This document shows positions 1 to 64,000 of a stretch of DNA of 64,000 nucleotides, piece after piece. The notes under the pieces are model-generated. The model saw only the letters and a program-made list of their open reading frames with translations, did not search any database and was not told the origin of the DNA. The stretch covers positions 62,001-126,000 of the forward strand of contig JAPOOG010000083.1 of the NCBI GenBank assembly GCA_026713545.1. Reading direction: 5' to 3'. Each line of letters opens with the position of its first letter. Positions within the stretch are counted from its first letter, which is position 1. A program made the position numbers and the translations under genes. Source of the DNA: Bryobacterales bacterium. GTDB lineage: Bacteria; Acidobacteriota; Terriglobia; Bryobacterales; UBA6623.

Positions 1-2
1 AC

Positions 3-1403
3 TTCATCGAGCAGTTCTGGCTGCGTCGAGACCCCACTCCCGACACGCAAGAGAACGAATACCGGGAAGAGCACTACCGGCGGATCGCCTGGTCCAACGA
101 GCGGTACGCATCAGGCATCCCCGGCTGGAAGACCGACCGCGGCCGCATCTACATCACCTTCGGTCCTCCCGACGAGATCGAATCGCACCCCTCCGGAGGC
201 ATGTACCAGAGACCGTATGAAGAAGGCGGCGGAATGACCTCGACCTACCCCTTCGAGATCTGGCGCTATCGCTGGATCGAGGGTGTCGGCCAGGACGTAT
301 TGATTGAATTCGTAGATCCTACGATGACGGGCGAGTACCGCATGACGTTGGATCCCTCTGAAAAGGACGCCCTCCTCTACGTACCGGGAGCCGGTCTCAC
401 GCTCGCCGAGCAGATGGGGCTCTCGGAAAAACGCGACCGCTTCATGCGTACCGACGGCACCCGCATGGGCACTCCGATCGGCGGAGCGGTGTCGATGCGT
501 TACAACCAGTTCGAAAGACTGCAACGATGGGCCGCTCTGCAGAAACCGCCTGAGATCAAGTTCAAGGATCTCGAGGCGGTCGTGGACTCCAGCATTGAAT
601 ACAACACCTTGCCGGTTCGGGTCGAGGTGCAATATACGCGGATCACGAACGAGAATATTCTGGCCGGAGTATCGATTCAGTTGGATAACAGAGACCTGGT
701 CTTCCGCGAAGAAGACGGACGGCACAAGGCGATCGTCAACATCTACGGACGCGTGACGACGATGACCCGTCGTGTCGCGGCGATCTTCGAAGACGTGGTC
801 ACAGTGGATACCACCACGGAACGGCTTCCGTACGAGTCGGAACGATCAGCGCTCTACCAGAAACCATTGATTCTGGTGCCGGGGATGTATCGCCTGGAAG
901 TCGTCTCGAAAGACGTGGTCGGCGAGACCATGAGCACCTATCGCACGGCGCTCGAGGTTCCGCGGTACGACGACGAGCGACTGGCGTCGAGCACCTTGAT
1001 TCTGGCGGACCGCATCGAGCGTGTCCCGATGCGGTCACTCGGTCTGGGCCAGTTCGTGATCGGCAGCTCGAAAGTGCGCCCGCGTATCAACGAGGAGTTC
1101 AAGCAGAATGAGCGTTTGGGCATCTACCTGCAGGTTTACAACCTGGGCGAGGACGACTCGAGTTCGGAACCCAAAGGCAGCGTGACCTACCAAGTCGCAC
1201 GCCTCGATCAGCCGAATGAATTACTGTTGGACTTCACCGAGCCGATCAGTCAGATTCGCGGCGCCACTTCGAAGCAGATGATCGTGGAGAAGTTGTTGCC
1301 GCTCAAGACGTTGGATCCGGGAGAATACCGGCTTAGCCTGAGAGTGAACGATTCCGTCAGGAACGAAACTCTAACACCATCGACAACGTTTCGGGTAAGG
1401 TAG
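3..1403 (+). CDS. GWxTD domain-containing protein, 5' end outside window
   Basis: The reading frame is open from base 3, so the gene begins before the window. The first residues visible match the GWxTD domain of Acidobacteriota: around bases 130-165 the frame reads GWKTDRGRIYITFGPPDE, which contains the name-giving GW-x-TD signature and the following glycine/proline turn. The rest, about 400 residues, is a beta-rich region with no motif I can name. The biochemical role of GWxTD proteins is not established; they are usually secreted or periplasmic and found beside carboxypeptidase-regulatory proteins, as here. The next gene starts 34 bases downstream on the same strand, so the first three genes probably form one transcript. 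Family assignment is firm; function is unknown. Confidence 0.88.
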   Translation, partial: FIEQFWLRRDPTPDTQENEYREEHYRRIAWSNERYASGIPGWKTDRGRIYITFGPPDEIESHPSGGMYQRPYEEGGGMTSTYPFEIWRYRWIEGVGQDVLIEFVDPTMTGEYRMTLDPSEKDALLYVPGAGLTLAEQMGLSEKRDRFMRTDGTRMGTPIGGAVSMRYNQFERLQRWAALQKPPEIKFKDLEAVVDSSIEYNTLPVRVEVQYTRITNENILAGVSIQLDNRDLVFREEDGRHKAIVNIYGRVTTMTRRVAAIFEDVVTVDTTTERLPYESERSALYQKPLILVPGMYRLEVVSKDVVGETMSTYRTALEVPRYDDERLASSTLILADRIERVPMRSLGLGQFVIGSSKVRPRINEEFKQNERLGIYLQVYNLGEDDSSSEPKGSVTYQVARLDQPNELLLDFTEPISQIRGATSKQMIVEKLLPLKTLDPGEYRLSLRVNDSVRNETLTPSTTFRVR

Positions 1404-1437
1404 GCGGTCACCAGAACGAACAGCACAGCCCAACCCC

Positions 1438-3246
1438 ATGGCAAACCCAAGACATCGAGTCAAACGGAGCAGCGGCGGCGGGGCTTGCTTGTTGCCGTTG
1501 CTGGTTCTGCTGTTTGCGCCGGCTCTCGATGCCTCCATTTTCGGGTCTATCCGAGGGTTCGTACATGACCGACAGGGAGCACCCCAGATAGGCGTCCTGG
1601 TGACACTGCTGACGCCGGAAGGCAAAGAGTCGCGCCAGGTTCGTACCGATTTCGACGGTGTATTCTCGGTGGATCATGTCCTGCCGGGGCAATACTCCCT
1701 GCGAGTAGCCGTGGACCGGTTCCTGCCCGTCACGCGGGACGGAATCCAGGTGAAGGCCGGATTGAACACGCTCTTGGATGTCAGCCTGCGGGGCGTGTTC
1801 GCCACTCTCCAACTGGCCTACCCCGCGGATGGAAAGATCCGCGACATGAGCGACGACTGGAAATGGGCATTGCGCACATCCCTGTCGACTCGTCCCGTCC
1901 TGAGGTTTCGGCGTATCGAAAGTAAAGAAACCAAGAGCGTGATGCGCAAGTTGGCGGGCCGCTTCAGCGACACCAAGGGCTACGCGCAGTTGAGCGGCGG
2001 TGGCGTCAAGAGGTCGGCCTTGGCCAATGAAACGGATCTCGGCACGGCTTTTGCCGTGGCCACATCCGTCCTGGGCGAGAACAACATCGTCGTGAGCGGC
2101 AACATGGGCTACGGATCGGCGAACGGTACGCCGGCGGCGGCTTTCCGAACGAGCTATCGCCGCGAGATCGCCGCAGGCATCGCTCCGGAAGTTTCGGTAA
2201 CCGTGCGGCAATTGCAGATGCCGATCGCGGCCGGACAGGCAATCTACGGTCCGGGTGGGAATCAGAATGGCCCCTGGCTCGAGACAGTGACGCTCGGCTT
2301 TTCGGATACTGCGCGGCTGGGCGATCGGACCCGGTTTGATTACGGCTTTCTGTTTGAATCGGTCCGCTTCCTCAATCGACTGAATTTTGTCAGCCCCTAT
2401 GGACGCTTGGTGTACGAGCTGGGCAAGAACAGGGAAGTGCAGTTGCGCTATGCGTCGGGAGTTCCCCATTCGGCGCAGAGAGCGGCGGTGGGTGAGGACG
2501 GGACGTTACGCCAAGAAGTTTCTTCTTTGGGCATGTTCCCGAGATTGGCGCTGCGAGACGGCCGCCCGACGGTGCAACGGGCCGAGCATGTCGAGATCGC
2601 CTACCGCGAAGAGAAAGGCGACAATCTGCTCGAACTGGCCGTGTACAAAGACGACCTGAACAACGCAGCGCTGTCGGCGATGACTCCAGCCGGGCATTTC
2701 TCCCGCAGAGAGGTGTTGCCGGATCTTTTCTCCGATAGCTCCACACTGAACGCCGGCAGCTATCAGACCAGCGGTTACCGTGTCTCCTATGCCCGAAGAC
2801 TTCGCGACCGGCTTCAGGCGGCCATCGGTTACAGCTCAACCGGTGTCCTCTCTCCCACGAGTTCGCAATTACAGACGGCGGATGTGAACGAGTTGCGGCG
2901 GTCGCTGAAGGTGAAACGAGCCAGTCTGGTGACCGCGTCCGTTTCAACGACCCTTCCGCGCGCCGGGACTCAAGTCGTCAGCAGCTATCAGTGGTCGAAT
3001 CAGTTGGCCGCCATCGCGCCGGATCTCTACAACGATTTCGCTTCCCGGTCCGACCCGGGACTCAATCTCGTTATCCGACAGCCATTGCCGTTTTCGGACG
3101 GCCTGCCGGGCAGGCTGGAGGCGACCGGATACATCAACAATCTACTGAAGGCCGGATACATACCGGTCCAGACCTTCGATGGACAGCAAATCTTCCTTTT
3201 ACCCGCCGTACGGAGTTACCGAGGCGCCCTCAGCTTCGTATTCTGA
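1438..3246 (+). CDS. Outer-membrane barrel protein with N-terminal carboxypeptidase-regulatory-like domain
   Basis: This 602-residue protein has an N-terminal signal sequence (hydrophobic stretch LLPLLVLLFAPALDA), then a carboxypeptidase-regulatory-like beta-sandwich at about residues 38-115 (GSIRGFVHDRQGAPQIGVLV). The remainder has alternating aromatic/polar strands and ends in phenylalanine (SFVF), the usual terminal signature of an outer-membrane beta-barrel recognised by the BAM machinery. It lacks an obvious TonB plug domain, so it is a barrel of receptor type rather than a classical TonB receptor. It follows the GWxTD gene by 34 bases and precedes a small regulatory-domain protein by 33 bases. 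The substrate cannot be read from the sequence. Confidence 0.75.
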   Translation: MANPRHRVKRSSGGGACLLPLLVLLFAPALDASIFGSIRGFVHDRQGAPQIGVLVTLLTPEGKESRQVRTDFDGVFSVDHVLPGQYSLRVAVDRFLPVTRDGIQVKAGLNTLLDVSLRGVFATLQLAYPADGKIRDMSDDWKWALRTSLSTRPVLRFRRIESKETKSVMRKLAGRFSDTKGYAQLSGGGVKRSALANETDLGTAFAVATSVLGENNIVVSGNMGYGSANGTPAAAFRTSYRREIAAGIAPEVSVTVRQLQMPIAAGQAIYGPGGNQNGPWLETVTLGFSDTARLGDRTRFDYGFLFESVRFLNRLNFVSPYGRLVYELGKNREVQLRYASGVPHSAQRAAVGEDGTLRQEVSSLGMFPRLALRDGRPTVQRAEHVEIAYREEKGDNLLELAVYKDDLNNAALSAMTPAGHFSRREVLPDLFSDSSTLNAGSYQTSGYRVSYARRLRDRLQAAIGYSSTGVLSPTSSQLQTADVNELRRSLKVKRASLVTASVSTTLPRAGTQVVSSYQWSNQLAAIAPDLYNDFASRSDPGLNLVIRQPLPFSDGLPGRLEATGYINNLLKAGYIPVQTFDGQQIFLLPAVRSYRGALSFVF

Positions 3247-3279
3247 CACTGAGTTCATTCCCAGGCCGCTGAAGAAGTC

Positions 3280-3648
3280 ATGAAGACGTTTTATCTGGGT
3301 TTGGTGTTGGTTCTTGTGGGATTCGCTCCCCAAGCGGACGCCGCGAAGCCTATGACTCGTCTGCAGATCCTGGTACAGAACGAGAAAGGCGATCCCGTAC
3401 CGCGAGCCAGCGTCATCGTGCGGACCGTAAAAGGGAAAAAAAAGAACAAGGTGACTGACACCTTACAACTGAAAACCAGCCAGCAAGGCACCGCACCGCT
3501 ACCGCCAATCCGGCAGGGCTCCATCCTGCTGCAGGTACACGCCCGCGGTTACCAGACCTTTGGAGAAACCATCGAACTCACAGAGCCTGAGCAGACGGTC
3601 AACGTCACTCTGAAGCTGCCTCAAGATCAGGCAACCGTCACGCGTTAG
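3280..3648 (+). CDS. Small secreted carboxypeptidase-regulatory-like protein
   Basis: A 122-residue protein with a clear signal peptide (MKTFYLGLVLVLVGFAPQADA) followed by one compact beta-sandwich. The segment LQILVQNEKGDPVPRASVIV and the later HARGYQTFGETIEL are typical of the carboxypeptidase regulatory-like fold, in which a turn of G-x-P-hydrophobic opens the domain and a GY-x-x-F strand closes it. It is probably periplasmic or surface-exposed and expressed with the two upstream genes. Such single-domain proteins have no known enzymatic role and may serve as binding or accessory modules. Confidence 0.7.
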   Translation: MKTFYLGLVLVLVGFAPQADAAKPMTRLQILVQNEKGDPVPRASVIVRTVKGKKKNKVTDTLQLKTSQQGTAPLPPIRQGSILLQVHARGYQTFGETIELTEPEQTVNVTLKLPQDQATVTR

Positions 3649-3691
3649 CGGCGGCAGTCGGCCTGTATCCCGCTCGACAACCAAGAAAACA

Positions 3692-4297
3692 ATGCGTCTT
3701 TTTGCAGCTCTTGAACTGGACACCAAAGTCATTGCCAATCTCACCGAGTTGGTGCACCGCCTCCGACCGTGCGGAGCGATTTACTGGAGCCATCCTCACA
3801 ACATACATCTCACGTTGAAATATATCGGCGACTGGGCAGTGCATCGGGTGGACGTACTCGTGCAGGCCCTGCAGCGTGTCGATGTGCCGCCTTCCCTCAG
3901 CGTGCCTCTGGCCGGTTTAGGCTTCTTCCCCAACCCCCGGAACCCGAAAGTCTTCTGGGCCGGTGCTGAGAATACACCTGCGCTCCGCCGGTTGGCGAGC
4001 AGTGTTGACAGCGAGTTGCAGATGCTTGGTATCGCTCCGGAAATCCGTCCGTATTTCCCACACCTCACACTCGGACGCGTCGTCGAGGGCGCCCAACTTG
4101 ACGAGCTATACCGGAGCGTCGAAGATCTGCCGAGCCGCGAGTTCGGAGCCATCTCGCCGGATCGCTTCGTGCTGTTCGAAAGCACGTTGACGAACGGCGG
4201 GTCTATGTATCGAAAAGTGGCTGAGTTTCCGTTTACCAACGGCGCTGCCCCGGTTGGCGAGTCCGAGACCGTCGAGTCGGTCGGAGCCGGCCACTAG
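3692..4297 (+). CDS. thpR: RNA 2',3'-cyclic phosphodiesterase (LigT/ThpR)
   Basis: A 201-residue member of the 2H phosphoesterase superfamily. Both catalytic H-x-T motifs are present in order: HNIHLTLKYIGDW near residue 35 and YFPHLTLGRV near residue 122, spaced as in LigT/ThpR. These enzymes open 2',3'-cyclic phosphate ends of RNA to 2'-phosphate and act in the cytoplasm. The length (about 180-200 residues) fits the family. The start at ATG 3692 gives MRLFAALEL, the standard N-terminus. The C-terminal 15 residues are an extension. It lies 43 bases after the upstream gene and is followed by a T-run just past the stop that may help termination. Confidence 0.92.
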   Translation: MRLFAALELDTKVIANLTELVHRLRPCGAIYWSHPHNIHLTLKYIGDWAVHRVDVLVQALQRVDVPPSLSVPLAGLGFFPNPRNPKVFWAGAENTPALRRLASSVDSELQMLGIAPEIRPYFPHLTLGRVVEGAQLDELYRSVEDLPSREFGAISPDRFVLFESTLTNGGSMYRKVAEFPFTNGAAPVGESETVESVGAGH

Positions 4298-4839
4298 TTT
4301 TTTTCTTCGCTGCCAAGGTTCACATTCAAGTCAAGTTGACGCGGCGATCCGTTGTCCTGCTTGTCGGTCTGAGGACTTCCTCACAAGTAGTACTCCCACG
4401 CCGTATCCATCTCCACCTTGAACCGGGCCAGGTCGGATGAACACCTTCGTGTTGTCAGAGTATTGGCGATCAATGGATGCGAAGTCCTGACACTCCGGGC
4501 GCTCGCCGACGCGGGCATGACGTTGACGGCGCTCCGGGCGCCCTGCGGGCTCCCTCCACGCCGTCAACCTGTAAGCAGACCGAGGACACATTTGAATCTC
4601 AAACCTTTTGCAGAACTTGACGCACACAACTAAAATTTCACTGATCGGCGTGAGTGGGCCGGCCGGCGAACTTCTTTTGCAAGCCCACTGCGACGAAGCG
4701 CAACGATAGCTCGTCGAACCGGCGGTCAGTTTCGACCAGGATCTGAAATGGAAAACGGAAACGCAGGATTAAGTTGCATGTCATGATTAGTTCCGAAATG
4801 GAAACGCGTGTCGGGAGAACCCAGGATCAAGGAGGCGAC
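4298..4839. other. Intergenic, 540 bp, no gene recognised
   Basis: A short T-run follows the thpR stop. Open frames here (up to about 98 codons, on both strands) show no family features and no convincing ribosome binding site, so I do not call them genes. The last part carries the strong Shine-Dalgarno sequence of the sialidase gene at 4829-4835. Confidence 0.5.
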
Positions 4840-6108
4840 GTGACGAGTTCAAGCAAACACATCCGTAGTGCAGTTGCATTCGTCTTGCTGACGGCTTCGT
4901 GCTCACATTTCCAGGCAGGCACAGAGTTCACTGCGCTATCGGTACCGTTCGTTTCTCCCAAGGGAAGCTATGTCACGCAACAGGACCGTTATCACACGTT
5001 TCGAATTCCAGGCATGATCGTCTCGCCAGACGGTTCGATACTGCTTTTTGCCGAGGGGCGCCGAGGAGAGGGTAGCGACCCGAGGCGTGATGAGACCGCA
5101 CCGATCGATCTGGTCATGCGTCGAAGTACCGATAACGGCCGAACCTGGGAGCCCCTGGTGGTCATAGATTCCGGTTATCGACCTAACGGCGGCCTGGTCG
5201 ATTTCGCTGACCCGACTCCGGTGCTTGACGCGACGACCGGCACAGTATTCTTGTTCTACGGACAGTGGCCGGACATTGCTCCGATTACCGTCGCCTACGG
5301 ACAGAGCACCGACCCCGACGACGGCAACCATGTCGTATGGGTCCGCTCAAGCAGCGACAACGGCAAGACGTGGTCGGATCGTAAACAAATCGTGTATCCG
5401 GACGAACCCAACGAGACAAGCGACGGGCTCTATTGGAGACAGGCTGAGCCCGGTCCGGGCAACGGCATCCAACTCCGATGGCAGGACGACTCGGGCGCAC
5501 CTAATGGCCGACTGATCGTTCCGGCCAAGCGAAGCGGCTCGAAAACTCCGGATGGAGAAGTTACGGTCGAGCCGTTCGTCTATTATTCCGATGACCACGG
5601 CGAGACTTGGCGTGTCGGCAACGTCACACCGGGACCGGATGCCAACGAGGATGAAGTTGTCGAGCTGACCGACGGCAGCGTACTACTGGATGCCCGGCAG
5701 AACAGTGGTGATTTCAGGCGGCGCCATCTGAGCACGGATGGCGGCGTCACGTGGGGAGCTGATCGTCCGGACGACATGCCCATCACCCCGGTAGACGGCT
5801 CACTGGTGCGATATTCCGCCGTACGCAGTATGCATGACCGGGATCGACTGCTTTTCTCCGGCCCGCGCGGTGAAAGTGGCCTCAACCGCAACAATATCAC
5901 GGTCTGGACCAGCTACGACGAGGGAAAGACCTTCACGAATCCGGTTCAGTTCAACACCGGGTTTGCAGCCTACTCGGTAATGCGACGCTTGTCTGACGGC
6001 ACGATCGGCATGGTAGTCGAAACCGCGAAAGACGAGGGTGTCCGATACGGCGAGATCACGTTCTACCGTTTCGACATCGCTGAATTGGAGAACAAGGACA
6101 GGGACTGA
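4840..6108 (+). CDS. Exo-alpha-sialidase (BNR/Asp-box), probable lipoprotein
   Basis: A GH33-type sialidase of 422 residues. The F-R-I-P motif (HTFRIPGM), which supplies an arginine for the substrate carboxylate, is followed by five Asp-boxes of the S-x-D-x-G-x-T-W type: STDNGRTW, SSDNGKTW, SDDHGETW, STDGGVTW and YDEGKTF. The start is placed at GTG 4840 because AAGGAGG lies 4 bases upstream at 4829-4835. An ATG at 4774 is in frame but has no such signal and would add 22 residues before the signal peptide. The N-terminus then reads as a signal sequence ending in LLTASC, a plausible lipobox, so the enzyme is likely anchored in the cell envelope. It would release terminal sialic acids or related sugars. 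A mutarotase-symporter fusion at 30.4-33.0 kb could take up the product. Confidence 0.85.
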   Translation: MTSSSKHIRSAVAFVLLTASCSHFQAGTEFTALSVPFVSPKGSYVTQQDRYHTFRIPGMIVSPDGSILLFAEGRRGEGSDPRRDETAPIDLVMRRSTDNGRTWEPLVVIDSGYRPNGGLVDFADPTPVLDATTGTVFLFYGQWPDIAPITVAYGQSTDPDDGNHVVWVRSSSDNGKTWSDRKQIVYPDEPNETSDGLYWRQAEPGPGNGIQLRWQDDSGAPNGRLIVPAKRSGSKTPDGEVTVEPFVYYSDDHGETWRVGNVTPGPDANEDEVVELTDGSVLLDARQNSGDFRRRHLSTDGGVTWGADRPDDMPITPVDGSLVRYSAVRSMHDRDRLLFSGPRGESGLNRNNITVWTSYDEGKTFTNPVQFNTGFAAYSVMRRLSDGTIGMVVETAKDEGVRYGEITFYRFDIAELENKDRD

Positions 6109-6337
6109 TAGGGCGCAGCGAGGAAAGTTGTGGCAATCCGTTCCCTCTATCGATCGGGCGGCCGCTGCTCTCAGAAGTCAATTAGGTGTCACAGTACGGA
6201 TTGTGCTCACCGGAAGACACCTCGCGCGAAATCTCCTATCCAGTGGCTGCTCCTCGATTGGGGCCACCTCGAAAAGCTCGGACGAGAGCCGATCTACTCC
6301 CGCTCTGAGCGTTGGGCCGAGAGGCGCGCCTGTTAAC

Positions 6338-6595
6338 AGCCCGTGTCAAAAGTCACGCAGGCGGCGTTACGCGCCCCTGGACGGATTGCGTACTGCCCAG
6401 CCGCTTCAGGAAGGCGGCGCCTCGCTCTGCGCGCAGCCGAGTGGAAACGGCGCGTAACCCTTTGGGCGACGGACATTTGCGGTCGTCGGCTTTGTCGTTC
6501 GTCGGAGGAGATCACCCGGATCGCAATCTTCCTCATTCCGCGCCGAGCGACCGCAGGAGCCCGCCGCGCCTTCCACGGGGCTATTGACACGGGCT
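6338..6595. mobile_element. MITE-like element, copy 1 (258 bp, perfect terminal inverted repeats)
   Basis: A non-coding element bounded by perfect inverted ends: AGCCCGTGTCAA at 6338-6349 and its reverse complement at 6584-6595. It is flanked on both sides by GTTAAC (6332-6337 and 6596-6601), a likely target-site duplication. The right half (about 6455-6585) is nearly identical to the inverted copy at 25893-26156. No transposase is encoded, so it would have to be moved in trans. Internal open frames are shared only because the DNA repeats. Confidence 0.75.
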
Positions 6596-6721
6596 GTTAA
6601 CAGCTTTTCTGTGAATGCTCCACGAGACTCCCTTCAACTCTCCGACGCTACTCGCCGTCCGATCGTGCGCACACGTTGAGGTCGGATCGGACATGATTTG
6701 CTAGAAAGTAGATCAACCGCC

Positions 6722-7645
6722 ATGACAATTCGCGAAATCCATCAATCCGGTCCATATCGGTATACCTACTCGCCGTTTCATCCGCCCATCGCCACGGTTG
6801 AGCCGGGTGAGACGGTAGTGATTCATACCGTTGACGCTTTCGAGAACAAGATGACACCCGAGGTGCAGCATTTTGCCGACGTCTGCACTTATCCTTTTTT
6901 GAATCCGCAAACCGGACCGATCGTCGTCAATGGAGCCGAGCCTGGCGACACGCTCGCCGTCAAGATCCACGAAATCACTCCAACCCGCGACCACGCCATA
7001 ACGGGTACGATTCCGTACTTCGGCGGCCTTACATCTACGAAGCTCGACCCGACATTGCAGCCGCCGCTGGAGGAGCAATGGCTGTACTTGCCTATCGACG
7101 ATGTGGGTATTCACTTCGACGCGCAGAGAGTGATCCCGTATGAACCGTTCCTGGGCACTATGGGCGTCGCACCGGAGATTGAAGCCGTCAATGCGCTGAC
7201 GCCCGACTACTACGGCGGCAACATGGACTGCGTGGAGACACGGCCAGGCAATGAAGTGTGGTTCCCCGTCCACGTCGATGGTGCACGCTTCTTCACCGGC
7301 GACGCTCATGCCAGCCAGGGCGACGGAGAGCTCACAGGCGTAGCTCTAGAGATTCCGGCCCGCGTAACGGTGTCGTTCGAGGTGAAGAAAGGGTATGGCG
7401 TCAAATGGCCCCGCATCGTGAGCAGTGATTTTCTCATGGTTGCGGGCAGCGCTCGTCCTCTGGAGGCGGCTGCCCGAATCGCTTGGGTCGAACTGATCGA
7501 CTGGATGGTCAACGACTACGGCTTCGACCGCATGAAGGCCTACCATCTGCTCGGACAGGTAGGGCAAATGCGTCTCGGCAACATGGTCGATCCGAAATAC
7601 ACGATGGTCGCCAAATGCCCTCGGCGCTACCTCGACCGCCTCTGA
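6722..7645 (+). CDS. Acetamidase/formamidase family protein
   Basis: A 307-residue protein of the FmdA/AmdA family, which hydrolyses formamide, acetamide or related short amides to ammonia and acid. Family hallmarks are visible: NGAEPGDTLAVKI near residue 80, GTMGVAPE near residue 150, GGNMD, and the signature GDAHASQGDGE near residue 200. ATG 6722 is chosen over an upstream in-frame TTG at 6698 because the conserved part begins immediately after it; no strong ribosome binding site is seen for either. It stands alone, between a MITE-like element and a convergent DUF1501 gene. A distant paralogue is at 61055-62026. Substrate is not predictable. Confidence 0.85.
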   Translation: MTIREIHQSGPYRYTYSPFHPPIATVEPGETVVIHTVDAFENKMTPEVQHFADVCTYPFLNPQTGPIVVNGAEPGDTLAVKIHEITPTRDHAITGTIPYFGGLTSTKLDPTLQPPLEEQWLYLPIDDVGIHFDAQRVIPYEPFLGTMGVAPEIEAVNALTPDYYGGNMDCVETRPGNEVWFPVHVDGARFFTGDAHASQGDGELTGVALEIPARVTVSFEVKKGYGVKWPRIVSSDFLMVAGSARPLEAAARIAWVELIDWMVNDYGFDRMKAYHLLGQVGQMRLGNMVDPKYTMVAKCPRRYLDRL

Positions 7646-7975
7646 TTTCGATCAGGCAGCATTCCCACGAACGACTTGGCCTGACTCATCCGATGCTTCG
7701 CTTCTGACAGCGCAAGCGGTGTCGACACCCAGGCGGTTCTTTCCTTCTGATCTTTTGATCCCAGGCCACTGCCGCCACTGATCGGGAGCTGATGCGAGGA
7801 GTGTTCCTAGCGGTAACCGATTGTGCTTGGGGGACTCTTGACGTCGGCGTTAACTCCGATGATGCCCTTCAGGACACATCGTCCTGTTGGTTGTGCGACG
7901 GGGATATTTCAGATGTGCCTGACGTCCTTCCTCAGATCCTCAGAATGGGTTTGTCCGAGCCTCGGGTCTGAACGC
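7646..7975. other. Intergenic, about 330 bp between convergent genes
   Basis: No recognised gene. One short open frame (ATG 7792 to stop 7968, 58 codons, plus strand, with GGGAG three bases upstream) is possible, but its product resembles nothing I know. In GC-rich DNA such a frame can arise by chance. Confidence 0.4.
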
Positions 7976-9445
7976 CTAGGCCAACAACTTGTGAACGACG
8001 TTGCCGCCGACATCCGTCAGGCGGAAGTCGCGTCCTTGAAACTTGAACGTAAGCTTCTCGTGGTCCAGGCCGAGTAGATGCAAGATCGTGGCTTGCACGT
8101 CATGAACCGGAGTAACATCCTCTACGGCATTGAAGCCGAAGTCGTCGGTGGCGCCGATCTGTTGACCGGGTTTGATGCCGCCTCCGGCGAACCACATCGT
8201 GAAGGATTCTATGTGATGATTACGGCCGACCGTCGTACGGAGTTGGCCCATCGGTGTACGGCCGAACTCCCCTCCCCACACGACCAATGTCTCGTCAAAC
8301 AGGCCGCGCTGCTTGAGATCCTTGATCAGAGCCGCGCAGCCCTGATCGATTTCTTTAGTGACGTTATCGAGACCCTCGTTGAGGTTATTGTTGCCGCCGC
8401 CGTGATGATCCCAGTCAGTGTGGTAGAGCTGCACGAAACGCACACCGCGCTCAACAAGCCGCCGCGCCAACAAGCAGTTGTTAGCGAACGACCTGGCTCC
8501 TGGTTCGGCTCCATACAGATCGAGCGTTTTCTTGCTTTCGCTTGAGAAGTCGATCAGTTCCGGTCCGCTCGTTTGCATACGGTAGGCCATTTCATACGAC
8601 GAAATGCGTGTAGCGATCTCAAAATCACCCGTGTCCTCGAGATGCTGCAGGTTGAGTTGGCGGATGGTATCGAGCGTTCGTTTCTGTCGGCTCGTGCTGA
8701 CACCCTTGGGATTCGAAAGATTCAGGATCGGATCGCCGCTGCTTTGAAACGGCACGCCCTGGTGAGTGGTCGGCAGAAATCCACTGCCCCAGTTGAGAGC
8801 GCCGCCACGGGGACCGCGCGTCCCGGATTGCAGAACGACAAAGCCCGGCAGCTCCTCCGACTCGCTCCCCAATCCGTAGGTCACCCATGCCCCCATGCTG
8901 GGATGCCCAAAACGAGATGAGCCTGTATTGGCGTAAATCTTCGCCGGAGCGTGGTTGAAATTCTCCGCCTTGACGGTCGAGACGAAGGACAGATCGTCAA
9001 CTACTTGCGCCGTGTTGGGTAGGCACTCGGAGACGTAGCGGCCCGACTTGCCGTAACGCTTGAACGTGCGCTTCGTGCCCAATAGCTGCATGGGCTCTTT
9101 TTCGAAGCTCTCCATGAAGGCGAAGCGTTTGCCTTCGAGGAACGACTTCGGGATCGGCTTGCCGTTGTACTCCTGCAGCGCGGGTTTGTAGTCGAAGAGT
9201 TCGAATTGACTGGGACCTCCGGCCATGAAGAGGTAAATTACGCTCTTCGCTCGGGGGCTGAAATGCGGTTTTTGGGGCTCCAGAGGATTCCTGACCGCCG
9301 GAAGCTCGGCTGCCGAGGCCTTCCCGTGCTGAGACAGAGGCGGATACAGCAAAGACGTAAGGGCGATTTGCCCCAGTCCTACGAAACACTTCTGAAAAAA
9401 GTGACGACGGGTGTTGGTTAGCAGCAGAGTGTCATGTGGAGGCAT
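7976..9445 (-). CDS. DUF1501 domain-containing protein, Tat-exported
   Basis: A 489-residue protein of the DUF1501 family, related in fold to sulfatases and alkaline phosphatases. The N-terminus has a twin-arginine signal (TRRHFFQKC). Family landmarks include YLFMAGGPSQFELFDYKP, GHPSMGAWVTYGLG, YHTDWDHHGGGNNN, VVWGGEFGRTP and GRNHH, which contain the metal-ligand-type His/Asp residues. The start is placed at 9445 (MPPHDTLLLTNTRR) because GAGGG lies 6 bases upstream. In Planctomycetota and Acidobacteriota these genes usually sit beside a DUF1549/DUF1553 cytochrome gene; none is here. It is probably periplasmic, with an unknown substrate. Confidence 0.9.
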   Translation of the reverse strand: MPPHDTLLLTNTRRHFFQKCFVGLGQIALTSLLYPPLSQHGKASAAELPAVRNPLEPQKPHFSPRAKSVIYLFMAGGPSQFELFDYKPALQEYNGKPIPKSFLEGKRFAFMESFEKEPMQLLGTKRTFKRYGKSGRYVSECLPNTAQVVDDLSFVSTVKAENFNHAPAKIYANTGSSRFGHPSMGAWVTYGLGSESEELPGFVVLQSGTRGPRGGALNWGSGFLPTTHQGVPFQSSGDPILNLSNPKGVSTSRQKRTLDTIRQLNLQHLEDTGDFEIATRISSYEMAYRMQTSGPELIDFSSESKKTLDLYGAEPGARSFANNCLLARRLVERGVRFVQLYHTDWDHHGGGNNNLNEGLDNVTKEIDQGCAALIKDLKQRGLFDETLVVWGGEFGRTPMGQLRTTVGRNHHIESFTMWFAGGGIKPGQQIGATDDFGFNAVEDVTPVHDVQATILHLLGLDHEKLTFKFQGRDFRLTDVGGNVVHKLLA

Positions 9446-9603
9446 GGCGGTACCCTCGAGATGGAGGCGCGGTGACTTCCTGTTCTCATCCAATATTCAG
9501 GTTCGGACCTCCGGCCGCTTCAATGGTATACCTCGACGTGCTGTTGTGGGAAGTGCTTTCTCCGGTCTGTGCTGTTATCCGAAAGATATTCACTGTGGCC
9601 TGA

Positions 9604-9790
9604 CCTGCATTTCTCACCACACGACGTCAGAAGCACGCGATACGACCGCCATGACTTCGCTTTTCCTTCGCAACGCTTGCTTGCCGTGCTCGACGTACCG
9701 TCAAGTACGCCTGCGCGCGCCAAGCGGCTCGCGCCTCGCCCTGACGGCCCTCTCACGCACTTCAGCTCGCCTCGTGGTGAGAAATGCAGC
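9604..9790 (-). mobile_element. 187-bp inverted-repeat element, family 2, copy A
   Basis: The ends are an imperfect inverted repeat, CCTGCATTTCTCACCAC on the left (from 9604) and GTGGTGAGAAATGCAG on the right (9774-9789). The interior contains smaller dyads. The same element, in the opposite orientation and of almost the same length, is at 38977-39162. It ends directly against the plsX stop codon, so it may form the 3' end of that transcript. Partial copies of the same left end occur near 41.5, 43.1 and 43.3 kb. It has no coding capacity. Confidence 0.7.
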
Positions 9791-10813
9791 CTAGAGACTG
9801 GCGGCGGGAAGTTCTTCCAGGCCTTTGAGGAGAGTGGCTTCGATTTCTTTATTGACGCCCCCTTCGTAGATTTCGCGAGCAACCCGGATGGCGTTCTTGA
9901 TGGCATGGGCGTTCGAGCGACCGTGGCAGATGACGCAGACGCCTTTGACGCCGAGGAGGGGAGCGCCGCCGTACTCGGTGTAGTCCACTCGCTTGCGAAA
10001 GTCCTCGAAGGCTCCGCGCGAAAGCGCATAGCCGAGTTGGCGGGTGAGATTGGCTTCGAGTGACTCGCGGAGCAGGGATTTGACAGTATTTACGAGTCCT
10101 TCGCTGACCTTGAGCGCAACATTGCCGATGAAGCCGTCGCAGACGATGACGTCGGCATGTCCGCTGTAGAGGTCCTGGCCTTCGACATTGCCGATAAAGT
10201 TGATGGGGAGTTGCTTGAGCAGCGGAGTCGCTTCGCGGGTGAGTTCGTTGCCCTTATGTTCTTCCTCGCCGATCGACAGGATACCGATGCGGGGATTCTG
10301 TCGGTGACAAACGACACGGGAGTAGGCCGCGCCCATGATGGCGAAGTCGGTCAGCATTTCCGGTGCACAGTCCACGTTCGCACCAACGTCGATCAGGACG
10401 GCCAGCGTTCCCTTCAAGGTGGGGAAGACCTGTGCGATAGCCGGTCGGTGGACACCAGGGAGGACGCCCATGACAACCTTCGATATGGCCATTGCGGCGC
10501 CGGTGTTCCCGGCAGAAATCAGTCCCTGGGCATAACCGTCGCGCACGAACCCGGCTGCGACCCGTATAGAGCTATCCTTTGCACGGACGGCCTTGCCGGC
10601 GACATCGGACATCGAGATCACCTCGCTGGCGTGAGCAATCTCGATTGGCAGCAGGGCGGCATCTTCGTGTTGGGCGAGTTCGCGCCTCAACACGTTCTTA
10701 CGGCCGACGAGGATGATGCCGAGTCCGTATTCGCGGGCGGCCTGGACAGCTCCCTCGACTTCAACACGGGGTGCCTGATCTCCGCCCATTGCATCGAGGG
10801 CAATCTTGAGCAT
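9791..10813 (-). CDS. plsX: Phosphate acyltransferase PlsX
   Basis: A 340-residue cytosolic enzyme that converts acyl-ACP to acyl-phosphate, the first step of the PlsX/PlsY route to lysophosphatidic acid. The N-terminus [15 protein letters not shown] is the family signature. Conserved blocks [26 protein letters not shown] and DGFIGNV follow in the normal order, and the length is standard. It is the last gene of the yceD-like/rpmF/plsX cluster, a widespread gene order; the usual fabH is not downstream, where an inverted-repeat element takes over. Confidence 0.97.
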
Positions 10814-10942
10814 CGGTTTCTCGAGCGTGAAAGGAGGGAGCGTAACGATGATGGTATTGTGCCACCCCCGTCAAAACGCGGTCAAGCCAAACCTCAGATG
10901 GCAATGAGACCGTTGCGCGGGACAGTGCGGGACATGTGTCGA

Positions 10943-11125
10943 CTACTCGGTCTCGATCTCGACGACTTCCCGGCCGTGGTACTGGCCGCACTCTGGGCAG
11001 ACGCGATGAGGCAATTTCTGGGCGCCGCAGTTCGGACAGAGGCCCTGGGTGGAGCGTTTGAGATGGTCGTGAGCCCGGCGCTTATGCGTGCGAGCCTTGG
11101 AATGGCGTCGTTTCGGATTGGGCAT
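10943..11125 (-). CDS. rpmF: 50S ribosomal protein L32
   Basis: A 60-residue L32. The start ATG 11125 gives [19 protein letters not shown], the typical basic N-terminus, and AGGG lies about 6 bases upstream. The protein has the zinc-binding form with two cysteine pairs, C-P-N-C and C-P-E-C, followed by [10 protein letters not shown]. It lies 8 bases downstream of the DUF177 gene and 129 bases upstream of plsX, which together form the conserved rpmF cluster. The four-cysteine variant implies a zinc-dependent protein. Confidence 0.97.
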
Positions 11126-11133
11126 GACGTTCC

Positions 11134-11673
11134 CTATGATTTCATCTTCGATCGAAACTCCCGCAGAACGTCCCAACGGGGATCGACAAATTTATCTTCG
11201 CAACGGCAATCCGCCGAGCCGCGCTTGGCGCCGCAGCGGGGACAGATTCCCGGGCAGTTCTCGTCACAGAGGGCTTGCATCGGTAGCCATAGCAAGAGTT
11301 GCTCGCGAATCGCGTCTCCCAACTCGATACCGCGTCCTTCGTAGAACCCCAGATCCATGTCGTCCCGTTCGATCCGAACCTCCTCGGAGCAGGCAATCAT
11401 CGCCATCGGGTAGTAGAACAGGTCGAAGTTCTCGCGAAGAGTATTGGACACGGGCTTTAAACAGCGGGCGCAACTGCCACCGGCCTCTCCCTCGATTCTC
11501 CCGCAGACTCGAATCGTGCGGGAGCCTGATCGGTCAAGCAACTCCGCTACACCGGCAACGTGCAACTCCCCGCTCTGCCGCCAATCGCTATCGGCGAGGA
11601 CGATGGCACCGGGAGCGAACCGGCTATCGAAGAGAACCTTTCGACGCTCAAGCTCTACGACTTCAATGAACAC
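11134..11673 (-). CDS. DUF177 (YceD-like) protein
   Basis: A DUF177/YceD family protein, known from other bacteria to influence 23S rRNA levels and to be encoded before rpmF. The conserved C-terminal part shows [46 protein letters not shown] and CGAKRG, with cysteine pairs suggesting metal binding. I start it at GTG 11673 (179 residues). The upstream in-frame ATG at 11709 lies inside a TATAAT box at 11708-11713 and would precede the expected transcript start. A longer 191-residue form cannot be excluded if transcription starts further upstream. Confidence 0.82.
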
Positions 11674-11707
11674 GGTTCCAGCTTCGCGAAAGGCCGCGCC
11701 ACAAACC

Positions 11708-11734
11708 ATTATACCCGACGGGATGCGGCGGCAA
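11708..11734 (-). promoter_or_regulatory. Sigma-70-type promoter of the yceD-like/rpmF/plsX operon
   Basis: On the minus strand, a consensus TATAAT (11713 to 11708) is preceded 15 bases upstream by TTGCCG (11734 to 11729). The spacer is a little short for a sigma-70 promoter, but the -10 is perfect. Initiation would fall near 11700, inside the longer annotated frame, which argues for a GTG start at 11673. Confidence 0.5.
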
Positions 11735-11739
11735 CGGAA

Positions 11740-12126
11740 GACCCGAATGCACTGCGCCGGCGGGAAGAGGAGATCTTCGCCGCCGGCGCAGGTGGGTTCG
11801 TGTGTGGGAAGAGCCGAGGCTTACCAGAACGCAGTGTGATTCGGGACACGTCGCGGTTCAGGAATTACCTCAACCGCATCTGGTTCACCTCTCATCTACA
11901 ATCAAGACGAACGAACAATGATTTTTTTTGGCAGGAACGTGCAAGAACGGCGAGCAACCTCACCTGGGTGGGCCTTGGGGAGGCTTAAACTGTTGTTGCA
12001 TAGGGCTTTTTCGTGATGCTCAAATTGACAGTGATCTGCTGGAAAGACGAAAATGAGGGAGTCCTGCCGTAAGAATGTCTGCCTGATACGTCTAGTACTT
12101 TCAGGCACAGTGGCATCTGGAGCGCT
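11740..12126. other. Intergenic, divergent region upstream of the sigma-factor operon
   Basis: No gene recognised. It must hold the promoter for the sigma/anti-sigma/receptor operon. A GGAACG followed by further G/A-rich sequence occurs near 11934, loosely like an ECF -35 element, but I cannot identify a matching -10 with confidence. A run of eight T near 11922-11929 has no clear stem before it. Confidence 0.35.
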
Positions 12127-12675
12127 GTGCGTTTGAATGGTGAGCATGATTCGGCACTTCGCGAGACGGAGACAGTCTTTACTTCGTATCGAGAGAGCCT
12201 GATCCGCTACCTTCGGTACCAGATGGAAGACAACTCCGAAGCCGAAGACATTGCTCAAGAGGCATTCGTTCGCTACTACGAGTCGAGAGTCCGGAGAGAG
12301 GAGATTCTCCAGCCCCGCGCCTGGTTGTTTCGAGTAGCCCACAACCTGATGGTCGACCGTGGGCGGAAGAAGAAGCCGGAGTTATTGGACGATGAGGCTT
12401 GGCTGAACATGGAGCGGCGATTAGCTTCTCCTTCGGCTCCCGCGGACGTAAAAGTATATGTATCGCAGTTACCGTGGCACCGACTCAGTCAGATGGAGTT
12501 AGAGTGCATGAGGCTGCGGACGGAAGGTTTGAAGCTCCGAGAGATCGGGGAAGTGTTGGGCCTGGCTATCTCAAGTGTCGTCAGTTACCTGGCCAGAGCC
12601 ACGAAGAAGTTAGGAGCGACAGAAGTCGGTGAGAATAAGGCATCTCAGCACGGAAGAACTCCTGCTCCGGTGTGA
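12127..12675 (+). CDS. ECF-type RNA polymerase sigma factor
   Basis: A 182-residue sigma-70 family factor with only regions 2 and 4. Region 2 is at about residues 18-85: YRESLIRYLRYQM, then NSEAEDIAQEAFVRYY and PRAWLFRVAHNLMVD. Region 4 is at about residues 120-165 (LSQMELECMRLRTEG, LREIGEVLGLAISSVVSYL), the helix-turn-helix that reads the -35. The start is GTG 12127. Its 3' end overlaps the next gene, a membrane anti-sigma factor, by 47 bases, so the two are translationally coupled and probably form a regulator/inhibitor pair. The third gene is a TonB-dependent receptor. Confidence 0.92.
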   Translation: MRLNGEHDSALRETETVFTSYRESLIRYLRYQMEDNSEAEDIAQEAFVRYYESRVRREEILQPRAWLFRVAHNLMVDRGRKKKPELLDDEAWLNMERRLASPSAPADVKVYVSQLPWHRLSQMELECMRLRTEGLKLREIGEVLGLAISSVVSYLARATKKLGATEVGENKASQHGRTPAPV

Positions 12676-14149
12676 AGCCGAGCTAGGGTTCGAACGCGCA
12701 ACGCACCTGGATGAGTGCGAGGCGTGCCGGACTGCTCTCGTCGAACTGGTCGAGTTGCTCGACGACGCCGAGCAGGAGTTGCGCGGGACCGTCCCAGCGG
12801 ATACCGCTGCGGAGCGTGCGGCCGCCTGGGACGCCATCGAGCAGCAGATCGGCAAGCCCGTGCCGGTACTTGCCTTCCCGGCACGCTGGGCGGCGGCTTA
12901 TGCGGTAGCCGCCGTGTTGGGCTTTGCCGTTTTCAGCGGAATTACGGAAATGGATCTCTTCGGGCCGAGCCCGGTGGCCGATCCGGTTACGAGCGCCGGG
13001 GCGACGCTTCCTGAACCGCCGGCTTTGGAGCCTGCCGTGCCGGAGCCAGTTCCGCAAGAGCGGGTATCGATAGAGTCTCCTGCCGTGGCCGAATCGGAGC
13101 TAACGGAAACCATTGCTGCCGCTCCCGCTGCGTCAGATCCTGTCATAGCAGAAAAAAAGACATTTGAGCGTTACAGGGCCGAGCCATCCGTTCCGGAGGC
13201 TGTCCCTGCTGTCGCGGTGTCGTTCTCGGAACCTCCTGAGGTTGCTGCTGCCCGATCGACGATGGCCTCGTTGCTGTTGCCGACGACCGCTCGATTGATC
13301 GAGCCGATTGTCGAACCCAGGGTGATCGAGCAGCCTCCGTTGACTTTGGCCGCCGCCAAGGAAGTAATCGAAGGTCACTGGATTCTCCACCGAGCCAAAG
13401 TTTGGCGTGAGGACATCGCGCCCATCTGGACGAATAACGGACTGGCGTTCGTAGGCGCTGTGGACAACGAACAAGTCCGCGACGAAGTTGCCGCTGCGAT
13501 TCGCTCGGCGCAGAAGGGCCGCGAAGTCCCGCTGGAGTTGCGGTTGCGACCCGTCTCTCCGAATTCGGACCGTTCATCTGCTTCGACTTCACTGCAGCGT
13601 GGCGTTGCCGGCGGTGTTGTCCGGACAACTCTTCTTGCCCATTACCGTGACGTAGCTCGCCGGTCGTTCGCGTCTACCGAGCCGTCGGAACTGGAAGGCG
13701 AACTCGACCGGTTCATGAATAGCGTTTTCGAGAATCAGTCGAATCTGCTCGCTCACCTCTATCAGTTGAACGCGCTGGTGAGTGACGTGCCGGAGGAATT
13801 GGTTCTGGATGTGGCCTCTTCCAGCCGTTTCGTCGAATTGGCGGTAAGCCATACAAACGCCGCTCGGCAGCATCAGGCTCGGATCTACGACCTGTTGTCC
13901 GAGTCGCTGCCACGCAAGTATTGGAGCTACAAAACCAAGGATGGCATTGTTTCATTCAAGGGTCTTCATGGTGAAGCAAAAGCGTTGTTGCAAGACGCTC
14001 TGGAACTCGACGCTAATCTCACCACCTTGCTGAGTACTCCTCAGCATCTGCTGGATGCCGCTGACGCGAACGTTTCCTGCGGAGAAGCGTTGAGCCGCAT
14101 CCGCACTCGTCTGAGTCGCATTAAAGCCGATACCGCTAAACTACGGTAG
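12629..14149 (+). CDS. Transmembrane anti-sigma factor with zinc-finger motif and large periplasmic region
   Basis: A 506-residue protein. The cytoplasmic head has the H-x3-C-x2-C motif of zinc-binding anti-sigma domains (THLDECEAC; H26, C30, C33). A transmembrane helix spans about residues 87-104 (WAAAYAVAAVLGFAVFSG). A Pro/Glu/Ala-rich linker (about 110-225) follows, then a folded region. There, NNGLAFVGAVDNEQVRDEVA resembles a BON- or secretin-like alpha/beta repeat, and a helical tail follows. The GTG 12629 start lies inside the sigma gene. The size of the periplasmic part is unusual; typical anti-sigma factors of this class are far shorter. It likely holds the upstream sigma factor and senses a periplasmic signal. 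The BON-like reading is tentative. Confidence 0.78.
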   Translation: MRIRHLSTEELLLRCEAELGFERATHLDECEACRTALVELVELLDDAEQELRGTVPADTAAERAAAWDAIEQQIGKPVPVLAFPARWAAAYAVAAVLGFAVFSGITEMDLFGPSPVADPVTSAGATLPEPPALEPAVPEPVPQERVSIESPAVAESELTETIAAAPAASDPVIAEKKTFERYRAEPSVPEAVPAVAVSFSEPPEVAAARSTMASLLLPTTARLIEPIVEPRVIEQPPLTLAAAKEVIEGHWILHRAKVWREDIAPIWTNNGLAFVGAVDNEQVRDEVAAAIRSAQKGREVPLELRLRPVSPNSDRSSASTSLQRGVAGGVVRTTLLAHYRDVARRSFASTEPSELEGELDRFMNSVFENQSNLLAHLYQLNALVSDVPEELVLDVASSSRFVELAVSHTNAARQHQARIYDLLSESLPRKYWSYKTKDGIVSFKGLHGEAKALLQDALELDANLTTLLSTPQHLLDAADANVSCGEALSRIRTRLSRIKADTAKLR

Positions 14150-14155
14150 GCGGCT

Positions 14156-17100
14156 ATGTCCTACCGGGTCGGTATTCTCGCAGGTGTAGTGGCGTGCCTG
14201 CTCGGGACGGTTGCCCATGCAGTTGACCCCTGCGTGATTCGCGGTAACGTGATCACGTCGGGCTCGGAGCCTCTTCCGGGCACGCAGGTTGAACTGATCG
14301 ATTTTTCCACCGGAAAGGTCATCGTTACCCATACGGACTCGCAAGGACGCTTTGCATTCGAGGGTTTGGCGACCGGCCGCTACTCCGTTTCTTTTTCGCT
14401 CGACCAATACGCGACCCAAAGGATCGGGCCCTACGAGTTGCTGCCCGGCATCCCGCTCGAGCTTTTGGTGCAACTGCAGACTCTGGCCCCGCCTTTGACG
14501 CGGGCGAAGGCCGGCCTCGAAGGCATCGCACTCGAGTACGGACTCGTTCGCGAGCAGATCGAGAGTTTGCCGGTTCTGGTCGGCAGCGAAGGCCGTACGT
14601 CGGTCGACAAGTTGTTGTTGATGGTTCCGGGCATGAGTCCGACGACTTCGCTTGAGATCGATCCTTTCTCGGGACGTGGGGCAGCGGTTTCAGCCAACGG
14701 TTCACGACGCTCGGCGATCAACTACCAGTTCGATGGTGCGCTGAACAATTCGCAGAATCGCATCACTGGTGCGCAAGCCGCGACCTTCGGGCCCATACCG
14801 GAAGCCGTCGAGTCTTTTCGTGTTGTGACGCACACCTATTCGGCGGCTGACGGTCGTAACGCAGGCGCGATCGTCGCCCCGGTGTCGCGGCGCGGAGGTG
14901 ATAATTGGCACGGATCGCTTCGAAGCTTCTGGCGCCCCGGCATGAACGATGCCCTGGAGTCGTTCGACGGCTCGACGGATTCCATCAATGGATGGACCGG
15001 AGGTGGACAGATCGGTGGGCCACTATGGCGCAAGCGTGGACTCTTCTTCCTGTTGGACGCCGAAGGCTGGGGCACGCAGCGTGAGCATCTTGAAATCTCG
15101 AACGTCTTGAGCGAAGCAGAGCGCTCGGGAGACTTTTCGGCCGTTCCCGCCTTTGACCAACCCATCGATCCTGATACGCTCCAGCCCTATCCCAATGCGC
15201 AGTTGCCCACGACCGCCTTCGATCCGTTAATGGCCAAATATCTCGACACCTTTGTGCCGAGGGCCAACGTCGGCACAAACCTGCATCGGCAACAGAGCAC
15301 GCTTGACAGCAGCGGGGAGATGCTGCTTGGCCGGTTGGATTACCGGCGTCGGCAGTGGTCGATGAGTTGGAGTCACCACACCTTCCGAAATACTGTGCGG
15401 GACCCGCTGTCGGAGGTGCTGCTTGCCGTGCCCGGGGTAGCCGAACAGCGGCGCCAACTCTCCAACAACTCTCAAATCTACATCACATATTCGCCGACGG
15501 CCAACTTCACACACTCGACCGGCATAGCCGGACAGCGTCTGGCGATTGGTCGCTGGCAAGGACTCCTGGACTTTCGTGATGTGTCGGCCGAGAGTGTCGG
15601 ATTCAAGTTCCGGAGCTTCGGTACGGACCCCGGAACGATCCCCGACGTTACGCTTCTGACAAACGCAGGCGCGGAGAAACTGCGCATTACACCGTTCTTG
15701 TTCAGTGAGGGTTCAGCGCAGACGACGCTTCAGCTTCGCGAAGACGTCAGCTATCGCCGCGAGCGCGTGGGCTTGCGCGCCGGCGTGTCCTATCAGCGCG
15801 GCATCTGGCCGTTTTCTAACACCGAGAACCATGCCGGCAGCTTCACGTTTGGAACCCCTGCTACCGGTGGGACGCGCAACAGCGTGGCGAACCTGCTCAG
15901 CGGCGTCCCAAGTGGCTACCGTTTGCAGACGCCGCGAAGCTTGAATCTTCGTTGGACCGAATGGGCCTACTACGGTGAGGCCGTGTTGCGGCCGTTTCGA
16001 GGTGCGCAAATCACTCTCGGCTTGAGGTACGAGTCGCAGCCGCCGGCGGTCGATCGGCTGAATCGCGTGGCGGCTTTTCGCGAGGAAGTGGAATCGCAGC
16101 GTTTTCCCGACACCTTGTCGAACCTCATCTTCCCCGGCGACCCCGATGGCGACCTCGGGCCGTTGCCGCGTTCGACGGTCGAGACGGATGGCAAGCACTT
16201 CGTTCCGCGCGTTGGCCTCAGCTATTCTCCGGTATCGGACAACCGGGTCTCGCGTTGGATCTTTGGTGAGTCCGGACGCTCGGTATTCCGTGCTTCCTAC
16301 GGGGTTTTCTACGATTTCGGGACGTTCGCCGGATCAAGCGCCGCGGCGCTGTTTCAGGCCACCTATCCGCCGTTCAGTACCGATAACCGTTTCGACTTCA
16401 CGCCGTTCTCCGGCACCCAGGGGAGTTTTGAAGCGCCGCTGTCGAAGATTCCGGTGCTCGACCCGAATGCGATTCGCAGTCAGTATGTGACGTATCCCAT
16501 CCGGGTGTTTGATCGCAATTTCGACAACGCCTTCGCCCGGCATTGGACCATCGGTTGGCAGCGCTTGCTGCCCGGGCGCGTGCTGGTTAGTGGGGTTTAC
16601 TTGGGTACACGGAGCGAACAATTGCAGCGACAGCGTGAGTTGAACGTCTTCAGGCGCAACCCTCTCCTGCCGTTCAGCTTCATAAGCGGCATGCGCCGGT
16701 ACTCGCTGTACACGGATATCCGGCAATTCGAGAGCACGGGCACGAGTCTCTACCACGCGGCTCAAATTCGTGCGACGCGGTATCTGAACCGGGGCTTGGC
16801 CTTCGACGTGAGCTACAACTGGTCCCGCGCGCACGACGACGGCAGCACCACGTTTGGAGAAGAGTTGAATACGGAGCCCTGGGCTCTGTCGAACTTTGAT
16901 CGCCGCAACACGTTTACGGCTACCTGGTTCTATCAGCTTGGCTTGGCGCCGGGCCTGCGAAATCGCGCGGCTTGGCTTGACGGATGGATGATCAGCGGCA
17001 CTTGGCGGTATCGCTCCGGGTTGCCCCTCGATATCCGGCAAACGCAGGACCCGACGTTCAGCTTCGAGCACGTCGGGCGACCGGATCTGGTAGGTGAATT

Positions 17101-17470
17101 CCGGCGGCTCGATCCCGGAGAGAATCGGACTATCACTTTATCCGACGGGCGCAAGATCACCGGTCGATTCGCTTTCGACCCGACGGCGTTTCAACGTGTC
17201 GAACCCACCGATTTTGACGAGTTGCGGCCGGGTAACGTCGGACGGAACCAGTTCACCACCGGCGGCTTTCAGCAGTGGGACATGCGGGTCGCCAAGGCGG
17301 TCAGTTTGAACGAAGCTCTGTCTGCGAACGTCGGCCTCGACTTCATCAACCTCTTCAACAATAAAAACTGGGACCTGCCGTTCAACAGTATCGACCATCC
17401 GTTCTTCGGTGTCGTGCGAACGGAAGGGCTTGATCGCACGCTTCAGTTGAGCGTTCGGCTTCAGTTCTAG
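14156..17470 (+). CDS. TonB-dependent receptor with carboxypeptidase-regulatory domain (Oar-like)
   Basis: A 1104-residue outer-membrane receptor. It has a signal peptide (MSYRVGILAGVVACLLGTVAHA) and a carboxypeptidase-regulatory-like domain at about residues 28-105 (VIRGNVITSGSEPLPGTQVE). A plug-like region follows (DKLLLMVPGM, SANGSRRSAINYQFDG), and then a long barrel that ends LQLSVRLQF. This is the large Acidobacteriota receptor type, usually for oligosaccharides or other bulky ligands; the ligand is not predictable. It starts 6 bases after the anti-sigma stop, in the same operon as the ECF sigma factor, an arrangement reminiscent of FecI/FecR/FecA signalling. No N-terminal STN signalling domain is seen, so the signalling link is inferred from gene order only. 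Confidence 0.88.
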   Translation: MSYRVGILAGVVACLLGTVAHAVDPCVIRGNVITSGSEPLPGTQVELIDFSTGKVIVTHTDSQGRFAFEGLATGRYSVSFSLDQYATQRIGPYELLPGIPLELLVQLQTLAPPLTRAKAGLEGIALEYGLVREQIESLPVLVGSEGRTSVDKLLLMVPGMSPTTSLEIDPFSGRGAAVSANGSRRSAINYQFDGALNNSQNRITGAQAATFGPIPEAVESFRVVTHTYSAADGRNAGAIVAPVSRRGGDNWHGSLRSFWRPGMNDALESFDGSTDSINGWTGGGQIGGPLWRKRGLFFLLDAEGWGTQREHLEISNVLSEAERSGDFSAVPAFDQPIDPDTLQPYPNAQLPTTAFDPLMAKYLDTFVPRANVGTNLHRQQSTLDSSGEMLLGRLDYRRRQWSMSWSHHTFRNTVRDPLSEVLLAVPGVAEQRRQLSNNSQIYITYSPTANFTHSTGIAGQRLAIGRWQGLLDFRDVSAESVGFKFRSFGTDPGTIPDVTLLTNAGAEKLRITPFLFSEGSAQTTLQLREDVSYRRERVGLRAGVSYQRGIWPFSNTENHAGSFTFGTPATGGTRNSVANLLSGVPSGYRLQTPRSLNLRWTEWAYYGEAVLRPFRGAQITLGLRYESQPPAVDRLNRVAAFREEVESQRFPDTLSNLIFPGDPDGDLGPLPRSTVETDGKHFVPRVGLSYSPVSDNRVSRWIFGESGRSVFRASYGVFYDFGTFAGSSAAALFQATYPPFSTDNRFDFTPFSGTQGSFEAPLSKIPVLDPNAIRSQYVTYPIRVFDRNFDNAFARHWTIGWQRLLPGRVLVSGVYLGTRSEQLQRQRELNVFRRNPLLPFSFISGMRRYSLYTDIRQFESTGTSLYHAAQIRATRYLNRGLAFDVSYNWSRAHDDGSTTFGEELNTEPWALSNFDRRNTFTATWFYQLGLAPGLRNRAAWLDGWMISGTWRYRSGLPLDIRQTQDPTFSFEHVGRPDLVGEFRRLDPGENRTITLSDGRKITGRFAFDPTAFQRVEPTDFDELRPGNVGRNQFTTGGFQQWDMRVAKAVSLNEALSANVGLDFINLFNNKNWDLPFNSIDHPFFGVVRTEGLDRTLQLSVRLQF

Positions 17471-17532
17471 AAGGTTGAGTCGAGACAAATGGACTTTGTC
17501 ATCGGGGTCGATGGAGTAAGCCTCGTCGATGC

Positions 17533-17703
17533 AAGGAACTCGCTGCCGTGCTCTTCGCGCTGCAGGTCTACCGTGTCGCGAACGGTTCGGGGCGACGGAC
17601 GTGTGTGGTCGTTTGCTCTGTCGTTCGCCACAGCTCACCAACCCGCATCGCCGTCCTGCTCACTCCGCGCCGAGCGATCGCAGAATCCTGCCGCACCTTC
17701 TAT
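17533..17703. repeat. Decayed copy of the MITE-like element (copy 3)
   Basis: This stretch aligns with the right half of the elements at 6338-6595 and 25893-26156. Shared landmarks in order are GGGCGACGGAC, TGTCGTTCG, a GCTCACC block and CCGCGCCGAGCGA(T/C)CGCAG. Neither end repeat is intact. It lies between the receptor gene and the convergent triple-RidA gene and does not code for protein. Confidence 0.6.
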
Positions 17704-17723
17704 CTGACTTTCACCAAGGACTA

Positions 17724-18947
17724 CTAACGGACCGCCACCACCTGGACTTGTTCGAGTTGGCTTTGAATCACCTGGAGCGTGGTTCGTACAGGCGGGTTGT
17801 TGGGGAAGTACTCTTTGAACACCGCATTCATCTCGTCCATGTCGGAGATGTCTTTGAGATAGACGTGAGCGTCGACCACGTGTTCCATATCCATCCCGGC
17901 AAGGTTCAACGTGTCGCGAATCTTCTCCAGCGAGTCGCGCATCTGCTCCGCTACCGTATCGCCAGTGCCCGACTTGCCGGACGTCCAAAGCGTATCCCCC
18001 GCTAGGACACCGCCCCCGGATGAGGTCGGGCTGGTTCTCATGTACCCGGGAACGACACGCCCCTTGCTGCCCGAATCACGGGTAGCGACGAAGGTGATCT
18101 CGGTCGAGATCGTCCCCGGAAGTCTCGAAACACAGAAGCTGGCCCGGCTCGACGCGCTGCCCATCGTGAAAAAGTTCTTGTAAACGGAGTTCAACTTGCC
18201 GTAAACGGGCCCGCGATTGCCTTCGGGATCGAGGAAGTAGACGTTCACAAAGACGGCGTCTTCGTGGTCGAGTCCGGCGGCGTTGAGAATTGCGCCGATG
18301 TTCTTCATCGTCTGTTCGGTCTGGCCCTCGATCGTGGGATCGATTTCGTTTGTCTGCGGATTACGGCCCCCACTGCCGGAAACGTACAGCATGTCTCCGG
18401 CCCAGACACCGGGCCGATACGGTCCCATGGCGGCGGGGATCGAGCCCTCGGGAGGAATGACGATCGAGATCTTCGACTTTTCGGCGTAGGCGATGCAGGT
18501 GACTTCGAGATTGGCGTTGCCGGGCAGGCCGGGAAATTCGAGCGTCGTTCGAGCCGGAAAGTGCTCGGGGCCGAAATAGCTGCCGTAAACCTCGTTCATG
18601 TCCTTGTAGTTGTCCATGTCGGCGAGTTGGACATGGCAAGTGACGACGTTCGAGAAGTCCATGCCGGCCGCTCGCAGGACATGTCCCATGTTGTCCATCG
18701 CCATGCGGGTCTGGTCCGCAATGCCATCGGGCTGGTCGCCGGTCTTCGGGTCTCTGTCGATCTGGCCGGAAATGTAAAGGTAGTCATCGACCAGGATGCC
18801 GGGCGTATACGGTTTGCCGGCCGCGAATTCGTCCGGGTAGATGAACTGCCTCTCGACCTTGTAGTGATGCTCGCCGATCAGAATGCCCGCCGAGGGCGAG
18901 AGGAGCGAGAGGAAACTGATCAGACAAACAGTGGATTTCAATTTCAT
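17724..18947 (-). CDS. Exported triple-RidA domain protein (paralogue 1)
   Basis: A 407-residue protein with a signal sequence (residues 1-21) and three RidA/YjgF/UK114 domains in tandem, at about 30-155, 160-290 and 295-407. RidA proteins are normally single-domain cytosolic trimers that hydrolyse reactive enamine/imine intermediates. The carboxylate-binding arginine of each domain is present (R133, R268, R388). The acidic residue equivalent to E. coli RidA E120 is present in domains 1 and 2 (E148, E283) but is Q400 in domain 3. One chain could thus form a pseudo-trimer. AAGGAGA lies 7 bases before the ATG. It follows a lipoprotein paralogue by 18 bases in the same operon. Substrate unknown; export makes the usual housekeeping role unlikely. 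Confidence 0.85.
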   Translation of the reverse strand: MKLKSTVCLISFLSLLSPSAGILIGEHHYKVERQFIYPDEFAAGKPYTPGILVDDYLYISGQIDRDPKTGDQPDGIADQTRMAMDNMGHVLRAAGMDFSNVVTCHVQLADMDNYKDMNEVYGSYFGPEHFPARTTLEFPGLPGNANLEVTCIAYAEKSKISIVIPPEGSIPAAMGPYRPGVWAGDMLYVSGSGGRNPQTNEIDPTIEGQTEQTMKNIGAILNAAGLDHEDAVFVNVYFLDPEGNRGPVYGKLNSVYKNFFTMGSASSRASFCVSRLPGTISTEITFVATRDSGSKGRVVPGYMRTSPTSSGGGVLAGDTLWTSGKSGTGDTVAEQMRDSLEKIRDTLNLAGMDMEHVVDAHVYLKDISDMDEMNAVFKEYFPNNPPVRTTLQVIQSQLEQVQVVAVR

Positions 18948-18965
18948 GAGTGTTCTCCTTGGCTC

Positions 18966-20195
18966 CTACCGCACGGCAATCATGGAGATCTCTTCGAGTA
19001 CTTTCGCACGAGGACCCTCCTGCACTACCTGTACCGTAGTGCGCACAGGCTGGTTGGAAGGGAAGTACTCTCGGAAGATCTCCGTCATCTTGGGCATGTC
19101 GTCGAGATTCTTCAAGTAGACGTTGGTGCTGACCACGTTTTCAAGACCCATGCCGGCGATTTTGAGAATCCGCAGCCTGGATTCGATCGACGCTCGGAAT
19201 TGCGACTCGATGTCGTCACCTGCGCCCGGAGCGGATTTCGCCGAGAGATACATCGTGTTGCCGTCGATCGTCGCCGGGACGGCCGTGTGCGAGGGCCGGC
19301 GCCCATGCGGGTAGACGCGGCCTTTTTTTCGCAGATTGCGCGTCGCAACGAAGGTGATCTCGACACTGATGGTTCCGGGAAGCCGCGACAAGCAGAAGCT
19401 CGCCCTGGCCGACGGACGCCCGAGGTCGAAGTACTCGCTGTAAACCGAGTTCAGCTTGCCGTAGTTCTCGGGTCCCAGATAGTAAGGATTCACCATCACC
19501 GTGTGTTCATAGTCAAGGCTGGCGGCTTTGAGAATCTCGCCGACCGTGTCGAGTGTCTGCTTCGTCTGCCCTTCAATCGTCGGGTCGATCTCGTTCGTCT
19601 GCGGATTGCGGCCTCCTTGGCCGGATAGGTAGAGCGTATCGCCGGCCCACACGGCGGGCGAGTAGGGGCCCATCGCGGCGGGCGTTTTGCCCTCCTCGGG
19701 GCGGACGACTTCGATTTTCGACTTGTCGCCATAGGCGATGCAGGTGATCTCGAGGCGCGAGTCCGAGGGCAAGGCGGGGAACTCCAGCGTCGTCCGCGCG
19801 GGGTAGCGTCCGGACGTGTAGTAGCTGCCGTAGACCTTGTTCATGCCCTGGTAATCATCCATGTCGTCAAGCTGCACGTGGCAGGTCACGACGTTGTCGT
19901 AGTCCATCCCCGCATCGCGCAGCACGTAGCCCATGTTCTTCATCGCCATGTGGGTCTGGTCTTCGATCGTTGAGGGCTGCTCGCGCGTCTGAGGATCAAG
20001 GCTGACTTGACCGGCGATATAGAGTGTCTCGCCGACGAGGACGCCGGGGCTGTACGGCTTGCCGGGCGGGAACTCTTCCGGGTAAATGAACTTGCGTTCG
20101 ACCTTGAAGGACGGGCCTTCTGCTTCCGGCGCCTCAGGTACGCAGCCCAAGGCCAGAGCCGTCAAGACAACAATGACAATCGAATGCAGTTTCAC
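18966..20195 (-). CDS. Triple-RidA domain lipoprotein (paralogue 2)
   Basis: A 409-residue protein, clearly related along its length to its downstream neighbour. GTG 20195 is chosen because GGAGGAG sits 4 bases upstream; the longer TTG-started form would run through that site. The N-terminus ends in ALALGC, a lipobox, so it is a lipoprotein. Three RidA domains follow, with the key arginine in PARTTLEFPAL, SARASFCLSRL and PVRTTVQVV. Unlike the neighbour, the acidic residue of domain 3 is retained (LEEISMIAVR). It is the first gene of the pair. The pair probably arose by tandem duplication with divergence in anchoring: one lipidated, one soluble or membrane-associated. Confidence 0.85.
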   Translation of the reverse strand: MKLHSIVIVVLTALALGCVPEAPEAEGPSFKVERKFIYPEEFPPGKPYSPGVLVGETLYIAGQVSLDPQTREQPSTIEDQTHMAMKNMGYVLRDAGMDYDNVVTCHVQLDDMDDYQGMNKVYGSYYTSGRYPARTTLEFPALPSDSRLEITCIAYGDKSKIEVVRPEEGKTPAAMGPYSPAVWAGDTLYLSGQGGRNPQTNEIDPTIEGQTKQTLDTVGEILKAASLDYEHTVMVNPYYLGPENYGKLNSVYSEYFDLGRPSARASFCLSRLPGTISVEITFVATRNLRKKGRVYPHGRRPSHTAVPATIDGNTMYLSAKSAPGAGDDIESQFRASIESRLRILKIAGMGLENVVSTNVYLKNLDDMPKMTEIFREYFPSNQPVRTTVQVVQEGPRAKVLEEISMIAVR

Positions 20196-20364
20196 TCGCT
20201 CCTCCAACTCGCTCCAATCGACCCGAATAGGTTAGCAGCTATGGCGGATGATCTCAAAAGCTTGAAAGGAGTGAACTCGTCGGCAGTCGAACGAGGGCTC
20301 TCGGGAAGAGGCTGCCGGCGCTGCGTATTGGGCGCGTGGAACTGATCTCGTGGGCGAATGGCTC

Positions 20365-20745
20365 CTACCAGCCCGTCCTGGGCCCCGGATAAGGACCCAC
20401 CTGCCGGATCCGAGGAAACGTCTCCACCGTTCCCCCCGCTTCAATCACTTCCAAACACTCCCGAGCCGACCGCTCGATCGACTGCGTATCCACTCCGTCC
20501 CACTCCGGCAGAAAGCCTTGAACCTTCTTCAGCCCTTTGCGAAGCTGCCTCGTTGCCCCGACAACGTTCCGGTTCCGGTGGTGATAGAAGCCGACCGCGA
20601 AATGAATCAGGCTCTGCAGGAACCAGCGGTCGGGCTGTTTCGTGGGCGTCCAGACCTCTTCCAGCACTTCATGACAGTCGTAGAACTCGCCTCCGTTGAA
20701 CAGGTCGATGCCCTTTTGGAACAGGAGTTTGGGATCGGACGGCAT
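20365..20745 (-). CDS. DUF309 domain-containing protein
   Basis: A 126-residue helical protein of the DUF309 family. The family block FNGGEFYDCHEVLEEVW, with its HE pair, and LIHFAVGFYHHRNRN are both present. The start at ATG 20745 gives MPSDPKLLFQKGIDLFN; upstream frame extension is rich in unlikely residues and was dropped. The function of DUF309 is not established; the conserved HE and H residues suggest a metal or substrate site. It is divergent from the molybdoenzyme gene at 20951. Confidence 0.85.
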   Translation of the reverse strand: MPSDPKLLFQKGIDLFNGGEFYDCHEVLEEVWTPTKQPDRWFLQSLIHFAVGFYHHRNRNVVGATRQLRKGLKKVQGFLPEWDGVDTQSIERSARECLEVIEAGGTVETFPRIRQVGPYPGPRTGW

Positions 20746-20950
20746 GCTAGCAGTCCGTGGTGAAACCCCGCGTAGCACCGAGAGCGGCGAGGCGCCCGGC
20801 TGACAAGGCGTGACGAGGGAGCATATTGGACCTATTCGACCGAGGAGCAACGCAGTTCAGCCGGGATGCATCGCCGCTTGAATGTAGTGGGGCTTTTGCC
20901 ACGGGCTGCTAGACTCAACAGTTTATTTCACGGCCCCTTCCGAGTCCTGA

Positions 20951-21580
20951 GTGCCGTTCAACACCGAGCGAAAAGAGCTGGAGCAAGCCCGCCGCGAGGA
21001 CGGGCGCTTGCCGCCTGGCCAGTCTCTCACTCTCAAGTGGCCGGTCCTTCACGAGGGTCCCGTCCCCTCCTTCGACCCCGAGCACTGGCTCTTCTCGGTA
21101 GGCGGCCTCGTCGAGAATCCTTTCGAGCTTGCCTGGCATGAGTTCCAGCAGCTTCCCCGAACGACGGTCACCGCTGATTTCCACTGCGTCACGACCTGGA
21201 GCAAGTTCGACAACCGCTGGACGGGAGTGCCGTTCTCTGTTATCGCCGCGAAGGCCGCGCCGAAACGGGAAGCAAAATTCATTATGGTCAAGGCCGAGGG
21301 CGGTTACAGCACGAACGTCTCATTGGCGGATTTGATGCGGGACAATGTGCTCTTCGCCGACCAGCATGAACCCGAGCCCCTCACGCCGGAACATGGCGGG
21401 CCGCTGCGCCTGGTCGTCCCACATCTCTATGCCTGGAAAAGCGCCAAGTGGGTACGAGGGTTGGACTTCATTGCCGAGGATCGCCCCGGTTTTTGGGAAC
21501 AGGTCGGCTATCACATGAACGGCGATCCGTTCAAGGAACAGCGCTACCGGGAATCGAATAGACGGCGCAAGATCCTCTGA
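20951..21580 (+). CDS. Sulfite-oxidase-like molybdopterin oxidoreductase
   Basis: A 209-residue soluble protein of the sulfite oxidase/MsrP molybdopterin-domain family. The motif ADFHCVTTWSKFDNRWTGVPF carries the cysteine that ligates molybdenum, and LRLVVPHLYAWKSAKWVRGL and GYHMNGDP follow as in the family. It starts with GTG 20951 and has no Tat signal, so it is probably cytosolic, unlike MsrP. It needs molybdenum cofactor, which fits with a complete modABC importer at 50-53 kb. The substrate (sulfite, a sulfoxide or another) is not visible. Confidence 0.87.
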   Translation: MPFNTERKELEQARREDGRLPPGQSLTLKWPVLHEGPVPSFDPEHWLFSVGGLVENPFELAWHEFQQLPRTTVTADFHCVTTWSKFDNRWTGVPFSVIAAKAAPKREAKFIMVKAEGGYSTNVSLADLMRDNVLFADQHEPEPLTPEHGGPLRLVVPHLYAWKSAKWVRGLDFIAEDRPGFWEQVGYHMNGDPFKEQRYRESNRRRKIL

Positions 21581-21605
21581 CCAATCCTGCCAAACCCTCA
21601 AGAAT

Positions 21606-22016
21606 ATGTCGTGGCTAGGCCGGTTGTTCAAGAAAGACAACAAGGCGTCCCTGCGAGGCGCGCGGCCCGTCCGCCGCGAAAAGACCTATTCGGCGGACAC
21701 CGGCTACGTCTACCAGTACTTCTACGAGGGTTACCGCGAGTTGAAACAGGTCGGCGAATCCGGCTTCGAGCATGTCTTCAGCGTGACGTCGGATCGCATT
21801 TCGCGTTTCCCGATCAACATCTTTCTGTCTAACCAGGTCATCGAGGCCTGGCAAGCCGGCAATCATCGTGAACTGACCGCGACCGAGCAATATGCCATCG
21901 TCAAGATGACCTTGTTTGCAGTGTTTGACGATCGAACCGACTTCGACGGCTCCGACCGGAACGTCATCGTCAGTCTCGAGAATGTCGAAGAGCACGCTGA
22001 AACTCTTGATCTGTAG
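21606..22016 (+). CDS. Unrecognised small protein downstream of the molybdoenzyme
   Basis: A 136-residue protein that starts 26 bases after the oxidoreductase stop, on the same strand, and so is probably co-transcribed. The N-terminus is basic (MSWLGRLFKKDNK). The middle is rich in aromatic residues (GYVYQYFYEGYRELKQ), and the rest is mixed alpha/beta and acidic. There is no signal peptide and no membrane segment. I do not recognise the family. Its position suggests a role linked to the molybdoenzyme, but that is only context. Confidence 0.6.
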   Translation: MSWLGRLFKKDNKASLRGARPVRREKTYSADTGYVYQYFYEGYRELKQVGESGFEHVFSVTSDRISRFPINIFLSNQVIEAWQAGNHRELTATEQYAIVKMTLFAVFDDRTDFDGSDRNVIVSLENVEEHAETLDL

Positions 22017-22550
22017 CGGCACTGCCTGAACGCCGTTCTTTGAAAGAGGAGTTCCTCCGAGGAATTCAGCGAAACCGATGAAGTGTTTCGGGAACGCGGA
22101 GTTTCTATACAGATCGGATGGATGACTGCTCCCCGCATCCTGTTGGAGTGCCTGGAGCCGAATCATACACAAGTCCGCAGCAGAATCATTTCTTCCGTCA
22201 GGCTCATTATTCCGGCGCGGGTACGGAGCAGCCCGCATCGAGAGTGCCTCCTCTGATGTGGAGAAGGAGGTGGCTGAAAAATGCAAGGTCGGTGTCCCTG
22301 CAACAAAGTCGACGGTCCGCTCGCCTAGCCGCAAATCGTCTGGTCCAGAACCTTTTCCTAATAAGGAAGACTGCTTCGTCATCTGTCAGGAGTGGACGGC
22401 TGATCATGGGTAATGCCAAATGTACGATTTCATACAAGCCTTGACTCGTAGATCAACCCAACTTGGTGCCCCGCGAAAGTGGCCACGCGACCCTCGATAG
22501 CGCCATTGACGAGCTATATGTGGCTTGTTAATGCTCCGCCGCTCCGACCG
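22017..22550. other. Intergenic, about 530 bp, no gene recognised
   Basis: Frames up to about 108 codons occur on both strands but show no family features, no good ribosome binding site and no repeat. It contains the region upstream of the duplicated leader of the TPR genes. Confidence 0.45.
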
Positions 22551-22669
22551 CGCAACCTTTATCGTGTTGGCGACGTCGTACTGCACTACCGTGGGCCTTG
22601 GTCACAGGGGTTTTCCGTGTTAGCCTTACTGACAGTTCCAGACTGAATACCCGTGATGTGGGTATGCTC
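22551..22669 (+). repeat. Duplicated 5' leader of the TPR gene pair, copy 1
   Basis: This 119-bp stretch before the first TPR gene is closely similar to 24362-24478 before the second, from CGCAACCTT through the common blocks GGCCTTGGTCACAGG, AGCCTTACTGACAGTTCC and CTGAATACCCG to the start codon. TTGGTC and TAGCCT sit 17 bases apart in both copies, a possible but poor promoter. The conservation may reflect a control region or simply recent duplication. Confidence 0.6.
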
Positions 22670-24190
22670 ATGCAACGGATCAAGATACTGGCTACCGTTT
22701 TAGCTTTGTTGTTTGCGACGGTTGTCTGGTCTCAACAAGACGGAGACAGAGACGGCGGGGCCACCGGTGGCGCGCCAGGTGGGACTATTGGTGGCGTGCC
22801 AGGAGGGGCTACCGGTGGCGCGCCAAGTGGGACTATTGGTGGCGCGCCAAGTGGGACTATTGGTGGCGCGACAGGGGGGTCTATTAGTGGCGCGCCAAGT
22901 GGGACTATTAGTGGCGCGCCAAGCGGGACTATTGGTGGCGCGCCAGGGAGGTCTAGCGGTGGCACGCCAGACGGGGCTGCCCGTGGCACGACAGGCGGGA
23001 CTACCGGTGGCACGACAGGTGGAACGACCGGTGGCGTTGGCCGAGGTACTACAAGCTCAACGACCACCGGCGGTCAGCAGGGACGTACCACCGACCCCTA
23101 CCCCTCCGGACGGCCGCAACAGCGGCAGCGGTTTCCTCAATCGGACTTCGGGCGCCTGGGGCGCCCGGTGTACCTCAGCGGCAAGGTTGTGTTGGCGAAC
23201 GGCATGACGCCTCCGGAGCCGGTGAAGATTTACTTGGATTGCCCCGGTCGGCGCCGGCCCGCCGGCCTCACCAATAGCAAGGGTGCCTTTAGTGTCGATC
23301 TTAATAATCCTCACAACACCTTTCGCGATGCGAGCGTCGGAGGTGCGTCCAGCAGGATTAGATTCCGCAGCAGCGGCCTCGGACGAGTCAACCTGTCCGG
23401 TTGCCAACTTCTCGCCGAGTTGGGCGGCTATCAAGCTGACCCGATTCATTTGGATACTCGCAGCGTCTTTGACAATCCCGACGTCGGAACGATGGTGCTG
23501 CGGCGTTTGGATGGTGTAGAAGGCATGTCCATCAGTTTCACCAGTCTGTCAGCCCCCAAGAAGGCCAGGAAAGCCTACGACAAGGCATCCAGGGAGATGC
23601 AGAAGAACGAGCCGAACCTGCAAAAGGCCGAGAAGGAATTGGAGACGGCGGTGGGCTTGCACTCCGAGTACGCCACGGCCTGGAATATGCTGGGCCGCGT
23701 TCGCCTGATGCAGGACGACCTTGAACGCGGCCGGGCCGCGCTCGAGAAGGCTGTCGATGCCGATCCGAAATTTGTGGATCCCTATCTCGCTCTCGCGCGT
23801 CTGGCGCTCACTCGGCAGCGCTGGAACGATGGGCTGCAGTGGTCGAATCAGCTTCTGCGGCTGAATCCGCACGCTGCGATTGCGCATTACTACTCGGCCA
23901 TTGCCAACTTCCGTTTAGGCCGCATGGAGGCTTCCAGGAAGTCGGTGATCGAGCTCAAGGAGAAAAATGTCGACAGAGAGTTTCCCCAGTCCCATCAGAT
24001 CCTGGGCATGATCTATGCTCAACAGGGGCTTTACGAGCAGGCGGCCATATCCTACCGCGACTATCTCACGGTGCAGCCGGACGGCCCCGCCGCTTCACGG
24101 ATCCAACGTCAACTCCACGATTGGGAAGTTCTGGGGATGATCCGGAAACAGCAAGCCGAGGCGCCGGTCGCTGCCGTCCCCCGGAACTGA
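22670..24190 (+). CDS. Secreted Gly-rich, carboxypeptidase-regulatory-like and TPR protein, paralogue 1
   Basis: A protein of about 506 residues. ATG 22670 is chosen because it matches the start of the paralogue at 24479. A signal peptide (MQRIKILATVLALLFATVVWS) is followed by a Gly/Pro/Thr-rich low-complexity stretch of about 100 residues built of 8-residue repeats (GGAPSGTI type). Next comes a carboxypeptidase-like domain (YLSGKVVLANGMTPPEPVKI), then a linker with DNPDVGTMVLRRLDGVEG, and TPR repeats that begin near TAWNMLGRVRLMQDD. It is probably exported or surface-exposed, with TPRs for protein contacts. Proteins of this layout are common in Acidobacteriota and have no known function. Confidence 0.85.
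   Translation: MQRIKILATVLALLFATVVWSQQDGDRDGGATGGAPGGTIGGVPGGATGGAPSGTIGGAPSGTIGGATGGSISGAPSGTISGAPSGTIGGAPGRSSGGTPDGAARGTTGGTTGGTTGGTTGGVGRGTTSSTTTGGQQGRTTDPYPSGRPQQRQRFPQSDFGRLGRPVYLSGKVVLANGMTPPEPVKIYLDCPGRRRPAGLTNSKGAFSVDLNNPHNTFRDASVGGASSRIRFRSSGLGRVNLSGCQLLAELGGYQADPIHLDTRSVFDNPDVGTMVLRRLDGVEGMSISFTSLSAPKKARKAYDKASREMQKNEPNLQKAEKELETAVGLHSEYATAWNMLGRVRLMQDDLERGRAALEKAVDADPKFVDPYLALARLALTRQRWNDGLQWSNQLLRLNPHAAIAHYYSAIANFRLGRMEASRKSVIELKEKNVDREFPQSHQILGMIYAQQGLYEQAAISYRDYLTVQPDGPAASRIQRQLHDWEVLGMIRKQQAEAPVAAVPRN
22752..23040 (+). repeat. In-frame 24-bp minisatellite encoding Gly-rich octapeptides
   Basis: Units of about 24 bp close to GGTGGCGCGCCAAGTGGGACTATT repeat about eleven times with small changes, each adding eight residues. 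The paralogous gene carries only a short Gly/Thr stretch at the same position (24550-24620), so the array has grown or shrunk since duplication. Unit changes always keep the reading frame. Confidence 0.8.
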
Positions 24191-24361
24191 CCCGGATATC
24201 GCCCAAGCGGCGAGGAGGAGTGTCTGGGGCGATCCTCGGTTGGTGAGATGTCCAAGCTGGGCCAATGACATCGAAGCGGTCGGGTTCTAATACTCCGCCT
24301 GCGCCGGTCCCTCTCCCTGCAGGCGCGTCAGGTCGATTTCGGATAGTATTCGCCCCGGTAC

Positions 24362-24478
24362 CGCAACCTTTCTGTTGTTGGCGACGCCTTACTGCACAAC
24401 CGAAGGCCTTGGTCACAGGAGTTTACTGTGATAGCCTTACTGACAGTTCCGGCCTGAATACCCGAAAGGGGGGTGATC
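24362..24478 (+). repeat. Duplicated 5' leader of the TPR gene pair, copy 2
   Basis: This is the partner of 22551-22669. In this copy the ribosome binding site is stronger: a run AAAGGGGGGT lies about 5 bases before ATG 24479. Just upstream, 24299-24350 is a separate block that recurs at 26182-26236 downstream of the second gene. Confidence 0.6.
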
Positions 24479-25801
24479 ATGCAACGAATCAAGATTCTGG
24501 CTACCGTTCTGGGTTTGTTGTTTACGACGGCTGTCTGGTCTCAACAGACTGGCGGCACTGGCGGCACTGGCGGCGCCACCGGGGGCACTACCGGCGGCAC
24601 GACAGGTGGTGGCCGAGGTACTACGAACCTCCCGACCACAGGCGGTCAGCAGGGGCGAACCAGCGACCCCTACGGACGGGAGCGACAACAGATTCCTCAA
24701 CCGGACTTCAGGCGCCCGTTGTTCCTCAGCGGCAAGGTCGTGTTGGCGAACGGCATGCCCCCTCAGGAGCCGGTGAAGATTTATTTGGATTGCGACGGCC
24801 AGCGCCGGCCCGCCGGCTTCACCAGCTCCAAGGGTAACTTCAGCGTTGATCTTAACGATCGCAACAACATCGCGTTCGCCGATGCGAGCGTCCAAGGAGC
24901 ACCCGCTGGGATAGGGCAACAAGCGGGCGGGGGCGGGGGCGGATTCGGCGCCGTGGGCACCGACCTTTCTACTCGCAGCGACGGCCTCGGACGAGTCAAC
25001 CTGTTCGGTTGTCAACTTCTCGCCGAGTTGGGCGGCTATCAAGCTGACCCGATTCCGTTGGGTGCTCGCAGCGTCTTTGACAACCCCAACGTCGGAACGA
25101 TGGTCTTGAAGCGCTTGGATGGAGTCGAAGGTTCGTCCATCAGTGTTACCAGTCTGTCAGCTCCCAAGAAGGCCAAAAAAGCCTACGACAAGGCATTCAG
25201 GGAGATGCAGAAGAAAGAGCCGAACCTGCAAAAGGCCAAAAAGGAGTTGGAGTCGGCGGTGGGTCTGCACTCCGAGTACGCCACGGCCTGGAACCTGCTG
25301 GGTCGCATTCGAATGATGCAGGACGACCGGGAAGGCAGCCGGGCCGCCTTCGAGAAGGCTGTCGAAGCCGACCCGAAATTCCTGGATCCGTATCCCGTTC
25401 TGGCGCGTCTGGCGCTCACCGAGCAGCGCTGGGACGATGGTGTGCAATGGTCGAATCAGCTTCTGCGGCTGAATCCCCGCGCCTCGATGGCGCATTACTT
25501 TTCGGCCATTGCCAACTTTCGTTTAGGCCGCATGGAGGCTTCCAAGAAGTCGGTGCTCGAGCTCAAGGAGAAAAATGCCGACAGAGAATTTCCCCAGTCC
25601 CATCAGATCCTCGGCATGATCCATGCTCAACAGGGGCTGTACGAGCAGGCGGCCATATCCTACCGCGACTATCTCACAGTGCAGCCGGACGCCCCCGCCG
25701 CTTCTCAGATCAAACGCCAGCTCCACGAATGGGAAGTGCTGGGGGTGATCCAGAAAAAGGAAGCCGCGGCCTCGCCGACCTCCGCCGTCCCTCAGAACTG
25801 A
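24479..25801 (+). CDS. Secreted Gly-rich, carboxypeptidase-regulatory-like and TPR protein, paralogue 2
   Basis: A 440-residue paralogue of the preceding gene with the same order: signal peptide (MQRIKILATVLGLLFTTAVWS), short Gly/Thr stretch, carboxypeptidase-like domain (FLSGKVVLANGMPPQEPVKI), DNPNVGTMVLKRLDGVEG linker and TPRs. It differs by a shorter Gly-rich region and by an inserted glycine-rich loop with GGGGGGFGAVG near residue 150. The start ATG 24479 has a good upstream purine run. The two genes, their leaders and part of their 3' flanks form a tandem duplication of about 1.8 kb. Confidence 0.87.
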   Translation: MQRIKILATVLGLLFTTAVWSQQTGGTGGTGGATGGTTGGTTGGGRGTTNLPTTGGQQGRTSDPYGRERQQIPQPDFRRPLFLSGKVVLANGMPPQEPVKIYLDCDGQRRPAGFTSSKGNFSVDLNDRNNIAFADASVQGAPAGIGQQAGGGGGGFGAVGTDLSTRSDGLGRVNLFGCQLLAELGGYQADPIPLGARSVFDNPNVGTMVLKRLDGVEGSSISVTSLSAPKKAKKAYDKAFREMQKKEPNLQKAKKELESAVGLHSEYATAWNLLGRIRMMQDDREGSRAAFEKAVEADPKFLDPYPVLARLALTEQRWDDGVQWSNQLLRLNPRASMAHYFSAIANFRLGRMEASKKSVLELKEKNADREFPQSHQILGMIHAQQGLYEQAAISYRDYLTVQPDAPAASQIKRQLHEWEVLGVIQKKEAAASPTSAVPQN

Positions 25802-25892
25802 CCTGGACTACTCTCACGTGGCCAATCGAGGTGCTTGGTAAGGGCGTCAGTTTGTGAATTATCCAGGCTGGTCTGATGACATCAAACCGATA

Positions 25893-26156
25893 GCAGCCCG
25901 TGTCAAAAGTCCCGTGGAAGGCGTGGCGGGCTCCTGCGGTTGCTCGGCGCGGAGTGAGGAGGATGGCGATCCGGGTGATCTCCTCCGACGAACGACAAAG
26001 CCGACGACCGCAAATGTCCGTCGCCCAAAGGGTTACGTACGCGCCACTTCCGGCCTTGTGTGCTGAGAGAACGGCGCTGCATTGCAGGGGCGTTCTCTCG
26101 TTACTCAATCGGCCCTGGGGCGCGTAACGCCGCCTGCGTGGCTTTTGACACGAACT
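25893..26156. mobile_element. MITE-like element, copy 2 (264 bp), inserted in a duplicated intergenic sequence
   Basis: This element is inverted relative to 6338-6595. The left end GCAGCCCGTGTCAAAAG and the right end CTTTTGACACGAACT form imperfect inverted repeats, flanked by GATA on both sides (25889-25892 and 26157-26160). The flanks on either side join into a sequence homologous to the uninterrupted region 24241-24350, so the empty and filled states of one insertion site are both in the window. Its interior differs from copy 1 at one end, around the TGCATTGCAG dyad. Confidence 0.8.
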
Positions 26157-26206
26157 GATACGGGTATGCACCACTGACTACGCCGGTCCCTCTCCCTGCA
26201 GGTGCG

Positions 26207-27181
26207 TCAGGTTGACTTAGGGTAGTATCCGGTCCGAGCTTGCACCTTGAGGTTCTTGCGCCGCGTTCGCAGGTTGATTTTTCGAAGCCCGGCGCCGCTT
26301 GAACTGCTTTCAGGTGAGAAACCGATGCTGTACTGGCTGCGCAGTTCGTTCTGGATCTCATCGAAGATCTGCCGCAGCGTCCGCTTGCGCGTCACCTCGA
26401 AGACGTTGCCGCCGGTTTCCCGCGCCATCTTTTTCAGCGCTCCGGAACCGCCGCCCGCGAAGCCCATCCGGCCATAGTAGAAAGTGCGGTCGTAGTACCG
26501 CACTCCGTACACCACGACATCGGATTTGTGAGCTGCTTCGACCGCCTCCTCGCGATCGACGCGGCTGCCGTAGTCGACGCCGTCGGAGATCAGCACGATG
26601 GCCTTGCGCCCGACCTGCCCCTGCATCATCTCATCGGAGGCAAGGTACACGGCGTCATAAAGAGCCGTCCCCACAGGCCGTCCTGAATTCGGCACGGGTC
26701 CGGGATGGATGCCGCGGTTGGCTCCCTCCACTTGCAGGTCCTCGAGAGACCTCTCCAGCAGCCTTTGCGAGCCTGTCAAATCCTGCAGCAATTCGACATT
26801 GACGTCGAAGCTGATCAGGAATGCCAGATCCTTTTGGAGCCGGAGCACCTGCGAAAAGAACTGGGCGGCGGCCCGCTGCTCTTCGTAGATCAGACGTTCC
26901 TGGCTCACGCTGGTGTCGACAAGCAGCCCGACCGTAAGAGGCAAATCCGTCTGTTGAGAGAAGTAGCGAATCTGTTGGCGCTTGCCGTCCTCTTCCAGGA
27001 TGAAGTCGTCTTTGTTGAGGTCCGTGACCAGGCCGCCCTTGTTGTCTCGTACCGTGGCGAGGACATTTACGACCTCCACGTCTACCGAGATGATCGCTTC
27101 TTCCTGGGCTCCGGCCGTTCTGCGCAGCCAGGGGCTCGCTGCGGAAGCCGCAAGCAGGGAGATGGCCTTTCGTCGATGCAT
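26207..27181 (-). CDS. VWFA-related acidobacterial-type protein
   Basis: A 324-residue exported protein of the acidobacterial VWFA-related family. ATG 27181 is used, giving a short basic N-terminus (MHRRKAISLLAASAAS) that reads as a signal. A beta-rich stretch at about 30-75 (VEVVNVLATVRDNKGGLVTDL) precedes the von Willebrand A domain. The metal-ion-dependent adhesion site is intact in part: DTSVS supplies the D-x-S-x-S motif, and LISDGVDYGS has the later aspartate. The C-terminus (SIGFSPESS, RTGYYPKS) is typical of the family. Function unknown; likely an extracellular binding protein. Confidence 0.9.
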   Translation of the reverse strand: MHRRKAISLLAASAASPWLRRTAGAQEEAIISVDVEVVNVLATVRDNKGGLVTDLNKDDFILEEDGKRQQIRYFSQQTDLPLTVGLLVDTSVSQERLIYEEQRAAAQFFSQVLRLQKDLAFLISFDVNVELLQDLTGSQRLLERSLEDLQVEGANRGIHPGPVPNSGRPVGTALYDAVYLASDEMMQGQVGRKAIVLISDGVDYGSRVDREEAVEAAHKSDVVVYGVRYYDRTFYYGRMGFAGGGSGALKKMARETGGNVFEVTRKRTLRQIFDEIQNELRSQYSIGFSPESSSSGAGLRKINLRTRRKNLKVQARTGYYPKST

Positions 27182-27479
27182 AAATCTATTTCTGGGACGA
27201 TCAGGCCACGGCGGCGGTTTCCCGGAGCCCGAAACGCGGACAGACATTTCTGATCGAACGACTAAGAATTATCGCAGTTCAAGTCGGATATTCGGCGCTT
27301 CTCTGTCGAGTATATGGGTCCGTTGATCGTGGAGCTTGTTTCTTTGCCCAAGCCGCCCAGGGCCGGCACACCCCTGCGACTCAAACTCGACAAAGAATGA
27401 CTTTGAACAGTACCCAAGCCCTGCCGCCGAAGATCGGCATATCGAGTTTCAGGGAACGAACGGGTGCTTCCCGCCCCCG

Positions 27480-27692
27480 TCACTCGCTCCGAGTCACGAC
27501 GGACCACAGGTAGAGCAGCATGCCCGCTCCAACAAGCAAGGCCCCCAGGCAGACGAACAGAAAGAAAGAAACGGGATGAATCCAGAACAGGGTAGTCAGT
27601 TCGACTCCAAGCCCCGAAGCGATCAGCAACCCGGATAGCTGGAGGCGTCCGGAGAATCCGTTCCGCAGGCCAGGCAACCGAATCCGGCTCAT
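27480..27692 (-). CDS. Small two-helix membrane protein of the octaheme operon
   Basis: A 70-residue protein that starts at an ATGA overlap with the stop of the tetraheme gene (ATG 27692). Two hydrophobic stretches (LSGLLIASGLGVELTTLFWI and FFLFVCLGALLVGAGMLLYL) make it an integral membrane protein. No haem motif is present. It is the third gene of the cytochrome operon and may be a small anchor or assembly subunit. I do not recognise a named family. Confidence 0.7.
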   Translation of the reverse strand: MSRIRLPGLRNGFSGRLQLSGLLIASGLGVELTTLFWIHPVSFFLFVCLGALLVGAGMLLYLWSVVTRSE

Positions 27693-28306
27693 TGCCTGGC
27701 CTCGGGATCCCAGCTTGGGAATCGGTCCAGCTTCGTGACCTCGTGAATCAAGTTGTGACACATCAGGCATGACCTCTCGCCATCGAGCAACTCGGCGCGG
27801 AATGCCTTGTGGGCTGGGTGCTCCTCATAGGACCGCGCCCCTTCGTGGCATTCCAGACAGGCCTGGTTCTCATACGGCTGATACAGCTTGACCGGGTCTG
27901 AAGCAGTGCCCCAAACGTTGTGCCATACGTGCCTCACGCCGCGGATCTTGTCATCAACGTCCCCGAACATCGTGTAGTTGGTGTGGCATGCATAGCAAGT
28001 TTTGTCGATGGGGATTCGCTTGTTCTGATAATGCGCGGCAGGAAGGAATCGAGCATCGTCAATCCGGAGACTTTCTCCATAGGGCTGAATGATGTGGCAG
28101 GAAAGGCAGAACTCCGTTGTCTTGGCCTGTTCGTAGTGCTGGCCGGCGCCGCCCAGCAGCAGCAGCCCCGGTAGTGCAAACAGAGCAGTAAAAGCCAGGA
28201 TCTTGCCCGCAGTAGTGGCAGCCAGTTCGGGCCGTCGGAAAAGAACCGCAATCAGCGTGAGTGTTGCGATTGCCAGGGCAGACAGGCTGATCACATAACC
28301 GGTCAC
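27689..28306 (-). CDS. NapC/NirT-like tetraheme membrane cytochrome c
   Basis: A 205-residue protein with hydrophobic N-terminal helices (about residues 1-50) and four CxxCH haem sites: CLSCH, CYACH, CLECH and CLMCH. This is the layout of NapC/NirT-type quinol oxidases, which pass electrons from the membrane quinol pool to periplasmic cytochromes. It follows the octaheme gene by 23 bases and overlaps the next gene by four bases, so it is almost certainly the electron donor, or acceptor, of that protein. Compare the HAO-cytochrome cM552 (or CycX) pairs of other bacteria. Direction of flow is not shown by sequence. Confidence 0.87.
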   Translation of the reverse strand: MTGYVISLSALAIATLTLIAVLFRRPELAATTAGKILAFTALFALPGLLLLGGAGQHYEQAKTTEFCLSCHIIQPYGESLRIDDARFLPAAHYQNKRIPIDKTCYACHTNYTMFGDVDDKIRGVRHVWHNVWGTASDPVKLYQPYENQACLECHEGARSYEEHPAHKAFRAELLDGERSCLMCHNLIHEVTKLDRFPSWDPEARQ

Positions 28307-28329
28307 TGAGAAGTCCTCCGCGCCGCCGG

Positions 28330-29697
28330 CTAGCGGCTACTGCGCATCTCCTGCGCCAATGTCTTGATCTCGGTCAAGTCCTGCAACATCTCGCTCCAAC
28401 CGTACCAAAGCGCATAATCCGGATTGTTGTGAAACACCCCCTGAAACGCTCGCATCCGGTGCTCCAAATGCATCTTGAAGAGTCGCTGTTCGATCACCGA
28501 CGGTGCGTCGTGGAAGGCCAGCAGATCCGGGAAGTTGTACGCATAGTGGTCCGGCTTGCGCAGCACCCCGTCGCGGTACAGGGAACTGACGATGCGAATC
28601 GCCTCGGCCAGCAGCCGGTCCGTTTCCCGGATCATCTCGTCGCCCTTCTCGAGTTCCGCTCGCACGAAATTTCCCGAGTGGCACTGCTCGCAAACGCCGA
28701 TCATGCGGTCGCGCTCCTTCTGCCAATCCTCTTGGGTCAGCCGTGCGACGTCGGCTTTCTTGACGGCATCCAGGCGCGCGGTCGGATTTCCCTGTGGGTC
28801 CAGGACTCCGAGCGCTTGGAGGATGGTTGTTCGATCGGCCGCCCACTGCGGATCTTCCGGCATGGGTAATCGCACGGCCAAAAATCCCCAGGCTGTCCGC
28901 ACGCCGTGATCCCCCTGCGGCATGTGGCACATCTGGCAGGTGGGCGCCGCGGCCTGCTCCGGTAGCGTTCCGCTCTGCTTGAGCAGATGCCGAACGCCAT
29001 GCTTGGACGAGGAATACATCTCCCACTGTGGATGGTCGATGCCCATGTGGCACGTCCGGCAGGCTTGTGGTTCGCGGGCCTCCTTGACGGAAAAAAGGTG
29101 GCGCGTATGGCAGGCGTCACAAGAGGCAAGACCGAACATGACGCCCTCGGCCCTCAACTGCCGGATCTCGTCCTCACTCTTGAGCCCGAGGCGGTGGCAC
29201 CCTCCACAGCCCTTCATGCCTTCCGTGAGAGCCATCGGCAGCCAATGCGTCGTCGGCATGGCGTTCATGCTGGCCCAGGCCAGAGCGTGCTTGCCGCCTG
29301 CGAACTGCTCCGTCTGGATCGGATGGCAAGTCCCGCAAACATCCGGCGTCGCGGTCTTGACCAAAGCGACATCGTCCGCCGAATGATGCTCGTCACCGTG
29401 ACACAGCGAGCAGTCCACACCTCTCTCGTTGTGCCGGCTCAGTTCCCAATCCGTGACGATGTTCGGCGTCACGCTGCGGTGACACTCGACGCAGTCCGAA
29501 GAGCTACGAGAGGAGTCTTCCCCGCCGCCGCACGCTGCCAGCATCAGAATGAGCGGCAGTAGGAAGCAACTGGCCCGGCGCAGTCGTCTTGCCTTGACCT
29601 GGCTGCGTTGACACCACCGTCGTTTCGAAAAGTCGCATCCCTCGAGAAGAAGGCTTCCGCCAATTCTCGTCATCCGGGCGATGTGCTCCAAGCGCAT
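28330..29697 (-). CDS. Octaheme cytochrome c of the hydroxylamine-oxidoreductase family, lipoprotein
   Basis: A 455-residue protein with eight CxxCH sites in order: CVECH, CSLCH, CGTCH, CGGCH, CDACH, CRTCH, CQMCH and CEQCH. The spacing and the C-terminal helical part ending with NPDYALWYGW match the HAO/octaheme family, which oxidises hydroxylamine or hydrazine, or in the epsilon-type reduces nitrite or hydroxylamine. The N-terminus ends in LMLAACGGG, a lipobox. The start ATG 29697 is used since AGG lies 4 bases upstream and a TATAAT box stands just before it. Whether the HAO cross-link tyrosine is present needs an alignment, as two tyrosines occur in the right area. Confidence 0.85.
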   Translation of the reverse strand: MRLEHIARMTRIGGSLLLEGCDFSKRRWCQRSQVKARRLRRASCFLLPLILMLAACGGGEDSSRSSSDCVECHRSVTPNIVTDWELSRHNERGVDCSLCHGDEHHSADDVALVKTATPDVCGTCHPIQTEQFAGGKHALAWASMNAMPTTHWLPMALTEGMKGCGGCHRLGLKSEDEIRQLRAEGVMFGLASCDACHTRHLFSVKEAREPQACRTCHMGIDHPQWEMYSSSKHGVRHLLKQSGTLPEQAAAPTCQMCHMPQGDHGVRTAWGFLAVRLPMPEDPQWAADRTTILQALGVLDPQGNPTARLDAVKKADVARLTQEDWQKERDRMIGVCEQCHSGNFVRAELEKGDEMIRETDRLLAEAIRIVSSLYRDGVLRKPDHYAYNFPDLLAFHDAPSVIEQRLFKMHLEHRMRAFQGVFHNNPDYALWYGWSEMLQDLTEIKTLAQEMRSSR

Positions 29698-29715
29698 TGA
29701 CCTGTTCGAACTCCC

Positions 29716-29721
29716 ATTATA
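29716..29721 (-). promoter_or_regulatory. TATAAT -10 box of the octaheme operon
   Basis: On the minus strand, a perfect TATAAT precedes the ATG 29697 by about 18 bases. No good -35 hexamer is at the 16-18-base distance, so an activator may be needed. The predicted leader is only about 12 bases. Confidence 0.4.
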
Positions 29722-29976
29722 TGGCCCGTTCCATACCGGCCCCGATCGGTACCCTGACAGCGCATACGAAGGAAAAGTCACCCCTGGGAGCGCCTACGAA
29801 GAAAAAATCTTGCCCGCATCCCGGCCGGCAGCTTGCATTCCATGGGGATAAGCCGTCCTGCCACCATGACCAGACCATTGCTGCATATCTTGCGCATGAA
29901 TCCGAACTCGAACTTGAGAGCATGTGCAGCGTCATAACCATTGAACACTCGCAAGAATGGTCCATAAGCGTCCGGG

Positions 29977-30275
29977 ACCGTCGATGGCGAGGCCGGCCGT
30001 GCGCCGGATGCGGTTGGTGAAGACCGGCTTCGCGCTCAATGTTCCGTCCGCCTGACGCTCCGGGAAATAGATCATCGCCACCTTGGTGCGGCGCAGGTAG
30101 AAGGGCGCTCGACACATCGTCATGGCCTCGCGGATCGAGCGCACGTCGGCATAGGTGTCCCGGTCGAGCAGTTGCCGGAACAGAACGGAGTTCTGCGTAT
30201 CGCCCTTGTGTGGCGTGGCCGTCAGCAGAAGCACGTAATCGGCGCTGTCGCGCAGTAGTTCTCCCAGCCTGCCTG
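29977..30275 (-). pseudogene. Relic of an SNF2-type helicase (fragment of about 100 codons)
   Basis: The minus-strand frame here carries a stretch typical of SNF2/DEAD helicases of the DISARM DrmD type and related defence loci: DSADYVLLLTATPHKGDTQN, the ATP-hydrolysis TATPHKG motif, then FRQLLDRDTYADV, APFYLRRTK and YFPERQADGT. The typical protein is near 1000 residues; only about 100 remain, with no ATP-binding motif I and no C-terminal helicase core. No other part of a system is nearby. It is therefore a remnant, not a gene. Confidence 0.6.
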
Positions 30276-30436
30276 AGAAGAGTGCGGGCAAGCGCCCAGA
30301 GGGCACCTGCACGCTCCCAGGGTAGAAACCGCCGGTTCCGGGTTGCACCGCCGCGGGTCTGCGATCAGATTCGTTCCGTTGGTTTTACTGAAAACTGACT
30401 ACTAAAAACTGAGCGGCACAGCCGACGGGTTTGCGA

Positions 30437-32989
30437 TCAGATTCGTTCCGGCGGGATTTGTGTGAAGACGGTCAGGCCCTTGAGGCCTTTGGGGCGGTCG
30501 GGAAGCAGCAGGCTGGCGAGGTAGCCGGCGGCGAAGCAGGTGAGCAGTCCGATAGCCGCGTACAGGAAGAAGCTGACGGCGGTGTGGGTCTGGACCCAGT
30601 AGATGACCGCGGCGCTGATGACGGCTCCGACGAGCGCCCCCCGTCCGTTGGCGCGGCGGGTGAACATGCCGACTGCGAAGAGTCCGGCCATGCCGCTGCT
30701 GAGCAGGCCGAGCATCCGCATGAACAAATCCCACAGGGACTGGATCTCGTAGGTGGCCATGGTCGCGGCGGTGACGGTAGCGATCAGGCCGAGGCCGGCG
30801 GTCAGCCAGCGCGCCAGGCGCAGCCGGACGGCATCCGTGGATTCAGGTCGGAAACGGGCGTAGAAATCCGTCACCACGGCGGTCGAGACGCTGTTCAAGC
30901 CGCTGTCGAGAGTGGACATCGAAGCGGCGAAGAGGGCGGCGATGACGATCCCGGTGACGCCGGACGGCAGTTGCTGCGAGATGAAGTGGGGGAAGATCGA
31001 GTCCGTGGGCAGGTTGGGGCTCAGGAGTTCGGGCGTGAGCTTGTAGAAGACGTAGAGCGAAGTGCCGAGCAGGAACCAGATGAACGTTTCCGGCAGCACG
31101 ATGGCGGCATTCATCCAGATGGAATCGGCGGCGCTTTTTTCGTCACGGGTCGTGAGATAGCGTTGGACGACAACCTGGTCGGAGGTGTAGGTGACCAGGT
31201 TGATGAAGAGGTTTCCGATGACGAGGACCCATATCGTGCTGGTCGTGTAGTCCCAACCCCAATGGATGACTTTGAATTTGTCATCGGCCATGCCGGCCGA
31301 GAAGATCGTCGACATTCCTCCGTCGACGCCGAAAATCATGATCACCAGGCACAAGAGGCCGCCGCCGAGCAGGACGATGGCTTGCAACACATCCGTCCAG
31401 ACGACGGCCTCGATGCCCCCGAGAACGGTGTAGAGCGTGCTGAGAACGCCCATCACGACAATGCAGACGTAGACGTTCATGCCGGTGACGGCGGAGAGGG
31501 CCATCGCCGGCAGAAACAGAACGATCGCCATGCGGCCGAGTTGAAAGAGGATGAACGCGGCGCTGGCGTAGAGGCGGGTCGCGAGGTTGAAGCGCCGCTC
31601 CAGGTATTCGTAGGCGCTGGTGAGGTTGAGGCGGCGGAAGAACGGCAGATAGAAGTAGACGACGATCGGCGTGATGAGGATGAAGGCGAACGTGTTGACG
31701 AAGTAGGCCCAGTCGGTGGCGAAGACCTTGGCGGGCGCCGCCATGAAGGGGATGGCGCTGAGCTGGGTGCCGAAGAGGCTGATGCCCGCCGCCCACCAGG
31801 GGATGCGGCGGCCGGCCAGGAAGTAGTCGGCGGTGGTTTTCTCGCGGCGGGAGAAGTAGACGCCCATCCCGATGAGCATCGCGAGGTATGCGCCGAGGCA
31901 GACGTAGTCGAGCTTGGTGAAGCCGCTGGGCCGATGGCGGGTTTCGAGGGCAAGCACGTGCGGGGAGCGGTGACCGGGGCGGTCTTCGCCGGAGGCGATG
32001 ACGATGCGGCCGTTCCAGCGCGTTGCCGAGGTTGTGACGAGCGCCTCGGTCATCTCGCCAAGTTCGGTCCAGGTGTCGGTGATGGTGTGGTAGGCGAGTA
32101 CGGTCTTGGGGAAGCCGGGGTGGTTGTCGCCCAGTTCCTGCGCGCGGAAGAAGAGCTCGCCGTCGTCTCCGCTGAAGATCAGGATGTGGCTGGGTCCCTC
32201 GGTGATGGCCGCGGCGGCGGCAACGGGGTGGGGAACGTCGGCGACCTGTTGCCATCCGGCTTCGGGGCGGTAGCGGTAGGCGTCGGTGAGGAAACGGCGG
32301 GTAGTCGAGCCGTCGGCCGCCGTGATGAGCTCGGCGCCGCTGAAAACATGGACCGCGCCATCCTGCGCTACGGCCACGGGAAGGATGCGCGCGGGGCCGG
32401 GCCAGGGGTCGAGAACTTCCCAAGCAGGTTCGGGATGGCTGAGATCGAGCCGCCAGAAGTTGTTCATCGCGCGGCTGGAGTCGGGGGCTTGCTGGCCGCC
32501 GGCGACGTAGATCGATGTGCCGAGCAGGACGGCGTTGGTCATGGCGCAGGCTTGAGGCAGGTCGGGGAGCTTTTGTTGGTCGAGTGTCCCGTCCTGCCAT
32601 TGGAGCAACCGGACGTCGCGGTAATGTCGTTGGGCATCGCCGCCGCCGAGCAGGATGAACCCTTGTTCTGTCGAAACGCTGCCTCCGTAAGCGAGCGGGT
32701 GCTCGAGCTGGAAGTTGGATAGCCAGTCATCGGAGCCCGGCTCGAGGATGTATACGTCGCGCCGCCATTGCTTGGTCCCGCCCTGAAACGGGGAGATGGG
32801 GAAGTTCGAGCCGCCGGCGACCACGAGCGCCTCATTGGATACGCCGACGAAAGGCCCGCCGAGGCCGAGAGGCGTGGGAAGGTCCGGGAGGAGGGACCAC
32901 TGGAGGGTCGCTTCATGCGTTTCGCCCGCGTTGGCCGGGGGCGCGGCAGCGATCAGGAAGAGTATGAGGCCGGCGACGGTGCGTTTCAT
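30437..32989 (-). CDS. Cyclically permuted mutarotase (kelch) fused to sodium:solute symporter
   Basis: An 850-residue fusion. A signal peptide (about residues 1-22) is followed by a kelch-type beta-propeller at about 25-370 with repeats such as ALVVAGGSNFP, FILLGGGDAQ and SIYVAGGQQ. This matches the cyclically permuted mutarotase family of NanM. The C-terminal part, about 380-850, is a 12- to 14-helix sodium:solute symporter (for example DYFLAGRRIPWWAAGISLFG). In this type of fusion the propeller would set the anomeric form of a sugar acid before uptake. Sialic acid is the best guess and matches the sialidase at 4.8 kb. Its start overlaps the amidase stop by four bases. Confidence 0.85.
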   Translation of the reverse strand: MKRTVAGLILFLIAAAPPANAGETHEATLQWSLLPDLPTPLGLGGPFVGVSNEALVVAGGSNFPISPFQGGTKQWRRDVYILEPGSDDWLSNFQLEHPLAYGGSVSTEQGFILLGGGDAQRHYRDVRLLQWQDGTLDQQKLPDLPQACAMTNAVLLGTSIYVAGGQQAPDSSRAMNNFWRLDLSHPEPAWEVLDPWPGPARILPVAVAQDGAVHVFSGAELITAADGSTTRRFLTDAYRYRPEAGWQQVADVPHPVAAAAAITEGPSHILIFSGDDGELFFRAQELGDNHPGFPKTVLAYHTITDTWTELGEMTEALVTTSATRWNGRIVIASGEDRPGHRSPHVLALETRHRPSGFTKLDYVCLGAYLAMLIGMGVYFSRREKTTADYFLAGRRIPWWAAGISLFGTQLSAIPFMAAPAKVFATDWAYFVNTFAFILITPIVVYFYLPFFRRLNLTSAYEYLERRFNLATRLYASAAFILFQLGRMAIVLFLPAMALSAVTGMNVYVCIVVMGVLSTLYTVLGGIEAVVWTDVLQAIVLLGGGLLCLVIMIFGVDGGMSTIFSAGMADDKFKVIHWGWDYTTSTIWVLVIGNLFINLVTYTSDQVVVQRYLTTRDEKSAADSIWMNAAIVLPETFIWFLLGTSLYVFYKLTPELLSPNLPTDSIFPHFISQQLPSGVTGIVIAALFAASMSTLDSGLNSVSTAVVTDFYARFRPESTDAVRLRLARWLTAGLGLIATVTAATMATYEIQSLWDLFMRMLGLLSSGMAGLFAVGMFTRRANGRGALVGAVISAAVIYWVQTHTAVSFFLYAAIGLLTCFAAGYLASLLLPDRPKGLKGLTVFTQIPPERI

Positions 32990-34389
32990 TCGTCGGCGAT
33001 CGCCGGGCGTTTGAGGTGCCAGTCGGTCGCCTGTTCGTAGGCGTGGCCGATTTCCAGAATGCCCGCTTCGTCCCAGAGGCGGCCGATGATCTGCAGGCCG
33101 ATGGGGAGGTGGTCTTCGGTGAGGCCGCAGGGTACGGAGAGCAGTGGCAGGCCCGTGAGGTTCAGCGCGCGTACGTTCCGGGTGGTGGCGATCCGGACGT
33201 TGTGTTCGACACCGGCGACGGTCAGGGTGTTTTGGCCGATCTTGGCGGGGGGCACCGGGATCGTGGCCGTGACGATCGCGTCGACGCTGCCGAGGATCTC
33301 GTTGAAGGCGTCGATGAGAGCGCGCCGTCGGCGCTGGGCATTCAGGTATTCGGATGCTCGGATGAAGCGGCCCTGATCGAAGAGCGCGCGTACGTCGTCA
33401 CCGATCTCGCTTCGTCGTTCGCGCAGCCGTTTCTCGTGCACCGACGTGGCCTCGGCAAGCAGGATGAGTCTGCCGAGATCGTTGAACTCTTCGATGTCGG
33501 GGACCTTGATAGAGACCAGCTCGGCGCCGAGGTCTGCGAGCACGGAAATGGCTTTGTTCACGGCCGCTTTGATGTCGGCGTGCAGGCCGTCGAAGTAGAA
33601 GTTTTCGGGAACGCCGAATTTTCGGCCGGCAAGCGTGGGCTCCGGTCCCAGGCTTGGTTCGATCACAGGTTGGTCGGCGCAGCTTTCATCGCGCGGATCT
33701 CCGCCCGCCATGGCGCAGTAGACTTCCGCGGTGTCGCGGACGGTGGAGCCGAAGGGGCCGGCGTGATCGAGGGTGTGGCCGAGAGGGAAGACGCCGTAGC
33801 GGCTGACCCGTCCAAAGGTGGGCTTGAGGCCGACAAGGCCGCAGAAGGACGAGGGGATGCGGATCGAGCCGCCGGTGTCCGAACCGAGGGAGAAGCTGCA
33901 AAGGCCTCCGGCGAGAGCGGAGGTTGAGCCCCCGCTCGACCCGCCGGGAATGCGGTCGGTGTCCCAGGGATTGCGAATGGCGCCGTAGTGCGGATTGTTG
34001 CTCGTGATGCCGTAGGCCCATTCATGCAAACCCGCCTTGCCGAGCATCACGGCCCCCGCGGCGGTCAGTTTCTCGATGACGGCGCAGTCGAAGTCGGGGA
34101 TGAAGTCGTCCATGATCTTCGAACCGATGGTGGTCTTGATGCCCTTGGTGTAGAAGAGATCTTTGGCGGCGTAAGGAATGCCGTGGAGCTTGCCGCGGTA
34201 GTTGCCCGCCCGGATTTCCTGCTCGGCCTGCCGCGCTTGTGCGAGAGCGTGCTCGGCGGTGACGGTGATGAAAGCGTTCAAGCGGGGTTGCCGCTTTTCG
34301 ATGAGCTCGAGTAGGTGTTGCGTGAGTTCGACGGGGGAAAGTGCGCCTCGCTCGATTCTGGGAGCGAGATCCGTGATGGTGAGGTTCAT
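32986..34389 (-). CDS. Amidase-signature family hydrolase
   Basis: A 467-residue amidase of the GatA/amidase-signature family. The catalytic Ser-cisSer-Lys triad is visible: lysine in GIPYAAKDLF, the GGSSGGS loop, and serine in SDTGGSIR. The family is diverse, covering aryl- and acyl-amides and the GatA subunit. With no gatB or gatC beside it, this is probably a catabolic amidase. It lies 21 bases after a 57-residue gene and overlaps the mutarotase-symporter gene by four bases (ATGA), so it is in one operon with both. It may act on a substrate imported by that symporter. Confidence 0.92.
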   Translation of the reverse strand: MNLTITDLAPRIERGALSPVELTQHLLELIEKRQPRLNAFITVTAEHALAQARQAEQEIRAGNYRGKLHGIPYAAKDLFYTKGIKTTIGSKIMDDFIPDFDCAVIEKLTAAGAVMLGKAGLHEWAYGITSNNPHYGAIRNPWDTDRIPGGSSGGSTSALAGGLCSFSLGSDTGGSIRIPSSFCGLVGLKPTFGRVSRYGVFPLGHTLDHAGPFGSTVRDTAEVYCAMAGGDPRDESCADQPVIEPSLGPEPTLAGRKFGVPENFYFDGLHADIKAAVNKAISVLADLGAELVSIKVPDIEEFNDLGRLILLAEATSVHEKRLRERRSEIGDDVRALFDQGRFIRASEYLNAQRRRRALIDAFNEILGSVDAIVTATIPVPPAKIGQNTLTVAGVEHNVRIATTRNVRALNLTGLPLLSVPCGLTEDHLPIGLQIIGRLWDEAGILEIGHAYEQATDWHLKRPAIADE

Positions 34390-34410
34390 TGGTTGATTCG
34401 AGACGTGCGG

Positions 34411-34584
34411 TCAGCGGCAGGAAGGGCGGAACGAATGGACCGGATCGGTGGTGCTCAAGTCCCGGTCGAGGGCTCGCGCGGTCTTGTCTGCAACCTCTTC
34501 CACGATGGGAACGATTGCGTCCAACTGTTCGTCGGGAATGTCGAACCGCCAAGCTTCGGCGGCCTGTTTGACGGACATGGGCAT
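34411..34584 (-). CDS. Small amidase-associated protein (57 residues)
   Basis: An open frame on the minus strand from ATG 34584 to TGA at 34411 reads MPMSVKQAAEAWRFDIPDEQ at its start and ends HSFRPSCR. The predicted protein is helical, with D and E residues and a D-P-x-x-x-F-x-P end. That layout resembles the short AtzG/DUF4089-type proteins that accompany amidases and serve as structural partners. It lies 21 bases before the amidase. A GGGGAAG purine run precedes the start. A second in-frame ATG is six bases downstream. Confidence 0.65.
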   Translation of the reverse strand: MPMSVKQAAEAWRFDIPDEQLDAIVPIVEEVADKTARALDRDLSTTDPVHSFRPSCR

Positions 34585-34683
34585 GGTGGGCTTCCCCTTT
34601 GGCGAGCCTACAGTTTACAGTGTTGGTGATAAGACTTCATTTGGAAGGCTTTTCCAGTCTGAAGTACTCGACGAGGGGGACAG

Positions 34684-36456
34684 ATGCCTGAGACCTTGGC
34701 CCGATTGTTTCGCCATGCCGTGTCCTATGACAAGCCGGACATGATTCTTACGAAAGTTGAAGGGGCCTACGGGCCGATCGCGGCCAGCGAAGTGTACCGC
34801 CGTGTGGCGAGGACCCACTTCGGGTTGCGGAAGGCGGGCATCGCTGCGGGGGATCGTTGCGCCCTGCTGTCGGAAAATCGTTGGGAATGGGCGGTGACCG
34901 ATTTCGCCATGATGACCGCGGGCGTGGTCAGCGTACCGATCTATCCCACGCTGCCCGCGCAGCAGATCCGCTATCTGCTCGAGCACTCGGAGTCTCGGGT
35001 GATCTTCGTTTCTACCGAGGAGCAGCTCAACAAGATCCTGAGCATTTGGGATCACCTCCCCGCGTTGGAGGGCATGGTCGTCTTCGATTCCTATGACACG
35101 GATGACCAGCGAATCACGACCATGGCGAGCCTTTTGGGCGAGAAACCCCTGTCCGAGGATGAGCGGGAGGATTTCGAGCAGGCGATAAGCGCCGTTCAGC
35201 CGCAGGACCTGGCGAGCATCATCTACACGTCGGGCACGACGGGAACGCCGAAGGGCGTGATGCTTACGCACGGCAACTTCTGCAGCAACGTGCGCGACAT
35301 CGGACTCAAGGTCTACGAAGACGATGTTGCCCTGTCGTTCCTGCCGCTGTCTCATGTGGCGGAGCGTATAGCGGACTACGTGTTTTTCTACGACGGTGCG
35401 ACCGTGGCGTATGCCGAGTCGCTCGATGCCGTGCCGCAAAACCTGCTGGAAGTCAAGCCGACCGTTGCCGTGGGCGTGCCGCGGTTTTTCGAGAAGGTTC
35501 ATGACAAAGTGCAGGCCGCGGTGGCGGCCGCTCCGGCGGTTCGACGCGGACTGTTCAACTGGGCGATCGGTACAGGGAAGGCGACGGCTCCCTATCGCCT
35601 CAAGAACGAGCCCTTGCCGCTGGGTCTTCGTTTGCAGTCAGGGTTGGCCGACCGGCTGGTCTTCGCGAAGCTCAGAGGACGGCTCGGCGGCCGCATTCGC
35701 TTTTTCATGTCGGGCGCTGCGCCCCTTCCGCTGCACGTTGCTGAATTTTTCTACGCCGTCGGGATCAAGATCTGCGAAGCCTATGGACTGACCGAGACGT
35801 CACCCGTCGTCTCTTTGAATTACCCGGACAGTCTGCGGTTCGGAACCGTCGGAAGGATGATCAGGAACGTCGAGGTGAAGATCGCCGATGACGGCGAGAT
35901 CCTGGTGCGCGGCCCCAACGTCATGCTCGGCTATTACAGGGATGAAGAGAGAACCGCCGAGGTAATTCGCGGCGGTTGGTTCCACACGGGCGATATCGGC
36001 AAGATCGACGAGGACGGCTACCTCAGCATCACCGATCGCAAGAAGGACCTCTTCAAGACGTCCGGCGGCAAATATGTGGCGCCCCAGCCGATTGAGAATC
36101 AGATCAAGACCAGTGGTTTTGTGTCCACTGCCGTCGTTGTTGCGGAGGGACGGAACTTTCCGAGCGCTCTGATCGTGCCCGACTTCGAGAAGTTGCAGCA
36201 ATACGCTCAGCAGCAGGGTATCGATGCGGCGAACCGGGGGGTGTTGGTGCGGAACGCCCGAATTGTGAGCATGATGGAGAATGAAGTGGACTCGGCGTGC
36301 CAGGGACTGGCGCGGCACGAGCGGGTCAAGAAGGTGGCGCTGCTCGAAGAAGAGTTTTCCATCGACAGGGGGGAGATCACGCCCACGATGAAAGTGCGCC
36401 GCCGGGAAGTCGAGAGGCGATACGCCGACCGCATCGAGGAAATCTATTCTTCCTGA
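34684..36456 (+). CDS. Long-chain fatty-acid-CoA ligase (AMP-binding)
   Basis: A 590-residue adenylate-forming enzyme. The P-loop motif [18 protein letters not shown] at about residues 180-197 is diagnostic. GYGLTE-type (here [10 protein letters not shown]), the hinge GWFHTGDIG and the catalytic lysine region ([19 protein letters not shown]) follow. It activates long-chain fatty acids to acyl-CoA with ATP for degradation or lipid synthesis. The start ATG 34684 has GAGGGGG about 5 bases upstream. It is transcribed divergently from the amidase operon. Confidence 0.95.
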
Positions 36457-36480
36457 CCGCGGGAGCATCACCGCAAGCAC

Positions 36481-36527
36481 CCTGGCAGCGCGGGCTACGA
36501 AGAAAAAACTTGCCCGCATCTCCGCCG
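36481..36527. repeat. Short palindromic intergenic sequence, also at 29784-29827
   Basis: The sequence CCCTGGCAGCGCGGGC, then an A-rich loop, then CTTGCCCGCATC, recurs with small changes near 29784 (CCCTGGGAGCGCCTACGA). In this copy the GCGGGC...GCCCGC arms can pair over a loop of about 16 bases. It lies at the end of convergent genes and may act as a terminator or be a dispersed small repeat. Confidence 0.45.
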
Positions 36528-36535
36528 TCGGTTCG

Positions 36536-38842
36536 TCAGCGCTTGGGCCAGTCGAGGTGGCGATGCAGGAAATCGAAGCTGCCCTGGGCGTTGATCTCGT
36601 GGGGTCCGAGAAAGAATTCGATCTCGGTCTGGTCCGCTATGCCTAGTTCCGCATAGTGTTGGCGCACCTTTGCGTATTCATAGGCGACCCACTCGTCGGG
36701 CGCTACGCCGTCATGGTGACCGCGCTCGACCATGAACGGACGGGGCGCCATCATCTTGGCGAGGTCGCTGTAGTTGAAGGTGTTGCCCAGGTTGAACTCG
36801 AACATCTCGTATTCGCCGGTGTAGACGTAGCTGTAGCGGTGCGCGTCGCTGGTGTTCTTCCAGATCCATTCGTTGAAGTCCGCCGAGCAGATGGAAAGGG
36901 CATATTTCTTGAGCAAGGGCGGCACTCTCACCGCCGTCTTTCCCCCATAAGAGAGTCCATAGAAAGCGATCTGTTTCGGATTGACGAACGGTAACGTCTC
37001 CAGCCATTGCAGGATTCGGTCATGCTGGCCGAGGATGAAGGAAAAGAGCGATACCCCCAGAGGATTGGCCTTGCGCTGCAGGACGCGGAAGTCATCGCGG
37101 CCGATGTAGGGGTTCTGCGGCGCGAATACGATAAAGCCTCGATCGGCCAGACGGGCGCCGTAGTGGTGGTAGGGTCCCTTGATCGCGGAATCGACCAGCA
37201 TCCGGGGTCTGCCCTCGAGTCCGTGTTGGGTGACGACGACGGGGCGCTTTTCGCCGGGCTTGAGATCGTTCGGCAGGAGCAGGATGCCATAGGCAAAGAC
37301 TTCAGGCCAGACGGGCAGAACCACTTGGTAGCCTTTCCATGCTGCGGTCTCGTACGTGAGCCGGGTGTAGGCTTCGAGCGGTTCGGAGGGGTCGGGCAGG
37401 CGTCCGATCACCTCTTCCCAGAGAACCTTCCTGTACTCGTCGGCGCTTCGCTCCCAGTCCGGGACCGTGGCGCGGTCCGCTTTGGCCCAGAAGCGCCTGC
37501 GCGTGAACTCGGACTTCCGGACCACCGCCTGCGTATGCGCGACAAGTTCGTCGAACTGCCGCCGGAGACGCCGGGAGGGATCGAAGGCGCGGCGTTGGTC
37601 GCTGGGCGTCGAGGTGTTCTCGACAACGGCGCTTGAGGTGTCGAAAAGGGAAACAAACGCTTGCAGAGTCGCTCTGCCCCCCCGGTCATGACCGTTGCCG
37701 GGTTGGAATTGAAGATGGTCCTCCACGCCCAACCGGGCAAAGGTGGGTCGGGCTCTCTCTACTTCGGCCCGGACCTGGGATGCCGAGGGTGACGGTATCC
37801 GGCCCGGAGCCGCTCCACTTCGCGTCGGTGTGACGGGCGGCGGCCCGCTGACCGGAGGTGCGGGCGCTGCTTCGATCAACAGACGGCGGGGCGCGATGAG
37901 ACGCGCGATCTCCGCATCGCCAAACCGTTCCAGTAGCCGCCAGACATTGCGGTAGATGGGTTCGCTCCAGAGTCCCTCGCGCGGGCCGAAGTAGCCGCTG
38001 ACAAGACTTGCGTCGATGCGGGTGTCAATGGCGGCGCTGTAAAGGGCGAGCAGACCGCCCTCACCGTATCCGGCAACCCCGACCTCCGCCTCAGGGTCCT
38101 CGGCCTTGATGGCGTCGACCGCCGACAGCACCTTCTGGACTTCGTAGCCGATGATGTGCCGTCCCATCTCGAACGCCATGCTGTAGATGCACTCGCGATG
38201 CGGCTGATTGGTGTAACGGATGCGCGGGTGTCCTGACCAGTCGTCGGCGCGGTCAATGAGCGTGGGAACGATGACGCGCAGGCCCGATTCGGCGAGCAGG
38301 AGCGGGTATTGAGCGGCTTTGGCGACACCCGGGGTCAGTCCCACGGCCGCCTCGGGCGATACGTCCGCATCAGGCAAGGCGATGACGTGTCCGCGCGGTC
38401 TTCCCGTGGGCCGGAGCAGAAGCCCCTCCCCGTGAACGCCGGAGAATACGGGCCAACGGATCGTATGAATTTCATACGCGGCTGTCTTGGCGACCAGCGA
38501 CGGTTGACGAGTCGTGCCGGCAAGCTCGAATCCGTCGCTCGGCAGTCGATCATCGACAGCGCCGATGATGCGTTGGAAATGCTCCCGGTTGGCCGCCACG
38601 GAAGTTTCATACGCGCCCGGGGAGGAATAGTCGGAGTTCCAGTGCCGCCGGCGCTGGGAGGCCAGGAAATCCGTCGCAACCGTCAGATAGCGGTCGATGC
38701 CCGCGACCATGCGGGCCGCGAGGTCGCCCTCCCATTCGAGAGGCCGTGTGCCGTCCAGCGGTTGAGCGTCGAGGCGGCAAGTCGGACCCTGCGGCAGAAT
38801 GAGCGCGAACAACAGGCAAACAAGTGGAATGGAACGGGACAT
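36536..38842 (-). CDS. Secreted protein with two alpha/beta-hydrolase domains
   Basis: A 768-residue protein with a signal peptide (MSRSIPLVCLLFALILPQG). It has two alpha/beta-hydrolase parts. In the first, near residue 260, the nucleophile elbow reads GVAGYGEGG, where glutamate stands in the usual serine place, so this half may be inactive. In the second, near residue 645, FYGLSYGGKTA keeps the serine. It is followed by the acid area (HHDGVAPDEW) and by a histidine near the end (FFLGPHEIN), so this half should be catalytic. The family resembles acetyl-xylan esterase or dienelactone-type enzymes; the substrate is unknown. Confidence 0.78.
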   Translation of the reverse strand: MSRSIPLVCLLFALILPQGPTCRLDAQPLDGTRPLEWEGDLAARMVAGIDRYLTVATDFLASQRRRHWNSDYSSPGAYETSVAANREHFQRIIGAVDDRLPSDGFELAGTTRQPSLVAKTAAYEIHTIRWPVFSGVHGEGLLLRPTGRPRGHVIALPDADVSPEAAVGLTPGVAKAAQYPLLLAESGLRVIVPTLIDRADDWSGHPRIRYTNQPHRECIYSMAFEMGRHIIGYEVQKVLSAVDAIKAEDPEAEVGVAGYGEGGLLALYSAAIDTRIDASLVSGYFGPREGLWSEPIYRNVWRLLERFGDAEIARLIAPRRLLIEAAPAPPVSGPPPVTPTRSGAAPGRIPSPSASQVRAEVERARPTFARLGVEDHLQFQPGNGHDRGGRATLQAFVSLFDTSSAVVENTSTPSDQRRAFDPSRRLRRQFDELVAHTQAVVRKSEFTRRRFWAKADRATVPDWERSADEYRKVLWEEVIGRLPDPSEPLEAYTRLTYETAAWKGYQVVLPVWPEVFAYGILLLPNDLKPGEKRPVVVTQHGLEGRPRMLVDSAIKGPYHHYGARLADRGFIVFAPQNPYIGRDDFRVLQRKANPLGVSLFSFILGQHDRILQWLETLPFVNPKQIAFYGLSYGGKTAVRVPPLLKKYALSICSADFNEWIWKNTSDAHRYSYVYTGEYEMFEFNLGNTFNYSDLAKMMAPRPFMVERGHHDGVAPDEWVAYEYAKVRQHYAELGIADQTEIEFFLGPHEINAQGSFDFLHRHLDWPKR

Positions 38843-38976
38843 GGAAACAGCCCTCTGTCGTCGAACACGAGAACACCGGACACTCCCGGCGTGGAAGCGA
38901 TCCAGGGGAAGTCTGATTATCGAAGACGATCGACCGGAAAGTCGAGTGGACAGTTTCGCAGTGCGGCCCCTCTTAG

Positions 38977-39162
38977 CCTGCCTTTCTCACCACGAGGCGA
39001 GGTGAAGTGCGTGAGAGGGCCGTCAGGACGAGGCGCGAGCCGGGCGGACGAAAAAGGCGCGCGCAGGCGTACTTGACAGTACGTCGAGCACGGCGAGCAA
39101 GTGCAACGAAGTCATGGCGGTCATACCGCGTGCTTCGGCCGTCGGGTGGTGAGAAATGCAGG
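38977..39162 (+). mobile_element. 186-bp inverted-repeat element, family 2, copy B
   Basis: The left end CCTGCCTTTCTCACCAC (38977-38993) and the right end GTGGTGAGAAATGCAGG (39146-39162) are inverted repeats. The interior matches the element at 9604-9790 in inverse orientation almost throughout, including CGTACTTGAC and TCGAGCACGGC(G/A)AGCAAG blocks. It lies between the hydrolase gene and the stop of the pyrophosphatase. No protein is encoded. Confidence 0.7.
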
Positions 39163-39213
39163 TTAGGCGTGACACAAGGGAGAAGCTGCCCGATGCCGCT
39201 GTGGCGAACGAAG

Positions 39214-41268
<2,055 letters not shown>

Positions 41269-41469
41269 TTTCCGAGATAAGACAGAACTGACGATGAGGG
41301 GTGGGGAACCCCTGCCTGGCGCCTTCTACCGGCGGTCCAGGAAGACCGCAATGGGAATTCTCAGCGTAACATGCGTCCGGCGCGGATGGCTACGGCGACG
41401 ACGTTGCATGTCGGCGTAATGTGAGAAGTTCCTCTCTCGAGCCAGGCAGAACGTTCCCCTTCGGCTGAC

Positions 41470-41910
41470 CTGCATATCTCACCACGTGGCGAGGCGAAGT
41501 GCGTGAGAGGGTCGTCAGGGCGAGGCGCAAGCCGCCCGCGCCGACAACACAGCTTTTAAGGTTGTTACGAATCACGAGTCACGAAACACGAATCACGGAC
41601 TTCATGCCGTTCGGTTGGCCGTGGATGTGCAAAGGTCGCACAGTCGAAAACCGCTACAGCCGCCGACAAGTCACGGCTTCCCTGTTCACGATTGTTCGCT
41701 ATTGTTCACCATTGTTCGGGGGGCTGAACCAGCGGCCGCCCACAGTGCGCCGTTCTGGGTCGGCCTGACGACGACTGACGTTCGCCGCTGCTCCCATCGC
41801 CCTCCGGGCTTCTACAGCTGCGGCGAACACGAAATGAACCCATTCTGAGAAAGGAGAACGTTCCATATTGCGTTGGCATGGACATGACCTAACGGTGATT
41901 TCGGCCGCCA
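41470..41910 (+). repeat. Composite repeat region upstream of the dCMP deaminase gene
   Basis: This contains, in order, a partial left end of the family-2 element (from CCTGCATATCTCACCACG at 41470), a degenerate heptamer array at about 41572-41606, and a block similar to 43725-44055. The last includes the TTCGCCG...GCGGCGAAC dyad and ATGAAC.CAT.CTGAGAAA. A run of TTGTTCNC units is near 41690-41720. Nothing here reads as protein. Confidence 0.65.
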
Positions 41911-41985
41911 CAGCGAACGGCTTGAGCCGTATGACGGATACCGCGAAGAAGTTGATATCGTAAGCGTTCAAGGAACGGAACCTGC

Positions 41986-42987
41986 ATGATCATCGGCCTG
42001 ACAGGAACCAACGGCGCGGGGAAAACGGTTACCGCCGACCACCTCAAGGCGAAAGGCTTTCGCTTCTACTCGCTTTCGGACGAGATTCAAGAGGAGTTGA
42101 GACGGCAAGGCCGGCCGGCGACGCGCGAGAACCTGATCGAGATGGGAAACCGGTTGCGGGTTGAGTTCGGCTCCGCCGTGTTGGCCGAGCGCGTGAAGGC
42201 GAAGCTCCGCCCGGATCAGAACTATGTGATTGACTCGATTCGGAATCCGTCTGAGGTCGCGGCCCTGCGGGCGAACGGCGATTTCCGTCTATTGCGCGTG
42301 GACGCGTCCCCGGAGGTTCGCTACGAGCGTGTGGTCAATCGCGGCGGAGACCGAAAGCCCGTCTCTCGAGAGGAGTTTGTCGAGCAGGAGCGGCGCGAGC
42401 TGGAAAGCGACGACCCCACGCGGCAACAACTGTGGGCCTGCTTCGATCTGGCTGACGCAATGGTCATGAATGACTCGTCGCCGGCTTCGTTGAAGCGAAG
42501 CGTCGACGAAATCGTCACACGCTGGTTGATGGAGGCTCGGCGGCCTGGCTGGGACGAGTACTTCATGGAAATCGCGCGGATCGCGGCCCTTCGCAGCAAC
42601 TGCATGAAACGCAAGGTGGCCGCTGTGGTCGTCAAGGACCGGCGGATCATTTCAACCGGCTACAACGGCACGCCGCGGGGAGTGAAAAACTGCAACGAGG
42701 GCGGCTGCCCGCGCTGCAACTCGCTTGCCGATAGTGGCACAGGCCTGGGCGAGTGCTTGTGCTCTCATGCCGAGGAGAATGCGATCGTCCAAGCGGCCTA
42801 CCACGGGATCGGCGTCAAGGATTCGACACTCTACACGACCTATTCGCCGTGCCTGATCTGCACCAAGATGATCATCAACGCGGGGATCCAAGAGGTGGTC
42901 TTCAGTCGAGATTATCCTCTCGGTGATGTAGCGCTGGGGCTTCTCGAGGAAGCGGGGATCAAGCTCAAGCGGCTACAGTTGGATTGA
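41986..42987 (+). CDS. P-loop kinase-like domain fused to dCMP deaminase
   Basis: A 333-residue fusion. The N-terminal half (about 1-180) is a P-loop nucleoside-kinase-like domain with GLTGTNGAGKT (Walker A, residues 6-13) and a later VIDSIRNP stretch, as in dephospho-CoA or nucleotide kinases. The C-terminal half (about 190-330) is a deoxycytidylate deaminase. It has zinc ligands H261-A-E263 and P-C289-L-I-C292, and an added Cys cluster (C236, C241, C244) as in dCMP deaminases. The latter makes dUMP for thymidylate synthesis. The same two-domain order is known in fungal dCMP deaminase and in AvcD-type phage defence proteins, which are longer. It is flanked by repeat clusters on both sides. 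Confidence 0.88.
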   Translation: MIIGLTGTNGAGKTVTADHLKAKGFRFYSLSDEIQEELRRQGRPATRENLIEMGNRLRVEFGSAVLAERVKAKLRPDQNYVIDSIRNPSEVAALRANGDFRLLRVDASPEVRYERVVNRGGDRKPVSREEFVEQERRELESDDPTRQQLWACFDLADAMVMNDSSPASLKRSVDEIVTRWLMEARRPGWDEYFMEIARIAALRSNCMKRKVAAVVVKDRRIISTGYNGTPRGVKNCNEGGCPRCNSLADSGTGLGECLCSHAEENAIVQAAYHGIGVKDSTLYTTYSPCLICTKMIINAGIQEVVFSRDYPLGDVALGLLEEAGIKLKRLQLD

Positions 42988-43087
42988 GAGCGGCGAATCG
43001 AGTTCTCGGAGGCGTCTCGGTGTCAACGGTCGCTGCGTGCGGCCGAGCCCCGTGGTCGCGGGGCAATGGGAGACGTTCCCCTGGTCA

Positions 43088-43388
43088 GCCAGGCGTGAGA
43101 GGGCCGGCGGAACGAGGTGTGAGCCGCCCGCGCCAGCAACACCGCCTGTAAGGTTTTTCACGAGTCACGAATCACGAATGACGAATCGTTGCATTGGGGT
43201 ACTGAAGCCCTTCAGTCTTTTTTTTTCGCCCCGGCCGGCCTAGCATGAGAACAGCGAGGCGAAAATCCTGACCTGCTTTCTCATCACGTGGTGAGGCGAA
43301 GTGCGTGAGGGGGCCGGCAGGATAAGGTGTGAGCCGTCCGCGCCAGCAACACCGCCTGTAAGGTTTTTTACGAATCACGAAACACGGT
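43088..43388 (+). repeat. Repeat cluster downstream of the dCMP deaminase gene, unit 1
   Basis: This holds two shortened copies of the family-2 left end (around 43088 and 43266). Each is followed by CCGCGCCAGCAACACCGCCTGTAAGGTTTTT and a short array of the 7-bp CACGARN unit (43156-43190 and about 43369-43388). The duplicated terminator at 43201 lies between them. The unit partly recurs at 43450-43730. Confidence 0.65.
43201..43226 (+). terminator. Intrinsic terminator, copy 1
   Basis: ACTGAAGCCCTTCAGT (43201-43216) forms a 6-bp stem with a 4-base loop, then C and nine T (43218-43226). It is about 215 bases past the dCMP deaminase stop in the correct orientation, with no gene between. The same element recurs at 43543-43567. 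Confidence 0.65.
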
Positions 43389-43458
43389 TTTTTCGGCCTT
43401 TCCCGTTCACCGGCCGTCAGACATTTCCTCTGGAGCGAACCAGGCCCCCTCCAATGGT

Positions 43459-43730
43459 TTTCACGAAACACGAAACACGAGACACGAAACACGGCCTTTA
43501 TGTTTTTCACGAATCACGAATGTCGAATCGTTGCATTGGGGTACTGAAGCCCTTCAGTCTTTTTTTTCCGCCCCGTCCTGCTTAGCATGAAGACAGGATG
43601 TCGGGAATCATCCAGATCGACTTGCTCTCGGAGCGGCGCTCGCTGGGTCGGCGGCCGCCCGCAGCGCCGGCAACACGGCCTGTAAGGTTTTTCACGAGAC
43701 ACGAGACACGAGACACGAAATACGGCTTTT
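43459..43730 (+). repeat. Repeat cluster downstream of the dCMP deaminase gene, unit 2
   Basis: Three further arrays of the heptamer (about 43459-43496, 43508-43530 and 43689-43726) occur here, plus a second copy of the terminator and its flanks (GCATTGGGGTACTGAAG). GTAAGGTTTTTCACGA again precedes the last array. Units differ at the last two bases of the heptamer, so this is a degenerate tandem repeat, not a recent slippage product. Confidence 0.6.
43543..43567 (+). terminator. Intrinsic terminator, copy 2
   Basis: Same stem-loop as at 43201 (ACTGAAGCCCTTCAGT) followed by a C and eight T. It is a duplicate and probably a back-up or a leftover from the repeat expansion. Confidence 0.55.
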
Positions 43731-44060
43731 ATGTCCGTTCGGTTCGCCGTGGATGCGCATGGGACGCACAATCAGAAACCCCCGCCCGGACCGCCGCGCA
43801 CGCCGCCCGGTCGCTGCTTTCCTGCACGTTGTGGCGCGGCATGGGGCGGCTATGGCGCGGCATGGGCGGCATATTGCTCCTGAGCGGTGTCTCCGTTCCC
43901 GTCCGCCGTTCACGCTCGGCCTCACGGCGCGCGCCGTTCGCCGCAGCTCCCGTCGACCTCCGGGCTCGTTCCGCCGCGGCGAACGCAACATGAACTCATG
44001 CTGAGAAAAGGAACATTCTCTATTGCACAAACAGGAAGCTTTCTATCTTGCGTTGACATG
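43690..44060 (+). repeat. Direct repeat of the region preceding the dCMP deaminase gene
   Basis: This aligns with about 41570-41880 in the same orientation. The shared blocks in order are TTCGGTT(C/G)GCCGTGGATG, ...GCAGCTCCC...CCTCCGGGCT, GCGGCGAAC and ATGAAC.CAT.CTGAGAAA. It now forms the upstream region of the CRTAC1-like gene. The two genes therefore share related leaders. Confidence 0.6.
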
Positions 44061-44099
44061 TCGCGCCCCGTGTTATCCGATAGATCGGAGTTCGATAGA

Positions 44100-47000
44100 A
44101 TGACAGTCTTTCCTATGCAGGTCCTTCCGGTGTCGCTGCTGGTTGTGGCCGCTCTCCTCACGAGCTGCTCCAATAACACAGGCCCCGCATTCGCGCCGTC
44201 TGACCCCGAGCAGATCGAACTGCAACAGATTCGAAATCTCGGCAAGGCCTTCTACGAGAACCCCGCCACGCAAAATCTCGCGCCGGAGACGTTGCGCAAG
44301 GCGGTGGACATCGATCCGGATTCAGCTCGCGATCAATTGAATTACGGTCTCGCGCTGCTGCGCGCCGGCCTGACGGAAGAAGGCATCGCTGCGGTCCGGA
44401 AGGCGCAGGAGATGGACCCGCAGATTCCCCATACCTATTTCAACCTCGGAGTGGAATTCAAGAAACAAGGCGAGATGGATCAAGCGCTCGTACAGTTCGA
44501 GCGGATGGCCGGGCTGATCCCCAATCACGCCAAGACTCACTACCAGCTCGGCACGCTTTACAAGCAGCAGGGCGAAACCGAAAGGGCGATGGAGGAGTTC
44601 GAGAGGGCGGCCGGCCTCGACCCGAGCCTCGCTGCGCCGCACTTCCAGATGTTCGGGTTGCAGCGGCGGAGTGACCCCGAGCGCGCTCGCGAAGAAATCG
44701 AGATCTTCAAGAAGCTGAAGGCGGCCCAGGCCGGCGCGGCGGTGGGCGAGGACGTTGACTGGAGCTTCTACTCGGAGTTGTACGATCCGATTCGACCCGC
44801 CATGCCGCCGTCCGCCGGTGAAGTTCGTTTCGAAGCCGAGGCCGTAGCGGTCGATTTGGAGGGCACGCCCTTGGGGATCGAGGTTCTCGACGCGGACAGC
44901 GACGGGGCAGTAGACATGCTCGTGTGGTCGGGCGAAGCGGCGTTGCTGCTTGCCCGCAGCGGCGGAGCATGGGAACGGCGGGAATCGCCGGGGCTCTCCG
45001 GGATCGCAGGATTGCGGCGCTTGGCGATCGGAGACTCGAACAACGACGGCTTCCCCGACTGCGCTTTGGCGCGCAGCGGCGGCGTCGATTTGATGCTCAA
45101 CGCTTCGGGTCGGTTCGACGAACGAACGACCTTGATCGAGGGCGATTTCGCGGATGCGGTCTGGGTGGACTTCGATCATGACTACGACCTCGATCTGATG
45201 GCCGTGGGCCGGGATCAGGTTCTGCTTCGCAACAATGGCGATGGGACGTTCCTCGATGTCTCGGAGAAGTTTCCTTTCGAGCAGGGTACGGCAAGGGCCG
45301 TGACTACCCTCGAATTGGAAGAGGACAACGGGAACGACATCGTGATCGCCTACGCGGATGCGCTGGTGGTGTTCGAAGATCGCAAGCTGGGCCTGTTCGA
45401 GCCTCATCCGGTCGCAGGGTTCGCCACTGGCTCGGGCATCGCCCGGCTTGATGGGTTCGATCTCGACCATGACGGCTTTCTCGATGTCGTGTTGACCACC
45501 GAATCCGGTTCGCGCGTAGCCGAGAACCATGATGGAGATTTGAAGACCGGACCGGATCTGCCACGCCTGCTCGCGGTGGGAGACAGTACGAACCGCGGCT
45601 GGTTCGACGTGCTGGGAAGCGACGGTTTGGCGCTGAATGCGGGAGCATTCCGGTTCACGTCAAGCGGCGCCGCGCCGGGGCCTTTCAGCGCCGCCGCCGC
45701 CGCTGATTTCAACGGCGACGGTGCGGTCGATTTCGTGACGTTGTCAACCGGCGGCGCGCTTGCCATCCAGCAGAATCGAACCGGGACGCAAAATCATCAC
45801 GTCACGATCGCGATCGAAGGCGTCAAGAACCAGAAGCGGGCCGAGGGAGCGCGGGTGGAAGTCAAGGCGGGGCTCGGCTACGGCAAGCAGATCTACCGCG
45901 GGATTCCGCTCACGTTCGGCGTTGGAGCGAGCGAGTCTGTTGAGACGGTGCGTATTACCTGGCCCAACGGATTGATTCAGAACGAGTCCGAGCAGCCGGT
46001 CGGCGTGATGCATCGATATGTCGAAAAGCCGCGGCTCTCGGGCTCGTGCCCGATGATTTTCACCTGGAACGGCAAGGAGTTCGAGTTCATCAGCGACGTG
46101 CTCGGCGTAGCGCCTCTCGGGGTCGGCCTCGGTGATGGGCGGTTCTTCCCGACCGACAACGACGAGTACATCCAGGTCGGCAGTGCGTCTCTGAAGCCTC
46201 GGGATGGTTTCTACGAGGTGCGCGTGACGGAAGAACTGCGCGAAGTTTCCTACCTCGATCAGATCCGGCTCATCGCTCTCGATCACCCCGCCGACATCGA
46301 GATTTATACGAACGAAAAGTTCATCTCGCCGCCGTTTCCGCCGTTCCGCTTGTTTGGGGTGAGGGAGCGGCTGCCGGCGTCCTCCGCGATCGACGGTCGC
46401 GGGCGGGACGTCCTTGATGCGTTGTCACGGCGCGACCGGCGCTATCCCGAGGGTTTCAGCCGGGACTTCGCGGGCCGGGCTGAGATGCACACGCTGACTC
46501 TTGATTTCGAAAGTCTGCGTGGACATGACGACGCCGTGCTCTTTCTGCATGGCTGGGTGGACTGGGCGGACGGGAGTACTTTCGTCGGCTCGGCGCAGAG
46601 CGCGGGCAACATGCTGCTGCCGCCTCGCCTCGAAGTTCGCGGCGAGCGGGGCGAGTGGGTGACGGCGATCGAAGACATGGGCATCCCGTCGGGCAAGCCG
46701 AAGACGATCGCCGTTGATCTCAAGGGTGTGTTTCCGTCTGATTCCCGGGAGATCCGGATCACTACGAACCTCTGTGTCTATTGGGATGAAGCGTTCGCTG
46801 CCGTCCGCGCCAGTCATCCGGAAGTTCGACTGACCGGATTGGACGCCGCGGATGCCACCTTGAGGTTCCGGGGGTTCTCGCAAGTGGAGCTTCATCCCGA
46901 GCGGAGGCAGCCCGAGAGGTTCATCTATTCGCAGGTGCAATCGGCGTCGATGTGGAATCCTACTCCGGGCTACTACACCAACTACGGCGACGTGCGTGAG

Positions 47001-47321
47001 TTGCTGGCCGGCATCGATGACCGCTTCGTCATCATGGGTTCCGGTGACGAGTTGAAGCTGCTGTTTCCGGTCAACGGGCTTCCGGAACTGCCCGGCGGTT
47101 GGACTCGCGACTACCTGCTGTTCTTCGACGGCTGGGCGAAAGACGGCGATGCGAATACGGCCTACAGTTCCGCCGTCGAGCCCCTGCCTTTCCATGGTAT
47201 GAGCGGGTATCCCTACGGCGCGGACGAGAGCTATCCCGACGACCAACTGCACCGAAAATATCTCGACGAATACAACCGACGCCCGGCGTTGCGTCTGTTG
47301 CCTCGGTTTTCCCGGCCATGA
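44100..47321 (+). CDS. CRTAC1/UnbV-type lipoprotein with TPR and beta-propeller (FG-GAP) repeats
   Basis: A 1073-residue protein. ATG 44100 gives a signal sequence that ends in ALLTSC, a lipobox. TPR repeats cover about residues 45-165 (LNYGLALLRAGLTEEG, TYFNLGVEFKKQGEM, THYQLGTLYKQQGE). A propeller region with FG-GAP-like calcium motifs follows (DADSDGAVDM, DSNNDGFPDC, DLDHDGFLDV, DFNGDGAVDF). An ASPIC/UnbV-type segment near residues 560-640 (FGVGASESVETVRITWPNG) is followed by about 420 residues of unnamed beta-rich sequence. It overlaps the next gene, a multiheme cytochrome, by four bases. It is probably a surface protein working with that redox partner. Confidence 0.85.
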   Translation: MTVFPMQVLPVSLLVVAALLTSCSNNTGPAFAPSDPEQIELQQIRNLGKAFYENPATQNLAPETLRKAVDIDPDSARDQLNYGLALLRAGLTEEGIAAVRKAQEMDPQIPHTYFNLGVEFKKQGEMDQALVQFERMAGLIPNHAKTHYQLGTLYKQQGETERAMEEFERAAGLDPSLAAPHFQMFGLQRRSDPERAREEIEIFKKLKAAQAGAAVGEDVDWSFYSELYDPIRPAMPPSAGEVRFEAEAVAVDLEGTPLGIEVLDADSDGAVDMLVWSGEAALLLARSGGAWERRESPGLSGIAGLRRLAIGDSNNDGFPDCALARSGGVDLMLNASGRFDERTTLIEGDFADAVWVDFDHDYDLDLMAVGRDQVLLRNNGDGTFLDVSEKFPFEQGTARAVTTLELEEDNGNDIVIAYADALVVFEDRKLGLFEPHPVAGFATGSGIARLDGFDLDHDGFLDVVLTTESGSRVAENHDGDLKTGPDLPRLLAVGDSTNRGWFDVLGSDGLALNAGAFRFTSSGAAPGPFSAAAAADFNGDGAVDFVTLSTGGALAIQQNRTGTQNHHVTIAIEGVKNQKRAEGARVEVKAGLGYGKQIYRGIPLTFGVGASESVETVRITWPNGLIQNESEQPVGVMHRYVEKPRLSGSCPMIFTWNGKEFEFISDVLGVAPLGVGLGDGRFFPTDNDEYIQVGSASLKPRDGFYEVRVTEELREVSYLDQIRLIALDHPADIEIYTNEKFISPPFPPFRLFGVRERLPASSAIDGRGRDVLDALSRRDRRYPEGFSRDFAGRAEMHTLTLDFESLRGHDDAVLFLHGWVDWADGSTFVGSAQSAGNMLLPPRLEVRGERGEWVTAIEDMGIPSGKPKTIAVDLKGVFPSDSREIRITTNLCVYWDEAFAAVRASHPEVRLTGLDAADATLRFRGFSQVELHPERRQPERFIYSQVQSASMWNPTPGYYTNYGDVRELLAGIDDRFVIMGSGDELKLLFPVNGLPELPGGWTRDYLLFFDGWAKDGDANTAYSSAVEPLPFHGMSGYPYGADESYPDDQLHRKYLDEYNRRPALRLLPRFSRP

Positions 47322-50089
47322 GCACGCCTCGAAAACTAGCGATCTGCTTGCTGCTGGTCGTCGTCAGCGCGGGCTGGATCTGGGCGTTTCCGGAGGCAAG
47401 TATCTTCTTCGTCGGCACGGTGCTGCTGCATGTGGTGCTCGGCGTGGTGCTCGTCGGCGCGGCGTTCCGCCATTGGCGGTCCGGATGGATGGCGTTGCTT
47501 CGACGAGATGCGAAGTTCGCGCTCGCCGCTTTGGCGGCCTCGGCTCTGTTCGGCCTGGTCCTCGGATATGTCGGTGCGACGCGGCCGAACCAGTGGATTG
47601 TTCAGAGCCACGGCGCGGCAGGATTCCTGGGCGTAGCGCTGTTGACTGGGTGGGCGGTCCGTCATGCCAGGGCATTTGCGCCGTGGATCGGCGGGGCGGG
47701 CGTGCTGGCGCTGTGCCTTCCAATCTACGTGGCGCTTCGGAGTCACTGGTTCCCGACGCCCCAGGACCGCATCGTGAACCCTTTGGAAGCTCCCGAGTCG
47801 ATGGAGTACGAGGGCGGCGGTGTGGGAAGCCCTTTCTTCCCTTCGGCCTCGCGAACCAATACGGGCGGCTACATCCCGTCGGATTTCTTCCTTGATTCGA
47901 AACTCTGCGGTGAGTGCCACAAGGACGTTTACGAGCAGTGGAACGAATCGATGCACCACTTCTCGTCGTTCAACAACCAGTTCTATCGCAAGTCCATCGA
48001 GTACATGCAGGAGACCGCCGGCATCGAAGCTTCGAAGTGGTGCGCGGGATGCCATGACCACGCGATGTTCTTCAACGGCCGGTTCGAGAACCCCGCCATA
48101 GGGCAGATCGACACGCCGGAAGCGCAGGCCGGGCTGGGGTGCGTTTCGTGCCATTCGATTTCGAGCGTCGCGGACACGATGGGCAACGGCGGGTTCACGA
48201 TCGAGTATCCGGCCCTGCATCCGTTGATGGCGAGCAAGAATCCCGTCATTCGCGCAATCGACAGATACGTCATCAACACCGCGCCGGCCGCCCACCGCCG
48301 AACCTTCATGAAGCCGTTCATGCGGCAGGATCGCTCCGAGTTTTGTTCGTCTTGCCACAAGGTGCATCTTGACGTGCCGGTGAACAACTACCGCTGGATT
48401 CGCGGCTTCAACGAATACGATTCGTGGCAGGCAAGCGGTGTCTCGGGGCAGGGAGCGCGGTCGTTCTACTATCCGGCGGAGTCGGCGGACTGTTCGGATT
48501 GCCACATGCCGCTCGTCGAATCGGATGATCCGGGCAACCTCGACGGCTACGTGCACTCGCATCGCTTTCCGGCCGCCAACACCGCTGTGCCCTACGTGAA
48601 CGGGCATGAAGAGCAGCTTCGGACCACACGGGAATTTCTGGAAGGCTCCGTGACCGTGGACATCTTTGCGATGGCTCCGGCCGCGGACCTCGGCGGGCTC
48701 GAAATGCGCCGCACGAGTTCGGATGAGCCGATGCTCGCGACCTCTTTCGCTGTCGGTGAAGAAAGCGCGGCGATGGGAGCGGCCGCCGTACTCCGCGAAG
48801 TCGGCGAGACGGCTGCTCCGCTCGACCGCACGCAGGCGAGGGTCGCGCCGGGCGATGTTGTTCGCATTGACGTCGTCGTTCGTACGCGTACGGTGGGCCA
48901 CTTCTTCCCGGGCGGTACGGTGGACTCGTTCGATGTGTGGCTCGAGCTGTCGGCCAAGGACGCCGGCGGGAAGCCGTTTTTCTGGAGCGGCTGGATCGAG
49001 GACGACGGCCAGGGCCCCGTCGAGGATGGCGCGCATTTCTATCGAGCCTGGCTTCTCGACGAGCATGGCAACCCGATCAACAAGCGAAACGCCTTCCATA
49101 TGAGGAGCGCTCTGTACGTCAGGCAGATTCCCCCCGGCGCGGCCGACGTAGCCCATTTCCGGTTGCGGGTCCCCGAAGATGCCGAAGGACCGATCGAGCT
49201 CCACGCCAAGCTGAACTATCGGAAGTTCTCCCACTTCTACACCTCGTTTTCTTATGCCGGGCAGCCGAAGGCCGACGGCGCGGCGTTCACGAAGGACTAC
49301 GACGACCGCGAGTTCACCTTCGATCCGGCGGACATTCCGGGCAATGTTGCGGGTGATATCCGCGATCGAGTCCCGGATCTTCCCGTGATCGTGATCGCCG
49401 AGGATCGGAAGACGATCGGGGTTGGCGACGGTGCACCTTCCTGGGGACCGGTGGTCCGTGAGGAGGACTATGAGCGCTGGAACGACTACGGGATCGGGTT
49501 GCTCCTTCAGGGAGACCTGAAAGGCGCCGAATACTCCTTCGAGCGGGTGACGGAAGCGCGTCCGGACTTCGCGGACGGTTGGCTGAACGTGGCGCGTTCA
49601 TTGATTCGCGAAGGACGTACCGACGAAGCGGCCGGCTACCTCGAGCGAGCGCGGGAGATCGACGACAGCCTCGGCAGAATTCATTTCTTCCGGGCCGCCG
49701 TAGCTCGGGCGGACGGGGACTATGACACGGCGATCGAGGCGTTGGAGCGCGTGTTGGAGGCCTACCCCCGGGACCGCGTGGCGCTGAATCAGTACGCCGT
49801 CGTGCTGCGGCTGCAACGGCGCTACGAGGAAGCTCTGGAGATTCTCGACCGCGTCGCCCTCATCGATCCCGAAGACCTGCAAATGTACTACACGCGCATG
49901 CTCTGCTACCGCGGCCTCGGCGATGAGGAATCCGCCGGGCGCGCCGAGGCGCGCTTCTTGCGCTTCAAGGCCGATGAGTCGGCGCAAACGATCACCGCGT
50001 CGCGCCGCCGCCAAAGCGCGGAAGACAACAACGAGCGACAGGCAATCCACGAGCACGTCTCCGTGCCCGGCGATTGGCCGGGAGAGTGA
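47318..50089 (+). CDS. Pentaheme membrane cytochrome c with C-terminal TPRs
   Basis: A 923-residue protein that starts at an ATGA overlap (ATG 47318) with the preceding gene. About 150 residues of hydrophobic helices at the N-terminus (for example LAICLLLVVVSAGWIWAF and FVGTVLLHVVLGVVLVGAAF) anchor it. Five CxxCH sites follow: CGECH, CAGCH, CVSCH, CSSCH and CSDCH, in a multiheme layout seen in cytochromes of the c554 type. A beta-rich region comes next, and the C-terminal part (about 730-880) has TPRs (WLNVARSLIREGRTDEAAG). It would move electrons across or along the inner membrane. Co-expression with the CRTAC1-like protein suggests one complex; donor and acceptor are unknown. Confidence 0.85.
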   Translation: MSTPRKLAICLLLVVVSAGWIWAFPEASIFFVGTVLLHVVLGVVLVGAAFRHWRSGWMALLRRDAKFALAALAASALFGLVLGYVGATRPNQWIVQSHGAAGFLGVALLTGWAVRHARAFAPWIGGAGVLALCLPIYVALRSHWFPTPQDRIVNPLEAPESMEYEGGGVGSPFFPSASRTNTGGYIPSDFFLDSKLCGECHKDVYEQWNESMHHFSSFNNQFYRKSIEYMQETAGIEASKWCAGCHDHAMFFNGRFENPAIGQIDTPEAQAGLGCVSCHSISSVADTMGNGGFTIEYPALHPLMASKNPVIRAIDRYVINTAPAAHRRTFMKPFMRQDRSEFCSSCHKVHLDVPVNNYRWIRGFNEYDSWQASGVSGQGARSFYYPAESADCSDCHMPLVESDDPGNLDGYVHSHRFPAANTAVPYVNGHEEQLRTTREFLEGSVTVDIFAMAPAADLGGLEMRRTSSDEPMLATSFAVGEESAAMGAAAVLREVGETAAPLDRTQARVAPGDVVRIDVVVRTRTVGHFFPGGTVDSFDVWLELSAKDAGGKPFFWSGWIEDDGQGPVEDGAHFYRAWLLDEHGNPINKRNAFHMRSALYVRQIPPGAADVAHFRLRVPEDAEGPIELHAKLNYRKFSHFYTSFSYAGQPKADGAAFTKDYDDREFTFDPADIPGNVAGDIRDRVPDLPVIVIAEDRKTIGVGDGAPSWGPVVREEDYERWNDYGIGLLLQGDLKGAEYSFERVTEARPDFADGWLNVARSLIREGRTDEAAGYLERAREIDDSLGRIHFFRAAVARADGDYDTAIEALERVLEAYPRDRVALNQYAVVLRLQRRYEEALEILDRVALIDPEDLQMYYTRMLCYRGLGDEESAGRAEARFLRFKADESAQTITASRRRQSAEDNNERQAIHEHVSVPGDWPGE

Positions 50090-50334
50090 CCGGACCGCCC
50101 GGTATGCCTCTGACCACTCTCAACGCATCCAAGTCAAGAAAGAGAATACGAACGGACCGGCTACGAGTAAGAATTCGCAGGGCGGCCGCTCCACGGACTC
50201 TCGTAAGACGATAGGAATACTCGATTTCTCGAATTCATGCGCAAATCTCTTCTTTGCCACAGGCTTGGTCCAGCCTTGCTCGCTTCACTTGATGTCGCCA
50301 TACGGTGAGAAAAGCAGGCGGGGGTTCTACGTCT

Positions 50335-51435
50335 TCAGATCAATCGGCGGTCGAAGGTTACGGATTTGATGAGCGCGAATACGGGAGTTCCCTTCGTGAG
50401 CCCCAGGTCTTCTACGGCGGCTCTTGTCAACCTCGCTCGGAATCGGGTGGTTCTCAGGGCGACATAGACTTCGGTGAAAGCGGTGTCGGGCTCGGGGGTG
50501 ATGTCGTCCACGGCGCCGGGGAGGATGTTGCGGATGCTGATGCCTTCGGGCCGCCGGGTGGCCAGGGCGACGTCGCGGGCCCGGATGCGGAGGCGGATGG
50601 TGTCGCCGGGCTTGAGCTGGCCGACCATCGGCATTTTAAGCGTCTCGCCGTCGAGGTCGAGATGGGTGAGCGCGAGGCGCTTGTCTTGTCCGGTGACACG
50701 GGCCTCGACCAGGACGCCGGCTTCGAAGCGGCCGGTGATGGGCTGGAGGTCGAGGCGTTCGACGATCGCGGCGGCGGGGCCGTAGGCTTGCGGGCGGCCG
50801 TCCGCCAGGACGAGCACGCGATCGGCAAGCCGGACGACTTCTTCCAGGGCATGGCTGACGTAGATGGTCGGGATGCCGAAGCGCTTCGGGATCTCTTCCA
50901 GGTAGGGCAGGATGTCGGCTTTGCGTTCGAGGTCGAGGGCGGAGAGGGGCTCGTCGAGCAGGAGCAGCTTGGGGCGGGTCAGGAGCGTCCGTGCGAGGGC
51001 GACGCGTTGGCGCTCTCCCCCGGAGAGCGAACCGATGCGCCGGTCCAGTAGCGGCCGAAGGTCGAGGGCGGCGATGACGTCGCCGCGGTTGAAGCCGGCG
51101 GCGCGGGTTCGGCTGCGCTTGTCGGCAAAAGCGAGATTGCCGGCGACGCCAAGATGCCCGAAGAGGCGCGCGTCCTGGAACATGAAGCCGACGGGCCGGC
51201 GGTGCGCGGGGACGTTGACTCGGGCCTCGCTGTCGAACCAGACTTCGCCGCCGAGGGCGATGCGTCCGGCGCGCGGCGCCTCGAAGCCGGCGATTGTCCG
51301 GAGGAGCGTGCTCTTGCCGCCGCCGCTCGGTCCGAAGAGCGCGGTGACGCCGTCGAGGTGCAACTCTTCTGCGACTTCGAGGTCGAATCCGGGAAAGGAA
51401 AGCCGGACCCGGAGGGACAGCAACTCAGCCGACAT
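50335..51435 (-). CDS. modC: Molybdate ABC transporter ATP-binding protein
   Basis: A 366-residue ABC ATPase. Walker A is GPSGGGKST, the signature is LSGGERQRVALA and Walker B LLLLDEPLSALD. The C-terminal 130 residues form a TOBE/Mop-type domain, usual in ModC and involved in regulation by bound molybdate. ATG 51435 is used (MSAELLSLRV); an upstream in-frame start would extend into modB. It overlaps the modB end by 11 bases, giving translational coupling. The complex imports molybdate for molybdenum cofactor. Confidence 0.95.
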   Translation of the reverse strand: MSAELLSLRVRLSFPGFDLEVAEELHLDGVTALFGPSGGGKSTLLRTIAGFEAPRAGRIALGGEVWFDSEARVNVPAHRRPVGFMFQDARLFGHLGVAGNLAFADKRSRTRAAGFNRGDVIAALDLRPLLDRRIGSLSGGERQRVALARTLLTRPKLLLLDEPLSALDLERKADILPYLEEIPKRFGIPTIYVSHALEEVVRLADRVLVLADGRPQAYGPAAAIVERLDLQPITGRFEAGVLVEARVTGQDKRLALTHLDLDGETLKMPMVGQLKPGDTIRLRIRARDVALATRRPEGISIRNILPGAVDDITPEPDTAFTEVYVALRTTRFRARLTRAAVEDLGLTKGTPVFALIKSVTFDRRLI

Positions 51436-52096
51436 GCACGGGGAACCTTCGATTGAACGTGTAGATGAGCAGCAGGACACAGAAAGAAAAAGCGACGAGG
51501 CCCGCCGAGAGGACGTGCGCCTCGGCATAGCGCAACGTCTCGACATGCTCGTAGATGGCGATCGAGATGACGCGGGTGCGTCCGGGGATGTTGCCGCCGA
51601 CCATCAGAACGACGCCGAATTCACCGATGGTGTGAGCGAAGGTGAGCACGGCCGCGGTGAGAAAGCCGCGGGCCGAAAGAGGTACGGCGACGTTGAGGAA
51701 GGCGTCGAGCGGCGAGGCGCGCAGGCTGGCGGCGGCTTCCATCGGCCCGCGGCCTACCGTTTCGAATGCGCTCTGAAGCGGCTGCACCATGAAGGGCAGT
51801 GAATAGAAGATGGAGGCGACGACCAGACCGCTGAAGGAAAAGGTGAGGGCGTCGCCGGTAACATCGACCCAGAGACCGCCCAGGAAAGACGCGGGGCTGA
51901 GGATGACGAGCAGGTAGAAGCCGAGCACGGTGGGCGGCAGGACGAGCGGCAGCGCCGTGATTGCCTCGACGGCGGGCTTGAGGCGCGAGGTCGTTGTGGC
52001 GAGCCACCAGGAGATGGGCGTCCCCAGGACGAGCAGGATGGCGGTGGTGACGAGCGCCAGATGGAGCGTGAGCCAGAGAGGTCCGAGGTCGGGCAT
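51425..52096 (-). CDS. modB: Molybdate ABC transporter permease
   Basis: A 223-residue inner-membrane protein with the usual five or six helices and the binding-protein-dependent loop EAAASLRASPLDAFLNVAVPL (EAA motif), which contacts the ATPase. The pattern VILMVGGNIPGRTRVISIAIYE is typical of ModB/CysT-type permeases (here VVLMVGGNIPGRT). It lies 3 bases past the modA stop and overlaps modC by 11 bases. Confidence 0.95.
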   Translation of the reverse strand: MPDLGPLWLTLHLALVTTAILLVLGTPISWWLATTTSRLKPAVEAITALPLVLPPTVLGFYLLVILSPASFLGGLWVDVTGDALTFSFSGLVVASIFYSLPFMVQPLQSAFETVGRGPMEAAASLRASPLDAFLNVAVPLSARGFLTAAVLTFAHTIGEFGVVLMVGGNIPGRTRVISIAIYEHVETLRYAEAHVLSAGLVAFSFCVLLLIYTFNRRFPVHVG

Positions 52097-52099
52097 GGA

Positions 52100-52882
52100 T
52101 CAGTCCACGGCGTAGCCGAAACTTTCGATGACGCCGCGGGATTCCTTCGACTTCAGGTAGTCGAGAAAGGCATGCGCGGCGGGGTTGTCGCTGCCTCGGT
52201 TGAGCAGCACGGCGTCCTGGCGGATCGGAGTGTAGAAGTGTTGAGGTACATCCCATCGGCTGCCCTTCTGTCGATTCCGGGGGCTGAGGACATGGGACAG
52301 CGCGACGAAGCCGATGTCGGCGTTGCCGGTGGCGACCAGGGCGTGCGCCTGGCCGATGTTTTCGCCCATGACGATGCGGTGGCGGAGGGTGTCGAAAAGG
52401 CCGAGGGCTTTCAGTGTTTCGCGGGCGGCTGCGCCGTAAGGGGCTAGGTCGGGGTTGGCGATGGCGAGCTTGTCGAATGCGCCGGCCCGGAGGATTGCGG
52501 GGCCGGCGGTGGAAATGCATTTGGGGTCGGAGTTCCAGAGCGTGAGACGTCCGATGGCATAGGTGAAACGGGACCCGGCGACGGCCTGGGATTCGGTTTC
52601 GAGCAGTCGAGGGCGGTGCTGATCGGCAGCCAGAAGGATATCGAAAGGGGCGCCGTGGCGGATTTGGGCGTACAGTTTGCCGGTGGAGCCGGTGGTGATG
52701 GTGAGGGTATGCTCGCTTGTATCCTCGAAGTGGGTTGCCAGGTGTTCGACCGCTTCGGAGAAATTGGCGGCGACGGCGACGAGGGCATCCCCGGCGTATG
52801 CGGAGGAGGAGAGGAATGCTCCCACTAGAGCGGCCAGGGCTGTCAGACCAGGCAAGCGTCCTTTTGGCAAGCTGATAAGCAC
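52100..52882 (-). CDS. modA: Molybdate-binding periplasmic protein
   Basis: A 260-residue ModA. The GTG 52882 start gives a normal signal sequence (VLISLPKGRLPGLTALAALV, cleavage after AYA), as the upstream frame adds about 39 residues of unlikely sequence. The mature part begins GDALVAVAANFSEAVEHLA. Residues that make the molybdate site are visible in the family pattern: AANFSEA, TGSTGKLYAQI and NPDLAPYGAAA. The end is YAVD. First gene of the modABC operon; the region 52883-53144 ahead of it must hold the promoter, but I see no clear box. Confidence 0.93.
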   Translation of the reverse strand: MLISLPKGRLPGLTALAALVGAFLSSSAYAGDALVAVAANFSEAVEHLATHFEDTSEHTLTITTGSTGKLYAQIRHGAPFDILLAADQHRPRLLETESQAVAGSRFTYAIGRLTLWNSDPKCISTAGPAILRAGAFDKLAIANPDLAPYGAAARETLKALGLFDTLRHRIVMGENIGQAHALVATGNADIGFVALSHVLSPRNRQKGSRWDVPQHFYTPIRQDAVLLNRGSDNPAAHAFLDYLKSKESRGVIESFGYAVD

Positions 52883-53144
52883 TACGGTTTTCCCAGCGTA
52901 ACACCGGCGGAGAGTGAGGCAGAGCCGGACGGAAGCGAAGACCATTCCGGTCGTCCGGGGCTGCGGGTGGGCCGTCGCGTGTCCGTGGACTTTCCTCAAA
53001 TAGCGGTGTTGCTCGGACTACGGCTCTGGCGGATCGTAATTCTCTACGGGCAGACTTTGGTCCGACCCGGCCACGTTCCCGCTAGGATCGCCGGGCGTCT
53101 TGGGATAGAATGGCGCTTAAGCTGGTTGTGCAGGAGGTGTTCTG

Positions 53145-53711
53145 ATGGACAAACAGTACCGCCCGATGGTTGATTTCTTGTTGGCCGAAGGCACGGACAA
53201 GGTGCCGCACTCCAGCACGAATTTTTTGGCGCATCTCATCGGGGTCTACACGGATCTGGGAAAGTGGGGTTGCCACGAAGCTGTCTGTCGGGCCGGAATG
53301 TTCCATTCCATCTATGGAACCGAGCCCTTTCAGGACTTCAAGCTGGGGTTGGAGCGGCGCGGGGAAGTGCGGGAGTTGATCGGAGAGCGCGCCGAAGGCC
53401 TCGCCTACCTGAACAGCGCGATGACGCGCACGACCTTTGACGAGACGGTTGAGAAGGGTTCAGGTCCGCATTCGATGATCGACCGATTCACGGGAAAGCG
53501 CGTTACGTTCTCGTCGCAAGAGTTCGAAGACCTGCTGAACGTCCACTTGTGCGACTGGCTCGAGCAAGTCGAGCGCTATGGGGAATGGGATAGCCGGCGA
53601 GCGGCGTTCCGCCGGATCGCCGAGAGGCTGGGCGGCGTTGCGCTGGATTCCTACGACGAGGTCTTCGCGCGCGAGCCTCGCGCTTCCATGTCCGCGCCTG
53701 CCACGGGGTAA
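53145..53711 (+). CDS. DUF6817-like protein
   Basis: A 188-residue cytosolic protein. ATG 53145 has AGGAGGT six bases upstream, one of the best ribosome binding sites in the window. The pattern HLIGVYTDLGKWGCHEAVCRAGMFHSIYGTE, with paired His residues, resembles DUF6817 and related HD-like helical folds, which points to a metal-dependent hydrolase-like fold. No enzymatic activity is known. It lies divergent from modA and convergent with the WYL regulator. Confidence 0.7.
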   Translation: MDKQYRPMVDFLLAEGTDKVPHSSTNFLAHLIGVYTDLGKWGCHEAVCRAGMFHSIYGTEPFQDFKLGLERRGEVRELIGERAEGLAYLNSAMTRTTFDETVEKGSGPHSMIDRFTGKRVTFSSQEFEDLLNVHLCDWLEQVERYGEWDSRRAAFRRIAERLGGVALDSYDEVFAREPRASMSAPATG

Positions 53712-53814
53712 TGCGATAAGGGACTGCCCGATTCTTCAACGTGACCCGGTGCTTGAGGCGCCAACAGTCGTCGCGCAACCTCCAGTCGAGAAGCACTGCT
53801 ATCGAGCTTCGAAG

Positions 53815-54828
53815 TCAGGATCGGGTCTCTTGATCGGGACACTCGGCGTGGTGGTGAGCCGTGAGCGAGGCGCACATTTCGGCCAGCCGTCGGCGAAGGG
53901 CGGCTGGCCGTTCGACCGTGACGCCCTCTCCCCAGGTCACCAGGTGCCAACACATTTCCTGCATTCCGCCGGCCTTGAAGCGCACCGTAAGCGAACCGTC
54001 GTCGTTCTCGACAGCGGTCTGGCCGGGATGGAACTGAAATGCCTTCGCGTCCGGCGCGGCGTCGGCATCGAAGCGAAGCGCCACTTCGACGGGTTCCTCC
54101 TGAAAGGTGCCGAACGAGCGCTCGGCGTAGCTCCGTAAGTCGAAGGCCGGGTCGCGCTCGAACGCTTCATCTGTGATTCGTGCTTCGCTCACCTTCGCAA
54201 GCCGCCAGAGCCTTGTATCGTCTGCCCAGTCTGTCCGTCCCACCAGGAACGCGCGGTTGCCGTAGAGTACACCGTAGGGCCTGACGCGATGGCGGCTGCG
54301 CTGTCCCGTTGTCCGCGAGAGATAGTCGAACTCGATCGTGCGGCGCGTCGTGATGGCGTCGCGCACGAGCGTAAGCAGGCCTTCTTCGAGATTTTGCTTC
54401 GGACCGGGACGCATCGCGAGTCCTTCCACTTCCATGAGCGCCCCCAGGGCGGCTTCGAGTTCCTCGGGGGAGGGTCGGCGCGCTACGGCGCGCAGCTTGA
54501 CGGCAAGGCCGCGAAGCCTGTCGGCACGTTCGACGAGGCCGGTGCGTTCAAGATGCCCGGCCGCCGATTCGAGTTCCACCAACTCCTCGGCGGAGAAGTG
54601 GATGAATTGCCGCAAGGGGGAAGACTGAAGGCGCCAGTGGATGCGCCGGTCTCCGGTCTCGACGGTCTCCAGTGGCCCGAAAACCGCCTCGACGGCATCG
54701 CGCATCCGCTCCGCCGTGCGCCGGCTGACGGAGAAACGATCCTGGATGTCGGTGAGGGTCACTCCGCCTCGCATCCCCTGAAGGCGAATGGCCAGTGACA
54801 AAATATCCTTGACCCGATCAAACCGCAT
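53815..54828 (-). CDS. WYL-domain transcriptional regulator
   Basis: A 337-residue regulator. The N-terminal helix-turn-helix occupies about residues 5-60 (GGVTLTDIQDRFSVSRRTAER). The central WYL domain carries TIEFDYLSRTTGQRSRHRVRPYGVLYGNRAFLVGR at about 165-200, where FLVG replaces the usual WYL-type tryptophan stretch. The C-terminal WCX part (about 240-320) follows. WYL proteins sense nucleic-acid or nucleotide ligands and often control defence genes. It lies 181 bases downstream, on the same strand, of a nuclease/AAA+ operon, so it may regulate it. Confidence 0.87.
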   Translation of the reverse strand: MRFDRVKDILSLAIRLQGMRGGVTLTDIQDRFSVSRRTAERMRDAVEAVFGPLETVETGDRRIHWRLQSSPLRQFIHFSAEELVELESAAGHLERTGLVERADRLRGLAVKLRAVARRPSPEELEAALGALMEVEGLAMRPGPKQNLEEGLLTLVRDAITTRRTIEFDYLSRTTGQRSRHRVRPYGVLYGNRAFLVGRTDWADDTRLWRLAKVSEARITDEAFERDPAFDLRSYAERSFGTFQEEPVEVALRFDADAAPDAKAFQFHPGQTAVENDDGSLTVRFKAGGMQEMCWHLVTWGEGVTVERPAALRRRLAEMCASLTAHHHAECPDQETRS

Positions 54829-55009
54829 TCTGATGTCACCTCACGAGCGGCTCATCCCCACAACTATCCCGTGAATATCGGGGGACAGCGGCAATTGCCG
54901 CTTGGCATTGCAATACTCGGCTGAGCCGAAGAATGGCGAGTTTTACTCACACGCCGCTCGGATGAAAATGTGCGTAACGGACGGACCTGGTAATTGGAAG
55001 CAAATTTGA

Positions 55010-55612
55010 CTACTCCGCGCAGCTACGTTCCGCCAGCGATAATATTTGCTGTACCTCTTTGCGATTCCACCATACTTTCAGTAGATCAGTTATTTCATCC
55101 ACCATTCGCTCTCGGCTTTTAGACTTAAGTGCCCTTCTCAAGAACTTTTCGCTACTCCAGTTTCTCAGATCATCACTCAAATGATCCCAGTGTAGAGGTG
55201 TCTCAGAGTTCTCGCGCGACTTCCTTAATTCATTGAGTTCTTCCATGAGATCTTGGCGTTTTGAAATTTTTTCTGTTAGCTCCTTGGGGATATACAGCCA
55301 GATGTATACATCACTCCAGTTGCTTTTATCTGTTCGCAACTGAACACCTGTTTCATCAACGTTGACGCTTTTCGGCCAATCCTTGCTGCGGAGTATGAGC
55401 CGTGCTTGAGTAGCCGATATATCTTTGTTGTAAAATTCAATAATTTCGCAGTCTCCTTCGGAGAAACGCCTTTTGATGCCGTCTAGAACTTCTCTGATCA
55501 ATGTTTCCCGGACACGCGGCATGGCCTCTTCGACCCGGAAGGCTAGGTTGAGATGTTCTTCATTCTCCATGATGAAATTCGCCGTCTCATCAAGGATGAC
55601 GTCGGTTGACAT
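55010..55612 (-). CDS. Separate C-terminal half of a PD-(D/E)XK_4-type nuclease (probable)
   Basis: A 200-residue protein with no signal peptide. It begins MSTDVILDETANFIMENEEH, resembling the region that normally follows the catalytic domain in long PD-(D/E)XK_4 proteins. It starts 37 bases after the stop of the nuclease gene, and AAGGGAG lies 7 bases before ATG 55612. Joining the two frames needs a shift near 55660. So it is either a true second subunit or the tail of a broken gene. Local base composition is clearly more AT-rich than the surroundings, a sign of acquired DNA. Confidence 0.6.
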   Translation of the reverse strand: MSTDVILDETANFIMENEEHLNLAFRVEEAMPRVRETLIREVLDGIKRRFSEGDCEIIEFYNKDISATQARLILRSKDWPKSVNVDETGVQLRTDKSNWSDVYIWLYIPKELTEKISKRQDLMEELNELRKSRENSETPLHWDHLSDDLRNWSSEKFLRRALKSKSRERMVDEITDLLKVWWNRKEVQQILSLAERSCAE

Positions 55613-55649
55613 AGTATTGCTCCCTTGTGTTGGATGCTCGATGTGCCTG

Positions 55650-56435
55650 TCAAATAAAACGGCCTTCGGATATATATTCCAATAGGTCTCTCAATAACCA
55701 TCGCACTCGATCGGCCTCACACTGCTCCCAGCATTGGCGGACCCAGTTTTCGAGTGATGGAGACTCGTTGTCGGTCTCTTGGTAGGGGACGGTCAGACAG
55801 TGCTTTTTTTCGTCCGTGTCATCCGGTAGAGTTTTTGGACTGCTTGCGTCGCCGCTCCAATACAACATCCAGGCAGTTCCGTCTCCACTATGCCGCACCT
55901 TGTCCTGCAAGAATTTCAGGTAATCCTTGACTTGATCTTCCTGTTCCTCTGCCCGGGGTTTGTTCTCGATTCCGACCCAGTGGTTGTTTGGCATCTCCAA
56001 AACGATATCGATCCTTCGCAGCTTGTCCGTTGGATATTCAAGATGTACCTTGGCCTGGTGGATATCCGAAAGCGGAAACTCTCTGCGCAATGTCTCGTCC
56101 AGAGAGCGGTGAATCCCAACCAGAAACAAGCGAAGAAAACGTTCGCCTTGACCATGTCTGCCCGCCGGGTCAAGAAGGTCGGCGAATATGCGCGACAGAT
56201 CGGTTTCCCGCTCACGGAAGTACTCGAAAACGGAAAACTTTGTTGCGGCTATCCGATCCAGTTTCTCCTGAGCTCGCTTGGCGTATTTGGCCACCGGGCT
56301 GAGACCGGAAAAAAATCTCCTCAGCCCGTTCCCGTGGTCTTCGACGGCATCTTCTATCTCCCGGTCAAGACCATCAAAAAAGCCCTTTAGACGGGTTTTG
56401 TGGTCTTCAGTAGTAGTTTCCGTCTGATGTAGCAT
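55650..56435 (-). CDS. PD-(D/E)XK nuclease domain protein
   Basis: A 261-residue protein that carries the PD-(D/E)XK_4 catalytic core. The active-site residues are D143 in RRIDIVLE and E157-x-K159 in VGIENKP; the upstream KFSVFEYFRERETDLSRIFADLL block is family-specific. ATG 56435 is chosen, with AGGAG 8 bases upstream. An in-frame TTG three bases earlier is possible. It follows the AAA+ gene by 17 bases and is in the same operon. The family occurs in restriction-like and defence loci; here the AT-rich composition points to horizontal transfer. Confidence 0.85.
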   Translation of the reverse strand: MLHQTETTTEDHKTRLKGFFDGLDREIEDAVEDHGNGLRRFFSGLSPVAKYAKRAQEKLDRIAATKFSVFEYFRERETDLSRIFADLLDPAGRHGQGERFLRLFLVGIHRSLDETLRREFPLSDIHQAKVHLEYPTDKLRRIDIVLEMPNNHWVGIENKPRAEEQEDQVKDYLKFLQDKVRHSGDGTAWMLYWSGDASSPKTLPDDTDEKKHCLTVPYQETDNESPSLENWVRQCWEQCEADRVRWLLRDLLEYISEGRFI

Positions 56436-56452
56436 CAATCAAACTCCTGTTC

Positions 56453-58495
56453 TCACGTCCGAAAGCCCACTGACCTCGGATAATCCGGCTTGGCTTCGCA
56501 CTCCATGCGCAACATATTCGCAAGCTCCTGTGGGTCTCGCAAGCAATCGAGAAGCTCGGCTTTCCGGCGCACGACAGCGAAGTCGCCCGGTGTCAGGGCG
56601 GCAAGATCTTCGAGCACGGCCGGGGGAGTAAGCGCAAAATAGTCCTGGAATGCAGCCGTCACCTGTTGAGGCAAGAGATAGTCGAGAGCGATCTTGAAGG
56701 TGAAGCGCCGCAGCGTCGCCGGATCGAGGTGTTCACCGAAGTTGGTCGTGCAAGCGAAGGGGAGCGGGTGGCTTTCCATCCAGGTCAGCATTTCGTTGAC
56801 TTGGCTGATCTCCCAGTTTCTTACTGCGAAACGCCGGTCGGCCAGCAGGGAATCGGCTTCGTCGAAGACCAGGAATGCCTCCGAGTTTCGCGCCTCGGCG
56901 AAGGCTGCCGCAATCAGCTTTTCGGTTTTGCCGACCCACATCGACATCAGGTCGGATGCTCTCTTTTGCACGACTTTGAGGCCGAGCCGGTCGGCGAGAT
57001 GGCGGACGAACGCGCTCTTCCCTGTGCCGGGCGGTCCTTGCAGACAAAGCGAGTAATGCCGCAGACCGCTGCCCGCGAGACGCTCCGCGAGCCGGACCGG
57101 GTTCGTATCGGCGCGGATCAGTGCTGTATCGAACTTCGCCGACGCTTGTTGACGCGGCGGCTTCACGCCGGATAGCACCCGCGACAGACCCTTTACGCCG
57201 CGGCGAACGTCGGCGATGGTTCCTCCGCCGAGCCGCGCAGCGGCGGTGACCCCGGCGGCCACGCCCGGTGTCACGTCGAACTCCACGGCGATGGCTCGCG
57301 CTTCTTCTTCGCCCGATTCGATGCCGTGACGAGCAAGCTGCCGCGACCAGATTCGAGTTCGGACTTTAGGCGGCGGTTGGCGCAGCTCCAGGGCGAACAT
57401 CATGCGGCGCAGAACGGTGGGGCACGTGTCCCGGGCTGAGTTCGAGGTCCACAGCGTGGGTGCCGGCGCCTGCTCGAGCAGGCGGTTCATGAACACCTTG
57501 GAGCCTTCGGCTCGGAGATGCTTGGGCACGTCGAACGGCATTCCGGCCCAAGGATGGGAAAGCAGGTCCTCCATCTCGTCGAAGAGCAGGATGGACCCGC
57601 GGCGAAGCGCCAGTAGGCGCTGGACAAGCCGGAGTTCCTGAAGCCTCTCGTGACGTGACGGCTCGCCGCCGCCGTGGCTGCTCGATTCGCCGACAGTATA
57701 AAGCGGTGCTTCCAGCCGCGCGGCCAGCGTCTTGCAGAACTCGGTCTTGCCGGTGCCCGGAGGCCCGTACACGAGGACGTTCACGCCCGATGCGCCGGTT
57801 TGCAGAGCCCCTTTCAGTACCCGTTCGACATGGTCACGATTCTCAGCTACGTGATCGAAATCCGACCAGCGGAGATCACCCGGGGGCGCCTCGTCGAGCA
57901 GCAGCCGCTGCGCGTCCGAATCGGCCTGATTCGAAACCCACTGCAGCCGATTCAGCCGGGCGATGGGCGTCAGGTCGCCATCGCACCCGATGAATACAAG
58001 CCCCGATTTCACGAGTGGCGCATCGGGCGCCAATCGGCTGAGGATCGTGTTGGGCGATACGCCGAGGAAGCAGGGCAGAGCTGGGCTTCTGCTAAAAAGT
58101 GCCCCCCGCCTACTGTCGAATATGCTGTCCACCATCGACTCGATGGTTGGCAGCACGCGGTAGAGCATCACGAACTCCAGAATTTCAGTATCCGTTCGCG
58201 AGAGGCGCATCGCCTTTCCGAGATACCGAAGCCGCCGCGCCAAGCGGTCTGGCCGTGCCCGAATAGCCACCTTATATTGGTTTTCAAGAGCTTCTCTCAG
58301 ATTCTCCCATTCCGGTGCCGGCACTCCTCGGCACAGCCCGTCTTTGGACGTCGGCGGACTTTCGAACTCCAGCTCGCTTTCGTGTTCGAAGACCCACTTC
58401 GCCAGTCCTGTCGCATTTGAAGAACTGTGTCGAAGTCGCGAGGCGGCGTTTGACAGGTAGAAGAAGACAAGGCGGCGTTCGTAGGCGGTGAGCAT
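56453..58495 (-). CDS. Double-AAA+ ATPase
   Basis: A 680-residue protein with two AAA+ modules. Module 1 has Walker A GPPGTGKT at 244-251 and Walker B ILLFDEMED at 302-310. Module 2 has Walker A GPPGTGKS at 487-494 and Walker B FLVFDEADS at 541-549, with a sensor/finger stretch TTNFGEHLDPATLRRF around 583-598. The first 230 residues are a helical region with no named domain. The start ATG 58495 is used over an upstream frame start at 58537. It is first in an operon with the nuclease. It may unfold or load a target for the nuclease, but this is inferred from context. Confidence 0.85.
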   Translation of the reverse strand: MLTAYERRLVFFYLSNAASRLRHSSSNATGLAKWVFEHESELEFESPPTSKDGLCRGVPAPEWENLREALENQYKVAIRARPDRLARRLRYLGKAMRLSRTDTEILEFVMLYRVLPTIESMVDSIFDSRRGALFSRSPALPCFLGVSPNTILSRLAPDAPLVKSGLVFIGCDGDLTPIARLNRLQWVSNQADSDAQRLLLDEAPPGDLRWSDFDHVAENRDHVERVLKGALQTGASGVNVLVYGPPGTGKTEFCKTLAARLEAPLYTVGESSSHGGGEPSRHERLQELRLVQRLLALRRGSILLFDEMEDLLSHPWAGMPFDVPKHLRAEGSKVFMNRLLEQAPAPTLWTSNSARDTCPTVLRRMMFALELRQPPPKVRTRIWSRQLARHGIESGEEEARAIAVEFDVTPGVAAGVTAAARLGGGTIADVRRGVKGLSRVLSGVKPPRQQASAKFDTALIRADTNPVRLAERLAGSGLRHYSLCLQGPPGTGKSAFVRHLADRLGLKVVQKRASDLMSMWVGKTEKLIAAAFAEARNSEAFLVFDEADSLLADRRFAVRNWEISQVNEMLTWMESHPLPFACTTNFGEHLDPATLRRFTFKIALDYLLPQQVTAAFQDYFALTPPAVLEDLAALTPGDFAVVRRKAELLDCLRDPQELANMLRMECEAKPDYPRSVGFRT

Positions 58496-58757
58496 GGCGT
58501 ATTCCGTGTTCCTGGCTCTCACGAGCGAGAGTAACACCGCAATGCGTCAGATTCGGACGCACTAACGTGCGCCCACAAAATATTTTTGGGTTCGGTAAAA
58601 ATACGGCGTATCAGCGCTTTGCAAACACGCACAAACTCCGTGCCATCTCTGATTCGGTCTGTGGATCGGCCTTCGATGCTCTCCCTGGACAGGCCGCCCG
58701 TTCTCAGCCTGTGGGTGTGACGGCCATCACGACACCGATCATCGTTGGGGATCTCAG

Positions 58758-59510
58758 CTAGAGGCGGCGAAGGTGGAACCCGCCGTCTACGTCGAATGCT
58801 TGTCCGGTGGCGTAGTCCCAATGACCGTCGGCGATGGACCGCACGGCTCGGGCGATGTCCTCCGGGGTTCCGAGGCGGTTCTGGGGCAGCAGCCCTTCCG
58901 CGGCCAACTTCTCGTATTTGGCGAGAACGGGCGCCACCATGTCCGTGCGGATGATGCCGGGGCGAATCTCGAAGACGGTGATGCCGTCGGCCGCGAGGCG
59001 GTCCGCGAAGAGCGCAACGGCCATGCCGAGGCCGGCCTTGGAGACGCAGTACTCGCCGCGGTTCGGCGACGACGTATATGCCGAGATGGAGGTGATGAAG
59101 ACAATACGGCCGGAACCGTTCTGTTGCATCCAGCGGGCCGCGGCTTGCGTCAGGAAATACGGACCCTTGAGGTTGGTGTCGAGGACTTCGTCGAAACTCT
59201 CTTCGGTGGCCTCCAGCAGATCGCGCCGCTCGCGGGGCGCCATCCCGGCGTTGTTGACGAGCAGATCGAGCCGCCCGAATTTTTCCCGGCAATAAGCAAG
59301 CAGCGCCTCGCGGTCTTGCCTTTGAGCGAGGTCGATCTTGAAGATCTCGACCCCGGATTCCTCCTGCAGGCTCCGGGCGGCGTCTTCGCGGCTGCGGTAG
59401 GTCGCAATCACGCGATGGCTGCGGGCGAGATCGCCTGCAATGGCACGGCCGATGCCACGGCTGCCGCCGGTGACGATCGCCACAGGTCGTGAGGAGGGTT
59501 CAGTTGTCAT
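58758..59510 (-). CDS. Short-chain dehydrogenase/reductase (3-ketoacyl-ACP reductase-like)
   Basis: A 250-residue SDR. The cofactor loop TGGSRGIG near residue 15, NNAG near residue 87, catalytic serine (ITSISAYT) and Y-x-x-x-K (YCVSKAG) near residue 155 are all present. The C-terminus GFHLRRL completes the standard length. The NADP(H)-type TGGSRGIG with a following Arg favours NADPH. It starts 15 bases downstream of gdhA, so it is likely co-transcribed. Substrate unclear; FabG-like is the nearest family name. Confidence 0.92.
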   Translation of the reverse strand: MTTEPSSRPVAIVTGGSRGIGRAIAGDLARSHRVIATYRSREDAARSLQEESGVEIFKIDLAQRQDREALLAYCREKFGRLDLLVNNAGMAPRERRDLLEATEESFDEVLDTNLKGPYFLTQAAARWMQQNGSGRIVFITSISAYTSSPNRGEYCVSKAGLGMAVALFADRLAADGITVFEIRPGIIRTDMVAPVLAKYEKLAAEGLLPQNRLGTPEDIARAVRSIADGHWDYATGQAFDVDGGFHLRRL

Positions 59511-59525
59511 GAGCCATCCGCTCCG

Positions 59526-60893
59526 CTACACGATTCCATAAGCCAACATCGCATCGGCGACCTTGACGAATCCCGCGATGTTGGCGCCATCGACGTAATC
59601 AATGTATTCGTCCTTGCCATTGTGACCGAACTCGACGCACTTGGCGTGGATGTTCTTCATGATGTCCTGCAATCGGCCGTCCACTTCCTCCCGGGTCCAG
59701 GAGATCCGCAGCGCATTCTGACTCTGCTCCAAGCCTGAGACGGCCACGCCGCCGGCGTTGGCGGCTTTTGCCGGGCCGAACAAGATCCTCGCCTCCCGAA
59801 AGGCTTGCACGGCATCCAGCTCGGTCGGCATGTTGGCGCCTTCCGCCACTGCCAGCACGCCGTTGGCCAATAGCGTCTTGGCCTGTTCGAGGTTCAACTC
59901 GTTCTGGGTCGCGCACGGAAAAGCCAAGTCGCAGGGCGTGGCCCAAGGCCGCTGCTTCTCGTAGAACGCGCAGCCGAATTTCTTCGCGTACTCCTTGGTC
60001 CGCCCGCGGCGCACTTCCTTGAGCTGCTTGAGCCAGTCCAACTTCTTGTCCCGAATCCCGTTGGGATCGTGAATGAACCCTCCCGAGTCGGACGCCGTGA
60101 CGACCTTGGCGCCCAATTCGTTGAGCTTCTCGATCACATAAAGCGCAACGTTCCCCGATCCGGAAACCACCGCTGTCTTGCCGGCGACGCCGTCTCCGCG
60201 TCGGGCCAGCATGTTCTGCATGAAATAGACCGCGCCGTATCCCGTCGCTTCCGTCCGAACGAGACTGCCTCCGAACGCGAGGCCCTTGCCGGTGAGGATG
60301 CCCGTGAAGCGGTTTTCCAGACGCTTGTACTGCCCGAACATGTAGCTGATTTCCCGAGCGCCCACACCGATATCACCCGCCGGCACGTCGGTGTCTTCAC
60401 CGATGTGCCGCGAGAGTTCAATCATCAATGAGTGGCAGAAGCGCATCACTTCGCGGTCGCTCTTGCCCTTCGGGTTGAAGTTCGATCCGCCTTTGCCGCC
60501 CCCCATCGGCAGCGTCGTGAGGCTGTTCTTGAGCACTTGTTCGAAACCGAGGAACTTCAGCACGCTCAGGGTCACCGAAGGGTGAAAACGCATCCCTCCT
60601 TTGTAGGGCCCGATCGAGTTGTTGAATTGAACCCGCCAGGCCCGATTCGCCCGAATGTTACCCTTGTCGTCCTCCCACGTAACGCGAAAGATGATCACGC
60701 GGTCGGGCTCCGTCATGCGTTCGAGGATCTGTGCCTTGCGGTAGCGCGGGTGCTCGAGCAGGTACGGCATCAGACTCTCGGTAACCTCGCGGACCGCCTG
60801 GTGAAATTCCGGCTGTCCGGGATTCCGCCTGACAAGACCGGCCATGAAGGCATCGATCTCGCGCTGAACCTCGCGCGTAGCTGGTCTCGTCAT
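59526..60893 (-). CDS. gdhA: NADP-specific glutamate dehydrogenase
   Basis: A 455-residue GdhA. ATG 60893 is used: GGGAGG lies 6 bases upstream, while the longer frame start would add an unlikely leader. Substrate-binding and catalytic segments match the family: GPYKGGMRFHPSV, the lysine block GGGKGGSNFNPKGK, DVPAGDIGVG, and NMPTELDAV. It converts 2-oxoglutarate and ammonium to glutamate with NADPH in the cytosol. Two acetamidase/formamidase genes in the window would release ammonium for it. Confidence 0.97.
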   Translation of the reverse strand: MTRPATREVQREIDAFMAGLVRRNPGQPEFHQAVREVTESLMPYLLEHPRYRKAQILERMTEPDRVIIFRVTWEDDKGNIRANRAWRVQFNNSIGPYKGGMRFHPSVTLSVLKFLGFEQVLKNSLTTLPMGGGKGGSNFNPKGKSDREVMRFCHSLMIELSRHIGEDTDVPAGDIGVGAREISYMFGQYKRLENRFTGILTGKGLAFGGSLVRTEATGYGAVYFMQNMLARRGDGVAGKTAVVSGSGNVALYVIEKLNELGAKVVTASDSGGFIHDPNGIRDKKLDWLKQLKEVRRGRTKEYAKKFGCAFYEKQRPWATPCDLAFPCATQNELNLEQAKTLLANGVLAVAEGANMPTELDAVQAFREARILFGPAKAANAGGVAVSGLEQSQNALRISWTREEVDGRLQDIMKNIHAKCVEFGHNGKDEYIDYVDGANIAGFVKVADAMLAYGIV

Positions 60894-61054
60894 CAACAAC
60901 CTCCCGTCACGGTGCCGATAACACCAAACATCGGTCCAAACGTCCGCAAACAGCAGCAACTTCCGTCCGCGATTTTCATCTTGGCGGCCATAGACCTATG
61001 GTACTCTGATCCGGCATATCTTCATCATCAGTCTTCTACTCACTTTCCACTTAC

Positions 61055-62026
61055 ATGCAACGGATTCTTAGAGAGCAATCGAGGAAGTACGCTTTCAACT
61101 GGCAGGACGAGCCGCTGCTGCGGGTCCGTCCCGGCGAAAGCTTCGAAATCGAAACCTACGACGCCAGCGCGGGTTTCTTCAAGACGCCCGAGGACAAGGC
61201 CATTCCCGCCAAGCGACCCGGTTTCGATCGGGTTCCGCCGCTCTCGAATCCCATCGGCGGTCCTGTATACCTCGAGGGCGCCGAGCGCTACGACACCCTT
61301 GTCGTGACCATTGAGCATATCGAGGTCGCCGACTTTTCGTGGACCGCGAACGGACCGAAGCGCGGCCCTCTCGGTGAGTCCAACCGCTGGCCGGAAATCT
61401 CCGAGGAGTACACCACCTACATCTTGCGTCACGAGCCCGGAGCCAGCGGTTCGATGCGGGACGGCACGATACACTTCAACGACCGCATTTCGTGGCCGGT
61501 CACGCCCTTCGTCGGCACGATCGGAGTAGCGCCCGACCGGGAAGTCGCCACCAGCGGCGACGGCCAGGACGCCTGGGGCGGCAACCTCGATATCCGTGAT
61601 GTCGCGCCGGGCAATCGAGTTCATCTGCCGGTTTATCACGAAGGGGCTCTGTTCTATCTCGGGGACGTTCACGCCAGCCAGGGCGATACGGAATTCACCG
61701 GCACCGCAGCGGAAACGAACTCGACCGTCCGCGTCAAGTTGGAGTTGATCAAACAGAAGCGTCTCCCTTGGATACGCATCGAGAAGCCCGATTCCATCGT
61801 GTCGGTCTACGCCTATCGGCCCTTGGAGGTCGCCGTCGAGATCGCCACCCTCAATCTCATGGATTGGCTGATCACCGACTACCGCTATCCGCCCAACGAC
61901 GCCTACGCTCTGGTGTCCACCTGCCCGGACTTCAGGATCAACGTCTATCAGATGGTCAAGCTTGCCAATCTGAATTATGTAGCCGGGGCGGAGATTCCCC
62001 GGCGCTATCTCGACGCCTACCTGTAG
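61055..62026 (+). CDS. Acetamidase/formamidase family protein (second copy)
   Basis: A 323-residue member of the same family as the gene at 6722. The landmarks GTIGVAPDREVA, WGGNLDIRDV and GDVHASQGDTEFTG are conserved, including the family signature with D-x-H-A-S-Q-G-D. It differs from the first copy through most of its length and so is not a recent duplicate. ATG 61055 begins MQRILREQSRKYAFNW. It is divergent from gdhA by about 160 bases, so the shared region may coordinate amide use with glutamate synthesis. Substrate is unknown. Confidence 0.87.
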   Translation: MQRILREQSRKYAFNWQDEPLLRVRPGESFEIETYDASAGFFKTPEDKAIPAKRPGFDRVPPLSNPIGGPVYLEGAERYDTLVVTIEHIEVADFSWTANGPKRGPLGESNRWPEISEEYTTYILRHEPGASGSMRDGTIHFNDRISWPVTPFVGTIGVAPDREVATSGDGQDAWGGNLDIRDVAPGNRVHLPVYHEGALFYLGDVHASQGDTEFTGTAAETNSTVRVKLELIKQKRLPWIRIEKPDSIVSVYAYRPLEVAVEIATLNLMDWLITDYRYPPNDAYALVSTCPDFRINVYQMVKLANLNYVAGAEIPRRYLDAYL

Positions 62027-62406
62027 GCGACCGGCTGCTCGGTAAGTCCGGCCAGGGGAACGGATATGCCGGACCAAGGTCCGAAATTGGTTGCTTCATC
62101 TGCCGAACGCAATCGCTAAAGGGCAGAGGGCAGGGCACCGGGACGTCCGGCAAACCTCACTCCATAGCTCCGATCTTGCCAGGTAAGCCGAACTCTGCGT
62201 CGCGCTGGGAATTCGCGTCACGTCCATATAAGACCTCGACGCCGCTCTGCAGGAAGCCTTGGCGCACGACGGTCCGGCCACGCTGGAAATCCTTACCGGA
62301 GGCCGACCTGAACGTATTGCCAGGATGGGAGCCGTATCGACGGTACGGGGCGGACCGCTCGCCCCTTGAGATTCCACCGAGGGGTGCGGAAGTGCGTCGA
62401 GTTCTT
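62027..62406. other. Intergenic, about 380 bp between convergent genes
   Basis: No gene recognised; open frames of about 65-100 codons on both strands show no known family. No clear terminator or repeat was found. Confidence 0.45.
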
Positions 62407-63423
62407 TTACGGCAGAGGCAGGAGGCGGAGCACTCTTTTGCTTTCAAGCTCGTATACCCAACCTTCAAGCCGCAGACGCCCCGTAGCCGTGCGAGCCGCG
62501 ACCCAGGGATGTGTCTTCAGATTTCTGAGCTGCTGCAAAACGTTCTGCTTGACGAGTTCAAGCCAACGGGCGTCGGGGTCCAGAAGGGGGTGCAACTCGT
62601 CAACCGCCAATCTCGCGGGCGCGACATACTGGATCCAGTCTCTGACGCTTGGAACGGTATCGAGGCCGTCCGGCTCCAACGCGGCCTTCATCGCACCGCA
62701 AAGCGTATGCCCGCAGACAATGATGCTCGGCACTTCGAGCACGGCGACGGCGTACTCGATGGTGGCGGTCACTCCCTCGGGACGGGGGGCATACGGGGGC
62801 ACGATATTACCCGCGTTGCGGATGACAAACAGCTCGCCGATACCGGTCTGCGTGATCACGCTCGGAATCAGGCGCGAGTCCGAGCAGGTGATGAACAGGG
62901 AATCGGGCGACTGCCCTTGGGCCATGGATTTGAACAGTGGGGGACGGGACGATGCACCGCCAAACCGCTCGGCGGCGGATTCGGCAAGGGTCCCAGAACT
63001 GGTGGTCTGGAGGCGCGCGGCGATGGCACTGACTTCATCGGTCTCGGCAACCTCTCCCATCTGTGAAGCGACATCGACGCGCACTGCATCATTAGCACCG
63101 AAAATAACATCGGATTCGCGATACTTCCGGGAGCCGTCCAGGCGAATGATGCTCGTGTGGTTGCCGGCGGCAAGCATCAGGAAAGGGTATTCGTCAGAAG
63201 TGTTTGCTTCGCCCGAGAGGACAGCGCTGATTTCCTGGTGTGTAACCGCGGCCGCCGGAGCGTCGGGAATCATCGTGCCCGTGCTGTCGGACACCTTGCC
63301 GGTGGTATTGCCGTCAAGAACCTGAGCATATGCCGGCTCGACATTGAACCCTGCAATGACCGCGACAGCCGACAGGTAAATGCCAAGAAGGAATCTGTGG
63401 CCGGAGTAGCTGATACCCATCAT
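62407..63423 (-). CDS. Beta-carbonic anhydrase fused to a TonB-receptor-type N-terminus
   Basis: A 338-residue chimera. Residues 1-33 form a signal peptide ending AYA. Residues 34-145 read as the degenerate N-terminal carboxypeptidase-regulatory domain of an Acidobacteriota TonB receptor (VLDGNTTGKVSDSTGTMIPD, then VRVDVASQMGEVAETDEV and AARLQT). From about residue 150 a beta-carbonic anhydrase begins. Its zinc ligands are complete: C180-x-D182-x-R184 and H239-x2-C242, plus NAGNIVPP. It would hydrate CO2 in the periplasm. GAGGTG lies 5 bases before ATG 63423. The start region and frame are continuous, with no sign of a frameshift. Confidence 0.88.
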   Translation of the reverse strand: MMGISYSGHRFLLGIYLSAVAVIAGFNVEPAYAQVLDGNTTGKVSDSTGTMIPDAPAAAVTHQEISAVLSGEANTSDEYPFLMLAAGNHTSIIRLDGSRKYRESDVIFGANDAVRVDVASQMGEVAETDEVSAIAARLQTTSSGTLAESAAERFGGASSRPPLFKSMAQGQSPDSLFITCSDSRLIPSVITQTGIGELFVIRNAGNIVPPYAPRPEGVTATIEYAVAVLEVPSIIVCGHTLCGAMKAALEPDGLDTVPSVRDWIQYVAPARLAVDELHPLLDPDARWLELVKQNVLQQLRNLKTHPWVAARTATGRLRLEGWVYELESKRVLRLLPLP

Positions 63424-64000
63424 TCATTCACCTCTGTAATGATGTGGCGACTGGATGCACGAAACCCGCCGCCGCTTGACAACGACCTCTAATGTTACAT
63501 CCTTCGATGGTTTTGAACGATGCGGCCGTCTAACAATGGCTCGACTCCAAAGGCGCCACCCTGGACTTCATTTTGTATTGGCGCCAAGAAAACGGACAGG
63601 GCATCGGTGGTTCTAACCGGGTTGCGTTGTGAGGGCCAAAGTGGCGCGGCCGCCCGGCTGGGAATATGTCGATGCTCACGCCCCATCGTTCTGACATGTT
63701 CCTTGGTGTGGAAGAACACATTCATACCCCACCCCACAGTGGTTCTTCTTGACAAAAAAAGGCGCTGGGTGTATTCAATAAGTGTCCTTCAAAAGAAGGG
63801 CCAAAAAAGGTTTTCGAGGAGGGTGAAATAGAACCACCGGTCACCGGAAGGCGACCGCGCAAGAACACTGGCTCACAGCGGTTTGTGGCAACAAGCCGTT
63901 GTCGTTGACGGAGTATCGAGCCCGGCGAAACGCGCGTGGCTAGAGGGCGGAATGTCCACAACGATGTCGGCGAGGGCTGGTACGGCGCGGTCGCCTTTTG
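63424..64000. other. Intergenic to window end, no gene recognised
   Basis: A possible promoter for rightward transcription is TTGACA at 63750-63755 with a weak TATTCA 17 bases on. No convincing gene follows it before the window ends. Frames up to about 103 codons show no family. A gene may begin beyond the window. Confidence 0.4.

Follow-up and report, generated by a model that had tools for sequence, protein, structure and literature searches.

A 264-bp insert at 25894-26157 (+ strand), in the spacer downstream of a TPR-repeat gene, is most plausibly an IS1182-associated MITE of the ~260-bp class, moved by an IS1182-like DDE transposase into a four-base YTAR target; we give this reading a probability of about 0.88. 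The window, that is, the whole 64,000-nucleotide stretch of Bryobacterales DNA analysed here, carries an unfilled paralog of the same spacer, and in a sister species of the same genus the ortholog of this spacer is empty as well. Transposases flanked by the same type of ends and the same type of target were found in related genomes.

Position and boundaries of the insert

The insert lies 92 bp beyond the stop of the second TPR-repeat gene (24473-25801, + strand) and 49 bp away from where a convergent VWA-domain gene ends (26207-27247, - strand). The MITE-like element of 264 bp proposed for this spacer by the first-pass annotation is real. In the window it is bounded by the inverted ends CAGCCCGTGTCAAAAG and CAGTTCGTGTCAAAAG, the left one reading CAGCCCGTGTCAAAAGTC and the right one, on the other strand, CAGTTCGTGTCAAAAGCC. 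Element ends begin with C (CAGYCCGTG...), which corrects the earlier reading. Both the set of end pairs and the spacer alignment described below place the left target copy, ATAG, at 25890-25893 and the right one, ATAC, with one base changed, at 26158-26161.

The single-strand fold of the element is strong (z -5.29) but derives mostly from its inverted ends together with an inverted repeat further inside, and it was not taken to indicate an RNA function. A search of window positions 5000-30000 with Rfam at gathering thresholds gave no match.

Paralogous and orthologous empty sites

To recover the presumed unfilled sequence, the element and one four-base copy were taken out and the flanks joined (25845-25893 plus 26162-26236). 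The joined flanks align ungapped with the spacer downstream of the first TPR-repeat gene (gene at 22598-24190, + strand; spacer at 24234-24357, + strand), 92 of 124 bases being identical. When the joined sequence was shuffled 200 times, no shuffle exceeded 52 matching bases in the 24100-24400 region, and elsewhere in the window the highest score was 54. The continuity of the flanks with an empty paralogous site, already put forward from the letters alone, is therefore upheld.

The sister genome (G001, against G000 for the genome under study) appears to be the MAG Bryobacterales bacterium RHO3_bin_12, with the relevant contig being JAPPLB010000150.1. This contig is collinear with that of G000, and the duplicated TPR genes are common to both. 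The orthologous G001 spacer lacks the element and matches the joined flanks at 115/124 bases, the unfilled site reading ccgATAGgggtat; two more TPR spacers of G001 are also empty, and all five spacers are gapless at the junction. Since the unfilled spacers are gapless there and G001 reads ccgATAGgggtat, the target duplication is taken as ATAG, with its right copy now ATAC.

Other differences between both species were seen around these genes. The tandem TPR genes (22598-25801) number two in the G000 window and three in G001, and the first of them contains an in-frame array of a 24-base unit (22719-23060), with length differences of 24, 18 and 36 bases relative to G001. Several spacers also differ between G000 and G001 in the presence of another repeat family, CCTGCATTTCTCACCAC ... 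GTGGTGAGAAATGCAGG, which is unrelated to the insert; it occurs in the window at 9598-9793, 38974-39168, 41469-41584 and 43093-43710, and in G001 at C153:42199-42397, inside the very spacer that corresponds to that of the insert.

Copies, ends and target of the family

The genome-wide copy search suggested by the first-pass annotation returned 52 matches to the element in G000, some of them split, corresponding to about 40 places; as 40 of the 89 initial candidates were scored, the true number may be higher. The nearest G000 relative of the copy at 25894-26157 is only 87% alike, so that no direct source of this copy was found. Across 39 aligned copies, members of this family (MITE-A) show 83-95% identity to the consensus, and the two most similar ones, both in G001, reach 98.5%.

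With up to two mismatches, the end motif occurs at 143 sites in G000, against 23 for a reversed control pattern. A longer motif, TARCAGYCCGTGNNAAAAG, with at most one mismatch, occurs at 78 sites in G000, 90 in G001 and four in G002, and at any site in 20 of the 61 genomes searched. A 268-bp element query matched three of these 61: G000 and G001, and G006 with a weaker match. Pairing of ends was restricted to fetched loci and yielded 67 pairs (52 in G000 and 15 in G001), a few spurious ones being retained; earlier, laxer pairing had produced 848 and then 271 pairs, mostly spurious. Among the 67, exactly 260 bp was found in 20 and 158 bp in 12, the latter forming a group (family B) with the ends of MITE-A and a different interior.

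Perfect four-base duplications flank 17 of the 67 pairs; 5000 shuffled pairings averaged 4.24 and never gave more than 12, and none of the lengths 2, 3, 5, 6, 7 and 8 exceeds chance; the bases preferred as target are YTAR. This family pattern, and not the single site, disfavours the GATA reported earlier on both sides of the insert. GATA is present as stated, at 25889-25892 and 26157-26160, and at this site alone the GATA and ATAG readings need one substitution each (for GATA, C for G in the flank), but as the target duplication it gives way to the four-base YTAR register.

The family thus comprises short elements (260-264 bp in their modal form) that are multi-copy, lack a transposase gene, carry terminal inverted repeats and duplicate four target bases upon insertion, as also seen from the empty sites. 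Their ends match those of an autonomous partner, but this partner was found in related genomes, and no intact one was found in G000.

Further elements with such ends lie in the window. The copy first placed at 6338-6595, with GTTAAC on both sides, is real and has perfect 13-base CAGCCCGTGTCAA ends; its limits are corrected to 6337-6596 (- strand, 260 bp), with TTAA at 6333-6336 and 6597-6600, and its G001 site is empty. An old, decayed MITE-A copy shared with G001 occupies 17471-17723 (- strand; CTAG/CTAA; boundaries set by eye), and a 158-bp non-autonomous family-B element with the same ends, also in G001, lies at 20751-20908 (+ strand; CTAG/CTAG). The left target copy of the decayed element, CTAG at 17467-17470, contains the stop codon of a 1104-aa outer-membrane-barrel ORF (14156-17470), so that a YTAR insertion at the stop leaves the gene whole.

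Probable movement after the species split

Three well-preserved MITE-A copies of G000 have empty orthologs in G001: C102:52850, C102:68337 (window 6337) and C102:87894 (window 25894, the insert described here). These are all the well-preserved copies that could be compared on this contig, and the fourth MITE-A site there is the decayed shared copy. In the converse direction, G000 DNA on C65 related to the surroundings of one G001 copy (L118) joins both flanks with two bases between them, although it is a repeat and not a strict ortholog. When 14 loci of G001 were compared pairwise with 62 of G000, two alignments exceeded 330 bp; both consist mostly of element, and no shared site was proven among them.

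Judged from these sequences, the empty orthologs would most simply be read as insertion after the split of both species. Alternatively, the element might pre-date the split and have been lost from G001 through an exact deletion spanning from one short target copy to the other. Four-base direct copies do flank the element, which would allow slippage to remove it, and G002, tried as an outgroup, provides no polarity: nothing in it matches the 6338 site, and where the spacer of the insert would be expected its DNA is unrelated. Nonetheless, three well-preserved sites are clean and empty in G001, each of them requiring its own exact deletion, and the paralogous spacers are empty in G000 and G001 alike; we consider such loss very unlikely. 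The claim that the insertion is later than the duplication of the TPR genes holds, G001 having the duplicated genes as well but no insert at precisely the corresponding site. With the element mobile after the species split, the insertion would have followed that duplication by a long time.

Candidate partner transposases in related genomes

Pattern matches in genus g6 led to IS with the same ends, of 1482 bp in G009 and 1486 bp in G013. Their transposases, the two that were tested, are 78% identical and match DUF772 and DDE_Tnp_1, domains that typify the IS1182 family. The best NCBIfam model for both is IS1182 (NF033551), with 201.2 and 188.1 bits; these scores lie below the cut-off of 270, so IS1182 is here the nearest name and not a passed test. 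For the IS5 family the scores, 97.8 and 100.3 bits, are likewise under the cut-off, which is 140 for NF033581.

Relatives of these transposases (E 1e-60 or better) occur in 34 of 200 Bryobacterales genomes. Paired ends were checked at 21 loci, resulting in 11 distinct complete IS, one repeat of these and nine without an accepted pair. The complete IS (1467-1556 bp; L123, L132, L136, L138, L166, L167, L169, L170, L173, L174 and L175) come from eight genomes, G009 (four), G013, G059, G044, G153, G063, G083 and G037. All eleven carry CAGYCYGTGG...AAG-type ends, with 0-2 mismatches summed over both ends, and at ten of them the four-base duplication is perfect (CTAG, TTAG, CTAA and ATAA among others). 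The transposase with matching ends that the first-pass annotation had proposed to look for is thus present in related genomes, while no intact one was found in G000. Closely similar ends were also observed within single genomes on full IS (L169 in G044, L167 in G059) and short elements (L072, L079), so cognate pairs of short element and IS seem to exist within one genome.

As a mechanism, the DDE transposase of an IS1182-like IS would recognise the MITE ends of ~16-18 bp, excise or copy the MITE, and insert it at a four-base YTAR site, with duplication of that site. From the likeness of ends and target, we infer that mobilisation took place in trans, the resident source presumably being lost or missing from the draft assembly. 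The MITE as an internally deleted IS was considered and rejected, since no clear interior similarity to the IS appeared among the first 30 matches listed, which covered L126, L138 and L125.

Mobilisation by some other, unrecognised transposase family of G000 with convergent ends would accommodate movement in two species where an IS1182-like transposase was not found. It is nevertheless improbable, because IS1182-like transposases bordered by these ends and by this four-base target occur in eight related genomes. An IS630/Tc1-type element, duplicating TA only with the outer bases as target preference, can be practically dismissed: TA is central in most sites and G000 has eight DDE_3 (IS630-type) matches, but MITE ends lie at none of these eight loci, two-base copies alone (3/67 against a shuffled mean of 1.70) do not rise above chance as four-base copies do, and non-palindromic pairs occur (CTAT/CTAT, ATAA/ATAA, TTAG/TTAG).

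The resident genomes

Returning to the IS1182-like partner, an intact transposase of this type was sought in the draft assemblies of G000 and G001 and was not found, and a DUF772 profile search of both gave no match. All that was detected is a degraded remnant of the C-terminal region, 64 residues long in G000 and 55 residues long in G001. Since both assemblies are drafts, they may lack an IS whose several copies collapsed during assembly. It is conceivable, though we regard it as rather unlikely, that the MITE population kept moving after the split without a working transposase in either species, mobilised by a transposase that comes and goes; such a transposase may have disappeared each time a burst ended, or have arrived from other cells living in that habitat. 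The combination of apparent movement after the split with no intact matching transposase seen is the part that deserves a second look, and it raises a testable question, that of MITEs outliving their own transposase.

Comparison with known systems

No published account of this MITE family in Bryobacterales was found in the literature searched on IS1182, MITEs and Acidobacteria. The element is ordinary in kind, IS1182-associated MITEs being already in print, and new as a family. Its value lies in an unusually well documented natural insertion, for which the element itself, its empty ortholog, the empty paralogs of the two species and the target sequence can all be read. It also ties a group of small repeats in Bryobacterales to a type of IS1182-like transposase that has ends and a YTAR target of its own.

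ISPse1, an IS1182 element, is tabulated with a four-base repeat, if the corresponding column is taken as repeat length (PMC3281130), and YTAR is also given as the target of IS5 itself (PMC10359306). On the contrary, IS1272, of the IS1182 family, is described as replacing inverted repeats and leaving no target duplication (PMC5678879); it shares with the present case, of classical four-base duplication, the family name of the presumed partner.

Two ISMac2-associated MITEs of Methanosarcina acetivorans, as presented in PMC3852290, have an IS1182 partner, measure 160-169 bp and occur in 7-14 copies, one of them with four-base direct repeats as in the Bryobacterales MITE; they differ from it in their archaeal host, their shorter length and a partner IS named for the host genome. 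The same paper describes MITEs as having mostly the ends alone in common with the partner IS, and mentions 19 MITE-like structures for which no partner was found. The IS1182-like IS of Bryobacterales shares with our MITE the CAGYCYGTGG...AAG ends and the YTAR four-base target copy, being 1.5 kb long, with a transposase gene and an interior that is unlike that of the MITE as far as seen. By its description, MITEPye1 of Paracoccus yeei is a further IS1182-associated MITE, with 18-bp ends and four-base repeats (PMC11578231). It is likened to the present family on that description, and is reported at 1-3 copies per chromosome and with IS1182 partners in some strains, in contrast to the about 40 places, and no intact partner found, in the genome studied here.

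Follow-up and report, generated by a model that had tools for sequence, protein, structure and literature searches.

Effector-swapping defense systems based on HerA or STAND proteins combine one conserved ATPase with varied nuclease or SIR2-type effectors. Other described systems correspond to individual proteins of the locus reported here, namely the Cdc48/p97, NVL, Rix7, and AFG2 unfoldases, which carry two complete AAA modules in a D1–D2 arrangement and, in the Cdc48 type, work as double-ring hexamers with a substrate-threading pore, PDC-S26 (PF14281), a stand-alone, single-gene phage-defense candidate in PADLOC, and the BrxR/CapW family, WYL proteins that regulate BREX and CBASS, consist of an N-terminal HTH, a WYL, and a C-terminal domain, have a palindrome of about 20 bp near the promoter of the operon that they accompany, and repress this operon in the absence of a bound ligand (PMC9122601, PMC9122589, PMC9122588). 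The window, by which we mean the whole 64-kb stretch of DNA that was analyzed, contains a four-gene unit that we consider to be, with reasonable probability, a WYL-controlled, effector-swapping ATPase–nuclease defense module with a predicted anti-phage activity.

Locus Organization and Horizontal Acquisition

The unit is composed of four minus-strand genes separated by gaps of 17, 37, and 181 bp, an arrangement described in an earlier note on this DNA and borne out by the coordinates of the open reading frames. These genes encode a tandem AAA+ ATPase (58495-56453, 680 aa), a PDDEXK_4 nuclease (56435-55650, 261 aa), a third protein that we refer to as the C-subunit (55612-55010, 200 aa, with the Shine–Dalgarno sequence AAGGGAG), and a transcription factor with an HTH-WYL-WCX architecture (54828-53815, 337 aa). 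The GC profile confirms the AT-rich stretch that the note had seen in GC-rich DNA but limits it to the two middle genes (GC of 0.515 for the nuclease and 0.454 for the C-subunit), because the ATPase gene (0.624), the WYL gene (0.647), and the neighboring genes (0.60–0.65) do not depart from their surroundings. The note had also proposed that the stretch is an acquired island, and two comparisons agree with this. In a genome of the same genus (G001, locus L144), 2,015 bp of unrelated DNA take the place of window positions 53723..58757 (an interval without strand), and blastn aligns the flanks at 92.1% (50999-53722) and 95.8% (58758-62025) identity with nothing between them. Among 150 order-level relatives, one has a close ATPase ortholog and nearly all others match generic AAA proteins only. 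On the basis of these comparisons, the four-gene stretch is horizontally acquired.

The Tandem AAA+ ATPase

The ATPase comprises an N-domain (residues 1–205) followed by two AAA modules in a Cdc48/NVL/Rix7-like order, both of which are covered by the Pfam AAA model (two stretches, 8.8e-32). The two Walker A/B sets noticed earlier are indeed intact (G244..K250-T251 with D306-E307, and G487..K493-S494 with D545-E546), and 97% or more of 78 homologs conserve both. An AF2 model of the protein (pLDDT 85.8) has its best fold matches among tandem AAA+ structures (7t3i and 9bji; Foldseek, VIA-align), and 7lmz_A aligns to it with a Z score of 18.0 over 436 residues (rmsd 5.9).

The ATPase and the WYL Regulator Form a Conserved Pair

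GTDB genomes hold 369 relatives of the ATPase. The 79 relatives compared here come almost entirely from genomes of sponge symbionts, which span about ten phyla, and the closest relatives of the four-gene unit are found in bacteria of marine sponges. A WYL gene lies downstream on the same strand in 55 of the 79 loci (47 directly adjacent, within 400 bp) and is divergent in four; 17 loci, a few of them at contig ends, have no WYL gene within 6.5 kb, and two (L032 and L060) have the operator described below and no WYL gene. Pairs of ATPase and WYL genes with about 31–45% identity are also present in IMG/VR contigs and on plasmids, and relatives from cultured bacteria lie on Novosphingobium, Rhodoferax, and Diaphorobacter plasmids. 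The distances between ATPases correlate with those between WYL proteins (r = 0.55; 0 of 2,000 permutations), and these comparisons show that the two genes descend together and move between phyla as a conserved pair.

The WYL protein of the window, which is the sole PF13280 match in the host genome, scores above the Pfam cut-offs for WYL (43.3 bits) and WCX (54.5 bits); its HTH is a weak Pfam match (E 0.056), and the PADLOC WYL model spans residues 9–310. A 21-bp palindromic sequence, GTGCGTCCGAATCTGACGCAT, is located on the minus strand at 58542..58562, 47–67 bp before the ATPase start, and we posit that it is the WYL operator. Its matrix score of 31.8 is by far the highest in the window, and it is the only exact match genome-wide. 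The palindrome is found in 39 relatives in addition to the window, at the same place, −55 to −73 before the ATPase gene (one at −123). At a matrix score of at least 14, we counted 57 sites upstream of ATPase genes, 16 elsewhere in 1.34 Mb, and 3 in shuffled sequences. Loci with a second, unrelated WYL type have a different palindrome, TGCGAC-n7-GTCGCA, and copies of the operator also precede PDDEXK_4 gene groups in three loci (L035, L050, and L051). The WYL control suggested by the earlier note is thus supported by a conserved operator ahead of the ATPase gene, predicted by sequence comparison. The leader of the window also contains an inverted repeat, CTCTC-GCTCGT-GAGAG (58516..58531, minus strand), that folds weakly (z −1.4). 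Many relatives have a leader stem covering the Shine–Dalgarno site (average z of −1.44 for those loci that were folded), a result that is no more than suggestive.

The earlier note regarded the locus as an ATPase–nuclease module under WYL control and named homologs of the ATPase gene lying regularly without the nuclease and in housekeeping positions as evidence against this view. The control by the WYL protein and the intact nuclease stand; the fixed partnership does not, and ATPase homologs do regularly lie apart from PDDEXK_4 genes. These homologs are not in housekeeping positions, with a single close ortholog among the 150 order-level relatives. Across the loci compared, the constant unit is the ATPase, the WYL protein, and the operator, and the four-gene set is not fixed.

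The PDDEXK_4 Nuclease and Its C-Subunit

Pfam assigns the nuclease to PDDEXK_4 (81.8 bits, cut-off 22.3; 8.1e-23). Its active site (D143 and E157-N-K159), already recognized from the sequence, is intact and aligns with all single-chain relatives. The C-subunit corresponds to the C-terminal domain of the PDC-S26/PDDEXK_4 family (PADLOC PDLC04983, positions 221–405 of 413). This domain is also a separate gene in L149/L170, L160/L169, L010, and L016, and split pairs are seen repeatedly, some with the two genes overlapping by 4 or 8 bp and some with their order exchanged. We therefore rejected the view that the split nuclease is a pseudogene, which the earlier note had considered for the relatives as well, since split gene pairs recur in several loci; the split is a genuine two-gene arrangement. 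Fused PDDEXK_4 copies, a type represented by L051 and L111, retain an ATG with a Shine–Dalgarno sequence ahead of it at the domain border, so that the C-domain has its own gene or its own start in most copies. This internal-start evidence suggests that PDDEXK_4 defense nucleases may consist of two subunits even where the annotation gives a single protein. An excess of C-domain, as these separate genes and starts would give, is also what a toxin–antitoxin or addiction system would require, in which the nuclease is a toxin held in check by the C-subunit, and the ATPase serves to unfold or take away this inhibitor. The occurrence of relatives on plasmids would fit such a system as well; however, the fused forms keep both domains joined and no fold match to the C-domain model is informative, and we regard this explanation as quite improbable. 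We claim no fold for the C-subunit because the best Foldseek match to its model (pLDDT 75) has an E of 0.028; a profile hint of Cas11/Cse2 identity (E about 1e-3) accordingly has no fold support and was rejected.

PDDEXK_4 genes lie near the ATPase gene in seven sponge loci other than the window (no more than about 3.2 kb away), on one plasmid, and in a locus from another family of the phylum (L169) with the identical AAA-N-C-WYL order, in which the ATPase gene is decayed and the nuclease and WYL genes remain. A Croceicoccus plasmid (L112) encoding an AAA protein, a 256-aa nuclease, and a 191-aa protein was rejected as a window-like set; any kinship of its nuclease with PDC-S26 is very remote at best (E 6.6e-5), and the 191-aa protein does not match the family. 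Searches for phage carriage of a fused PDDEXK_4 relative gave no match in phage records or, with tblastn, in IMG/VR, and such carriage was rejected.

Exchangeable Cargo and Alternative Explanations

The genes beside the ATPase and WYL genes, many of which encode nucleases, include members of the DUF2779, REase-ARP, PDDEXK_1, PDDEXK_4, PDDEXK_13, Mrr, and (weakly) PLD families, in addition to AddAB-like pairs (AddB/UvrD-like) and SIR2. DUF2779 sits between the ATPase and WYL genes on two plasmids (L116 and L118), SIR2 adjoins the ATPase gene downstream of BREX-2 genes in L114, and in some loci the slot is taken by an ordinary gene (inositol monophosphatase, pyrE-like, sulfatase). Slot genes are held in common by 8 of 17 locus pairs whose ATPases are 80% or more alike and by 3 of 271 pairs at 60–70%; loci with close ATPases can differ in cargo (L003/L004, 90% alike; L017/L037, 85%). 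For cargo picked by eye, GC is below that of the ATPase gene in 22 of 23 loci (mean −0.14, Wilcoxon p 5e-7), with a corresponding value of −0.003 for the WYL gene. In these comparisons, the PDDEXK_4 nuclease gene belongs to a large set of genes that replace one another beside the chassis.

Cargo that differs between close ATPases and has a GC unlike that of the chassis could also be explained if the ATPase and WYL protein were a self-standing stress module in integration hotspots and the nucleases chance residents. This reading gains from the other PADLOC genes in the surroundings and from the other insert that occupies the G001 site. PADLOC models match control neighbors as they do slot genes, and the wider surroundings are therefore defense islands anyway, which makes a PADLOC tally uninformative about enrichment in the slots; the comparison of slot and control Pfam families refers to the 25 commonest families listed, with control singletons outside it. 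We nevertheless consider chance residence unlikely. PDDEXK_4 is rare in the phylum, with 13 of 396 genomes containing it, but is found close to the ATPase gene in the seven sponge loci, three of those nuclease gene groups bear the same operator, the exact gene order recurs in L169, and two plasmids have DUF2779 in one and the same slot.

The AddB/UvrD-like cargo, in turn, invites an explanation in terms of DNA damage, in which the WYL protein senses ssDNA and the ATPase, with a nuclease or an AddAB-like helicase–nuclease, processes broken DNA rather than invaders. WYL factors such as PafBC and SiwR are described as responding to DNA damage and binding ssDNA (PMC11804915, PMC10693628), which would favor this role. 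The scattered occurrence of the genes, their horizontal movement, and their presence on plasmids argue against it, and SIR2, PLD-like, and Mrr-type cargo suits attack better; we judge a repair role improbable.

In a defense module with exchangeable effectors, a WYL dimer would bind the palindrome and hold the operon low, and expression would rise once the WYL domain is occupied by a nucleic-acid ligand that is made or exposed on invasion. The ATPase probably forms a ring for the threading or remodeling of proteins, and its N-domain may recognize an invader structure, upon which the nuclease would be activated or delivered and would cut DNA. The C-subunit could be a specificity, adaptor, or restraining part, with extra copies provided from its own start. 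The effector would be exchangeable because sensing and control come from the ATPase and WYL protein.

If this is correct, the module is a defense unit that replaces its weapon and retains its sensor and control parts, and effectors that have yet to be described could be found among the neighbors of a regulator-plus-motor chassis recognized by its operator. Defense genes have been reported to be enriched in sponge symbionts (PMC5649159, PMC9531527), and the chassis would be a concrete shared element behind that enrichment.

Comparison with Known Systems

PADLOC 2.0.0 and NCBIfam contain no named system with the gene set of the window, in agreement with the earlier note, and a literature search, which covered few subscription papers, returned no description of ATPase–WYL pairs with such effectors. 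We see roughly even chances that the locus represents an unnamed, widespread defense family of WYL-operator-controlled tandem AAA+ ATPases with exchangeable effector cassettes (several PD-(D/E)XK types, DUF2779, AddAB-like, SIR2, PLD, and perhaps cysteine-protease-like), distributed across phyla in sponge microbiomes, in which the PDDEXK_4 version has a separately made C-subunit from a split gene or a conserved internal start.

The window ATPase shares its D1–D2 arrangement with Cdc48/p97, NVL, Rix7, and AFG2 but is only about 17–20% identical to them, and its N-terminal 205 residues fall outside the Cdc48-type structural matches, among the matches listed. The nearest named defense model is IetAS, an anti-phage system of an AAA ATPase (IetA) and a protease, through the AAA modules only: no PADLOC 2.0.0 component model matches most of the length of the ATPase, and IetA, the best, covers those modules alone. 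An identity with IetA was rejected (91.5 bits in two partial stretches, against an NCBIfam curated cut-off of 510). Unlike the IetAS ATPase, the window protein has two AAA modules and another N-domain, and no IetAS-type subtilase protease partner was found in the window operon by Pfam or among the slot tallies listed. The nuclease domain, catalytic residues, and C-domain are common to PDC-S26, and the nuclease and C-subunit together align end to end with its single-chain members; the window version, however, is two genes that share their operon with those for the tandem AAA+ ATPase and the WYL protein. The WYL protein has the domain order of BrxR/CapW and a similarly placed palindrome, here predicted from sequence, but its gene ends its operon, the gene under its control encodes a tandem AAA+ ATPase, and repression is what we infer for it. 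Finally, in contrast to HerA- and STAND-based systems, the conserved ATPase here is of the tandem classical AAA class and is accompanied by a WYL regulator with its own predicted operator.

Organization of the Locus and Its Conserved Core

The four genes of the locus are encoded on the minus strand and specify a tandem AAA+ ATPase (58495–56453, 680 aa; Pfam AAA twice), a PDDEXK_4 nuclease (P0002; 56435–55650, 261 aa; Pfam 81.8 bits, cut-off 22.3), a 200-aa protein assigned by the PADLOC model PDLC04983 and by alignment to the C-terminal part of the nuclease family (P0003; 55612–55010), and a WYL protein (54828–53815, 337 aa; Pfam WYL and WCX). These coordinates and domains agree with an earlier note that had described four same-strand genes separated by gaps of 17, 37, and 181 bp. 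The AT-rich stretch proposed in that note holds for the two middle genes (GC 0.515 for the nuclease, 0.454 for the 200-aa ORF) and not for the ATPase (0.624) or WYL (0.647) genes; neighboring genes have values of 0.60–0.65.

We scanned 84,980 species genomes, obtained 369 ATPase relatives, and read the best 79 of these 369 loci, picked by similarity. A same-strand WYL gene lies downstream of the ATPase in 55 of the best 79, directly after it (<400 bp) in 47 and beyond an insert of 0.7–3.1 kb in 8; among the remaining loci it is divergent in 4, ~6 kb upstream in 3, and absent within 6.5 kb of the ATPase in 17. Two WYL clusters, unjoined at E 1e-15, fill the partner role, and the pair also occurs on plasmids and IMG/VR contigs (~31–45% identity). 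ATPase and WYL distances are correlated (r 0.55, 46 loci; 0 of 2000 permutations). Judged from these sequences, the conserved unit is the ATPase with its WYL partner.

Putative Exchangeable Effectors

Variable genes occupy a slot beside the pair, either in the ATPase–WYL gap or right after the WYL gene. Pfam searches of 108 slot ORFs identified DUF2779 (5), REase-ARP (3), ADP-ribosylglycohydrolase (2), PDDEXK_1 (2), PDDEXK_13 (2), PDDEXK_4 (2), a single Mrr, and one weak PLD-like match; further slot proteins are PD-(D/E)XK-like by motif alone. No nuclease family occurs among the 25 commonest Pfam families of 110 control neighbors, singletons lying outside those 25. Annotated plasmids from cultured bacteria show this pattern as well: the order is ATPase–DUF2779–WYL in Rhodoferax and Diaphorobacter and ATPase–WYL–ADP-ribosylglycohydrolase–AddB-like–UvrD in Leisingera, with a similar arrangement in Fuscovulum, WYL–ATPase–SIR2 lies immediately downstream of BREX-2 genes in Sphaerotilus, and a PDDEXK_4 gene adjoins the ATPase in Novosphingobium. 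Cargo genes chosen as nuclease- or effector-like fall below their own locus's ATPase in GC at 22 of 23 loci (mean difference -0.14, p 5e-7), and WYL GC minus ATPase GC is -0.003. A slot homolog is common to 8 of 17 locus pairs whose ATPases are ≥80% alike versus 3 of 271 pairs at 60–70%. These comparisons indicate that the ATPase–WYL chassis moves as a unit and the weapon gets replaced.

A ~210-aa slot gene with a GLCGPYAIVNA motif, resembling cysteine proteases, is present at four loci (L025 6364–6906, L037 8500–9198, L038 13178–13813, and L076 2310–2981), and the L038 copy has no match in Pfam or NCBIfam. Another (L033 4029–4628) matches DUF6642 (3.8e-19) and has caspase-like-looking His and Cys motifs. 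Two plasmids (L119 7667–11647, L121 6569–11398) combine ATPase and WYL genes with two hypothetical genes (~400 and ~650 aa) and a SNF2-type/helicase-related gene, perhaps another effector set.

The Split PDDEXK_4 Nuclease

PDDEXK_4 is rare in the phylum (13 of 396 genomes), yet seven sponge loci (L010, L016, L035, L038, L049, L050, and L051) have a strong match at most ~3.2 kb from the ATPase. P0002 and P0003 match positions 21–190 and 221–405 of PDLC04983 (PDC-S26, 413 positions) and are jointly alignable end to end with single-chain relatives; by this alignment, P0003 is the C-terminal part of P0002's own nuclease family. The split noted earlier recurs elsewhere: the genome G173 repeats the AAA–N–C–WYL order (nuclease 45% and WYL 66% identical to those of the window), the sequences show the nuclease and C genes overlapping by ATGA in G173 and by 8 bp in G223, and the C gene lies upstream of the nuclease gene in L010 and L016. 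This swapped order rules out a frameshift product, and the gene sequences thus support a real split into two genes. The G173 ATPase (L169 8527–9648, G173:C269) is decaying, being 5' truncated and frameshifted with the second Walker A lysine gone; the nuclease, C-subunit, and WYL genes beside it are still open.

In fused copies, 8 of 10 internal ATGs situated at the domain border follow a Shine–Dalgarno core, compared with 3 of 55 other internal ATGs of these genes (Fisher 1.3e-6). We set the border from the alignment, and the count excludes two plasmid copies that are more distant and lack an ATG there. Even fused genes therefore probably produce the C-domain as its own subunit. Fold searches with a C-subunit model (pLDDT 75) turned up nothing useful. 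The window genome has a second PDDEXK_4 gene that is fused (487 aa; L171 3776–5236, G000:C143) with an internal Shine–Dalgarno-preceded ATG at the domain border; no ATPase, WYL gene, or operator lies beside it in the 14 kb read.

A Putative WYL Operator

Thirty-nine relatives and the window (58542–58562) have a 21-bp palindrome (consensus ATACGTCCGAATCTGACGCAT) 55–73 bp (once 123) upstream of the ATPase start, and the window site is the sole exact match in the window genome. At a score of at least 14, 57 matches lie upstream of ATPases, compared with 16 at other places in 1.34 Mb and 3 in shuffled DNA; a palindromic site may be counted on both strands in these totals. Loci of the second WYL type have another palindrome, TGCGAC-n7-GTCGCA, in the equivalent position, meaning that the site varies with the regulator. 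Three loci (L035, L050, and L051) have copies away from the ATPase, ahead of PDDEXK_4 gene groups, which ties this nuclease to the same regulator. CapW and BrxR bind ~20-bp palindromes upstream of defense operons (PMC9122588), and the putative operator, predicted here from sequence, resembles those sites in length and position. L032 and L060 retain the palindrome upstream of the ATPase with no WYL gene in the stretch read; a WYL protein may act there from elsewhere. The ATPase leader (window 58496–58537; many relatives, e.g., L002, L018, L025, L102, and L108) often forms a stem over the Shine–Dalgarno site (e.g., CTCTCTCC...GGAGAGAG) whose sequence varies by locus. The mean folding z is -1.44 and the strongest value -5.3, and such stems may add a further layer of control, at translation.

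Acquisition and Transfer

The proposal of an acquired island is borne out by the distribution of the ATPase and by its insertion site. A close ortholog outside the host occurs in one genome only (G016, 64%) among 150 sampled from the order, and the ATPase is missing from both same-genus genomes. In one of these, G001, flanks 92.1% and 95.8% identical to the window enclose 2,015 bp of other DNA in place of 53723–58757, which defines the insertion borders and indicates that the site accepts differing inserts. The G001 insert (~2 kb; L144 2719–4733, G001:C153) contains a FecR-like ORF and a DNA methyltransferase-resembling fragment. The stretch next to the island (window 50335–53711), also conserved in G001, holds molybdate-transport-like genes (ABC ATPase, permease, and binding protein) and a small ORF (53145–53711).

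Among the relatives, the names of the jk18x records match those of Ircinia sponge MAGs (PMC9531527), and EF100-94H03 matches Aplysina aerophoba (PMC5649159). We take the RHO/COS/CAR/APA, SB06xx, p16x, and OY28xxxx records to be sponge projects as well from their naming pattern (Rhopaloeides, Coscinoderma, Carteriospongia, and Ircinia ramosa are named in PMC8163846), with a few other records unplaced. A tree of 87 ATPases places the 78 rows of this set, the window among them, in a single group apart from the plasmid and IMG/VR rows (SH-aLRT 99, stem 0.48). Phyla are intermixed (13 groups, 23 changes), and the window ATPase falls within a clade shared with three Binatia rows, two further Acidobacteriota, and a single Delta row (support 99). 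Some MAG contigs may be misbinned, as L069 and L070 are near-identical yet in bins of different phyla; the chromosome-scale or very long contigs of the Binatia, Gammaproteobacteria, Latescibacteria, Entotheonella, and Rhodothermales rows weigh against this caveat.

Predicted Mechanism and Comparison with Known Systems

Almost no variation is seen in the RRM/RRF arginines or in either Walker set (both described as intact in the earlier note), so both AAA modules are probably active. The AF2 model of the ATPase (pLDDT 85.8) resembles in fold the tandem AAA unfoldases Rix7 (7t3i, E 2e-16), NVL, Cdc48, and p97 (7lmz_A; Z 18.0, 436 residues, rmsd 5.9), making a protein-remodeling motor more likely than a DNA helicase. 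Sequence comparison establishes that ATPase and WYL genes are paired and transferred, that their cargo varies, that the active sites are intact, that two genes encode the nuclease, and that a putative operator is present. We hypothesize that WYL would hold expression of the operon down in the absence of a nucleic-acid ligand, and that the ATPase would sense or remodel an invader structure and then license the nuclease, which the C-subunit may adapt or restrain. Three rival readings take the cargo as passengers, the genes as a repair module, or the set as a toxin–antitoxin arrangement. The ATPase–WYL–effector combination is described neither in PADLOC 2.0.0 nor in the literature found, consistent with the earlier note, to which no named system with exactly this gene set was known. 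The parts are known and their combination is unnamed; the locus is probably a modular, WYL-regulated defense operon.

What the first reader, a model, noticed from the sequence alone, without database searches (positions are those of the whole stretch)
62407..63423. Beta-carbonic anhydrase carrying the signal peptide and first domain of a TonB receptor
Residues 34-145 follow the carboxypeptidase-regulatory/plug-start pattern of Acidobacteriota receptors, then a full carbonic anhydrase with all zinc ligands follows in one frame. Such a join would export a normally cytosolic enzyme and could come from recombination between a receptor gene and a carbonic anhydrase gene. I know of no described example.
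Basis: partly seen in the sequence, partly recalled or inferred. Interest (0 to 1): 0.7.

Follow-up and report, generated by a model that had tools for sequence, protein, structure and literature searches.

The report
Carbonic anhydrase fused to receptor start
A bacterium's only beta-carbonic anhydrase starts with the export signal and first domain of an outer-membrane receptor; relatives preserve the neighbouring-gene state that probably preceded the join and trimmed versions that probably followed it, so it is a rare readable case of an enzyme gaining an export signal by gene fusion.

Summary
The 338-aa ORF (window 62407-63423, minus) is an intact beta-carbonic anhydrase (Pfam Pro_CA, 9e-46; Cys180/Asp182/His239/Cys242 present) preceded in frame by a signal peptide and a CarboxypepD_reg-like domain matching the N-termini of 23 other ORFs, nearly all receptors, in the same genome. 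A second species of the genus has the same fusion (91% identity), so it is not an assembly error. The N-terminus groups with one orthologous receptor ("R*"), present nearly family-wide. In relative G006, R* lies directly downstream of this carbonic anhydrase, and its leader plus signal-peptide DNA is clearly homologous to the fusion's. Neither fusion genome has an intact R*. A sister genus has the orthologous enzyme with signal peptide but no receptor domain, and most copies share the fusion's leader/signal DNA. Most likely a recombination, plausibly a tandem duplication across the CA-R* neighbours, gave the enzyme R*'s leader, signal and first domain; the domain was later cut out in the sister genus and decays as a spacer here (dN/dS 0.50 against 0.05-0.29 for the same domain in ten receptors). 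Export, activity and any domain role are untested. New variant of a known kind (exported beta-CA); I found no described example of this join.

The parts
63424..63470 (-). 5' leader with Shine-Dalgarno-like AGAGGTG (about 63429-63435)
   Evidence: Leader plus signal-peptide DNA (171 bases) aligns with the R* gene of G006 (score 51-56; best of 43 other receptors 19) and with short exported CA genes of the sister genus.
63325..63423 (-). signal peptide, residues 1-33 (predicted cut AYA|Q34)
   Evidence: Read from sequence: charged start, hydrophobic core FLLGIYLSAVAVIAGF, A-Y-A before Q; aligned with R* 'LVAGLNMEPAYAQVLYG' and with the short exported CAs. No signal-peptide program was available.
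62986..63324 (-). receptor-derived CarboxypepD_reg-like domain and start of the plug linker, residues 34-146
   Evidence: 50% identity to R* of G006, 33% or less to other receptors of its own genome; in the R* group on the tree (97/90); dN/dS 0.50.
62947..62985 (-). junction/linker, residues 147-159
   Evidence: R* similarity ends near residue 146 (fusion RLQTTSSGTLAES, R* RLQTDRAEVRAEV); AAERFGG is shared with the short exported CAs.
62410..62946 (-). beta-carbonic anhydrase domain, residues 160-338; stop codon 62407-62409
   Evidence: Pro_CA 9.3e-46; best solved relative 5swc, CcaA; pLDDT mostly about 80-95; dN/dS 0.15.
62884..62886 (-). zinc ligand Cys180 (Asp182 at 62878-62880)
   Evidence: Invariant in 42 aligned sequences.
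62698..62709 (-). zinc ligands His239 and Cys242
   Evidence: Invariant in 42 aligned sequences.

Best explanation
It is an exported beta-carbonic anhydrase that obtained its leader, signal peptide and first 113 mature residues from a TonB-type receptor gene (R*) that was its neighbour. In the ancestor the order was CA then R*, as still seen in G006; a tandem duplication running from the CA start to about codon 146 of R* would create the fusion R*N-CA in one step. Later the original CA was lost, R* was lost in this genus and survives at another place in the sister genus, and the receptor domain was cut out of the fusion in the sister genus but persists here as a loosely constrained spacer. The protein is made with the receptor's signal, sent through Sec, cut after Ala33, and works as a zinc enzyme interconverting CO2 and bicarbonate in the periplasm. 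Shown by computation: the fusion, its R* ancestry, the second species, relaxed constraint. Inferred: direction of events, duplication mechanism, export, activity.
For: Match of residues 26-145 to 23 ORFs, nearly all receptors; same fusion in G001; CA next to R* in G006; R* is one orthologous receptor, 76-85% identical along its length across most of the family, 59% in G005; no R* orthologue in G000, G001 or G002, best full-length match 34% or less; fusion inside the R* group (97/90) and sister to G006's R* (99/78); CA tree puts G006's R*-adjacent CA outside fusion plus short forms (98/99, 100/97); leader and signal DNA homologous between fusion, G006 R* and most short forms; short forms keep a signal peptide and in some the start of the receptor's mature end (QVLDGTPAG, QVLEGGS); dN/dS of the receptor part 0.50 against 0.05-0.29 in ten receptor controls, Fisher p 0.002 pooled; zinc ligands intact.
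Against: The receptor part branches on a long stem (1.67 changes per column), so its exact sister is not firm. Apart from G006, the R* genes do not share the leader, which needs an extra step. The duplication is deduced from gene order in one genome. The branch joining the short forms is weak (88/1), so loss of the domain in the sister genus against late gain in this genus is parsimony, not proof. The short form of G011 barely matches. The dN/dS interval for the receptor part is wide (0.22-1.22). AlphaFold gave no confident model for residues 1-161 without an alignment.
Confidence: 0.72

Rival explanations
1. The short exported form is ancestral (only leader and signal were captured), and the receptor domain was added later in this genus by a second recombination with R*.
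For: Short forms are in nine genomes, the long form in two; the fusion's leader/signal is closer to R* of G006 (51-56) than that of the short forms is (16-27), as a fresh exchange would give.
Against: Needs two precise recombinations with the same receptor. The G009 short form's leader/signal is closer to the fusion (54-58) than to R* (27). Some short forms keep residues of the receptor's mature start. The receptor part is already strongly diverged from R*.
Confidence: 0.17
2. The receptor domain is a working part of the enzyme, for example a folded spacer or docking domain holding the enzyme near the outer membrane or a partner.
For: The frame is kept in two species with one in-frame codon deletion and no stop; the dN/dS point estimate is below 1 over residues 35-147 (0.50).
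Against: The frame must be kept anyway because the enzyme follows. dN/dS is higher than in all ten intact receptors and about 1.0 over residues 41-119. Orthologues exist without it. The Pfam signal has decayed from 71 to 17 bits.
Confidence: 0.1
3. Chance resemblance or assembly artefact: an open frame upstream of an ordinary cytosolic carbonic anhydrase.
For: Long open frames upstream of other family members do occur by chance.
Against: E down to 6e-13 against receptors of the same genome, clear DNA homology to R* including the leader, same join in a second species.
Confidence: 0.01

Closest known systems
Beta-class carbonic anhydrase (Pfam PF00484; CcaA 5swc and plant 1ekj among the nearest solved relatives)
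   Same: Fold, zinc ligands, sequence (phmmer 1.3e-44 to 5swc).
   Different: The known cytosolic or carboxysomal enzymes lack a receptor-derived signal peptide and domain.
Beta-carbonic anhydrases with predicted signal peptides in some Gram-negative bacteria, and cyanobacterial EcaB (PMC5746736; PMC9865033)
   Same: A beta-CA predicted to be periplasmic or extracellular, in the first case through an N-terminal signal.
   Different: The passages read describe no receptor domain and no origin of the signal; here the donor gene can be named.
TonB-dependent/Oar-like receptors with CarboxypepD_reg domain (R*; PF13620, PF07715, PF25183)
   Same: Signal peptide, CarboxypepD_reg-like domain and start of the plug linker.
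   Different: No plug and no beta-barrel; a carbonic anhydrase follows instead.
Transporter-carbonic anhydrase fusions such as SulP-CA (own knowledge; CA frames of 759-790 aa may be such)
   Same: A beta-CA joined to part of a membrane protein gene.
   Different: In SulP fusions the CA follows a whole transporter and is cytosolic (own knowledge); here only a signal and one soluble domain were taken.

Membership tests
Beta-carbonic anhydrase | Pro_CA domain above the curated score | tested here: met
   156.4 bits against 25.7.
Beta-carbonic anhydrase | Two Cys and one His as zinc ligands with the Asp-Arg pair | tested here: met
   C180, D182, R184, H239, C242 invariant in 42 aligned sequences.
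Beta-carbonic anhydrase | CO2 hydration activity | not testable with these tools
   Needs an assay.
Exported (periplasmic) beta-carbonic anhydrase | N-terminal signal peptide | tested here: met
   Read from sequence and by homology with receptor signal peptides and short exported relatives; no prediction program was run.
Exported (periplasmic) beta-carbonic anhydrase | Protein found outside the cytoplasm | not testable with these tools
   Needs fractionation.
TonB-dependent receptor | CarboxypepD_reg-like N-terminal domain (of this receptor type) | tested here: inconclusive
   Pfam below cut-off (16.8 against 32.3 bits) but clearly homologous to R* (50%).
TonB-dependent receptor | Plug domain and outer-membrane beta-barrel | tested here: not met
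   Neither is found in the ORF; R* of G006 has the barrel strongly and a Plug match just under its cut-off.

The most novel reading that the evidence does not exclude
The retained receptor domain has been given a new job, tethering or docking the periplasmic carbonic anhydrase at the envelope, making a new architecture in which a receptor module positions a soluble enzyme.
Probability: 0.1. Interest if true: 0.75.

Novelty: new variant of a known kind. Interest (0 to 1): 0.56.

Why it matters
How bacterial cytosolic enzymes acquire export signals is rarely traceable. Here the donor gene, a neighbour-gene state, a fused form and a trimmed form all survive in one bacterial family, so the steps can be ordered and tested. 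In the two fusion genomes, and in the nine sister-genus genomes with the short form, the signal-bearing enzyme is the only beta-carbonic anhydrase detected, which bears on where these bacteria handle CO2 and bicarbonate.

Tried and rejected
Long open frames upstream of other CAs in the order were checked and showed no signal peptide or receptor domain that I could recognise. No second fusion of this kind appears among the listed matches for 150 relatives or 396 genomes of the phylum; those lists are cut, so weak cases could be missed. Reading the empty site in G002 failed because its contig ends just past the penicillin amidase gene and only that gene is conserved there. AlphaFold gave no usable model of residues 1-161. 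A search for R* remnants beside the fusion found none apart from the fusion itself. An internal cytosolic start near Met167 was considered; I saw no Shine-Dalgarno sequence before it. Promoter and terminator scans were uninformative. Paper searches found no description of a CarboxypepD_reg or TonB-receptor join to a carbonic anhydrase; the library lacks most subscription papers.

Full report
What is there. The ORF at 62407-63423 (minus, 338 aa) is as described. Residues 176-329 are a Pro_CA domain (9.3e-46) and residues 41-119 give a weak, sub-threshold CarboxypepD_reg match. Residues 26-145 match the N-termini of 23 other ORFs in the same genome, nearly all long receptors, best E 6e-13. The nearest solved structure is the beta-CA CcaA, 5swc, and the CA domain is modelled mostly at pLDDT 80-95. 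The zinc ligands are invariant in 42 aligned sequences.

Not an artefact. Another species of the genus (G001) has the same gene, 337 aa and 91% identical, with a one-codon in-frame deletion in the receptor part and conserved gene neighbours: acetamidase/formamidase and glutamate dehydrogenase on one side, penicillin amidase, TauD-like and enolase-like genes on the other. The third genome held of the genus, G002, has no beta-CA.

Where the N-terminus comes from. Among receptors of the family the best match is a receptor of G006 (50%, E 3e-35), followed by one receptor in each of most other genomes (36-42%). These are one orthologous receptor, here called R*, 76-85% identical over its length across most of the family and 59% in G005. 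R* of G006 carries CarboxypepD_reg (71 bits), a Plug match just under the cut-off and a large outer-membrane barrel. G000, G001 and G002 have no R* orthologue; their best full-length matches are 34% or less, and the fusion is the only R*-like piece. On a tree of 57 receptor N-termini the fusion falls in the R* group (97/90), sister to G006's R* (99/78), on a long branch.

A snapshot of the state before the join. In G006 a carbonic anhydrase without a visible signal peptide lies about 0.15 kb upstream of R* on the same strand. On the CA tree this enzyme is the sister of fusion plus short forms (98/99 and 100/97). The fusion's leader and signal-peptide DNA aligns with that of G006's R* with score 51-56, against at most 19 for 43 other receptors. 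From the order CA-R*, a single tandem duplication running from the CA start to about codon 146 of R* would give CA - R*N-CA - R* in one step; this mechanism is inferred.

A state after the join. Nine genomes of the sister genus have the orthologous CA with a signal peptide but no receptor domain. Seven of these were compared: the leader and signal DNA of G009 scores 54-58 against the fusion, five others 24-37, and G011 is near background (13-15); against G006's R* the seven score 16-27 (leaders alone). G007 and G009 keep the first residues of the receptor's mature end (QVLDGTPAG, QVLEGGS). I read these as the fusion with the domain removed; the opposite order is a live rival.

Constraint. Between G000 and G001 the CA part has dN/dS 0.15, the receptor part 0.50 (bootstrap 0.22-1.22) and residues 41-119 about 1.0. 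The same domain in ten intact receptors of the same two genomes gives 0.05-0.29 (pooled Fisher p 0.002). The direct contrast between receptor part and CA part of the fusion is borderline (Fisher p 0.052). The domain is therefore most likely a decaying spacer kept in frame by the enzyme behind it.

Physiology. The fusion is the only beta-CA in G000 and G001; the sister-genus genomes with the short form also have one each. G000 has no alpha-CA but does have a YrdA-like, gamma-type homologue in a 182-aa frame. A split with a gamma-type enzyme in the cytosol and the beta-CA in the periplasm is possible but untested.

Compared with what is known. Beta-CAs with signal peptides have been predicted in several bacteria (PMC5746736), and cyanobacterial EcaB is predicted extracellular with contradictory records (PMC9865033). 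No held paper that I found describes a receptor-CA join. It is a beta-CA by sequence, not a TonB receptor (no plug, no barrel), and a new variant of exported beta-CA.

Limits.

Noticed in passing
L017 (G000:C139:5675-5989) and G000:C139:2964-5459: A receptor N-terminal domain in a 188-aa frame lies next to a 919-aa receptor frame that matches R* only from residue 229, which looks like a receptor split by a frameshift or stop.
   Followed up: no
G472:C1:2580310, G514:C9:10457, G274:C1:3725714: Carbonic anhydrase matches in frames of 759-790 aa, possibly transporter-CA fusions.
   Followed up: no
L053:9498-10040: G006's CA next to R* seems to start at TTG with an AAGGAAG site and no signal peptide; G006 also has a second, more ordinary beta-CA (L062:9085-9759).
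   Followed up: partly
L051:13623-16541: Two frames upstream of the fusion (L051:13623-14705 and 16155-16541) both match one TauD-like gene of G001 (94% and 56%), a possible small local duplication.
   Followed up: no
window 56453-58537: A 694-aa frame that looks like two AAA-type ATPase domains in tandem (GPPGTGK motif twice); no counterpart was found in the 18-kb stretch of G001 that holds the fusion.
   Followed up: no
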